IMG/VR virus record: IMGVR_UViG_3300036768_001520
Coordinates: 1-37,929 of that record
Source: a virus
DNA: 37,929 nt
Reading direction: 5' to 3' (one strand)
Shown piece after piece: positions 1-37,929 of this stretch. A model generated the notes under the pieces. The model saw only the letters and a list, made by a program, of their open reading frames with translations, was not told the origin of the DNA and made no database searches. Made by a program: the position numbers and the translations under genes. Every line of letters begins with the position of its first letter. The first letter of the stretch is position 1.

Positions 1-293
1 TCTGTTGAATTACCAGACTTAGTGAGAGCATCAAGTTGAACTCGTTCACGTAATTCTTGTACCATGCTCTCGACAGTATGTTGTTTGCCAGTTTTGGCAT
101 TAATCAAGTGATCTTGTTTGTTTATTTCATTTTGATACATGCGGTTCATGAAATTATCTAGCCAATTTGCCGTAACTTCACCTCTTAAGCTCTTAGCATG
201 CTCCGCTTTACGAATGTCTTGCCACACCTTACTCTCAGTAAGTAACTTTAACTCTCGCAGTGCACGCTCACTTATCTTAATATTATCACTCAT
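1..293 (-). CDS. Hypothetical protein, C-terminus beyond window edge
   Basis: An open frame begins at the ATG at 293 and runs off the left edge after 97 codons, so this is an N-terminal fragment. The start is supported by a GAGG ribosome site about six bases upstream, and it begins eight bases after the stop of the preceding gene (302). The visible part is hydrophilic and looks helical: it opens MSDNIKISERALRELK and has a conserved-looking W-L-D-N-F-M-N-R stretch near residue 45. It has no signal peptide or membrane segment and no motif I recognise. By position it is the last visible gene of the left-hand block of unknown proteins. Confidence 0.75.
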   Translation of the reverse strand, partial: MSDNIKISERALRELKLLTESKVWQDIRKAEHAKSLRGEVTANWLDNFMNRMYQNEINKQDHLINAKTGKQHTVESMVQELRERVQLDALTKSGNST

Positions 294-301
294 TGTAAAC
301 C

Positions 302-1294
302 TCAGGCGAAGTATTCTGTAGATACATCTATCTGCTTACCATCAAATGGCTTGACATCTTTCTCTCCAAGACGACCAAGATCCTTCTGTAACCATAGGCC
401 CTTCTGATTTAGAAGCTCTTGAATACTCAGCTCCTCTCGTGCAGTAAATTTATACTTATCATTAAGTCCAGCATAGACCTCTTCGATATTGCGACCATGC
501 GTTACATGGGAATTTATAAGAATTCTGGTAATTGCATGCAAAAATGGATCCTCAACCAAAACAATTCTAGCGCTGCCAGCCTCTTTAGTAAGAGATTGCT
601 TCTGTCCATCTATAAACGCCTGCACCTGCTCTGGGGTAGGCTCATCTAGCTCTACTGGTAATAAAGTCTCATCTGATCCGTTAGAAACAGATATGAAATA
701 TTGAACATTTTCACCATCATTAAATCTAGCAAGCACCTTCTTGCCTAGTTTCAAAGAGGCCTTTTTACGCTTTTTCTTTTTCTCAATGAGCACTTCATAT
801 GCACCTTCTAGCTGATCTATATAATCATAAATTATATCTCTGAGCTTTTCGGCTTCATTCTCGTCTATTTTATTATTCTCATCGCCTTGTATTGCTTTGC
901 TAATTTCACGATCCAGTCTCTTCAAATAAGATATTGCTTTTTCACAACCAACTGTAGTCTGGCCAGAGTGCTGAGGGATCTCACTAAGTTTGTTATGAAG
1001 ATAGACTAAGAATTTTCCATGATCACCATCTTGCTCCCACGTAGTTTCACGCGGGGCCTCAACCTCTTCTTTTTCCTCTTCCTCAACATCACGCTCTGGG
1101 GTAATAAGAACTACTGGTAATGACACAGGCGAAGAGTCAGTAGTGCCGTCTTCTAGCACAAGGTCTGCCAAATCATCGACAGTTTCATGCGGCATATCAC
1201 CAGTCTCGTCCTCGGAAAGCTCCAGTGACTCTTCTAAATTAGGTACTTGAACATCATCAAGACCTTCCTCAATTTCTAAATTATCAAATTCCAT
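302..1294 (-). CDS. Hypothetical acidic protein, 330 aa
   Basis: The frame is open from a TTG at 1312, but I place the start at the ATG at 1294. That ATG has a strong GGAGG site five bases upstream, while the TTG has none. The first ~85 residues are extremely acidic and Ser/Pro-containing, so probably disordered. They are followed by a helical region with a basic patch (KKKKRKK, about residue 175) and a mixed C-terminal half ending VSTEYFA. No family is recognised. A small inverted repeat (gtaac/gttac, 1305-1318) sits immediately 5' of the ribosome site and could modulate initiation; this is inference. The gene is separated from the one before it by 48 bases, a larger gap than most here. Confidence 0.8.
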   Translation of the reverse strand: MEFDNLEIEEGLDDVQVPNLEESLELSEDETGDMPHETVDDLADLVLEDGTTDSSPVSLPVVLITPERDVEEEEKEEVEAPRETTWEQDGDHGKFLVYLHNKLSEIPQHSGQTTVGCEKAISYLKRLDREISKAIQGDENNKIDENEAEKLRDIIYDYIDQLEGAYEVLIEKKKKRKKASLKLGKKVLARFNDGENVQYFISVSNGSDETLLPVELDEPTPEQVQAFIDGQKQSLTKEAGSARIVLVEDPFLHAITRILINSHVTHGRNIEEVYAGLNDKYKFTAREELSIQELLNQKGLWLQKDLGRLGEKDVKPFDGKQIDVSTEYFA

Positions 1295-1342
1295 TAAGTC
1301 CTCCGTAACCAAAGTTACATGTACCTATGACCAGATTTATTG

Positions 1343-1837
1343 CTATATTTTGGTCAGCTCTATTAATATAGGATCTGTCTCAATTATTCCATTTTTAATA
1401 TTGATTTCGCCAGTATGAGAATAAATCGAATATATGCCAGAAAATATCTGTCTAGACTCATAGTTATCAGAATAGAAGTTAATAGGATAAGCGAATAGGC
1501 CAGTAGGCCATAGATCATTAAATATTCTGGGATAAACAGGGCTGGCAGGAAAGGCGACTTCATGGGAGCCAGCGGCGCTATCTCCGTAATCACAGTTTGT
1601 AACATTCTTATGATCTATTATAGAGTCTGCATACGGACATTGTTTGCCATCTGCATAGTGCCTAAAAATTCTCTTATTAGCCTTTTTGCAAATATCTCTT
1701 TTATTTGGCGCAATTTCCTCAAGAGGTTGCATGCGGTCAATGGCATTGCCAGCTGTTTTGCATGCCAATGTCACTGGAAGTCCAAAAGGACACTCTCTAA
1801 TACCAACGCCCCGAATAACTGCTAGTTTTTTTAACAT
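1343..1837 (-). CDS. Hypothetical cysteine-containing protein, 164 aa
   Basis: It starts at the ATG at 1837 with an AAGGA ribosome site six bases upstream, and overlaps the end of the preceding ParB-like gene by seven bases. The N-terminal half has several spaced cysteines (CPFGLPVTLAC near residues 17-27, DIC near 50, QCPYAD near 68, NCDYGD near 82), which suggests metal binding or disulfides. The C-terminal half is rich in Ile, Tyr and Asn and probably beta-structured. The phrase CPFGLPVTLACKTAG recalls short metal-binding leader motifs, but I cannot assign a family. No signal peptide is visible. Confidence 0.7.
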   Translation of the reverse strand: MLKKLAVIRGVGIRECPFGLPVTLACKTAGNAIDRMQPLEEIAPNKRDICKKANKRIFRHYADGKQCPYADSIIDHKNVTNCDYGDSAAGSHEVAFPASPVYPRIFNDLWPTGLFAYPINFYSDNYESRQIFSGIYSIYSHTGEINIKNGIIETDPILIELTKI

Positions 1838-2694
1838 CTTATTTCCTTTACGTATTTGATAAAGTCTTTTACAGCTTCGTCGTCTTCATCATCCAGTAAT
1901 TCCTGCCAATAGTCAGTATTATCATCTGAATTGCAGTAAGAATCTGTGGGACTAACAAAACTGGCCTGTGCTATCTTGTCAGTCGACGGTATTTGATGAA
2001 GATCATCCTCAGAAATAACATAACCCTTTATAATACTATGACCGAGGGCGCGCGCTTTCCACAATCGATGAATACCATCTGCTATAAACATTCCATCAGG
2101 ATATTGGATTACAATTATGGGAAATGTAAGACTGGTCCTATCTACTCTCTCTATGAACTTAGGAGAGCCAGGATAATCACCGCTAGTATAAGTATCCTGC
2201 GGCGACGGTTTTAAATTAGTTTCTGCTAAAGTTGCTACACTCAATTCGCTCACTGCAATTCTATTATCGTTTATAAACTTGTGTATATCTGACATTTTAT
2301 ATTCTTTATTGTTGTCAGTAAACACCTGATTCATCCAACGCACTGCAGCATTTTTTTTAGGTTTTTTAGTACGTCTGCGTTTCGCTACCCACTCTTGAAT
2401 ACTTTTGACTTTACCATCACGATATGCGTCTAAAAATGCAGTCCAACCCTCGCTCAAATCATAGTTTTTCTTAAAAAAGAATCCGCTTTCATAATTATAA
2501 TCAGAAGCATACTTTATATATACTGATTCAAATACATGTTTGCTATTTGACAACATTGCCTTTTCAATAAAATTTACGTCTAATTGTAACTCAGTAATCT
2601 TATTGAGAACATCTGTGGAAAAATCATTATTGATCCGTGCACCTAAGGTGAGCAGATCACTGTAGATAGTTTTTAGAAATTCCAGTTGATTCAT
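1831..2694 (-). CDS. ParB/sulfiredoxin-fold-like protein
   Basis: A 287-residue protein starting at the ATG at 2694, which overlaps the stop of the upstream gene as ATGA. The segment from about residue 191 to 226 has the look of the ParB N-terminal/sulfiredoxin fold. A strand (FPIIVIQYPDG) is followed by I-A-D-G-I-H-R (D206, G207, H209, R210), a helix containing KARALGH, and a strand (IIKGYVI). In this superfamily the D-G-x-H-R motif binds or hydrolyses nucleotides. The N-terminal 190 residues are unlike ParB and include a basic segment (KRRRTKKPKK, ~105-114). The C-terminus is acidic. It could be a ParB-like nuclease, a kinase-type relative or a DNA-binding regulator. The fold is a fair guess; the function is open. 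Confidence 0.6.
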   Translation of the reverse strand: MNQLEFLKTIYSDLLTLGARINNDFSTDVLNKITELQLDVNFIEKAMLSNSKHVFESVYIKYASDYNYESGFFFKKNYDLSEGWTAFLDAYRDGKVKSIQEWVAKRRRTKKPKKNAAVRWMNQVFTDNNKEYKMSDIHKFINDNRIAVSELSVATLAETNLKPSPQDTYTSGDYPGSPKFIERVDRTSLTFPIIVIQYPDGMFIADGIHRLWKARALGHSIIKGYVISEDDLHQIPSTDKIAQASFVSPTDSYCNSDDNTDYWQELLDDEDDEAVKDFIKYVKEIRC

Positions 2695-3443
2695 AATACA
2701 TCCAAAATTCTTCTATTTTCCAATAACACTCTGGTTACATACTTGGTGAGCGGCAATCTGTGCAGAACACCACGTTCCACTAGCTCATGAATTATTTTAG
2801 GATCTTCTTTAAGAATGGAGTTCAATATCTCTCCACCATATCTAGGATGTATACGCGGCAAAAGATCTAAGTTTTTTGAAATTGAGTTTTCAACACCATC
2901 TGAAAATTTAAAATTAAATTTAGCTTTATAATAAAATGCTCTTAATATTCTGTTTGGAGAGCTCTTAAATGATAAATCACAGTCTAGTGGACAATCAATT
3001 ATACCGTCTTGTATATCGCTAAAGCCTCTTTTAGTAATATCTATAATATTTTTCATATCAAGTGTCATTAATAATGTATTTATAGTAAAATCTCTACTAT
3101 AAGTCTCTCTTGTAATATCATCAATATCATCGACACCAATGTCTTCAAGTAGTTTATCGATATTCTTATACATAAAATTACTTGAAAAGTCGAACTTTAT
3201 ACCACATGCAATGACTTGGTAATGGCCATCTCGCAATTTTCTAGCAGATGTTCCGACACTGTCAGCAAAAAGACGTGCTAATTTTGAAACATCCTTATTG
3301 CCAGTGGTTATATCAAAGTCATTAAATTCAATTTTATGTTTCAAAGTGACATCTCTGGGTACACCGCCAACTATATATGGCGTACCAAGACCATTTTCTT
3401 CACTTAGTTGTTGAATTTTACCAAGCAATTCTTTAAAATTCAT
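2691..3443 (-). CDS. CCA-adding enzyme / poly(A) polymerase head-domain protein
   Basis: A 250-residue nucleotidyltransferase of the bacterial (class II) tRNA CCA-transferase/poly(A) polymerase family. Seen directly are the signature Y-I-V-G-G-V-P-R-D (G26, G27, R30, D31), the catalytic pair D42-F-D44, the R-D-F-T-I-N-T-L-L motif (~residue 118) and the neck motif N-R-I-L-R-A-F (~164). Class II enzymes are usually about 400 residues. This one holds the head and neck but little body or tail, so tRNA recognition may be reduced or supplied by another protein. The start ATG at 3443 overlaps the upstream stop (TAATG). The likely reaction is adding nucleotides to RNA 3' ends, for example repair of tRNA ends during infection. 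Whether it adds CCA or A cannot be read here. Confidence 0.82.
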   Translation of the reverse strand: MNFKELLGKIQQLSEENGLGTPYIVGGVPRDVTLKHKIEFNDFDITTGNKDVSKLARLFADSVGTSARKLRDGHYQVIACGIKFDFSSNFMYKNIDKLLEDIGVDDIDDITRETYSRDFTINTLLMTLDMKNIIDITKRGFSDIQDGIIDCPLDCDLSFKSSPNRILRAFYYKAKFNFKFSDGVENSISKNLDLLPRIHPRYGGEILNSILKEDPKIIHELVERGVLHRLPLTKYVTRVLLENRRILDVL

Positions 3444-4939
3444 TACTTACCTTGTGGCTTCACTGCTGGGACTGGCGCAGGAGCGGTTGTAGCCACTGGC
3501 TTCGCGGGTGGCTTTTCGGTGGGTGTAGGAGCGGCTTTACCCATTTCTTGAGCAATGTCTCCAGAGACATCATACTCTGCAGGTGGCTCGGTACTTACGC
3601 TACGTAATTTAGGAATAACATCCTCAATCTTATTGCTAGCATAACCAAAAGCCTCGATTAGTTTGGCCTGAGCATCAGTCAACTCTGGGAAGAAGCTTGC
3701 TACGTTTAGGTTATAAAGATCGAGATCTATACCAGCAATTTCTCTGACGATATTTCTTCTCTTCAACCTAACGCTAACATCATATAGCTTATCCAAAATT
3801 GGTCTAAGATCTTCTTTCTTTAATTCATCAATACTGCGCTCATATTTTGAGGCAGATGGCCTATCTGGCTTGTTGTCAGTCTTTTCCACCACAGCATCGG
3901 TTGGAGGCGTAGCCAACTTAAGCAGTACCTCTGCACCCTCATCAAATTTATTATTACGTAAAACAGAGGCTGTTTTTATCATAGTATCATTTATAGTGTT
4001 AGCTAGCTTAAGTTTGCGAATTTTTTTACGCAAAACATTAAGAGCATCTTCGATTTGATCAATCTGCTCATCACTCAAAACATTACGATATTTTTCTAGC
4101 AGCTTGTCAATAGCAAATGTCCTGTTTATCATCTTAGTTTTAACTGTATTGACATCTGCAGCCTTTTGATCACGCACGATGGTGTCAGCTACAGATGGCC
4201 CACTAGACTTATCTGAAATAATCTCAGGCTTTGGTTTAGGCAGCTCTACGGCCCAGTACCCAGTTCCTTCCTCAAATATGCTGGCCACTTTAATTAATCT
4301 AGAATCGTTCACTTTTGCACTCCTGCTCATATCTCTGATCTTATCATTAATATTATAAAGACGCCTATTGTCACCAAAATTAAAACCATACCATGCTTTG
4401 AAATCTTCCTGCTCTTGTGACTTTAGACTTTTAGCCATAGTTGCTAGCGCCTCGTCACGAGTCCTGCCAATAGCAAGCAGTTTGTTAATCTCAAGGGCTA
4501 GTTGCTTCCATTTGTCTAAATTATAACGATCATACACAAATGGCTCGGCACCTTTATTGTGATATGCCGCTTTATTCATACGCTTAGAATCAAGCCATTT
4601 TAAAACAATTGCACGATATGTGTTCAAATTAGAATAATCTACATCATGTCTTTTTGAGAACATAAAGCTTTTTAGTTGCTCTTTATCAGCGTCTGACATA
4701 GTGCCTGTGATCTCGCCCGCTTCAAGCTCAACGAAATGATCGATGTAGAAGAATGTTTTAAAATCAGCGTCAGTAGCCACGCCCATTGCAGAGGCTTTGA
4801 TGGCATCATCTACAGCCTCCCGACACATTTCATCATCCATACCTTTTGCACAAACCTTGTTAACATAATCCATCATATATTTGTTAATAAGGTTTGTGCC
4901 ACCCATCTCTGAGATTATTTTTTCTATATCACTAGACAT
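3443..4939 (-). CDS. Hypothetical protein, 498 aa, with Pro-rich tail
   Basis: It starts at the ATG at 4939 with a GAGG site six bases upstream and overlaps the previous gene by eight bases. The N-terminal 200 residues look helical and globular (D-A-D-F-K-T-F-F-Y-I-D-H-F near residue 58). The middle has two short segments of the same style, L-I-K-V-A-S-I-F and M-I-K-T-A-S-V-L, the latter followed by a G/A spacing seen in the neighbouring 208-aa protein. The last ~30 residues are a Pro/Ala/Lys-rich low-complexity tail. No enzyme motif is seen. Its place in a run of unknown proteins next to two possible virion or packaging genes would suit a structural or assembly role, but that is inference. 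Confidence 0.75.
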   Translation of the reverse strand: MSSDIEKIISEMGGTNLINKYMMDYVNKVCAKGMDDEMCREAVDDAIKASAMGVATDADFKTFFYIDHFVELEAGEITGTMSDADKEQLKSFMFSKRHDVDYSNLNTYRAIVLKWLDSKRMNKAAYHNKGAEPFVYDRYNLDKWKQLALEINKLLAIGRTRDEALATMAKSLKSQEQEDFKAWYGFNFGDNRRLYNINDKIRDMSRSAKVNDSRLIKVASIFEEGTGYWAVELPKPKPEIISDKSSGPSVADTIVRDQKAADVNTVKTKMINRTFAIDKLLEKYRNVLSDEQIDQIEDALNVLRKKIRKLKLANTINDTMIKTASVLRNNKFDEGAEVLLKLATPPTDAVVEKTDNKPDRPSASKYERSIDELKKEDLRPILDKLYDVSVRLKRRNIVREIAGIDLDLYNLNVASFFPELTDAQAKLIEAFGYASNKIEDVIPKLRSVSTEPPAEYDVSGDIAQEMGKAAPTPTEKPPAKPVATTAPAPVPAVKPQGK

Positions 4940-5693
4940 CTTCTACCTCGTCTACATCATAGATGCTGTCATCATCAACCGTTACGCCCAAAGCGCTATT
5001 TAAAAAGGCTGCATTTTGTGGGTTGCTGCCCTCATAATCTAACTGACGCATTTTGCTATATATCTTTTCCATAAACTTAACAGCAAGTGCAGGGTCACAA
5101 TCTGCAAGCGTCTCTCTAATAGCCTCTCTTAATAGATTAACCTGACTGGTAGCAATGGTAATATTTATATTATGTTCAGTTGTTTCTTTGAATCCATCTA
5201 TGTATTTTTTGTATTGATCCATTACCTTCATCAGTTGATCTATATAACTCTGTAAAAGCTTCTCTTCATCTGGACGAATAACCTCTTTACTGCTTGCTTT
5301 ATTATATAATACTTCTAATCTATTTTCTACTAATGAGAATATTTTTAATATTTCGCGCCTGGCATCTAGTTCGCTATTAGCTATTTTGTTTATAGCCTCT
5401 TTATAGGCACTGTTTTTTTCAAGATCATTTTTGATTTCCTCGTGCTGCAACCACTCCTTAGAAACTCTGGTTTGCTCCTTTTGAACATCGCTGGCTATCT
5501 TTCCCTTTAGGTTAAGATGAGCAGTTTTAAATTCTTGAAGCGTTGGAAAAGATATTCTCAAATGAGCCTGGTGCTTTTTGGGATATCTCTCCTCTAACAT
5601 ATCCGCAACTTTACGCACAGGCGTGCCTTCGGATAGGAGTTTTATGATCTCGTCTTTATCTGGATGATTTAAAATTTTCGATTTAGGTGCCAT
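4932..5693 (-). CDS. Hypothetical helical protein, possible small-terminase-like HTH
   Basis: The frame is open from a TTG at 5708. I prefer the ATG at 5693 (MAPKSK), which has a GGAT site upstream and lies just downstream of a terminator hairpin (5714-5739). It gives 253 residues. The N-terminus (DEIIKLLSEGTPVRKVADML, about residues 13-32 from the ATG) resembles a helix-turn-helix with the 'G-T-P-V-R-K-V-A' spacing found in small terminase subunits and other phage DNA-binding proteins. The remainder is strongly helical with a long Lys/Glu-rich coiled-coil-like centre, and the C-terminus is very acidic (D-D-D-S-I-Y-D-V-D-E-V-E-D-V). A small terminase is a possibility, but no large terminase is visible in the window to support it. 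Confidence 0.7.
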   Translation of the reverse strand: MAPKSKILNHPDKDEIIKLLSEGTPVRKVADMLEERYPKKHQAHLRISFPTLQEFKTAHLNLKGKIASDVQKEQTRVSKEWLQHEEIKNDLEKNSAYKEAINKIANSELDARREILKIFSLVENRLEVLYNKASSKEVIRPDEEKLLQSYIDQLMKVMDQYKKYIDGFKETTEHNINITIATSQVNLLREAIRETLADCDPALAVKFMEKIYSKMRQLDYEGSNPQNAAFLNSALGVTVDDDSIYDVDEVEDV

Positions 5694-5713
5694 GTTTATT
5701 ATCCACAAAACTT

Positions 5714-5739
5714 AAAAGGGCCTGTTTTCAGGCCCTTTT
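5714..5739 (-). terminator. Rho-independent terminator
   Basis: A perfect 11-bp inverted repeat: aaaagggcctg at 5714-5724, a four-base loop, and caggccctttt at 5729-5739. On the minus strand it reads AAAAGGGCCTG-AAAA-CAGGCCCTTTT, followed after two bases by another GTTTT. It begins three bases beyond the stop of the gene at 5742 and sits before the start at 5693. It should therefore end or attenuate transcription coming from the right, and the genes to the left would need read-through or their own promoter. Confidence 0.9.
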
Positions 5740-5741
5740 CT

Positions 5742-6368
5742 TTACTTAGGTCGGCTTGTTAGGTGCCTACTCTCAAAAATCTGAGGGAAGTATAGATACT
5801 GATTATAGATCGGGGTCTGGTTTGAAACACTGCCTCCTGGATGTTTTACACCTTTTTCGTCTATCCAGCCCTTGTTAAAATCATAGACTTTCTTGCTCAT
5901 CACGTCTTGATACACTCCATCAGAGAGTCTAAGCATCATAACGCCTGGATGATCAGGAGAGTTTCTAGTAGCCAAAGTAGTAGCAGTCCCTTGCAGGCCA
6001 TCGTATATAGGTTCTACATTCTCTACTTCTGCAAGAAGCGAGTTGAACAAAGTCGCCTTATTATTTTCTTTAGAGTCGTACAGCTCTTCTCTGGTAGCTG
6101 CTGTTTTTGCAAATTTATTATTTATTGTTTGTAAAACCGCATCCAATGCGCTGGCTGCCTTGATGTGACCATCAGCGTCCAAAATGTTGGCATAAACAAT
6201 CATGCATTTTATTGCATCAGAAAATGGATCCTCTGAAGCTGTTACTTCTTGAATTGCCATATCTATTGCATTAGCTGCCATAGAAAGTGCTTTAGAATCT
6301 ACTGCGGCGTTGCTAGCAGCATGCTGATCTAGCCAATTTGCAATCTCAACTAAGTTATCAACATTCAT
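5742..6368 (-). CDS. Hypothetical protein with A-x-x-L-D repeat motif
   Basis: The frame is open from a TTG at 6380 that overlaps the upstream stop. The ATG at 6368 (MNVDNL) is a cleaner start with GAG eight bases upstream and gives 208 residues, but the choice is uncertain. The N-terminal ~85 residues hold two copies of a helical pattern, I-A-N-W-L-D...A-A-N-A-I-D and Y-A-N-I-L-D-A-D-G-H-I-K-A-A-S-A-L-D. I have the impression of a short A..LD..G....A..LD hairpin also found in other phage proteins, but I cannot verify this. The C-terminal half looks beta-rich (GVMMLRLSDGVYQDV, YDFNKGWIDEKGVKHPGG). The gene is followed directly by a terminator. A virion role is possible but not shown. Confidence 0.72.
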   Translation of the reverse strand: MNVDNLVEIANWLDQHAASNAAVDSKALSMAANAIDMAIQEVTASEDPFSDAIKCMIVYANILDADGHIKAASALDAVLQTINNKFAKTAATREELYDSKENNKATLFNSLLAEVENVEPIYDGLQGTATTLATRNSPDHPGVMMLRLSDGVYQDVMSKKVYDFNKGWIDEKGVKHPGGSVSNQTPIYNQYLYFPQIFESRHLTSRPK

Positions 6369-6376
6369 ATTAATAC

Positions 6377-7948
6377 TCAATCTTCTGGATATAGATAGAT
6401 AAGGCTCTTACTCATATTGATATCTGCCTCTTTGTGACGAATGTTCTCGGCAGCTGACTGAATATATCGCTCTACCTCGTCCAAAGGTTTTTCAACAGGT
6501 TGATTAAAACCAATGTCAACCAATTGCATCAAATCTGAAAAAGCAACCTTGTGAAATTCTGGTCCAAACTTCTCAGCTATAACAGCGAGTGATTCTTCAA
6601 CATCTACAAAATTTCCACGTGCCGCACTAGTTAGAGTGGAACTATAGAGGTCTTTAAATGACATGTCATATTTATCTGACAACGTGGCATCAAATGAGCC
6701 CTCATTATTATTTGCAAAAGATTTGAGTGTCTGACCATCAAAACTCTTAGCAGTTGCACCAGAAACAAATGTTGTTGGTAACAAGATCTGTCCAGATACA
6801 ATTTCTATTGGTACTTCGATGGCCTTTTTACCACCTTTGCCAACAATATTTACAGCAAGGATAATTCCGCCTGGATATTCTGAAGCTACAGCGATCTTAT
6901 CGTGTGCTACTCCGTAGCCTTTCAACTCGGCCGCTAGCATTGACTTGGCAGCCAAAACTGTGTTGCGATCAAATGAAAGCCCAGCCTCAAGTAGCGTTTC
7001 CTTAATCATGCTATCTGAAAGACCACGCAATTCTTCTGGCATCGGAACTTGTTTAGCTTGAATTGACATTAATTCGTGTGGTTCCTCTTCAACAAAATCT
7101 CTGTAGAAGCCTGGGCCCTCAGGAATAACTCCATCTAGACCATTATCAGAAGCTTGCTTTGAAATCTCTGAAGAATTTGCCAGTTTATTCAATGTGTTTA
7201 AAACCGTAGTAGGTGTGGCAAACTTAATTGATCCACCAATAGCTTTATTGATGTGGGTTTTTATATTCTGAGCAGTTAGATCTAAAAATTCATTATCAGA
7301 TACAAATACGCTTGGTAGCAACACGCTACCAAGCTTGATTTCTGCTGGAATAAGAAGTGGGATCTTGCCATGTCTGGTGTCAATCTCTGCGGCATAAACT
7401 ACGAAATTTTCATCACGAGCCGCAATCTCAACGTTCGGATTTATAAAGCCCATGGAATCAAGCTCCATTTCAACGCCTTTTCGTCCGCTCTCTACAAATT
7501 TTGATTGAGCAGCCTTGTCGCCTGGACCCGCAAATACACCTTCTAATTCTGCAACAGATTCGCGGTCAACTAGCTCAACCGATGTGCCGCTGTCTCTAAT
7601 AGAATTAACATATTTATCATTATAAGAAGCATTGCTTTGTCTGCGGTTTTCTATGAGAAGATCGCCCAACTCCTCTTCAAATTTCACAGCGCTTCCTAGG
7701 TTTGAAACTTGATCATACAGTGCCTGGATATCTTTTTGAGAAACAATAACCAACCCACCTTCTTTGGCAATGCGACGGTCGAACACATTTTGCATGGCTC
7801 GAATAGCCTGGTCATGAGGGTACTTGGCAGCAGCACGGTGCAAACGATCTGCGACTGTGCCTATTAAATATTCTTTTCCATCAAGCAATGATTGGGCCAG
7901 CTCTGCTAGCTTGGCCAACTCTTGAATATCAGAAGGTTTGGTTGACAT
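6377..7948 (-). CDS. Hypothetical protein with internal domain duplication, 523 aa
   Basis: It starts at the ATG at 7948 with a GGAG site. Two halves of the protein share a pattern. One copy is around residues 170-235 (strands ending P-L-L-I-P-A-E-I-K-L, then G-S-V-L-L-P-S-V-F-V-S, then D-L-T-A-Q-N-I-K-T). The other is around residues 340-405 (A-I-E-V-P-I-E-I-V-S, then G-Q-I-L-L-P-T-T-F-V-S, then F-D-G-Q-T-L-K-S). Each copy is preceded by a helix and a strand of the type F-V-V-Y-A-A-E or G-I-I-L-A-V-N. This is a tandem duplication of a roughly 150-residue unit. The N-terminal 140 residues are helical. The family is unknown; such repeats fit a structural or binding protein. Confidence 0.78.
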   Translation of the reverse strand: MSTKPSDIQELAKLAELAQSLLDGKEYLIGTVADRLHRAAAKYPHDQAIRAMQNVFDRRIAKEGGLVIVSQKDIQALYDQVSNLGSAVKFEEELGDLLIENRRQSNASYNDKYVNSIRDSGTSVELVDRESVAELEGVFAGPGDKAAQSKFVESGRKGVEMELDSMGFINPNVEIAARDENFVVYAAEIDTRHGKIPLLIPAEIKLGSVLLPSVFVSDNEFLDLTAQNIKTHINKAIGGSIKFATPTTVLNTLNKLANSSEISKQASDNGLDGVIPEGPGFYRDFVEEEPHELMSIQAKQVPMPEELRGLSDSMIKETLLEAGLSFDRNTVLAAKSMLAAELKGYGVAHDKIAVASEYPGGIILAVNIVGKGGKKAIEVPIEIVSGQILLPTTFVSGATAKSFDGQTLKSFANNNEGSFDATLSDKYDMSFKDLYSSTLTSAARGNFVDVEESLAVIAEKFGPEFHKVAFSDLMQLVDIGFNQPVEKPLDEVERYIQSAAENIRHKEADINMSKSLIYLYPED

Positions 7949-7951
7949 TTA

Positions 7952-8416
7952 TCATTCTCCTTTGTCACCCATGAGGCGTATCAGGGCAATTCTTTTAGCC
8001 TCAGGAAGATGCTTTAGCATCTCTCTTACAAAGTCTTTGTTAGTAGCCTTCTTTTCTATAAATGCGGCAAACTCGCCAGCCTCTTCTGGTGTGAACCCAC
8101 ACTCAGCAGATGCAAATCTAGCAACTGGAATCTGTTTGTAGCTTAATGTAATATTCAAGCCTTGAGAGTCTGGGGTGGCATACCATTCTTTAGCAGAAGC
8201 TTCGGCCACAATATCCTGCCCCTCTTCGTATAGTGCAAACAAATACTTCTTGCCATCGTCACCATCTCGTAATTCCCAAAGTTGATCTGAGCCAGTTACT
8301 GGCTTATAAACGTCAAAAGCTACCTTTTTAAAAAGATGCTTAACTTCATCAAATTCGTAAACAACTCGCTTCTTATTAACGGCTTTGTCTACGACCGACC
8401 AATTAAAACTAGACAT
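7952..8416 (-). CDS. Hypothetical protein, 154 aa
   Basis: It starts at the ATG at 8416 with a perfect GGAGG site seven bases upstream and ends three bases before the next gene, so the two are co-translated. The sequence suggests a small mixed alpha/beta domain: V-V-Y-E-F-D-E-V, then K-Y-L-F-A-L-Y-E-E-G as a strand pair, then a helical C-terminus (T-P-E-E-A-G-E-F-A-A-F-I). It has a single Cys, no signal peptide and no recognisable motif. It is the first gene after the 92-base AT-rich gap, so it could head a transcription unit. Confidence 0.75.
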   Translation of the reverse strand: MSSFNWSVVDKAVNKKRVVYEFDEVKHLFKKVAFDVYKPVTGSDQLWELRDGDDGKKYLFALYEEGQDIVAEASAKEWYATPDSQGLNITLSYKQIPVARFASAECGFTPEEAGEFAAFIEKKATNKDFVREMLKHLPEAKRIALIRLMGDKGE

Positions 8417-8508
8417 GCATTGCCTCCAGAGCCCTGAATCTTCAAACTAAATCAGAAAATATTGATAGAAGATGTATCTTTACATATTTACATATTGATA
8501 TATTTAAC
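8417..8508 (-). promoter_or_regulatory. AT-rich intergenic gap, candidate promoter region
   Basis: This 92-base gap is the longest clear non-coding stretch in the window. Read on the minus strand it is strongly AT-rich, contains a direct repeat of ATATGTAA in tandem with a further AATAT upstream, and ends with the GGAGG ribosome site of the gene at 8416. AT-rich elements of this sort are typical of phage middle or late promoters, but I cannot match a specific -10 or late-promoter consensus. No convincing hairpin is present. It is offered as a location, not a proven site. Confidence 0.3.
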
Positions 8509-8835
8509 TCACAGATCTCTGCGCAAGCAATCTATACGAGCCATGATCTGTTGTATTTCTGGATCTTTTTGACAAAGCTTGCGGATCTTCTTAACTGCGC
8601 CGCCATATCGCTTACCACCATTAGAATAATCTAAGTTTCCATGAATAAGCTTATGTATAGTAGTTTGACATAATCCGAGTAAGTATGCTACTTCCATCTG
8701 TGTCTTTTGCTCAAAAAAAATAAGCTTCACTACTTCGCTTTGGCGTTTTGTGAGCTTATTGTCTATTATATCTTTTATTTTAAATATGAGCTGTTCAGTT
8801 AGCTCTAACAATTCATCCTTAGCTTCAGCGGACAA
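8509..8835 (-). CDS. Helix-turn-helix protein (sigma region 4-like), start out of frame
   Basis: The in-frame start available is a TTG at 8835, giving 108 residues. The segment L-T-K-R-Q-S-E-V-V-K-L-I...M-E-V-A-Y-L-L-G-L-C-Q-T-T-I-H-K-L resembles sigma-70 region 4 or a LuxR-type HTH, so a transcription regulator is likely. The same frame stays open upstream for another ~35 coding-looking codons (I-A-K-S-D-S-V-Q-Y-Q-Y-R-E-V-L-I-D-P-S-I) to 8934, but without a start codon. Just beyond, at 8941, is an ATG preceded by AAGGA but in the other frame (M-V-I-Y-R-stop). Removing one T from the TTT at 8932-8934 would join them into a ~143-residue protein. So the gene is probably longer and carries a one-base shift or an assembly error. 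Confidence 0.65.
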   Translation of the reverse strand: MSAEAKDELLELTEQLIFKIKDIIDNKLTKRQSEVVKLIFFEQKTQMEVAYLLGLCQTTIHKLIHGNLDYSNGGKRYGGAVKKIRKLCQKDPEIQQIMARIDCLRRDL

Positions 8836-8946
8836 GTCATCCTCTGTGCTTAGAGATGAAAGAGTAGATAGAATTGATGGGTCAATTAATACTTCCCGAT
8901 ATTGGTACTGGACCGAATCTGACTTAGCGATAAATCACCATTTCCT

Positions 8947-9669
8947 TCAATTGTTCGTATTAATATACGCCCAATAATATCCTTTGTGTATTTTGCGCTC
9001 ACCTTTACAGCATCTCGCAACATTGGATATATTAAAGTTTTCTTTAGCAGCAGAGGTGATGGAGCTGTACTCTTTCATCTCACCCGTGACAGGATCGATT
9101 CGCTCCACTGCTTTTGAATGTATTGTTCCATTTTTAATTCTTTGTTCTTTGGAGATAATTTTGCCTGATTGGACCATACGCATCTTTTCAATAGATGCTG
9201 CGGTATGTTTTCGTCCTCTATTCTTATCGCCTATTTTCTTTTTATGTTCTTCACTATGTGGACCCTGAATTTTGCCCACATGAGCTGCTGATATTTTAGC
9301 CTTGTGTTCCTCAGAGAACTTGCGTCCTTTAAGTTTGGCTGATGCTTTAGCAAGTGACTCAGGAGTTCGTTTGAGTCCTCGCATTGAGGCGCCAGCAACT
9401 TTAGCTATATTATACACTGGTTTTAAACCATCGATGCACAGTTGCTCATAGAATAATAGGTTGTCTTTATCACAAAACAATACGGGGATAAATCTGAATG
9501 CTTCCTCCCCGTATTTAGTAAATGCTCTTTGTAAATGTTGATTTTTGTGCGTATTAGTGCGCAACTGTGAAAAGTGAGTCCATTTTCTTCTGGGCAAATT
9601 TATAGCGGAGCCAATATAAAAATGACCATTAATAAAGTTCTCTATTTTATAAATACCACAATTGCTCAT
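8947..9669 (-). CDS. GIY-YIG homing endonuclease
   Basis: A 240-residue protein with the GIY-YIG nuclease core at its N-terminus: C-G-I-Y-K-I-E-N (residues 4-10) and H-F-Y-I-G-S-A (~16-22), then R/H residues and the metal-binding Glu region L-F-Y-E-Q-L (~75). It is followed by several NUMOD3-type DNA-binding repeats (R-T-P-E-S-L-A-K-A, F-S-E-E-H-K-A-K-I-S, H-S-E-E-H-K-K-K-I) and a NUMOD1/IENR-like C-terminus (I-T-S-A-A-K-E-N-F). This is the usual architecture of phage seg-type or intron endonucleases, which cut an uninvaded allele to spread the gene. It lies between the primase and the HTH gene with too little flanking sequence for a group I intron, so it looks free-standing. Confidence 0.92.
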   Translation of the reverse strand: MSNCGIYKIENFINGHFYIGSAINLPRRKWTHFSQLRTNTHKNQHLQRAFTKYGEEAFRFIPVLFCDKDNLLFYEQLCIDGLKPVYNIAKVAGASMRGLKRTPESLAKASAKLKGRKFSEEHKAKISAAHVGKIQGPHSEEHKKKIGDKNRGRKHTAASIEKMRMVQSGKIISKEQRIKNGTIHSKAVERIDPVTGEMKEYSSITSAAKENFNISNVARCCKGERKIHKGYYWAYINTNN

Positions 9670-9705
9670 TTAAAATCCAAATTGCACGGCTTACAAATAT
9701 AACTA

Positions 9706-10458
9706 TTAATTATCAGTATTTATTTTGTATTTCAAAAAGTATTCGTCTAAATCTTTTACGTCTTGCGGTAAATTGGCCTTTTCTATATTGAGGCCTAAGT
9801 TTGTGTATTTTTTAAGTACTTTTTCGGATGATATCTGCCCCGCTTCATCATTATCGAACATTAATTTTATATTATCTGTATACCTAGCTAATATGACTAG
9901 CTGTTGTCTAGTAAGCATCGTTCCACTTGTAGCTACCACGTTTCTCATTCCATTCTGGAAAGCAGTGATAACATCAAAATTTCCCTCTACTATATACACC
10001 TTATTATGCTTACGGATGCTGTCTCTAGTAAAATTAAGACCATATAGACAATTACCCTTCTTAAATGAAGTATTAATATATTTTGCTAAGCCCAACTCGG
10101 TACGCTTAGTTTCAGGATATAAGCACCTACCAATAATAGCTATGTCTTGACCGAATTCATTATAAATAGGAATTATCAGTCTGTGTACCAAAAATTTGGA
10201 AGTTAAATAGCCATCATCACCTTTTGATATTATTCCAGTCTTAAAAGCCACCTTTCTGCCCATAAATCTGGCAACTAGCTCACAATCATCGGGAAAACTA
10301 CCTATTTTAAACTTATTAATTGTAGCATCACTAATGCCGCGTTTGTGCAGATACTTTAAGACTGGGTTATTATTCCCAACAAATAGATTGGCATGACATA
10401 AATTTATTAACTTAGCAATACCAAGTCGCTTTTCTTCTTCTGTAATTTCAACCATCAT
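9706..10458 (-). CDS. dnaG: DnaG-type primase catalytic (TOPRIM) subunit, lacking zinc domain
   Basis: A 250-residue protein corresponding to the RNA-polymerase core of bacterial DnaG. Residues ~32-55 carry Y-L-H-K-R-G-I-S...I-N-K-F-K-I-G, the hallmark just after the zinc domain in DnaG. The TOPRIM acid E158 is in V-E-G-N-F-D-V, and D202-N-D204 is in F-D-N-D-E-A-G. The end (L-P-Q-D-V-K-D-L-D-E-Y) matches the 'lP.gkDpDe' element. There is neither an N-terminal CHC2 zinc finger nor a C-terminal helicase-binding domain, and the usual DnaG is about 600 residues. The zinc finger is found on a separate gene at 34685-35320. The start ATGATG overlaps the stop of the zinc-ribbon gene upstream. It makes RNA primers for the phage fork. 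Confidence 0.88.
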   Translation of the reverse strand: MMVEITEEEKRLGIAKLINLCHANLFVGNNNPVLKYLHKRGISDATINKFKIGSFPDDCELVARFMGRKVAFKTGIISKGDDGYLTSKFLVHRLIIPIYNEFGQDIAIIGRCLYPETKRTELGLAKYINTSFKKGNCLYGLNFTRDSIRKHNKVYIVEGNFDVITAFQNGMRNVVATSGTMLTRQQLVILARYTDNIKLMFDNDEAGQISSEKVLKKYTNLGLNIEKANLPQDVKDLDEYFLKYKINTDN

Positions 10459-11156
10459 ATATTATCTATTCTGATACTTGCTTTTAAATCCTCAGAGACA
10501 TCGCCAGTTTTTTCATCAACAAATCTTTGTCTTAGCAACTCTGCTTTTTTAGCAGCCGCTCCTTTGTCTTTTTTGGATACTGTGATTTTAGGACGACCTT
10601 GAGAAACATCAGAATCCCCATCGTCTACCAATCCATCAAAAGAAGCGGACGGGGTTGAAATTTTTGGCTCTACTTTATTTTCAGTCTTATTCTGCTGTAT
10701 TTCAGCTGGCTTAGTAGATACGGTTATTGGCTTATTGACAATTACTGCGCCTTCAGCACTTTTTGATATAGGCTCCACACCTTCGCCGCATTCAGGCTTA
10801 ACTGATGTCATGTCTATAACTTCAATATCTGGCTTTATCTTCAAAGCGCTCAAGAAGTATTTTGTAAGATGCACATTTACTTCTTTACATGCTTTACAGC
10901 CAACCTTGAATAAGGTCTTGCTATATTTAAGTAGGACAGGCCCCTCCGACGAACCACAGGAGGAGCACTTCATTTCAATGGAGGGTTTTGGCTTACGCAT
11001 AATTTGTCCTTGAGCCAAGAGAGATGTCTTAATATATTGTGTAACATCGACTGGATTGCCACAAGCAACACATAGCACATCTCCACTGTCCTTATCAAGT
11101 TTGTGATAATCCTGAGCAAAGCAATCTTTGTTTGAACATGTTAATAACATTCCCAT
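10455..11156 (-). CDS. Double zinc-ribbon protein, unknown function
   Basis: The frame is open from an ATG at 11168. I prefer the ATG at 11156 (MGMLLTC), which has GGAG about seven bases upstream while the first ATG has none, giving 233 residues. Two zinc-ribbon-like units are visible. The first has cysteines in L-T-C-S-N-K-D-C and V-L-C-V-A-C-G; the second has M-K-C-S-S-C-G and V-G-C-K-A-C. The rest (from ~residue 110) is low-complexity Lys/Ser/Pro/Thr-rich linker with a short helical basic segment near the end (A-A-A-K-K-A-E-L-L-R-Q-R). It sits between recA and the primase gene, so a replication accessory or transcription-linked role is plausible, but no family is recognised. Confidence 0.75.
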   Translation of the reverse strand: MGMLLTCSNKDCFAQDYHKLDKDSGDVLCVACGNPVDVTQYIKTSLLAQGQIMRKPKPSIEMKCSSCGSSEGPVLLKYSKTLFKVGCKACKEVNVHLTKYFLSALKIKPDIEVIDMTSVKPECGEGVEPISKSAEGAVIVNKPITVSTKPAEIQQNKTENKVEPKISTPSASFDGLVDDGDSDVSQGRPKITVSKKDKGAAAKKAELLRQRFVDEKTGDVSEDLKASIRIDNI

Positions 11157-11177
11157 TTTATACTCCATTATACGCGA

Positions 11178-12326
11178 TCAATCATCGCTAGTGCTGTCCT
11201 CTTCACCATCGTCGGAAAAGTCAGTTGATTTAGCAGCCTGTTCGGCGGCCTCGTCGCTCAGTTCCATGGTGATCTCTATACCTGCAGCCTTGCGTTCTTT
11301 TATTTTTTCTAAAATCTCAGAACGCAACACAGCATCATTATCTAGCATATCAAAAAAGTTGTCTTTGCCACGAACTATCGTTTCGCCATATTTCCAGCTT
11401 TGGAGGTTAGGACGCTCTATAACTCCGTATGCGGCACCGAGTTTTGCTAACTCTTCACCTTGACGAACAACGCCTTTAGTAAAATCCAAGAAAAACTCCG
11501 CTTGGTGTTTGTTAATTCCACCACGAGATTTCTCTACAGTGGCAATGATCATATGACCCACCTTGTCACCGCGCGCATCCCTTAAGATATTCTCTTCCTT
11601 GGTAGAAGGGTGAAGCTTAATTGCAAAGTCAAGATTGTATCTGTAAGCACGACCACCACTGTAGCTTGGCTGAGAATTTGGCGTCATACTATCTCTCAAT
11701 TGGTTTATGCAAATCATACCAGCATTGGCCTTTGCCAACATTGGCTTTAACTGGCGTAAAGCTTTTGGAAGAAATCTTGCTAGCGCTGCCATTTCAAAGT
11801 CCTCTAGCTTGCGACCTTCCTCTGACGGAGGAACTAGCTGAGCAATAGAGTCTAATACGATTAGTTTAACATTAAGCTGACCACTAGCTACTAGATCAAG
11901 CACGCCTGGCACGACTTTCTTTGCCTTGTCATTAAACTTTCCACAGAGAGTGGTGAATATTTCAACAGCATTATTTGTATTGATAATTACTACGCGGCTT
12001 ATATCAAGACCAATTTTGCGTGCCCAGTCTTTATTAAAAGACAGTTCTGAATCTATCCAAACAACTTCTGATTTTGGATATTTATCCAGAGTTTCTTTAG
12101 CCATTAACATGGCCAAGAATGTTTTTCCACAGTTCTCTGGTCCATGAAATTGAGTTATCTTCCCATTAAGCGGGATGCCCCAAATACCAACTGCGCTGCC
12201 TAGTGATGGAGAGGGGTAATCAACAACCTCCCAATTTAACTTCAAAGCCTCGCTGGCTCTGAATAAAATATCTCCGCCCAATTCTTTGTTTAATTTTGCC
12301 CAAATATTTGCTGTATTTTCACTCAT
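11178..12326 (-). CDS. recA: RecA/UvsX-type recombinase
   Basis: A 382-residue strand-exchange ATPase. The Walker A motif G62-P-E-N-C-G-K-T69 is followed by a Walker-B-like strand ([10 protein letters not shown]). After it come the RecA switch segment G-M-I-C-I-N-Q-L-R and the Y-S-G-G-R-A loop that matches RecA 'P-G-G-x-A-x-x-F' loop L2. The C-terminus is acidic ([11 protein letters not shown]), as in cellular RecA, where it moderates DNA binding. It would coat ssDNA and drive recombination-dependent replication and repair with the SSB, SbcCD and RuvC-like resolvase encoded nearby. The start ATG overlaps the dnaJ stop (ATGA), with a GAGG site upstream. Confidence 0.95.
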
Positions 12327-13309
12327 AATAGTACCTCTTTTATTTTATCTCTCTGTTCATCCGTCAATTTTTCAGGATATTGAACTTCTAGCGTTAAAAT
12401 GTGACTTCCTAATGTATTGTTTACTGGATCCTTGGCTCCGCAATCGCGCAGCCTAATCTTTAGATTAGGATTTATGCACTCTTTAATGTTTATAACTTTC
12501 TCACCATGAATAGTAGTGACATTTAACTTACAGCCTAAAAGCACATCTTTCAGAGATACTTTTTGAATACTGTGAACGTCGGTGCCAACCCTAGTGAAGC
12601 TTGGATCTGGCATCACACTAATATCTATTAAAAGAGTATCCATATCAGAAACTTTTACTGTACAGGTGCTTCCAGTATCAACACAGGATGGTATCGATAC
12701 AGTATGATCTGAAATGCTTTGTATATTACCCAAACCATGACATTCTTGGCATGACTTGGTAAATTTAATACCGCGTCCATTGCACTTATTGCAGGTTTTA
12801 GATATAACTATATTGTGATGCTTCCCAGCCACAGTTCCCATTCCATTGCACTCTTCACATTTAATACAATCCTCTTCTGCAGCTCCCACACCATTGCAGC
12901 CCACGCACTTCTTATTGGATTTTATTTTAAATGTTTTATCTGTGCCTAAGCAAGCTTCTTTAAAAGACAGCACGGCGTGCACTCTATGAGTATTTCGGCG
13001 GGGCTGTGAGCGACGATTCGCACCCATGCCTGCTGCTCTAAATATCTCGTCTATATTTAAAAACGGATCAAAACCAACGTTTTTCCAAACGTTTGAAAAG
13101 TCTTGAGGATTATGTCCCGCGCCCGAAGATTTCGGATTATCATCAGTCAGCATTTGGTATGCTTGATTGATCTGCTTGAACTTTTCCTCTGCCTCGGCGT
13201 TTCCTTGATTTCGGTCTGGATGGTACTTCAACGCCAGTTTTTTGAACGCCTTTTTTATCTCTTCTTTTGACGACCCTGGTGCTATCTCTAATACTCTGTA
13301 TGGATCCAT
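12323..13309 (-). CDS. dnaJ: DnaJ-type co-chaperone with J-domain and zinc centre
   Basis: A 328-residue type I DnaJ. The J-domain occupies residues 1-60, with the catalytic H30-P31-D32 tripeptide that stimulates DnaK ATPase. A shortened linker (~60-110) with few Gly/Phe follows. Then come the four C-x-x-C-x-G-x-G repeats ([32 protein letters not shown]) and two beta-rich substrate-binding domains. No DnaK is in the window, so it presumably recruits host DnaK for phage protein folding or replication-complex remodelling, as in phage lambda replication. It has a GAGG site before the ATG. The first 167 bases overlap the end of the RuvC-like frame, which is unusual. Confidence 0.95.
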
Positions 13310-13811
13310 TGTGTTCCTCTAATAATAAATACGTTGCTAAACCTACAGCCATAGCATCTGTGATGTCATTATGCTTTTCAAATTCAAAATCACTTAGTCC
13401 GTAGCGAGTTTTCATAAATGCAAAGACATCTTTTTTATCCTGCTCTTTCTTGCCAGACAGAACAAGCGTTGTCTTTGCTGCTAGAATTTTGCGCAAATTT
13501 GATGGCATCAGAACTATGGGATCTTGCCTAAAATGTACAAAGCATGCCTTATATGCAATTCCATGATATAGTGCCAATATCTTGTATGTTTTTATAGACG
13601 GGCCCTTCCAAATATCTTCAAATGAAAATATTGTCGGCCTATACTTGTTTACTAATTCCACAATGGAATTTTCAAGCTGAAGTAGCTTTTCTCCATGATG
13701 CTTCGTTTTAGATTTTAATTTAATAACACCATAAGCAGTTAAACTATTATCAGTATATACTGACCAGCCAGTAGAGACGGAAGATATATCGAGAGATAAA
13801 ATTACATTCAT
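13143..13811 (-). CDS. RuvC-like Holliday junction resolvase
   Basis: The frame is open from a TTG at 13826, but the ATG at 13811 ([10 protein letters not shown]) is the natural start, giving 222 residues. The RNase H-fold acids are visible: D8 (S-L-D-I-S), E65 (S-F-E-D-I-W), and D149 with D152 (N-D-I-T-D-A-M-A-V). These match RuvC-type resolvases that cleave four-way junctions. The domain ends at about residue 165. The remaining ~55 residues are very basic ([18 protein letters not shown]) and are read from DNA that also encodes the DnaJ J-domain in another frame. Losing one T at 13327-13329 would put a stop at once after A-T-Y, at about 163 residues, so the tail may be a frameshift product or a real overprinted DNA-binding tail. 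Confidence 0.85.
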
Positions 13812-13826
13812 CTGCTTGATATACAA

Positions 13827-14588
13827 CTAGTTTATGTATGTTTTATCATCAGTTGAATTATTATGGAGATTTTGATAGGACAATAATTCTTGCCACACAA
13901 CATCTCCCACCTCAGATAGCATTAGTTTATTTTTTTCTTCAAAAGACTCACATGCTTTAAGTTCTAATAACATCAACTCAGCCTGATCAGAACTAAGGTC
14001 TCCATCTTCGTGTGATTTTACAACAGCACTTATAAACGTCTTCCAGTCACCAAATATAAAGTCCTTCTTTTCACCAAGGTCTTTGGGATTAAATCCATTT
14101 GGATCTATATCGCTAAACATAGATATGTCAATCATTGGATGCTTTGTTCTATCATCCCTTAGCTGAAGATACTTTTCACAAAGTGAGATGCCTTCACGTA
14201 AATCTGATAGGATACGTGGTAGGTAGTACACCTCCGAGAATGGTATTGTTCTATTTACATAAAATTTAACCTTGCCCGAGCCATACGGATAAATTCCAGT
14301 AACTGGCATGTCTGCTGCATAAAATATATTTGCTATATCACTATAGGTTTTAAGATTAAGAATATCTCCATCAAAAATAATTGAAGTCTCTAGACGCAAT
14401 ATTTGTGCAAAATCCTTATCTACTGTTAGTAATACGCTCAGATCACCATCTAAATCTATAAGAAAGGAGTTTGACATCATGTCAGTATCGGCAACCTTGT
14501 ACTTAGATTTTAAAAGTTGCTTTTTTATAACGCTCATTCTGACGCGAATATTTAGATCTGACAGCTTCCGTTTAATAAGTTTAATCAT
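13827..14588 (-). CDS. Hypothetical protein, 253 aa
   Basis: The frame is open from 14639, but that start would lie inside a terminator hairpin. The ATG at 14588 (MIKLIKRK) has AGGTGG four bases upstream and is preferred. The N-terminus is basic. Residues ~35-130 look like an alternating alpha/beta domain (F-L-I-D-L-D-G-D-L-S-V-L-L, L-R-L-E-T-S-I-I-F-D-G, V-K-F-Y-V-N-R-T-I-P-F). This vaguely resembles YbjN or secretion-chaperone-like folds, an impression only. The C-terminal ~80 residues are helical and acidic. It is the first gene after the SSB terminator and precedes the resolvase by 15 bases. Function unknown. Confidence 0.72.
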   Translation of the reverse strand: MIKLIKRKLSDLNIRVRMSVIKKQLLKSKYKVADTDMMSNSFLIDLDGDLSVLLTVDKDFAQILRLETSIIFDGDILNLKTYSDIANIFYAADMPVTGIYPYGSGKVKFYVNRTIPFSEVYYLPRILSDLREGISLCEKYLQLRDDRTKHPMIDISMFSDIDPNGFNPKDLGEKKDFIFGDWKTFISAVVKSHEDGDLSSDQAELMLLELKACESFEEKNKLMLSEVGDVVWQELLSYQNLHNNSTDDKTYIN

Positions 14589-14600
14589 CAGGCCACCTAC

Positions 14601-14648
14601 AAAAAAAACAATTAGAGAACGGTTGCATCTAATGTACAACCGTTCTCT
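14601..14648 (-). terminator. Rho-independent terminator after the SSB gene
   Basis: A perfect 12-bp inverted repeat, agagaacggttg at 14614-14625 and caaccgttctct at 14637-14648, with an 11-base loop. On the minus strand it is followed closely by a run of eight T residues (the a-run at 14601-14608). It lies 18 bases beyond the stop of the SSB gene. This is a textbook intrinsic terminator and should set the SSB transcript apart from the resolvase, dnaJ and recA genes, which then need read-through or a separate promoter. Confidence 0.93.
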
Positions 14649-14666
14649 AAATCTGTGCTTTAATTA

Positions 14667-15332
14667 TCAGAAATCAAACGCTGTATCGTCTGCAGCTTGC
14701 TTGACCGCTTCTGAGACGGCGGTTGTACCTGGACGTGACCACGAACCGTCGGCTGGTGCACCTGCGCCATCACGCCCGAGCTTTTTAAGAATAGATTCGT
14801 TTGTAGATGGCTGTACGAATGATGACAGATCGATACGCTCCATGAATTCTTTGATCGAAGCCCTATCTTCTAGAGACAGCTCTGTCTTGCCTACAGGCAT
14901 AACCTGATAGATGCCAGATGGTGGACGAGACTTGTTACGATCAATTAACAAGTCATATGTCTTTGGATCTCCCCAGTGCTTGCTTCCAACCAATGCTCTA
15001 ATACCATTGAATACCTGTGGACCAAATTCGATCAAGTGACACTTATTTGTATCACGGCTCAAAACCTCAAGCAAGTAACGAACCTGTGCCTTTGCAGCCC
15101 CTGGGACACCAGCAGCAGCTTCTTTACAAAGAATGCATCCTCGGCCCGCGCAATTAACTTTACGGATCTGCTTGTTTTGATCTTCTACCCAGTGAACTGA
15201 ATAAGTAAACGGATCACTGAGAACTCTTACAGTGTATTGACCATCTTTATTAATATTAAGGAAGTCGTCGCGACCACCGCCACCAGATGGTGCATTATCC
15301 CACGATGTTTGTCCGAATGAAGTCTGTGTCAT
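14667..15332 (-). CDS. gp32-like single-stranded DNA-binding protein
   Basis: A 221-residue protein matching the phage T4 gp32 style. A Gly-rich N-terminus with F-G-Q-T-S-W is followed by an OB-fold-like core (Y-T-V-R-V-L-S-D, Y-S-V-H-W-V-E-D). It has an embedded zinc cluster C61-x4-C66-x2-C69 (N-C-A-G-R-G-C-I-L-C) and strands such as V-R-Y-L-L-E-V-L. The tail is disordered Gly/Ser/Ala-rich and ends with the acidic, aromatic tip D-D-T-A-F-D-F, the type used by SSBs to recruit partner proteins. It protects ssDNA at forks and recombination intermediates. It has an AGGAG site, a 48-base leader and its own terminator, suggesting separately tuned, high expression. T4 gp32 is about 300 residues, so this is shorter. 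Confidence 0.88.
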   Translation of the reverse strand: MTQTSFGQTSWDNAPSGGGGRDDFLNINKDGQYTVRVLSDPFTYSVHWVEDQNKQIRKVNCAGRGCILCKEAAAGVPGAAKAQVRYLLEVLSRDTNKCHLIEFGPQVFNGIRALVGSKHWGDPKTYDLLIDRNKSRPPSGIYQVMPVGKTELSLEDRASIKEFMERIDLSSFVQPSTNESILKKLGRDGAGAPADGSWSRPGTTAVSEAVKQAADDTAFDF

Positions 15333-15380
15333 ATTTTTCTCCTGTTTGTTTTGCCTTATACTTTGTGTACTGAGGACACT

Positions 15381-15980
15381 TTACCAAGGCGTTCTTTTGT
15401 TTTTTGTAGTATTGCCATCTTCTGCTAGAAAGCCTGCCCACCCATCCTGCTCTCCAGATTCATCAGAAGTATCGGATAATGTTTCTTGCTTTCTATAATC
15501 ATTTTCCACATCTCTCTCAGAGATTCTTCTCATTAAATAATGAGCTTTTTCAAAATCACTGCGAATATTTTCAACCAACACTCGAAGCATTTTGGCCTCA
15601 GCATGCTTCTCGGCAGCCTCGACATAGAGGTCGTCCGTGTTAGCATACGCTTCCATTTCCTTGGCAGTCTTAAGTCCCTTAGATTTTGACCTAATTATAA
15701 ACGCATCACCATGCGCCTTCTTTCTTAGAATATCACTCTTAAGCTCGTAGCCAGTCGCGAGAGCGCACAGTTCGTTGCAAAGAGCAAGTCCCTTGAGGAA
15801 TCTACCTGCCAGGTACTCTGCATGAGACGGACTGATTGCGTTAGCATTATCTGGAAGTTCACGGGCGACTTCTACAATTTGCTCAATGATTTCGGTGCTC
15901 GGATCTAAACCAAGGCTTGATCGCACCATCTCTTCGATCGAAGAGAGAACGTGTGCTTTTTTAGTACTTAGTGAGGTCAT
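15381..15980 (-). CDS. Hypothetical helical protein, candidate recombination mediator
   Basis: A 199-residue, almost wholly helical protein starting at the ATG at 15980, overlapping the upstream stop as ATGA. Features are a segment G-L-K-T-A-K-E-M-E-A-Y-A (~103-114), then a long helix through E-A-A-E-K-H-A-E-A-K-M-L and a basic end Y-L-M-R-R-I-S-E-R. The C-terminus is acidic and disordered. The order 'acquired-Lys loop, short spacer, amphipathic helix' and its place directly upstream of SSB resemble UvsY-type recombination mediators that load UvsX onto gp32-covered DNA. The resemblance is architectural; I see no decisive motif, so the name stays hypothetical. Confidence 0.7.
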   Translation of the reverse strand: MTSLSTKKAHVLSSIEEMVRSSLGLDPSTEIIEQIVEVARELPDNANAISPSHAEYLAGRFLKGLALCNELCALATGYELKSDILRKKAHGDAFIIRSKSKGLKTAKEMEAYANTDDLYVEAAEKHAEAKMLRVLVENIRSDFEKAHYLMRRISERDVENDYRKQETLSDTSDESGEQDGWAGFLAEDGNTTKNKRTPW

Positions 15981-16234
15981 ATTTTCTTTTGCCTTCTTAA
16001 CTCATCTATTACGAACATTCTCTGCATTATCATTAAATTTTGAATAAAAAACACTGATGACCATGTCATTTTATCGCTAGGTTTGAAGAACACTATAAAT
16101 CCATCATCATCCGTCTCTAATACAGAAGATAAATTCACAGATAGCGTTGGATGTGATGCAAGCAGCTTGTCCAAATATTGCTTATCATTGTCCGACATAA
16201 AAAGAAGTATATTCTTATACATCACCTTTTTCAT
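15977..16234 (-). CDS. Small hypothetical protein, 85 aa
   Basis: It starts at the ATG at 16234 with AGGA five bases upstream, one base after the stop of the upstream gene, and overlaps the next gene by four bases. The sequence opens M-K-K-V-M-Y-K-N-I-L-L-F and contains a strand pair (D-D-D-G-F-I-V-F-F-K-P-S) followed by a helix rich in Met and hydrophobics (V-F-F-I-Q-N-L-M-I-M-Q-R-M). This is not long or apolar enough to be a confident membrane span. No family is recognised. Confidence 0.65.
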   Translation of the reverse strand: MKKVMYKNILLFMSDNDKQYLDKLLASHPTLSVNLSSVLETDDDGFIVFFKPSDKMTWSSVFFIQNLMIMQRMFVIDELRRQKKI

Positions 16235-16235
16235 A

Positions 16236-16943
16236 TCATCCTAATCTAGTTACTGGCTTAATACCGAACTTATTATTTTCACCAATTTTGGCTGCTCTAA
16301 TCTGATCTTTAAGACCTCGTGCTCTTGCCATTCTATCTGCCTCGGCAGCATTCTCCTCTATTGGAAATGCTTCGGATGACATAAGATCAGCTAACTCTTG
16401 AGCCATCTGTGTAGACATAGCAGCATCTACATTTACGCTAGACGCGTCATTAAGTAACCCATACTCTTTCATCAGCTGCATTTTGTCTGCGGTTGACAAA
16501 TTATCGTCACCATCAATGTCTGTAACGTGCTCATCTAATTCGTGAACCTCTATAGACTGCGATGCGGCCACATCCATAGCTTTGGACAGCTTATTGATCA
16601 TTTGCTGTTTTTGACGCTGCAATAGGGCTGGGTCTGCTGCAATCTCTTGCGGTGCCACGGGTGCCGACGGCAATGGACCAGTCGATGCAGTAACAGGCTC
16701 AGTCGTTGGAATTGTAGAGTCCTTTGGCCACAATTCAAATTTTGAACTAATGGCTGCGGCTAACTTTATCAATGTAGGATCATTAAGTCCTAAACTAAGA
16801 GTCGACAAGAGTTTTTTTAAAGCAAATATTTTTTTATAGTCACCAGCATCCATTAGTTGCTTGCCACAGGCTGGGCATTTATTTTCAGCTATCGCTGCCA
16901 CAAAATTAGGTGAAACCTCTGTTGTACAAGATATGCACTGCAT
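16236..16943 (-). CDS. Zinc-ribbon protein with helical C-terminus, unknown
   Basis: The frame can begin at a TTG at 16949 overlapping the dnaE stop. The ATG at 16943 has AGGAG seven bases upstream and is the better start, giving 235 residues. The N-terminus is a four-cysteine zinc ribbon: M-Q-C-I-S-C and N-K-C-P-A-C-G. Next come a helical segment with L-I-K-L-A-A-A-I (~60) and a Pro/Thr/Ala linker (~75-105). The rest is an acidic helical region, ending with an Arg/Lys-richer stretch (R-M-A-R-A-R-G-L-K-D-Q-I-R). It follows DNA polymerase by two bases and so is translationally coupled to it. A role as a replisome accessory is possible but unproven. Confidence 0.75.
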   Translation of the reverse strand: MQCISCTTEVSPNFVAAIAENKCPACGKQLMDAGDYKKIFALKKLLSTLSLGLNDPTLIKLAAAISSKFELWPKDSTIPTTEPVTASTGPLPSAPVAPQEIAADPALLQRQKQQMINKLSKAMDVAASQSIEVHELDEHVTDIDGDDNLSTADKMQLMKEYGLLNDASSVNVDAAMSTQMAQELADLMSSEAFPIEENAAEADRMARARGLKDQIRAAKIGENNKFGIKPVTRLG

Positions 16944-16945
16944 TA

Positions 16946-19900
16946 TCAAACTCCTATTCGCTCGACACTATTGAGCACCAATGATTTTTCAGAATTATAT
17001 TCATTTACAACAAAGGTGCCTCTTAGTGGTACGACTTTATCGAAATACTTAATTAGTTTATCATACTGATCTGGCCACACAGTCACCTCTATGGACTCAC
17101 CTATGGAATTTTCAAAAGTTAGCTTTCCAAATTTACGACCCGCATTTTTACCACTTTTTTTGATTACGAGCTCTTTACAGCTAGTAACTACACCCTCTAA
17201 AGATATTGACGTGTTACTCATCATTTGTTTTACTCTAGAAAATGATTGACTGTATGTCCCGCCCTTAAAGAATCCTGGGAATAGTTGCTCTACAGAGCCA
17301 GACAAATATGTGCCAAGAACTTCTTTTTCAAATGATAGCCTGTCCTTAAGATCCCACTCGTCAAGCTTGTGCTCAGAAGTAGATGACTTAAAGTCATCCA
17401 GGTAGTTGCTGAACGGTCTATCTCTATTACCCATTTCAAAATAATCATCGCTCAATTTTTTAATATATTTGCTTAGTTCCTTGCGAATGGTCTCATAATT
17501 CTCGCTTGCGTATTTTCTACCAATACCGAGGCAATCAAAAGCACCTGCCTTGGCCAAAGCTTGAATGGCCGTTTTGTTTACAGCACTAGACGATGTTCTG
17601 TAAAGGAAATCTTCAAATGATGCGTATGGCTGATTTGCAATAATATTGGCCAAAGCCTTGTCGCCCAGGCCCTTGATAGCAAGTAATCCAGTAACTATAG
17701 TTTTCTTATCAGAAATGCTATATAGATCTTTGCTCAAATTAATATCACATGGTTTTATTTGTATATTGAAACTTTTTGCATCCTTTTTAATATCTTCTAT
17801 ATCAGCTTCTGTGCTAGTGCTCTTGCGAGTCTCGGCATTGAGCTTGGCACAAAGCAAAGGAGCTGTAGCGTGCGCTTTATAGTACGCCGTGCGATAACTA
17901 TTTATTGAATATGCGATAGCATGCGAATTAGATGAGCACAATCCAGATGATAATACGAAATTATGTTCTGGATGATCTATTTCTAAGTCATAGGCTTGCA
18001 TAAATCCTAGATATTCTGCTCGTATAATTTTCCTGCCTTTAAGATTCCTAGTGTCGCATTTAATACTAGCTTTAAAAGGTTTTCTAAACTCATGCTCATA
18101 AGCTCGCCTGAGTATTTGAAGTTGTAATAATCTAGCCTGATCAGAGCCAGTTTTTTGTGGCGTATTATTTCGCTGTTCAGAGGCAGATCCCTTTCTACCA
18201 CTCGCTTGTACGTATCCTCCCCATATATTGGAGAGAAGTGTTGCGGGCCGTCGATTTCGATAGCGATCATTAATTCTTCGCGAACAAAATCCACTACCCC
18301 CTAATCCTCTCGGCACCCCAGGCATATTTTTTGATTTACAGCTATCTTTTGTGAGCCCGAAGATCTCCAGGTCGTTTTGCATGATTCTCCAGACTGGCTG
18401 TTGACCGTATTCGGTGAGCCACTTGTGGTCAAGACTGCATCTTTCAATGGTTCCATCATCAAACTCCAGTTCCCACATTGGCACTTCACCATGATCATGA
18501 AGCGCTACCACCTCGGACTCCACTGATTGGCCCTGTGAATTTATCGTTACCACCACATCCCCAGGTAGCACATTGGCAATCTCTATATCGCCTTTGTTTA
18601 ATACTTTTATCTTAGTAGATTTGGGCATACTTTTATTGAATCCATATTTACCGAATGGCAAAATAACATCATGCCAAATCATCTCCGCTTCTTCTTGAGA
18701 GATTTTACTAAATACCATTGAATCCTTGATAAATTCTGCGCCAGTCTTTTTCTGTAACTCTAAACCCTTCTCTTTCAATTTAGCGATTTTACGAAGACTA
18801 TCTGCTTTGGAACGATCCCATCCTGCAACCGCTGCTGCAATATGTAACATGTCCTCCTCATAAACCTTGATTCCATAAGTATGTTTCAAAATAGATGATA
18901 ACAATGGATGTTGATATGTGACTGGTTTGCGACCAGCTTTGCGTTCAATGAATTCTTGACGCTCAGCTTTAGATACACCTGGACGACCTAGTGCATTGAT
19001 AAGTGCAATGTCCTCTATGCTATTTGGTTGCAATGGTTTACACAGAGGTGCGAGTGTTGTGCCCTCTAATTGAAAACATCCTACTACACGACCAGATCGT
19101 ATCAATTTAAATGTAAGTTCGTCATATTCTGGAATATGATCTGGATCTGGAATGTTTAATCCAATATTTTTGGCCATCTCATATGCGTCTCGCAATATGT
19201 CTAATGTATCCAATCCTAGAAAATCTATTTTAACAAGCTTTACTTCTTCACAGGTATCCTTGTCGTAGGCCACGGCTACGCGGCCATCCTTGTCTGTTCT
19301 AAGTGGAACATAATCATCCAGAGGAATATCTGAAATAATTACACCTGCAGCATGAGTGGACATGGCACGAGGCAATCCTACGATCTCGTTTGCATAATCC
19401 AATAGCTCTGGATATTCCTGTACAAAAGTTTTGAGTTTTTTGGAGTATTTAAGCGCCCTATCCATAGTATCGATATCGATGACGGTATCATCTTCAGTTA
19501 CTTTGTCTGGAATATCTGCCGTAATCTCTTTGGCTAACTTAAATGCTGTGCTCTTATCGCCGCCAATATTTAATGATCTGGCAATATCTGAAATTGCAAC
19601 CTTTGGAGTAATCGTATTAATGTTAGAAATATAGGCCACGTGGCGAGGACCGTACTTTTGTCTAACATACTCCACTACGCGCTCGCGGCCTCTTGGAGAG
19701 AAGTCTGTATCAATATCTGGCAGGCTCTTCTTTTCCTTATTATGGAAACGCTCAAACAATAGCCCGTACTTAATAGAATCTACTGTATGAATGCCTAAGA
19801 AGAATGCTACCAAGCATCCAGCGCAAGATCCTCTGCCTGGGCCGACATCGATTTTGTTTTTACGAGCCCAATCAATAAAGTCTGCTACAATCAGCATGTA

Positions 19901-21136
19901 TGAACAGAAATTTCTACTTTCCAAAATATCAATTTCATAGAGTAGGCGATCCCAATATATTTTTTTTGTTTCTACTGGAAAATCTTTGGTATATTGCGTA
20001 AATACCTTCCAAACTTTATACCTAAGATATGCATTTTCTTCTCTTATTGCCTGCATATTTGGCTTAGATGCTAGCCAGCTTTCAAAGTCCTTTGCATCAT
20101 CACATTTTGATATATGGCTCCAATCAAATCGTGGTAGGCGATCGACGGTCGGCTCAAGATACTTGGGCTCTTCACAAATAGCAGCTATTTTGGCAGTATT
20201 GATTATAAGACGATTGGCGAACTCCTCGCCATACTCTTTCTTGAAAAAAGCCTTAATCTCTTCTTCGCTCTTAACATAAAACTCTGGACATGGCAAAATT
20301 CTGCCAATCCCAGTGCCTGCACACGAAATACATAACTTGTCACTGTCCTTCGGATACTTACTAGTCCCCTCGCATAATGCACAAGACATGTATGTTGCAT
20401 ATCTGTGTCTTGTTAAATCGTCTAATGGCTTCTTATCACTAATTGCTAGTACCATATCGTGATACTTTTCATGCTTAGGTGTTAAGTAATGAGAGTCGCA
20501 TGTAGCAACCATTTGAATATTTAGCTCCTCCGCAATCTCCTTGAGCTTATGATTTAAAAGTCTTTGATCAAATGTTATGCCAGTCTTCTTATCTGTGCGA
20601 GTAAGATTGTGCGGCTGCAACTCGATAAAAAAACGATCTCCAAAAATATCCTTGAATATCAATGCATATTGCTTGGCCTTTCCCATGTCATTGTGGAAAA
20701 TACTATTTGCAATTATGGAGCCACCACAAGCAGACGTTGCAAATAATCCTTCGCTATATTGTCTTAAGATACTCTCATCAACACGCGGATATTCCTTGCC
20801 CATAACTACAGTTGCGTGCTGAAATCCTACTGCAGTAATTTTAAGAAGATTTTTGTATCCATGATAATTTGCGGCCAAGAGCACCAGATGGCGGCGCTTC
20901 GACTTTTCATCATTTAGATCTTCAACAAAATATATCTCATTACCAGGGATAAGCTTTACGCCAGTAGCTTTTGAAGCTTTGTATGCTTCGTAGATGCCAG
21001 ACATAACACCATGATCAGTGACTGCAATTGCGGTCTGTCCCAATTCTTTGGCGCGTTTAAATAGTTGATTTACACGAATTATAGCATCTAACTGAGAGTA
21101 GCAAGTGTGCGAGTGAAGATTAGCAAAGCCTAACAT
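16946..21136 (-). CDS. dnaE: DNA polymerase III alpha subunit (DnaE) with intein
   Basis: A 1396-residue C-family replicative polymerase; removing the 235-residue intein leaves 1161, the usual DnaE length. The N-terminal PHP domain begins F-A-N-L-H-S-H-T, with V-T-D-H-G at ~39-43. The palm has G-P-G-R-G-S-C-A-G (432-440) and the catalytic P-D474-I-D476-T-D-F. The third acid is in K-I-D-F-L-G-L. The helix-hairpin-helix region follows the intein, and a C-terminal OB fold ends the chain (I-S-L-E-G-V-V-T-S-C). An insertion in the PHP region carries a zinc-knuckle-like set (C252-x2-C255, C269-x2-C272). No epsilon-type exonuclease, clamp or loader is visible here. It has an AGAGG site seven bases before the ATG, and the ATG overlaps the upstream stop. 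Confidence 0.97.
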   Translation of the reverse strand: MLGFANLHSHTCYSQLDAIIRVNQLFKRAKELGQTAIAVTDHGVMSGIYEAYKASKATGVKLIPGNEIYFVEDLNDEKSKRRHLVLLAANYHGYKNLLKITAVGFQHATVVMGKEYPRVDESILRQYSEGLFATSACGGSIIANSIFHNDMGKAKQYALIFKDIFGDRFFIELQPHNLTRTDKKTGITFDQRLLNHKLKEIAEELNIQMVATCDSHYLTPKHEKYHDMVLAISDKKPLDDLTRHRYATYMSCALCEGTSKYPKDSDKLCISCAGTGIGRILPCPEFYVKSEEEIKAFFKKEYGEEFANRLIINTAKIAAICEEPKYLEPTVDRLPRFDWSHISKCDDAKDFESWLASKPNMQAIREENAYLRYKVWKVFTQYTKDFPVETKKIYWDRLLYEIDILESRNFCSYMLIVADFIDWARKNKIDVGPGRGSCAGCLVAFFLGIHTVDSIKYGLLFERFHNKEKKSLPDIDTDFSPRGRERVVEYVRQKYGPRHVAYISNINTITPKVAISDIARSLNIGGDKSTAFKLAKEITADIPDKVTEDDTVIDIDTMDRALKYSKKLKTFVQEYPELLDYANEIVGLPRAMSTHAAGVIISDIPLDDYVPLRTDKDGRVAVAYDKDTCEEVKLVKIDFLGLDTLDILRDAYEMAKNIGLNIPDPDHIPEYDELTFKLIRSGRVVGCFQLEGTTLAPLCKPLQPNSIEDIALINALGRPGVSKAERQEFIERKAGRKPVTYQHPLLSSILKHTYGIKVYEEDMLHIAAAVAGWDRSKADSLRKIAKLKEKGLELQKKTGAEFIKDSMVFSKISQEEAEMIWHDVILPFGKYGFNKSMPKSTKIKVLNKGDIEIANVLPGDVVVTINSQGQSVESEVVALHDHGEVPMWELEFDDGTIERCSLDHKWLTEYGQQPVWRIMQNDLEIFGLTKDSCKSKNMPGVPRGLGGSGFCSRRINDRYRNRRPATLLSNIWGGYVQASGRKGSASEQRNNTPQKTGSDQARLLQLQILRRAYEHEFRKPFKASIKCDTRNLKGRKIIRAEYLGFMQAYDLEIDHPEHNFVLSSGLCSSNSHAIAYSINSYRTAYYKAHATAPLLCAKLNAETRKSTSTEADIEDIKKDAKSFNIQIKPCDINLSKDLYSISDKKTIVTGLLAIKGLGDKALANIIANQPYASFEDFLYRTSSSAVNKTAIQALAKAGAFDCLGIGRKYASENYETIRKELSKYIKKLSDDYFEMGNRDRPFSNYLDDFKSSTSEHKLDEWDLKDRLSFEKEVLGTYLSGSVEQLFPGFFKGGTYSQSFSRVKQMMSNTSISLEGVVTSCKELVIKKSGKNAGRKFGKLTFENSIGESIEVTVWPDQYDKLIKYFDKVVPLRGTFVVNEYNSEKSLVLNSVERIGV
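17927..18631 (-). other. Intein in DnaE (splicing domain)
   Basis: An in-frame insertion of 235 residues (DnaE residues 836-1070) splits the conserved Y-G-F-N-K-S-H motif of DnaE into Y-G-F-N-K and S-H-A-I-A-Y. The intein starts with Ser, contains the block B-like C-S-L-D-H (H904) after an E-L-E-F-D-D-G strand, and ends with block F/G: D-L-E-I-D-H-P-E-H-N-F-V-L and S-S-N, followed by Ser+1. Block spacing and wording closely resemble the cyanobacterial split DnaE intein (for example 'ELEDGSVIRATSDH' and 'DHNFLLANG'). The terminal residues are Ser1 and Asn with Ser+1, compatible with splicing. The usual penultimate His is Ser, which is tolerated in some inteins. The middle region is dealt with in the next entry. 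Confidence 0.92.
18007..18303 (-). pseudogene. Frameshifted Vsr/DUF559-like homing endonuclease domain inside the intein
   Basis: In a frame different from dnaE, the intein centre reads V-D-F-V-R-E-E-L...I-A-I-E-I-D-G-P-Q-H-F, then R-D-L-P-L-N-S-E-I-I-R-H-K-K-L-A-L-I-R-L-D-Y. This is the pattern of Vsr-like/DUF559 (EDxHD or PD-(D/E)XK-type) nucleases: a VDF..E strand, I-E-x-D-G-x-x-H, then R-D and L-I-R. The frame opens just after a TAG at 18301-18303 and ends at TAG 18007. The DnaE frame through this region is low-quality sequence rich in Arg, Gly and Asn. One fewer G in the G5 run at 18297-18301 would join L-G to V-V-D-F in frame. A compensating base change near 18070-18085 would return to the intein C-terminal frame. 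So the domain is probably dead, or read by frameshifting. Confidence 0.8.
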
Positions 21137-21492
21137 TAATTTACCTCTATTTTTAATCCAGTTTTAATTTCAGCATACGCTGCTAAGTGTAACTCAAATA
21201 AATTCTTATTAGTTGCAACATCCTGTTTAAACTTCACTGTTATTTTGTTGGTGCCTATTCTTCCAGAAATTTGCATGTTATCATTATCTATTTTTACTAT
21301 TCTGTATTTACTAAGATCGTATTTTAATGTCCCGATGGGTAAAAAAGATTGCTCGACCTCTACATCCACTGGAAATGGCAGTGTGTAAATAAAGGTCGAG
21401 CAAGATGAGCAGGACGTAACCTTAGTAAGTTCTATAACATCATAAAATTTGACCATGCTCATAATAAAACGTGGAGCGTGCTCACTCTCCAA
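21136..21492 (-). CDS. Hypothetical protein with CSSC motif, 108-118 aa
   Basis: The frame begins with TTG at 21492, right after the upstream stop; an ATG at 21462 (M-S-M-V-K-F) is an alternative. Neither has a strong ribosome site, so the start is uncertain. The protein has T-S-C-S-S-C-S, a C-x2-C pair that could bind metal or form a disulfide. Beta-strand-like segments follow (F-I-Y-T-L-P-F, Y-R-I-V-K-I-D, K-I-T-V-K-F-K) and the end is K-T-G-L-K-I-E-V-N. It looks like a small beta-sandwich. The stop overlaps the dnaE start, so it is co-translated with the polymerase. No function recognised. Confidence 0.65.
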   Translation of the reverse strand: MESEHAPRFIMSMVKFYDVIELTKVTSCSSCSTFIYTLPFPVDVEVEQSFLPIGTLKYDLSKYRIVKIDNDNMQISGRIGTNKITVKFKQDVATNKNLFELHLAAYAEIKTGLKIEVN

Positions 21493-21741
21493 TCATGCTT
21501 CTTCTTCTACAATAAACCTAACTTGCATGGCAACTGGCTCGACAGCCTCCTGGTGCAAATTAAGGGCAGCAAGAACATCGCCAACATTATGACCCTCTAC
21601 TGTCTTAATATCTTCCTTATTGGCTTCTAAAATTATTCTTACCTTGCCTGGATCATCTTCCTTGGTACTTTGTACAGACTTGTACTCTCTTACAAAAAAA
21701 CCTACAACTGGCAATACTACACTCTTTGTTACCTTGCTCAT
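21493..21741 (-). CDS. Small hypothetical protein, 82 aa
   Basis: It starts at the ATG at 21741, overlapping the trigger-factor stop as ATGA. The protein has alternating strands and a helix: S-V-V-L-P-V-V-G-F-F-V-R-E-Y, K-V-R-I-I-L-E-A, then V-G-D-V-L-A-A-L and M-Q-V-R-F-I-V-E-E-E-A. It is small, soluble and acidic at the C-terminus. It lies between trigger factor and the polymerase cluster in one transcription unit. No recognisable motif. Confidence 0.68.
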   Translation of the reverse strand: MSKVTKSVVLPVVGFFVREYKSVQSTKEDDPGKVRIILEANKEDIKTVEGHNVGDVLAALNLHQEAVEPVAMQVRFIVEEEA

Positions 21742-23024
21742 GCTTTCTCCTTAACAACAGCACTATTTACCAAAAATTCCATCACTTTTTTGTGCTCACA
21801 TTGTGTGATAAAACCCTCATACATTCCTTGTTCACGAAGCCGCTCTAGAAACTCAGAAGTTGAGATTCCCTGCTGTGCAGCAGCGCCAGAGGCAGCAGCA
21901 GCAACCTCTTCTGGCGTAACTCTGATGGACTCTTCTTTTTCATAAATTTTATCCAAGATGTACGCTGACTTGACCGTCTTCTCAGCTATAGGCAGGAGCT
22001 GAGCGCGCAGAGACGGGTTATTCACAACGTCTTGTACGCGCATCTGCAGCCGCGAGGCGACCAAACGCAGTTCTTGCTCGACCCATGACTGTGGTGCTTC
22101 AAACGGAACCGCCGCAATTAGTTTGTCCATGATGGCTCCAAAAATCTGTGTTTTAACTACGGGGTTGTATTGCTCTTCCCACTTCTTTTGATAGTTTGCC
22201 ATCATTGCATCGACAGAGTCAAATGACAATAGTGCAGCAAAAGATTCGTTAAGTTCATGTGGCTTAAGTTCTACCACTTCTTTTATCTTACACTTAAATA
22301 CCACTTCTTTAGAACGAAGAGCCGTTGCTTGATAATCAGCTGGAAATGAAACTGTCGTCTCAAATTCTTCTCCAGAAGTGCGTCCAATAAATACGTCTTC
22401 TAGTTCTTTAATTAGTGTTTCTTCGCCCAAAATAAGAGATATATTCTCCTCCTTGGCACCTGTCAACGGCTCTCCATTAATAAATCCTTCAAAGTCCACC
22501 ATAACCTGATCGCCAACTTGAGCTGGACGCTCAACAGTAGACTTGTCTCCAAATAACAACTGTTGTTTTCTAATTTGTTTTGTAAACCACTTGCTGAAAC
22601 TGTTAGTATCAACCTCAACTTCAACGCCACGATAATCCTTCACCTCAATGTTTGGTGGAAGCATTACAGCAATTTTGAAGTTAAACGAACCATCCAGCTT
22701 GAACTTGCCAGGATATCTCTTCTTATCAGATACTTTAAATTCGTCCACCAGAACTGGATTGCCAATGTTCTTGAGTTTTTTCTGCTTAAGTCCTTCAATG
22801 ACTCCAGTTTGAATTAGACGCGTAGAAGCCTCTGCTCGCAAAGCTTCATGAAATTGACGCTTAACAAGCTCTACTGGAGCCGCGCCCTTTCTAAAACCAT
22901 TGATCTGAACTCGTTCTTTAAGCTGACCTGCTATTGTATCAATTTCTTTATCAACCTCTCCTCTAGGGATAGTGATATCCAATATGACATTAGAGTCATC
23001 TTGCTGTTCTAGCAATACTTGCAT
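21738..23024 (-). CDS. tig: Trigger factor, ribosome-associated chaperone
   Basis: A 428-residue full-length trigger factor. The N-terminal ribosome-binding domain contains the signature G43-F-R-K-G-A-A-P50, which docks on ribosomal protein uL23 in cellular trigger factors. An FKBP-type prolyl isomerase domain follows (V-G-D-Q-V-M-V-D-F-E-G, ~residues 168-245). The long helical C-terminal chaperone domain has the arm-like sequence S-W-V-E-Q-E-L-R-L. Its length matches E. coli Tig (432). It would sit at the exit tunnel and fold nascent phage proteins. The ATG has an AGAGG site. Phage trigger factors are known mainly from huge phages. It follows the giant 1810-aa gene by 30 bases, so it could be expressed along with it. 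Confidence 0.96.
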   Translation of the reverse strand: MQVLLEQQDDSNVILDITIPRGEVDKEIDTIAGQLKERVQINGFRKGAAPVELVKRQFHEALRAEASTRLIQTGVIEGLKQKKLKNIGNPVLVDEFKVSDKKRYPGKFKLDGSFNFKIAVMLPPNIEVKDYRGVEVEVDTNSFSKWFTKQIRKQQLLFGDKSTVERPAQVGDQVMVDFEGFINGEPLTGAKEENISLILGEETLIKELEDVFIGRTSGEEFETTVSFPADYQATALRSKEVVFKCKIKEVVELKPHELNESFAALLSFDSVDAMMANYQKKWEEQYNPVVKTQIFGAIMDKLIAAVPFEAPQSWVEQELRLVASRLQMRVQDVVNNPSLRAQLLPIAEKTVKSAYILDKIYEKEESIRVTPEEVAAAASGAAAQQGISTSEFLERLREQGMYEGFITQCEHKKVMEFLVNSAVVKEKA

Positions 23025-23054
23025 ATATTAACCTCTTTACTTGCTGAGGACAAT

Positions 23055-26000
23055 TCAGAAATAATATCCGTCGTCCGCATCGTCGATTGTTGAAATGTTA
23101 TAGACGGCGACTTTATTGATGGACGACGTATTTGATATTTTTTGTGATGCCTGCTTGGTGATACCGAACTTGCTCTTAACAGCATCGAAGAGCTTAATAA
23201 ACTTATCTGGCTCAAAGAACTTAATAAAATCTTGATCATTTCTATTTGCCAGTGGTACAATTAATTGTTTAACTAAGCTATCAACACCATTTTGATCAGT
23301 AAAATCATTTTCTGTCAATGATGAGAGATATTCAAGCAACGTTTTTGTATTGCTTATAATAGCAGTCGCTTGCTCTGCTGACAGACTATTGCCAGTAAGT
23401 TGCTCCAACATATCCTGAGACGCAGTCATATCATTGATATTGCCCTCCACGGCGCGCACTTTTTCAGCAAGCGTAGTAAGCGCGCTCTTAAACTGATCGA
23501 TATTTACAGTCGGCTTAGTCGGTGGCGCCTCAACCGTTGGCTGAGGAGCTTTGAACGACAGTGGCATTTCAGACAAATTAACACCAAGTGTCTTAGATGA
23601 AATTTCAATAAGACGCTTCATGTACTTGTCAGAAAATATTTGTGGTAATAATGAAAAATTTGAACGTACTTTTGATACCACTTCTCCAATTGATTGCTCA
23701 AAACGTGGTAACTTATCAATACTCTCAAATGATGATTCGTTCAACTTAGACAGAGTATCTGCTAAATTTGAAATATTTCCAATTATTTCACTCTTTTGAG
23801 ATGGCGCATTAACATCTAACCAGTCAATAAGCTGATCGTTAGATGCCATTTCAGCTAGATTTTTCGCAATTGACTTAATGCCATCAAATTGACTAGATGC
23901 TTCTGGCGTGGTTTCTTGAACCTCCTTAACATCTTCAGTGGTAACTTCTTCCAAGTCTTCTTGTGACACATCGATTGGCTCTTCAACAACAACGTTAGTA
24001 TCAGAAAGAGGGAGGTTTTCGAATTCGGATGCTCCTAACTCCTTCTTGTGACGCTGCACTGCCTCTTGCATATCGCTCTTCCACTTTTCCGCAGCTTGTT
24101 TGGCTGCAGCAGAGGCAGGATCCATTAAGGCTACCTTGTCTAACTCATTTAGTTTCTGAACAAAGTTGTTTTTTACAGCATCTATTTTTGGTTTCATTAA
24201 TACAAGGTCGGTTGCTTCTTTGAACATTGCAAGACTAACACTCTTATATTTATCAATATATTCTTGCAGCTTCTCACCGAGCTGAGGGAAGTTTTGCAGA
24301 TATTCGTCCTGCATTTCCAAAAATTCTACAAAATCTGGATATGACTCCTCTGCTTCGATAATAGGCTTTGCTTCAACATATAATCTGTAATAAGCAACGT
24401 ATGCTCCAAAAGTAGATATATTAAACATTTTCTTTTGGCTGTCAGTTAGTCTATCAAACTCTGCTTTAAACTGATCAAAATTCTTACCTGCCCCACCAAC
24501 AACCGCTTTGATTGTTGCAGGATAATCATCAAGATCGTATTTCAGAGATGCGTCCTGATAATCTTGCATCCAGTAATCTACACTGTCTATGGTATATTGT
24601 AATTTTTGTTTTAAATATTCCATATTAGAATAACCAGTTGGAATACTTGTGCGAATAAGTCCTTCTCCCTTTAGCTTCAGAGACGTTATGTCTGCTAAGC
24701 CCGAGACTTCTTCTTGAGCTTGAATTGCCTTAATTACAGGTGCTGTAACCTTGGCTTGCTCTGCAACAATTGAAACATAATTTTCAAAATACGAAGCTAT
24801 CTCATCTCTGTTACCGATAGCACTTTCTTTACGAATCGCTTCAATCAGCATCTTCATAAATACGGCAGAATTTGAATAAACCTTAGGATCTTTTCTTCCA
24901 AGATTTGAAACTATACCTTTTATTAGAGACTTGTCTACATCACTTATAATGGAAGTTTTAAGAGAATCTATGGCCTCCATTGCAGACTTTCTATCAGTAA
25001 TAAGTAGTGATACCGTATCAGTGTCTTCCAAAGAAATATCACCAGCCGTTGGCTCATCTTGCTCAACACTGCCAGCTTCCTCTGTGGCTGGCTTCATCTT
25101 ATCTACCACTGCTGTTGCAGCTAAATTTGCAAGCTCTTGCAGCCTACCAGTAAATGGGCGGTTAGTTTCCTCTTCCCTACTAAGATCAAATGGTATAATA
25201 TAATCTTTCCAAATAGATCTACCATCTTTATCTTTTATTCTTAACAGCTCTTCTTTTCTATTGTCAAAATATGATTTATAAACTACAAATATAGTATCGT
25301 AATTGTTTGCGAGTGCCGAAATTTGACCTACACGATTAAATGCACGTTGTAAGTGAACGCTGGCCGAGTCACCCACGCCTTCTATATAACGGTAATTTGC
25401 CTTAGAGCCAGCACTTTTAATACTCCACTCTGGATCAGCGAACGCCCCAACCTTCTGCATAAACTGCTTCATGTTTTTAGCAATATCTGGCCTATCATTG
25501 TTTTTGGCAGCATTTATCAACATCCTATTAAGCTGATCATTATTTCTATCATAAATTGCTTTTCCGTAGCTATCGGACAAACGCTTCTTCATGTAGCCTA
25601 GCAATGAAAGTGGGTCTGTACGGAAACGATTAATATCAGCAGCTCTTCTTGCCTTAGCATTTTCATTTGGTAGTTTGCTAATACGCTCTTCCATATAATA
25701 AATATCAGCAATCATACCGCCTGGAGTATATGGGTGCAACTGACCAATTGCTCTTGAATTAAATCTCAAGTCTTGCTTAAACTTGTCTATAAATGCTCTT
25801 GCATATTCTATGCTAGGAATATTAGAATTAAGATCGCGATATGTCAATGTACCAACTGTATTGGAACCATACATACCAGCAGCTTCATCTTCGGCGCCTT
25901 TTTCCGAATAGCCAAAACCCGTTTCCACACCGCGAATAACTACCTTAGGATAGCTATTTGCCAAGTGCAGGATAAGCTCTGGTTCAAAAGCCTCGATCAA

Positions 26001-28487
26001 CTCTACACCTATGTATACCAGGATAGATTCCACCGATATATCCGCATCGAGGGCATCTATCTTAGAATACAATGAGTCTAGGGTTTTGTGCTGATTTAGG
26101 AATTTTTGAACATTGGCCAGGTACTGTTGCCGCGCCTCATCTTTTTTAGGGTTAACTGGATTTTGATGATCAACCAAAGTGCCGCCACGTGGCATTTTTA
26201 AGCCTAATTTGTCTAATATATTTGATTTTAAAATATTGTCATAGTGAGTTCTTATCAGGTCCTTACGCACTTCCTGTGCCTCTTCGCCAGCGTCAAGAGA
26301 GCTGTAGCTATCTTTCCACGCATCATGCTTCTTGGCATGTTCGTCATAAAATTTGTAAAAATAATCACTTGTTAGACGCTCTACGGCATGTAAAGCAGAG
26401 CCCTGTAGACTATCACTTTCTGGTTTCTGACGCTTAATGAAAGCTTTGCTATACACATCATTAAAATCTTGTGCGGATCCACCCTCAGTACGAGCCACAA
26501 TGGCACTACCACCAATTTGTTTAATAATATTGATCAAATCAGTTTGCACTGTGCCACCGCCAAGCTTTGGTAATTGTGACCATATACTTGAAGTTATTTG
26601 TTCAAATACCTCTGGCGTGGTTGTTTTAGGCATCTTTGATGATAATTTTGAGTACAGATCTGACTTCAAAGTATTGAGACTAGAATTGTACATTGCCGTT
26701 ATCTTAGATACGGTGGTCTCATTAACATTCTTCAGGGACTCTTCTGGAACTGCACTAAATATTGCTAAAATTCTAGCAAATCCTTCTCTGTAAATTTCAC
26801 GAGCAAGAGCCTCGGCCTGAGCAATTGTAAGGCCCATGGCAGACACTATTGCAGCGCGTTGTGCTGGAGAAAACGATGGTATTGAATTAGCTCCAAATTC
26901 CAGAGCCTCCTTCACGTCTCTAATTGCCTCTGCATACATGTCAGTATGAAATGTTGGCTTGGTTGTAACAGACGGCAAATATACCTGCTTAATGAAAGCA
27001 GCGGATGGTATAAAGTTAAGCGCATTTTCACGTCCTCGTGGCAATGCGTCAGCAATGCTCTTTGAAAGCTCCATAACCTTATCTGGATCAAGATCGTATC
27101 CATGAATCCTGTTAAGATCTACCAAGATAATGCCGATCGCCTGGATATCATCCTTAAACTCTCTCATGAGCTTAAAAAGCTGGGCGCGCGATTTTTTATC
27201 ATCAGCCGTATCCATTAAGTTAGTTATACTATTCATCATGGTTTTTGATGTTGAATTGTACTTAATCAATTTTTGTTTTAGCAGACGAAGCTCTGATGAA
27301 TCTGGCAGGTTTGCAATTACATCTTGCATTAAAGCACTGAGCTCATCAAATGCTGGTTTTAGACCTTCATCATATCTTAGATCGGCATCAACGTCATCTT
27401 TGGCCAAAGATGAGAATAGTGTGCCATCCCATTTCTTTACAAATATTTTGCTTGAATTCAACCCAAATGTCTCATATATACTGGGTGGCAAAAATCCGCT
27501 CAAAGCATTTATGCTAGATGGATCTTGTTTTAATAAATTGCCAATTGGCGGATCATCCATTATAAAAACAGAACCAAGGCGAGAAGCCTTATATTCATCA
27601 TTATTTTTTACCAAATCTTTCCATGCCGTAGCAATATTCTCCAAATGTGCAATATGGCTGGATAAAATCAAGTATTGAACTTTATAGGTAGAAACTGCAG
27701 TTTCACGAGGCTGTTTCTTTTCCAATTCGCGCTGCAATGAGGTCAAAGTTTGTGCTCTAGAAATGCGCAAGGAACGGATCCAGTCAGAGAGTCTAGGGCC
27801 ACGTGCAGTATCGACTTTAAATTTTGCCTCTTTTTCAGATTCGCCCTCTGACTCTTCAAAATCAGAATCATTCTTTTTAGCAGCTGTGGCCACAATCTTG
27901 CCGTCAGACTTTTGGCTGACATTTAGACTCAATGGAATATCTTGATCATTTATTGTTTGCATCAAATTGAGCACCGCAACCGCAGGATTTTGCGCTACCA
28001 TGATTGTGTAAGAATGTAAGTAGGCGCGAGTCAGTACGTATTTAACTGCATCGGCCAACTTTCCATTGTTATTGATGATATCTTTGATTTCGGCGTCATC
28101 TGCATTTTGAATAGCAGCTGCCTTTATTTCGCTCAAATCGTCGGCATCCAAAAAACTCAGTCCCTTAACCAGTGAAGAAGAAACATCTCCGAATTTCCAA
28201 GAAGCAAAAGCGGTTTGACTTAAATCAAGATTGGTTTTATAAAATGCATCTAGGGCAACTGCGACTGCATGATTTAGTTTAGCCTGCTTTTCATCATCTT
28301 CGCTAGTAGTTTCTATATTGCCCTCTACTGCCAAAGAGGCCAAAAACTCTCCGATTGTTGGTAAATTGACTACCAAAGAGGGTTTAGACTCGGCGCTACC
28401 CTCTGCAAATTTTCTGAGCCAACCATAATTTTCTGTTAATTTGAAGAGTCTTTTGTGTAGACTATTAGCAAAAATGCTTTTAAACAT
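23055..28487 (-). CDS. Giant protein of unknown function, 1810 aa
   Basis: It starts at the ATG at 28487 with an AGGGG-type site and is the longest gene here. The N-terminus is amphipathic and basic (M-F-K-S-I-F-A-N-S-L-H-K-R-L-F-K). Most of the protein is predicted-looking helix with Ala/Lys/Asp/Glu-rich composition. Linkers are Glu/Ser-rich (~residues 205-225) and Glu/Pro/Thr-rich (~1500-1540). The C-terminus is acidic and aromatic (D-D-A-D-D-G-Y-Y-F). No nucleotide-binding, catalytic acid or Cys motif stands out; in particular I see no DxDGD RNA-polymerase or Walker motif. The size fits a tail, tape-measure or internal virion protein, but there is no long hydrophobic segment. Its place among replication genes argues against a simple tail gene. 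Confidence 0.8.
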   Translation of the reverse strand: MFKSIFANSLHKRLFKLTENYGWLRKFAEGSAESKPSLVVNLPTIGEFLASLAVEGNIETTSEDDEKQAKLNHAVAVALDAFYKTNLDLSQTAFASWKFGDVSSSLVKGLSFLDADDLSEIKAAAIQNADDAEIKDIINNNGKLADAVKYVLTRAYLHSYTIMVAQNPAVAVLNLMQTINDQDIPLSLNVSQKSDGKIVATAAKKNDSDFEESEGESEKEAKFKVDTARGPRLSDWIRSLRISRAQTLTSLQRELEKKQPRETAVSTYKVQYLILSSHIAHLENIATAWKDLVKNNDEYKASRLGSVFIMDDPPIGNLLKQDPSSINALSGFLPPSIYETFGLNSSKIFVKKWDGTLFSSLAKDDVDADLRYDEGLKPAFDELSALMQDVIANLPDSSELRLLKQKLIKYNSTSKTMMNSITNLMDTADDKKSRAQLFKLMREFKDDIQAIGIILVDLNRIHGYDLDPDKVMELSKSIADALPRGRENALNFIPSAAFIKQVYLPSVTTKPTFHTDMYAEAIRDVKEALEFGANSIPSFSPAQRAAIVSAMGLTIAQAEALAREIYREGFARILAIFSAVPEESLKNVNETTVSKITAMYNSSLNTLKSDLYSKLSSKMPKTTTPEVFEQITSSIWSQLPKLGGGTVQTDLINIIKQIGGSAIVARTEGGSAQDFNDVYSKAFIKRQKPESDSLQGSALHAVERLTSDYFYKFYDEHAKKHDAWKDSYSSLDAGEEAQEVRKDLIRTHYDNILKSNILDKLGLKMPRGGTLVDHQNPVNPKKDEARQQYLANVQKFLNQHKTLDSLYSKIDALDADISVESILVYIGVELIEAFEPELILHLANSYPKVVIRGVETGFGYSEKGAEDEAAGMYGSNTVGTLTYRDLNSNIPSIEYARAFIDKFKQDLRFNSRAIGQLHPYTPGGMIADIYYMEERISKLPNENAKARRAADINRFRTDPLSLLGYMKKRLSDSYGKAIYDRNNDQLNRMLINAAKNNDRPDIAKNMKQFMQKVGAFADPEWSIKSAGSKANYRYIEGVGDSASVHLQRAFNRVGQISALANNYDTIFVVYKSYFDNRKEELLRIKDKDGRSIWKDYIIPFDLSREEETNRPFTGRLQELANLAATAVVDKMKPATEEAGSVEQDEPTAGDISLEDTDTVSLLITDRKSAMEAIDSLKTSIISDVDKSLIKGIVSNLGRKDPKVYSNSAVFMKMLIEAIRKESAIGNRDEIASYFENYVSIVAEQAKVTAPVIKAIQAQEEVSGLADITSLKLKGEGLIRTSIPTGYSNMEYLKQKLQYTIDSVDYWMQDYQDASLKYDLDDYPATIKAVVGGAGKNFDQFKAEFDRLTDSQKKMFNISTFGAYVAYYRLYVEAKPIIEAEESYPDFVEFLEMQDEYLQNFPQLGEKLQEYIDKYKSVSLAMFKEATDLVLMKPKIDAVKNNFVQKLNELDKVALMDPASAAAKQAAEKWKSDMQEAVQRHKKELGASEFENLPLSDTNVVVEEPIDVSQEDLEEVTTEDVKEVQETTPEASSQFDGIKSIAKNLAEMASNDQLIDWLDVNAPSQKSEIIGNISNLADTLSKLNESSFESIDKLPRFEQSIGEVVSKVRSNFSLLPQIFSDKYMKRLIEISSKTLGVNLSEMPLSFKAPQPTVEAPPTKPTVNIDQFKSALTTLAEKVRAVEGNINDMTASQDMLEQLTGNSLSAEQATAIISNTKTLLEYLSSLTENDFTDQNGVDSLVKQLIVPLANRNDQDFIKFFEPDKFIKLFDAVKSKFGITKQASQKISNTSSINKVAVYNISTIDDADDGYYF

Positions 28488-28491
28488 GTCA

Positions 28492-29304
28492 TTACCCCTG
28501 CATCTTTTTGAATTTATCTATAATCTTGCCAACTCTAACGTAAGTAGCCTTTTCGGACAACCCAAGTGCTTTTGCCACATCCTTGTGTCCATTACCAGAT
28601 AAAAACATATCAATCATCTTTTGGTCCATTTCGTCTATCGAAGCATAAAGTTTAGCAAAATCTAGCCTGTTTTCAACTATTTTCTCAATATTAGTAGTTT
28701 CGTACCCTAAAACAGAGTAAATGCCATCACCTTCAGCAATGGAATCTAAAATATCTCGTTCTTGTGCACTTCTATTATTAGAAGGCAATTTTATTGCACT
28801 AAATGGAATTGGCAAAACTGGGGTGTTATATACCTTCCAATCCTTATTTCCAGTATGTTGGCACTTTGGACATGTATAGAGGCTGGCCTTCTCTGTTCTA
28901 ATAACATTTTTGCACTGCGGGCACCTTGCTTTTACTACTGTCACATCCGAGTGGACGGCCCGTCTGCGAGACTCGGAAAAGAACTTGCACATATTAATAA
29001 TACGATTTTTGATATGATTTTGTAAAAATGTTAACATATTTGAGTTCTTACCAAGCTCATATGAGGGAATAGCCTCTATAATTAGAGCGTATATCTCCTG
29101 CATCGTATCTTCGGTGGAAAATGATGAGAATTTTACTTTAAGTGCCTGATAGGTAACGAACTTTGATAATAATTTACAAATATCATTAACACCTGTATTT
29201 GTAATTGTATCTACATAAACCCAGTTATCTTTACCAACTGGCACATGTCCCCTGATCCACTTGCGTCCATTGTCAATGCCACGCTCTAAGGGTATTATTG
29301 TCAT
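28492..29304 (-). CDS. Sigma-70-like factor with zinc ribbon
   Basis: The frame is open from a GTG at 29313. The ATG at 29304 has GGGAG eight bases upstream and overlaps the preceding stop by one base, giving 270 residues. The N-terminal ~110 residues resemble sigma region 2 (E-D-T-M-Q-E-I-Y-A, then M-L-T-F-L-Q-N-H-I-K-N-R-I-I-N-M). The middle holds a four-cysteine zinc ribbon (C-P-Q-C and C-P-K-C). The end (K-D-V-A-K-A-L-G-L-S-E-K-A-T-Y-V-R-V-G-K-I) is a region-4-type helix-turn-helix. This is like phage gp55-class late sigma factors, which redirect host RNA polymerase to late promoters. The zinc ribbon between the two parts is unusual. Confidence 0.75.
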   Translation of the reverse strand: MTIIPLERGIDNGRKWIRGHVPVGKDNWVYVDTITNTGVNDICKLLSKFVTYQALKVKFSSFSTEDTMQEIYALIIEAIPSYELGKNSNMLTFLQNHIKNRIINMCKFFSESRRRAVHSDVTVVKARCPQCKNVIRTEKASLYTCPKCQHTGNKDWKVYNTPVLPIPFSAIKLPSNNRSAQERDILDSIAEGDGIYSVLGYETTNIEKIVENRLDFAKLYASIDEMDQKMIDMFLSGNGHKDVAKALGLSEKATYVRVGKIIDKFKKMQG

Positions 29305-30107
29305 CACACCCACTCCCTTCTAGCATTACTTATTTTTAACAGTCCATCTTTCGGCCTGAACTTATCTGGAACAGCCGTGCATACATTTGTAAAATCACAA
29401 TACGCACAAAGAGGAGATGGTGAAGCATCCCATGTTTGATCTGTTCTGATTTCCTCGGCAATCTTTTTAATCTTTTGCTCGACTCTTAAGGCATCCGTTT
29501 TACTAAAATTATAAGATATTAGCTTGCAATTTTCTGCTAGGCACAAATAGCTGGCTTTGAAACTATTCAGGTGGGGAAATTCTCTAAACATAGATAGGGC
29601 ATAAACCAACAGCTGCACTTCATCCAAATATTTTGATTTTCCAGTTTTATAGTCGACCAGATGGAATTGATCTGGACCAGTATTATCAACTCGATCAATA
29701 ACGCCAACCATAAGCACATCGCCATCGAGAGTAATTGAGAACTTCTTTTCGGTAGAGACTACGTTTGGTAAGCCATCTTCCTCTAATACTGCCAGGTACT
29801 GTTTTAACATATCTCTGGCTATACCAGCCTGTTCAACATTAAGCTGAAATTTTTTATGCTTTTCTTTACAAATCTCTGAAATTAAAGGCTTCCAGCCTGG
29901 AACATCTATGTTGGATATTTTTACCTTATCATGGAAAAGCTCCAACACCTCATGAACAAAGTTGCCGACTTTTAAATGCTCCCAATCATCTTTTCTAGGT
30001 AATTTTTCAATGTACTGATAGTAATATTTTCTTCTACATGATTCATATGTTTTCATAGCTGAGACTGAAAGCCTCAGCTTCTTTTTTGATTCTTCATCTT
30101 TTTTCAT
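29304..30107 (-). CDS. RecB/Cas4-type PD-(D/E)XK nuclease with Fe-S-type cysteines
   Basis: A 267-residue single-domain nuclease. It shows S-A-M-K-T-Y-E-S-C24, then V-G-N-F-V-H52-E-V-L-E, G-V-I-D138-R-V-D, the catalytic D152-Y-K154-T-G-K and Q165-L-x-x-Y. These are the five RecB-family motifs. C24 plus C234-x2-C237-x5-C243 give the four cysteines of the AddB/Cas4 iron-sulfur cluster. Cas4 and AddB-like proteins process DNA ends 5' to 3'; without CRISPR genes nearby, a recombination or genome-processing role is more likely. The start ATG is at 30107, and the gene ends overlapping the sigma-like gene. Confidence 0.9.
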   Translation of the reverse strand: MKKDEESKKKLRLSVSAMKTYESCRRKYYYQYIEKLPRKDDWEHLKVGNFVHEVLELFHDKVKISNIDVPGWKPLISEICKEKHKKFQLNVEQAGIARDMLKQYLAVLEEDGLPNVVSTEKKFSITLDGDVLMVGVIDRVDNTGPDQFHLVDYKTGKSKYLDEVQLLVYALSMFREFPHLNSFKASYLCLAENCKLISYNFSKTDALRVEQKIKKIAEEIRTDQTWDASPSPLCAYCDFTNVCTAVPDKFRPKDGLLKISNARREWV

Positions 30108-30126
30108 TAAATCCTCTGTTGTTTAT

Positions 30127-31023
30127 TTAGAAATTTTGGACACGTCCGTAATTGTTCCACTTAAATACCAGAGGAGTACTATTGGCTTGTATTGGAGAGA
30201 CAGTATTTAAGGTATTAGCAAGTGGCTGTATAGACTTAACCCACCTACTACTATTTGAATCAAAATAATAGAATGCCATTATTCCTTTTGACCTATCTAT
30301 ATGATAGCGAAGCATGCTACCACTCATATAATTAGTACCATTCACACTATAGAAATCGAGACCACGGAAATTTCTGCGTGGATCTCTAAGACTCATGTGT
30401 GGGCCATTTATTAGAGTAACATCTGCTGGATCTTGTGGTTTTGTGCCGTCAATTAATATAAACAATGCATCTGGATTAAATGTATCTTCATCATCAGAAC
30501 TAAATTCGTCAAAATTATCATCGAATCTAGTTCCTGTCTTTTCTGGTGGAACACTAGCGAAGTCTACTTCGCTGTCTCTGTCTGAGCCGTCGGCGTTGCG
30601 ATCTGAAACTATAAATGATAGATCTTCTGGAGGAACATCTAGGAATACTGAGGCTTCACCAGAAGAGTCGTACCAATAGGGAATATTGAGACCACCTGGA
30701 TACATATAGGTAATGCCATCAAAGGTGAGGAATTTGGCTGTGCGTAATTCAGACCAATCTGGTCCATAGCGATTAGACAACACTGTGGTAGGGACTAATC
30801 CATAACCATCAAAATAATAACCTACTGCACTAAGCACCACACTACTAACGTCTGTTGGCATTTGTACTGGACCACTATAAAGTGTGGAGAGTGGTGTTGG
30901 CAGAGAACCATCTAAAGTATAGTAAATCGTAGCTGCAACACCAGATATTATTTCTACAAATTCTGGTATGCCAGCAACTTTCTCGTGCCCTCTACCAACA
31001 AATGTTAACGTTACTACTGACAC
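30127..31023 (-). CDS. Probable virion protein with chitobiase-C-terminal-like domain
   Basis: A 298-residue protein. Residues ~15-90 (I-S-G-V-A-A-T-I-Y-Y-T-L-D-G-S-L-P-T, then S-T-L-Y-S-G-P-V) match the beta-sandwich found at the C-terminus of chitobiase (CHB_HEX_C type). In phages and bacteria this domain often appears as a carbohydrate-binding or structural module. The rest is beta-rich with acidic loops (F-D-E-F-S-S-D-D-E-D-T-F) and many Asn/Gly/Tyr residues, typical of tail or capsid decoration proteins. No signal peptide is present. It stands next to replication genes rather than a tail cluster, so the virion role is inferred from composition only. Confidence 0.75.
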   Translation of the reverse strand: MSVVTLTFVGRGHEKVAGIPEFVEIISGVAATIYYTLDGSLPTPLSTLYSGPVQMPTDVSSVVLSAVGYYFDGYGLVPTTVLSNRYGPDWSELRTAKFLTFDGITYMYPGGLNIPYWYDSSGEASVFLDVPPEDLSFIVSDRNADGSDRDSEVDFASVPPEKTGTRFDDNFDEFSSDDEDTFNPDALFILIDGTKPQDPADVTLINGPHMSLRDPRRNFRGLDFYSVNGTNYMSGSMLRYHIDRSKGIMAFYYFDSNSSRWVKSIQPLANTLNTVSPIQANSTPLVFKWNNYGRVQNF

Positions 31024-31025
31024 CT

Positions 31026-31391
31026 TTAGACCTCCTGAATAAAGTCCTTAATGTAGCCAATGCTACCTTTGCGTCGCTGGTACCAATAAATCTTGTGAGC
31101 CAATTTTCTATAAAATTTTGCTAGCGAATAGAGCATCTCTTTCTGTTCGCCGCTTGCCACATTTTTACCATCATTATTAAGATTGTAGCTCCACGCTAAC
31201 CAAATATTCGCAGAGGCTACATCAGGATTTTTTTCAAGTATTTTTAATGCCTTGTTGTATGCAGCGTCGAGTGCAGAGTTGAATCCTAATGCATCTATTA
31301 TTTCAAGTGTTCTGAGTTTTTCAGCCTCTTCAATCTTGTAATTAGTATTGTACAACATAGCCTCGCTCTCATAAGTGTTTGATAACCACAT
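31026..31391 (-). CDS. Hypothetical helical protein, 121 aa
   Basis: It starts at the ATG at 31391 and ends two bases before the chitobiase-domain gene, so the two are likely translated together. The ribosome site is weak; an internal ATG after 11 residues is an alternative. The sequence is helical with TPR-like wording (A-L-D-A-A-Y-N-K-A-L-K-I-L-E-K-N-P, then A-N-I-W-L-A-W-S-Y-N-L) and ends K-D-F-I-Q-E-V. A TPR-like or small structural fold is possible. No enzyme motif. Confidence 0.68.
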   Translation of the reverse strand: MWLSNTYESEAMLYNTNYKIEEAEKLRTLEIIDALGFNSALDAAYNKALKILEKNPDVASANIWLAWSYNLNNDGKNVASGEQKEMLYSLAKFYRKLAHKIYWYQRRKGSIGYIKDFIQEV

Positions 31392-31415
31392 ATAGCGAGG
31401 TTAATTGATAGATGA

Positions 31416-33485
31416 TTATTGACTGATAAAACTATCATGACCAGTCTTGCCTACCAACACAATGTTGTCAAAAACATCTTTGAGATTATCATCGTGAGTT
31501 ATTACAAGTATCTTCATAGATTTTTCTAACTTTTTAATTATGGATGCAAAAACTTCTAATCCAGACTTATCAAGACTGGAGGACACTTCATCTAATAATA
31601 ATAATTGCGTTTCTCCGCCCATGCGACGGGTCTGTAAAACATTTAAAGCCAGTCTTATTGCAAAGGTTACTCTAAATCTTTCGCCGCCGCTAAGAGATTC
31701 AAAAGATGATACTCCAGACTGGGTTACTATTTCAAGATCAAGTGTTTCCTTCCATGATCCCTTTGTATCCTTCTTTTGTGTAATAAAATTAACATACATT
31801 GGCGTACTAGAAAATTCGTTCAAGTAATCATTTGTAACTTTTGCTAACTCCTCAATAACATTATCGATTATAACTGCTTGAATTCCATTTCTGCTAAATG
31901 CTCTAACTAAACTGCTATATACGTAGACAGCCTTTTTAATGTCAACTTGCTTGGCTAAAGCCTCCTTCTTTTTAATCAAATCTTTTTTTAACTGTTCCAG
32001 TTTCTGCTTGGTATATCCTACTTCTGAAATTGCAGCATCTTTTTCGCTAGAGACATATGACAACTCTTTCTTTCTTTTGACAAGCTGGTCTTTTATAGAG
32101 TCCATATTCTCTGATTCTGTAATTGCTTGTATTTGAGAAATTACCTTGTTGACAGCCGCTACCTGGTCCTCTATATCAACTTGAGATTTTTTAAGTAGAT
32201 CAATTTCATTACAAACAGATTGACGCTTAATCTCGCTTGTCTCATTAGATATTTCAATCTTACGTTTTCTAGCTATATACTTTTCCACCTCAAGTTCTGC
32301 CTTTTTAATCTTAGCATCTGTGGCTCGTGTCTTATCAAGTATAGCTTGTGCTCTAGATATCTTTTCACTCAGATCTGCAAGCTCTGCTTTTTTAGCCTCA
32401 AGCTTAGAGCGCTTAATATGTTCATCTCCAATAACATTGTCACATGCTTGACATATGTCATTATGCTGAATATTATATATTTGAGACGATAGTATGTCAA
32501 ATTTTGTCTTTCCCTTGATAAGCCTCTTTTCCATATCTTCTATATCATAAGAGCCTTTAAGTGATAATATTTCTGACAGATTATTTATTTGAAGATCGAT
32601 ATCTGCCATTTGTGCAATGCCAGTTGCTATATCCTGAGTCAATGATGTGGCAAGCCTATCTTTCTCAGCAAGCTGCGACTTTATTTGTACAAGCTTAGTA
32701 TTTAAAGTGTCTAATTTCGATTTGGCTTCATGATAAGAGGCCAGTGCCATATCTTTAGTAGCCATGTTAGCTATCTTAATTTCCAACGCCTGCACAGTTT
32801 GTTTAAGAACCTCCTCACTAGAAGCATATTCTTTTAATTTTACATTGGCATCTTGTAGCCTTTTCTCTGCCAATTCAATATCAAGCTCTGTATCTTTAAA
32901 GTCATCTAACCTTAAATTTAAAACATCAAGCTCTTTCGTAATGTCTTTGAGCTTGGCATTAGCCTCTTCCATGTACTCGTCCCATCGCTCAAGATTTAAG
33001 AGTGAAGAGACCAATTTTTGTCTAGAAGACGATGTGCCATTCACAAATTCAAAAAACGTATTTTGCATAAAATACGATGTATTTGAAAACACTTCATAGT
33101 TTGATCTTATTATTTGCTTGATTTTATCATTAATCTCTGTATTAGTATCTCCCTGAATTTGGCGCTCTGAGCCATCTGGCATTAGTTCGTAGAATGATAC
33201 ATCATCTAGTGACCCATGCTTGGCGTGCTTACTGCGTATGATTTTATAAACCTTATCATCGTGCTTAAATTGAAAGGTGACCTTGCACTGAGAGGTACCT
33301 CTCTTAACCACGTCGGCTACTGATTTTTGTCTCGACTTTCCAAACAAACAGAAGCCAATAGCCTCTAGGATTGTACTCTTGCCAGCGCCGTTCTCACCAG
33401 AAATTAAAGCTGAGTTGAAATTAAAATCAAGAATCGACTTAGAGTGCGACATGAAGTTTTCTAGTTCTAATTTGATAGGCATCAT
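31416..33485 (-). CDS. sbcC: SbcC/Rad50-like (gp46-type) recombination ATPase
   Basis: A 689-residue SMC-like ATPase. Walker A G30-E-N-G-A-G-K-S-T38 is near the N-terminus. Two long coiled-coil arms (~residues 170-330 and 360-520) flank a zinc hook C345-Q-A-C348 through which two molecules dimerise. The ABC signature L-S-G-G-E-R-F and Walker B L-L-L-L-D-E-V are at the end, with V-I-T-H-D as the switch His. Length and layout match phage T4 gp46 rather than the ~1050-residue bacterial SbcC. With its partner just upstream it resects double-strand ends to feed RecA/UvsX. The start follows the SbcD stop by three bases and has a GAGG site. Confidence 0.95.
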   Translation of the reverse strand: MMPIKLELENFMSHSKSILDFNFNSALISGENGAGKSTILEAIGFCLFGKSRQKSVADVVKRGTSQCKVTFQFKHDDKVYKIIRSKHAKHGSLDDVSFYELMPDGSERQIQGDTNTEINDKIKQIIRSNYEVFSNTSYFMQNTFFEFVNGTSSSRQKLVSSLLNLERWDEYMEEANAKLKDITKELDVLNLRLDDFKDTELDIELAEKRLQDANVKLKEYASSEEVLKQTVQALEIKIANMATKDMALASYHEAKSKLDTLNTKLVQIKSQLAEKDRLATSLTQDIATGIAQMADIDLQINNLSEILSLKGSYDIEDMEKRLIKGKTKFDILSSQIYNIQHNDICQACDNVIGDEHIKRSKLEAKKAELADLSEKISRAQAILDKTRATDAKIKKAELEVEKYIARKRKIEISNETSEIKRQSVCNEIDLLKKSQVDIEDQVAAVNKVISQIQAITESENMDSIKDQLVKRKKELSYVSSEKDAAISEVGYTKQKLEQLKKDLIKKKEALAKQVDIKKAVYVYSSLVRAFSRNGIQAVIIDNVIEELAKVTNDYLNEFSSTPMYVNFITQKKDTKGSWKETLDLEIVTQSGVSSFESLSGGERFRVTFAIRLALNVLQTRRMGGETQLLLLDEVSSSLDKSGLEVFASIIKKLEKSMKILVITHDDNLKDVFDNIVLVGKTGHDSFISQ

Positions 33486-33488
33486 ATC

Positions 33489-34688
33489 TTATTTCCTCAA
33501 TCTTATTATATCTAAGCCCGTACCTATGATATCATCAATGAATTCATATTCTGACATAGTGTTTTTAACAAATCTGGCAAACGCCTCTTCATCTGATGAG
33601 TGCTCTGTAATATGGGCATCGCGAGCCTGTCTGGGTGAAAATAGCAGGGGCTTAATCGGAGTGCAGTATTCCACCTTATACTTGTCTTTGACATACTCCT
33701 CCAGATGCTTGGGCTCTAAGAACCTAGAGTCTTCTGCTAAAATAAATATGCTTATTTTAATTATGCTATCTTTTAAATCAGTTGATTGTGCAAATTTATC
33801 TATCTCTTTAGTAACTTTGCTCATCAGCTCATCGGCGTATATTTGAGAGCTTAAGTCTAGTTTAAGTTCATAGATATCACGACAGGGCTCGTCCTTATAT
33901 TCCACCCGCTTATTTTGCAAATCTATAATAGCATACTTCTTTTTATGATTTTCAAATGCTCCTCGCTTCTCCATGGAACCCACATATGCAATATATGGCT
34001 CATCAGACAAAACATATGGAGTATGAACATGTCCCATGATAGTAATATCAATTTCATTGAACATACTTTTTGGAAGATATAATTCATTATTTCCATATAG
34101 CTCTGCATATTCTTCTGCAAACATTGTGCCTTCTATTGCAAAATGCCCTATCACTATCTTTGGAGCCTGATTGTCAATTTCTCCAAGAATATATGTAAAT
34201 GATGATTTGATCTTTGCAATTGCATCGTAATAAGTATCATCACCTATCCACTTACGATCGCGATATGGCATAAAAATTAGATTAGCTACTACTACGCCAT
34301 TTTTTTCTAATTTGCGCCAAGCAATGTCTTCGTGTACTTTTATATTATGAAGATTAAGCTCTTGTAAATAAGACAAGGTATTGGCATCATGAACTCGTTG
34401 TTGATCATGATTGCCAATTACGATATCTATGCTTTTAATACCCTGACTGAGAGCATAAGCTAAATTTTGAGAGAATAATTTTTGTTGAACAACAGATGGG
34501 TGTCTAGTTTCAAATATATCTCCTGTAAAGACAATCTCTTCGCAACCATCTGATACAATCTCATCAATAGTACGCTCAAGGGTCTTTGAATAATCTTTTA
34601 ATCGCGTATTTAATCCAGTCACACTGTCTTTTTGACCAAGGCTGTAATTGGCACCAAAATGGACATCTCCTATGATAGCTATCTTCAT
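33489..34688 (-). CDS. sbcD: SbcD/Mre11-like (gp47-type) nuclease
   Basis: A 399-residue calcineurin-like phosphoesterase. The metal-binding motifs are all visible: I-G-D-V-H-F-G (residues ~7-13), F-T-G-D-I-F-E, V-I-G-N-H-D-Q-Q, I-G-H-F-A-I and M-G-H-V-H-T-P. They match Mre11/SbcD and T4 gp47 and should carry two Mn2+ ions for end resection and hairpin opening. The C-terminal ~130 residues hold the capping and Rad50-binding parts. It is coupled to the SbcC gene that follows, and overlaps the primase-zinc gene by four bases (ATGA). Both partners have the size of the T4 pair. Confidence 0.95.
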   Translation of the reverse strand: MKIAIIGDVHFGANYSLGQKDSVTGLNTRLKDYSKTLERTIDEIVSDGCEEIVFTGDIFETRHPSVVQQKLFSQNLAYALSQGIKSIDIVIGNHDQQRVHDANTLSYLQELNLHNIKVHEDIAWRKLEKNGVVVANLIFMPYRDRKWIGDDTYYDAIAKIKSSFTYILGEIDNQAPKIVIGHFAIEGTMFAEEYAELYGNNELYLPKSMFNEIDITIMGHVHTPYVLSDEPYIAYVGSMEKRGAFENHKKKYAIIDLQNKRVEYKDEPCRDIYELKLDLSSQIYADELMSKVTKEIDKFAQSTDLKDSIIKISIFILAEDSRFLEPKHLEEYVKDKYKVEYCTPIKPLLFSPRQARDAHITEHSSDEEAFARFVKNTMSEYEFIDDIIGTGLDIIRLRK

Positions 34689-35320
34689 CTTGTTTCCTGT
34701 TCGTCTTTGTATAAAATTTCTCTACGATGCAATTCCATTAAAATCTGTGAATGAAAAGCCTTAGTTTGCTCAAAATCAGAATTTGCTAATTTTGCAAAAG
34801 TCTCATCTATGCGCTTAAAAATATGATCCGCCCACCTGCATTCTTTTTCATAATATGGCGTGTCCCGTCTAGTCGCCAGGTATTTTCTAATATGATGTGA
34901 CAAATCTATATTGAGATCAAACTGGAAATTGGCCAACTCTATTTCAGATATTCCGTTATTGGCCTCTTGTAACGACTCTAGTGTCACACTCCCATTGCTT
35001 ATTAAATCTGTAACAATATCGTGCCATGGAATACCCTCTGTCAGAGTTATAAAATCAAATATGTCTCCAGAGATATTGCATCCGAAGCACTTGTAAAACT
35101 TATCCCTATCTGAGAAATAAAAAGATGGCGACCTTTCAGATCCATTCTTGTGGAATGGGTTAGGACAAATACACCTGTGTGTAAACGTAGCAGATGCTAT
35201 GCTTTCTATTTTTTTACAATGCTTACTTGCTAGCCCTACAAATGAAAGCGTTGAGGCTAATGGTTTGGCTACGTTCTGCATCTCCTCTAAAGAAAGAGGC
35301 CATTCATTTTTTTGGTTCAT
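34685..35320 (-). CDS. Primase zinc-finger (CHC2) subunit
   Basis: A 211-residue protein whose residues ~43-92 are the CHC2 zinc-binding domain of DnaG: H-R-C-I-C52-P-N-P-F-H57, then S-P-S-F-Y-F, and F-Y-K-C78-F-G-C81-N-I-S-G-D. In DnaG this domain is N-terminal and reads the priming site. Here no TOPRIM core follows; the rest (~110-211) is a helical tail, perhaps helicase- or primase-binding. The missing catalytic core is on a separate gene at 9706-10458. The start ATG lies within the end of the upstream gene (17-base overlap), and the end overlaps sbcD, placing this half in the SbcD/SbcC operon. Confidence 0.9.
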   Translation of the reverse strand: MNQKNEWPLSLEEMQNVAKPLASTLSFVGLASKHCKKIESIASATFTHRCICPNPFHKNGSERSPSFYFSDRDKFYKCFGCNISGDIFDFITLTEGIPWHDIVTDLISNGSVTLESLQEANNGISEIELANFQFDLNIDLSHHIRKYLATRRDTPYYEKECRWADHIFKRIDETFAKLANSDFEQTKAFHSQILMELHRREILYKDEQETR

Positions 35321-35753
35321 CAGGAGACTTACCCGTTACGGCGGGCGACGAGACCTGTTGTTTTAAACTAGAGACTTGTTTTGCTAAATACGCATTTTGA
35401 AACTTAAGTTTATTTAGCTCATCACGAGTCAACAATAGAGAATGTAGCAATAAGCTCATCAATGTCATCGTGCCCTCATCTAAATTTTGAAAATTGAGAT
35501 CCCAAGCTGTTTTAGTGACATCAAGAGCAACTGCACTTTCTATTTCTTTTGCCGTTGCTGTCTTATTCTCTGGAAGAGTAGTGTCACTCATATAAGTGCG
35601 GAACTTAGAAATCAGCTCGAACAGTTGCCTTCTAGACTCCTCTAGCTTTTTAAGCTTGGCACTCTCATCTATAACAGATGATTTTGTAACATCTTTTGGC
35701 GGGGGCCCTGGTATCTTTCCAGCGCCCGCACGATTTCTAGTTCTATCATTCAT
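35304..35753 (-). CDS. Hypothetical coiled-coil protein, 149 aa
   Basis: The frame is open from a GTG at 35792, but the ATG at 35753 (M-N-D-R-T-R-N) follows the upstream stop by two bases and has GGAG five bases before it, so it is preferred. The N-terminus is Gly/Pro/Arg-rich and disordered (A-G-A-G-K-I-P-G-P-P-P). The middle and C-terminus are helical, with a Leu-rich segment (L-M-S-L-L-L-H-S-L-L-L) and a coiled-coil-like stretch ending before a Ser/Pro/Lys tail. It could be an oligomeric adaptor. No family recognised. Confidence 0.7.
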   Translation of the reverse strand: MNDRTRNRAGAGKIPGPPPKDVTKSSVIDESAKLKKLEESRRQLFELISKFRTYMSDTTLPENKTATAKEIESAVALDVTKTAWDLNFQNLDEGTMTLMSLLLHSLLLTRDELNKLKFQNAYLAKQVSSLKQQVSSPAVTGKSPDEPKK

Positions 35754-35755
35754 AT

Positions 35756-36064
35756 TCACTCCACTGGCTCCACATACATATAGAACCCGCACTTCTTGTG
35801 CATGCTTATGTACTCATAAATATTTTGTTCTACGTGTGCTGGCAACAATCCTTGTCTAGATAGATATTGTATTATATTATTTACTTTATTAGTATCATTT
35901 GTGACCTTATCAAACAACTTGCAGTGACCATCCAGATATTCAAATATCACCTCTTTATCTGGCGGCAAATTGGAAAAATCAAGCACCATATTTATGGTAC
36001 CTGAGCACATTATGTAGCCATATTGCATTCTGCCATGGCATCCTAATATTAATCTTGCCTTCAT
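35756..36064 (-). CDS. Hypothetical protein, 102 aa
   Basis: It starts at the ATG at 36064, overlapping the upstream stop as ATGA. The sequence has a strand-rich start (A-R-L-I-L-G-C-H-G, Y-G-Y-I-M-C-S-G-T-I), then F-D-K-V-T-N-D-T-N and a helix, ending G-F-Y-M-Y-V-E-P-V-E. It contains four Cys residues without a clear zinc spacing. The overlap suggests it is made together with the secreted metalloprotease-like protein. No function recognised. Confidence 0.66.
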   Translation of the reverse strand: MKARLILGCHGRMQYGYIMCSGTINMVLDFSNLPPDKEVIFEYLDGHCKLFDKVTNDTNKVNNIIQYLSRQGLLPAHVEQNIYEYISMHKKCGFYMYVEPVE

Positions 36065-36567
36065 GAATTATCAAGGTAGTATTGTTCAAATTGTAAAGAG
36101 ATCTTCTCATTTTGATCATCGTCAAGCATCTTAATATTATTGTTAAAATAGTGCGCCAACTCATGTATAAAGTCAGTATTGTCTGTTGATAACGCATCGT
36201 ATGATATATACATCTTGCCTATATTATCACGATACCTTCCGTGAAGCTGTACTCCAGCTGGCCTGGTAAACAACCTATCATCATTCAGAGTATCATGTGG
36301 CATCAAATATATGGTAAGCTTAATACTAATCCTGTCAAGCGAATAGCCATATCTGTTTATAAAATCTGGAAATAGAAAAAGTGCCTTGCGATACTTTGCT
36401 GACAATGACGTCAAATCAGTATCTGAAAGCACTTTTTCAGAGCAAATGTCTATATTTTGTATTTGGTATTTATGATCACATCTGTTATAATATGTGGCAG
36501 CATGTGTGAGACTACAGAATAGAAAACAAACTAACAAACTAACTCTTGTATATTTTAATAACATCAT
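36061..36567 (-). CDS. Secreted HExxH metallopeptidase-like protein
   Basis: A 168-residue protein. The N-terminus is a classic Sec signal peptide: basic start K-Y-T-R, hydrophobic core V-S-L-L-V-C-F-L-F-C-S-L, and a likely cut after T-H-A. Near the end is H135-E-L-A-H139-Y-F, the HExxH zinc-protease motif, with acidic residues after it but no certain third ligand. The mature part is short (~145 residues) with Cys30 and Cys42 able to form a disulfide. It would act outside the cytoplasm, maybe on the cell wall or envelope proteins. The start lies inside the end of clpP (29-base overlap), without a clear ribosome site. The motif alone does not prove activity. Confidence 0.78.
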   Translation of the reverse strand: MMLLKYTRVSLLVCFLFCSLTHAATYYNRCDHKYQIQNIDICSEKVLSDTDLTSLSAKYRKALFLFPDFINRYGYSLDRISIKLTIYLMPHDTLNDDRLFTRPAGVQLHGRYRDNIGKMYISYDALSTDNTDFIHELAHYFNNNIKMLDDDQNEKISLQFEQYYLDNS

Positions 36568-37111
36568 CTGCTAAACCGTACTTTACTGCCTCTTCGGCTG
36601 TGAAATATTTATCTCCGCTAGCAAGATCTTCCTCTAGCTGTTTTACGTCCATACCCATGTACTTTGCTAAAAGTGCCATCATTTTATCTCTCATAACCTT
36701 GTTTATAGCCAACTCCTTTTTCATGGAATCTATTCTCAATTCATCAACTGAAAATATCGGCTCGTGCATCATGACGATAGTATGCTCATAAATAGAGCGT
36801 CTTTGGCCACAGGCCAGTAGTAAAGTTCCAGCAGACATAACATGACCCATGCCAATAGTGTGTATCGGGCATGGAATTGATCTGATAACATCATGAATAG
36901 CAAACATCACATTTAAATCACCACCGTAAGTGTTTATAAAAAGTCGAACTTCCTCGCCTGGGTCTTCTTTGGCCATCAAAAGAATAGACGTAATTAAATC
37001 TGGCGCCATCTCGTCGCAAATTTCACCAGATATCATTATATTACGTCCTTCATGAAGGTCATAATACCTTCTAGCTCTTTTGCGACGCGTCGTTTTCTTT
37101 TTAGTTGCCAT
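36539..37111 (-). CDS. clpP: ClpP-type serine protease
   Basis: A 190-residue ClpP. The frame opens at a GTG at 37114, but the ATG at 37111 with GAGAG upstream is the better start. The fold is complete: F-I-N-T-Y-G-G-D (the N-S-P-G-G-like oxyanion segment, ~59-65), nucleophile S93 in H-V-M-S-A-G, H116 in M-M-H-E-P, and the likely acid D168 in S-G-D-K-Y-F followed by T-A-E-E-A-V-K-Y-G-L. The N-terminus is unusually basic (K-K-K-T-T-R-R-K-R-A-R-R) compared with host ClpP, perhaps affecting gating or ATPase binding. No ClpX/ClpA is here, so it may pair with host unfoldases. A prohead protease role is another possibility. Confidence 0.94.
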   Translation of the reverse strand: MATKKKTTRRKRARRYYDLHEGRNIMISGEICDEMAPDLITSILLMAKEDPGEEVRLFINTYGGDLNVMFAIHDVIRSIPCPIHTIGMGHVMSAGTLLLACGQRRSIYEHTIVMMHEPIFSVDELRIDSMKKELAINKVMRDKMMALLAKYMGMDVKQLEEDLASGDKYFTAEEAVKYGLADDVIKIYKS

Positions 37112-37114
37112 CAC

Positions 37115-37435
37115 TCACTCTCGATCTGGGGAATTAAACTGTCCTCTTTTAGCCTCTTTGCGAGCCCTTTTAGCAGCCTTCTTGCGCTTCTCTTTCTTTT
37201 TTTGAGCTGGACTTAGGTAATACTCTCTACGCTTTAATTCTTTCATTATACCTGCAATCTCTACGATCTTTTTGAACCTACGTATTAAGCTGTCAGAACT
37301 CTCACCTTCTCTTAGATAGACTACGGTGCCTTGATTTCCGCCAGTACGATCTTGCCTTTTAAATCTACGTTGTTTAAAATCCTTTTTACCACCAGAATTA
37401 AATGACTTTCTATTTGCTGGATCAAACTTTCTCAT
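37115..37435 (-). CDS. rpsU: Ribosomal protein bS21 homologue
   Basis: A 106-residue basic protein. The central part (V-V-Y-L-R-E-G-E-S-S-D-S-L-I-R-R-F-K-K, then E-L-K-R-R-E-Y-Y) is the bS21 signature. The flanks are Lys/Arg/Gly-rich extensions, the N-terminal one (~35 residues) being longer than in cellular bS21 (about 70 in total). bS21 sits near the anti-Shine-Dalgarno end of 16S rRNA and is the commonest ribosomal protein in phage genomes, where it is thought to bias initiation toward phage mRNA. It is followed by clpP after three bases and preceded by the Nudix gene. Confidence 0.94.
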   Translation of the reverse strand: MRKFDPANRKSFNSGGKKDFKQRRFKRQDRTGGNQGTVVYLREGESSDSLIRRFKKIVEIAGIMKELKRREYYLSPAQKKKEKRKKAAKRARKEAKRGQFNSPDRE

Positions 37436-37443
37436 ATTTATAT

Positions 37444-37929
37444 CTATCCTCCTATGGTTTCCAGGTATTGCGCAGCAGCACCTGTCTGTAACATAACAGT
37501 TGTGAGAGCAGCCAAGGACTGGCCATCTGTAATTTCGTTTGTTTTTATCATTTTAAGTAAATCATCTGCTGTAACCTCGATCGTATGTAATTCCGCAGCC
37601 TTTTCGAGTTCGTCTAATTCTTGTGTTACTGGCGTTTCGTCAGTGATTAGTGCAAGATATACAAATAATTTATTAGGGCTGGATGGCAATGAGTGCATAG
37701 AATAAAAGAATTTAATCCAATTTGCTTTAAATCCAGTCTCTTCTAACAACTCGCGCGCCGCCGCTGCCTCTGGTGCCTCGCCACAATCCATTAGACCTTT
37801 AGGAAATTCTATACTATCTATACCAGACGCAACTCTATATTGTTTAGTTAATATAAAACTGACTTTATTGTCCTTTACTTTGATTGGAATTACCAATACC
37901 CCATCTGAAGTACTTACTGTAAAATACTC
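37444..37929 (-). CDS. Nudix hydrolase, N-terminus beyond window edge
   Basis: The frame is open to the right edge, so the true start is outside the window; a TTG at 37896 is not a convincing start because the reading continues in coding style upstream (T-V-S-T-S-D-G-V-L-V-I-P-I). At least 161 residues are present. The Nudix box is complete: G-L-M-D-C-G-E-A-P-E-A-A-A-A-R-E-L-L-E-E-T-G-F, with G, E, R-E-x-x-E-E and G in register. The style, with E-F-P-K-G before the box, resembles ADP-ribose pyrophosphatase/NudF-type enzymes. Candidate substrates include ADP-ribose or other nucleoside diphosphates. Role in infection unknown. Confidence 0.9.
   Translation of the reverse strand, partial: EYFTVSTSDGVLVIPIKVKDNKVSFILTKQYRVASGIDSIEFPKGLMDCGEAPEAAAARELLEETGFKANWIKFFYSMHSLPSSPNKLFVYLALITDETPVTQELDELEKAAELHTIEVTADDLLKMIKTNEITDGQSLAALTTVMLQTGAAAQYLETIGG

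Follow-up and report, generated by a model that had tools for sequence, protein, structure and literature searches.

How does a phage make its primers when the DnaG-type protein it encodes has a catalytic core but no zinc domain? The question is raised by a fragmentary virus record whose main genes lie on the minus strand; the whole stretch that was analysed (37.9 kb) is called the window here. A sequence-only reading of this DNA had proposed that the primase is divided between two open reading frames (ORFs) about 24 kb apart. Both are indeed present, on the minus strand and separated by 24.2 kb (Table 1). We consider it quite probable that they belong to a DnaG-type primase whose functions are divided among several chains, with a core, a CHC2 protein acting in trans, docking on the helicase and probably a third subunit, and that this arrangement goes back to an ancestral fission.

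Table 1. Features of the window that are relevant to the primase (positions are those of the window).
Feature	Positions	Strand	Remarks
Core-only DnaG primase	9706..10458	-	250 aa; N-terminal core lobe and Toprim
ATGA overlap	10455..10458	-	Core gene starts where the double zinc-ribbon gene stops; from ORF coordinates
Double zinc-ribbon protein	10455..11168	-	237 aa in the window, about 112 aa in relatives; candidate third subunit
SbcD-like gene	33489..34688	-	Its start overlaps the end of the CHC2 gene by 4 bases; not proposed as part of the primase
Stand-alone CHC2 primase zinc-domain protein	34685..35320	-	211 aa; PF01807 match; predicted three-helix tail

The core ORF matches two Pfam domains, DNAG_N (residues 23-143, E 1e-16) and Toprim_2 (residues 155-240, E 1.1e-19), and no further Pfam domain was found before the first or after the second; the zinc domain is absent. 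This absence had been pointed out already, but the core is also short of everything after Toprim: the helices at the C-terminal end of the RNA-polymerase domain are missing, and so is a helicase-binding domain. Both domains are matched in all 43 aligned core sequences, and the acidic catalytic residues of Toprim (E158, D202 and D204) are invariant in 43 sequences; the window core is 31-41% identical to the others. Compared with the PDB, the core family matches DnaG polymerase domains (best E 6e-42), its closest solved relatives being bacterial primases.

The second ORF matches Zn_ribbon_DnaG/CHC2 (PF01807) with E 6e-13 and 48.8 bits (cut-off 24.9), and a search of the whole contig found it to be the sole primase CHC2 zinc domain of the window. 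Its zinc ligands are C52, H57, C78 and C81, where C-x4-H replaces the usual C-x2-H. All four are conserved in 17 aligned relatives, most of which have the C-x4-H spacing as well. The AlphaFold2 model (pLDDT 83.9) aligns with 1d0q (Z 7.0, rmsd 3.7, 97 aligned) and with 2au3 (Z 7.1, rmsd 3.3, 90 aligned). These are the top two matches in Foldseek and the only functionally coherent structural matches of the model; the family profile also matches the sequence of 2au3 (E 4e-16). As modelled, the protein has the fold of a DnaG zinc domain. The helical tail ascribed to this otherwise solitary zinc domain is predicted by AlphaFold2 too, as three helices at about residues 126-210. A structural search with the tail gave generic helical bundles and no specific relative, and no homology of the tail to phage G gp229 or to DnaB proteins was found. 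The tail of the window protein matches that of the clade only marginally when the profile excludes the window.

The chain solved as 2au3 is Aquifex DnaG with its zinc and polymerase domains, and the profiles of the two families align to adjacent stretches of it, CHC2 to residues 13-106 and the core to residues 111-345. This bears out the earlier claim that the core starts exactly where a zinc domain would end. On these profiles the cut between the zinc and core parts is clean, as the families tile one DnaG chain.

Is the split peculiar to this record? Scans of viral contigs with the single proteins CHC2, SbcD and UvsX found no relatives, and the CHC2 alignment was too variable to serve as a query. 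An alignment of the window core with the first relative succeeded, however, and found 65 loci. About 55 of them encode a stand-alone core of some 250-265 aa; nine encode long primases of 1,200-1,380 aa, mostly with CHC2 in front. One CHC2-only ORF and one core-only ORF occur in 31 of the 31 records with enough upstream sequence (35-481 kb), a set that includes near-duplicates with the same or nearly the same spacing (for example G043/G045 and G052/G053), so that independent genomes are fewer, and in which completeness is stated for no record. Sequence variety among the records is wide despite the near-duplicates. From stop to stop the CHC2-only ORFs measure 187-238 aa, except for one of 168 aa in G031, a divergent record. 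Each shares its strand with the core and lies 16.7-25.9 kb upstream (median 21.6 kb). The CHC2-less records that were checked have at most 22.5 kb of contig upstream of the core.

Such a layout could in principle be an artefact or a recent accident, caused by an assembly error, a frameshift or a GIY-YIG element that interrupted a primase gene. A candidate element is close at hand, for a GIY-YIG/NUMOD3 endonuclease ORF follows the core at a distance of 36 bases. Yet the core ends are unchanged in relatives that lack this ORF, which rules out a break by this element, whether as intron or as homing element, and no Rfam intron was found in the window. We regard an artefact or accident as practically negligible, because both truncated forms recur, identically split, in all 31 long relatives. 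This is the outcome of the survey of related large phages that had been suggested together with the original observation. The split primase is a conserved trait of the phage group and no local accident.

Some observations on mobile elements may be added. The endonuclease ORF (8947-9669) abuts a helix-turn-helix (HTH) gene (8509-8835), both on the minus strand within 8509-9669. The open frame of the HTH gene runs on upstream without a usual start codon and the relative in locus L002 has an intact N-terminus; it looks as if the homing-type element has displaced the gene's start. We also considered whether the HTH ORF could be the lost C-terminus of DnaG. This is ruled out, as in L002 the HTH gene is complete by itself and lies in a different frame. 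In loci L073/L074 (2158-2373 in the orientation of the CHC2 gene) CHC2 is separated from the place that SbcD occupies in relatives by a short ORF similar to the NUMOD portion of a homing endonuclease.

A complete DnaG elsewhere in the genome would tell against a primase in halves. The search of large relatives turned up none, within the limits set by fragmentary records. Among 21 of them there is no DnaB_bind domain (PF10410), of which a divergent form could escape detection, and no Prim-Pol above the cut-off, with one sub-threshold match in G044. That the primase is encoded in two separate parts is strongly supported, because one CHC2 and one core are found in 31 relatives, the catalytic residues are intact and no complete DnaG was found. 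Another view would be that the core-only protein is a different Toprim enzyme, with an RNA-binding or nuclease role like that of the DnaG of the archaeal exosome, and that the DnaG of the host does the priming. A core devoid of zinc and helicase-binding domains would suit such a role, and archaea provide a known example of a DnaG that serves another purpose (PMC4227792). But the DNAG_N and Toprim motifs are intact, the closest solved relatives are the bacterial primases mentioned above, the CHC2 protein accompanies the core in every one of the 31 records and the 21 large relatives yielded no other phage primase. We find this view very improbable.

In a maximum-likelihood tree, 61 split cores, including that of the window as their deepest branch, fall on one branch with support 100/95. 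Twenty other rows of the tree lie outside it, nearly all of them fused primases. The cores of loci L053 and L063 stand alone too, yet they sit on long branches among the fused forms; a common origin of every split form is neither demonstrated nor rejected (AU p 0.328). When Bacillus phage G is added to the tree, its core falls beside the clade, without strong support for that placement; a common origin of all the splits, with L053 and phage G included, is likewise neither demonstrated nor rejected (AU p about 0.33). Conservation shows that the fission is ancestral to this large-phage group and that both halves were kept throughout. In locus L061 (2624-6586) a 107-aa CHC2 frame is directly followed by a 1,213-aa frame that bears a core; here a split and a frameshift are both possible.

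The sequence-only reading spoke of a two-subunit primase. The separately encoded parts stand, but two may be too few, for the gene in front of the core, which encodes a double zinc ribbon, was missed. The ATGA shared by the two genes makes it likely that their translation is coupled. All eight cysteines of the double zinc ribbon (11, 16, 33, 36, 68, 71, 91 and 94) are invariant across 41 sequences. Its gene directly precedes that of the core, only a few bases off, in nearly all split loci; locus L053 and phage G lack it at that position. An independent scan with the double zinc ribbon as query brought in 77 newly fetched loci, some of them on contigs already known, and the core adjoins it in all 77. 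Family searches matched it neither to the primase zinc family nor, at any meaningful level, to another known family, and no fold was matched with significance; its model has a pLDDT of 71. Because its adjacency to the core is invariant, we think it likely that this protein is a core-associated third subunit which binds DNA or RNA.

The same observations allow a different assignment, in which the coupled double zinc ribbon is the true zinc partner of the core and the distant CHC2 protein no longer takes part in priming but has another task, for instance with SbcCD in recombination-dependent replication. The invariant cysteines and the adjacency to the core in all 77 loci found with the double zinc ribbon would agree with this, and so would the position of the CHC2 gene directly before SbcD in most loci. 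In the clade the CHC2 gene lies between a conserved gene and SbcD, a neighbour kept in most of the clade; its setting is the SbcCD neighbourhood, separate from the operon of the core. However, the CHC2 protein retains its ligands and the predicted fold of a DnaG zinc domain and is found in all 31 records, while the double zinc ribbon fails to match the primase zinc family. Moreover, the CHC2 genes of G031 and phage G are located near a helicase gene and apart from SbcD. We consider this assignment unlikely.

One DnaB-like helicase each was found in six of 16 records searched, and the N-terminal Pfam domain of DnaB was not recognised in the two such helicases that were checked. In G031, where CHC2 is not beside SbcD, the helicase gene lies one gene before CHC2. 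This proximity, in G031 and in phage G, is the best genomic hint that CHC2 works with the helicase. Record G006 (452 kb) encodes a helicase-loader-like ATPase just before its DnaB-like helicase (L087:101-979), with an apparent intein sequence within the P-loop region of the ATPase.

How might a primase in separate parts work? The 250-aa core, in which the catalytic motifs are present and invariant, would polymerise the RNA primer. Acting in trans, the CHC2 protein would read the start site on the template and hold the 5' end of the primer, as its family suggests. The helical tail of the CHC2 protein and the core may each dock on the DnaB-like helicase of the phage, which would substitute for a covalent linker; such docking would resemble that of T4 gp61, whose zinc domain sits on one helicase dimer and whose polymerase domain sits on another. 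The double zinc-ribbon protein, whose gene immediately precedes that of the core, would probably be an associated subunit that binds DNA or RNA. In our analysis the primase is probably reassembled in trans, on the helicase. In T4, changing the length of the gp61 linker has little effect on primer length (PMC10359460), and Corn et al. 2005 (as cited in PMC11253446) proposed action in trans for the DnaG zinc domain, between two copies of DnaG. A more specific scheme is possible, and we put it forward tentatively: a three-subunit, linker-free primase of bacterial type, composed of CHC2 with a helicase-docking tail, the core, and a double zinc ribbon of a new family that has taken over a role of the lost C-terminal domain of DnaG, for example contact with SSB or hand-off of the primer to Pol III.

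Several other genes of the window deserve mention. The gene for Pol III alpha (16946-21136, minus strand) has an in-frame, intein-like insert between the finger and HHH domains; it lies inside the conserved FNK/SHA stretch and ends with SSN ahead of SHAIAYS. There is a protein-quality set on the minus strand, with a DnaJ-like protein, a full trigger factor and a ClpP protease (12323-13309, 21738-23024 and 36539-37114), and a protein with the head domain of poly(A) polymerase / tRNA nucleotidyltransferase (2691-3443, minus strand). With regard to the host, a 106-aa core fragment near this group (L101:1-318) sits at the edge of a contig that was binned with Thioploca (JAAUSR010000177.1), which is possibly a hint.

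If the proposed arrangement is correct, it offers a naturally split primase, whose parts can be added, omitted or swapped without engineering. So far, the division of labour between zinc and polymerase domains, and the linker as a measure of primer length, have been studied with mutants of single-chain enzymes. It would also correct annotation, as the "two primases" of such phages are probably halves of one, and it gives an overlooked zinc protein a claim to be considered as a primase subunit.

We know of related arrangements elsewhere. According to one sentence in Iyer et al. 2021 (PMC7824862), the DnaG-like primases of group 2 jumbo phages tend to have a stand-alone zinc ribbon of the primase type alongside; there too, a separate primase zinc ribbon and a DnaG Toprim protein are encoded in one genome. 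Those phages have a family-B polymerase; the window carries Pol III alpha, the mark of group 3.2 of that paper. The relevant passages of the paper mention neither a constant upstream position nor a helical tail nor a double zinc ribbon coupled to the core. Text searches within an open-access library found no further description of a split primase. New here are the occurrence of the split in phages with Pol III, the constancy of its layout, a double zinc-ribbon family coupled to the core and the reading of the phage G "primases" as probable halves.

Among cultured phages, Bacillus phage G (NC_023719) encodes CHC2 alone (gp229) and a core alone (gp419), both annotated as "DNA primase". These two genes are 154 kb apart on opposite strands, whereas in the window's clade they share a strand at a distance of 17-26 kb, and the CHC2 gene of phage G has no SbcD neighbour; the helicase gene gp226 lies three genes before it. 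Neither CHC2 nor core was detected in Atu_ph07 by our models, possibly a limit of sensitivity; PF01807 misses the zinc domain of T4 too, so that these models may detect too few of the group 2 phages. Bacillus phage KLEB27-3 has a fused protein of 414 aa, and T4 and P-SSM2 each yield one core frame, 348 aa long in T4 and 326 aa in P-SSM2. Bacterial DnaG (E. coli, A. aeolicus) has a zinc domain and a catalytic core homologous to the two proteins of the window, but it is a single chain with a C-terminal helicase-binding domain, which the window core lacks. The T4 primase gp61, which works with gp41, lacks such a domain as well, and each of its two domains, zinc and polymerase, docks on a different dimer of the gp41 helicase (PMC10359460). 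In T4, however, these domains belong to one chain with a linker, while in the window they are encoded by two ORFs 24 kb apart.
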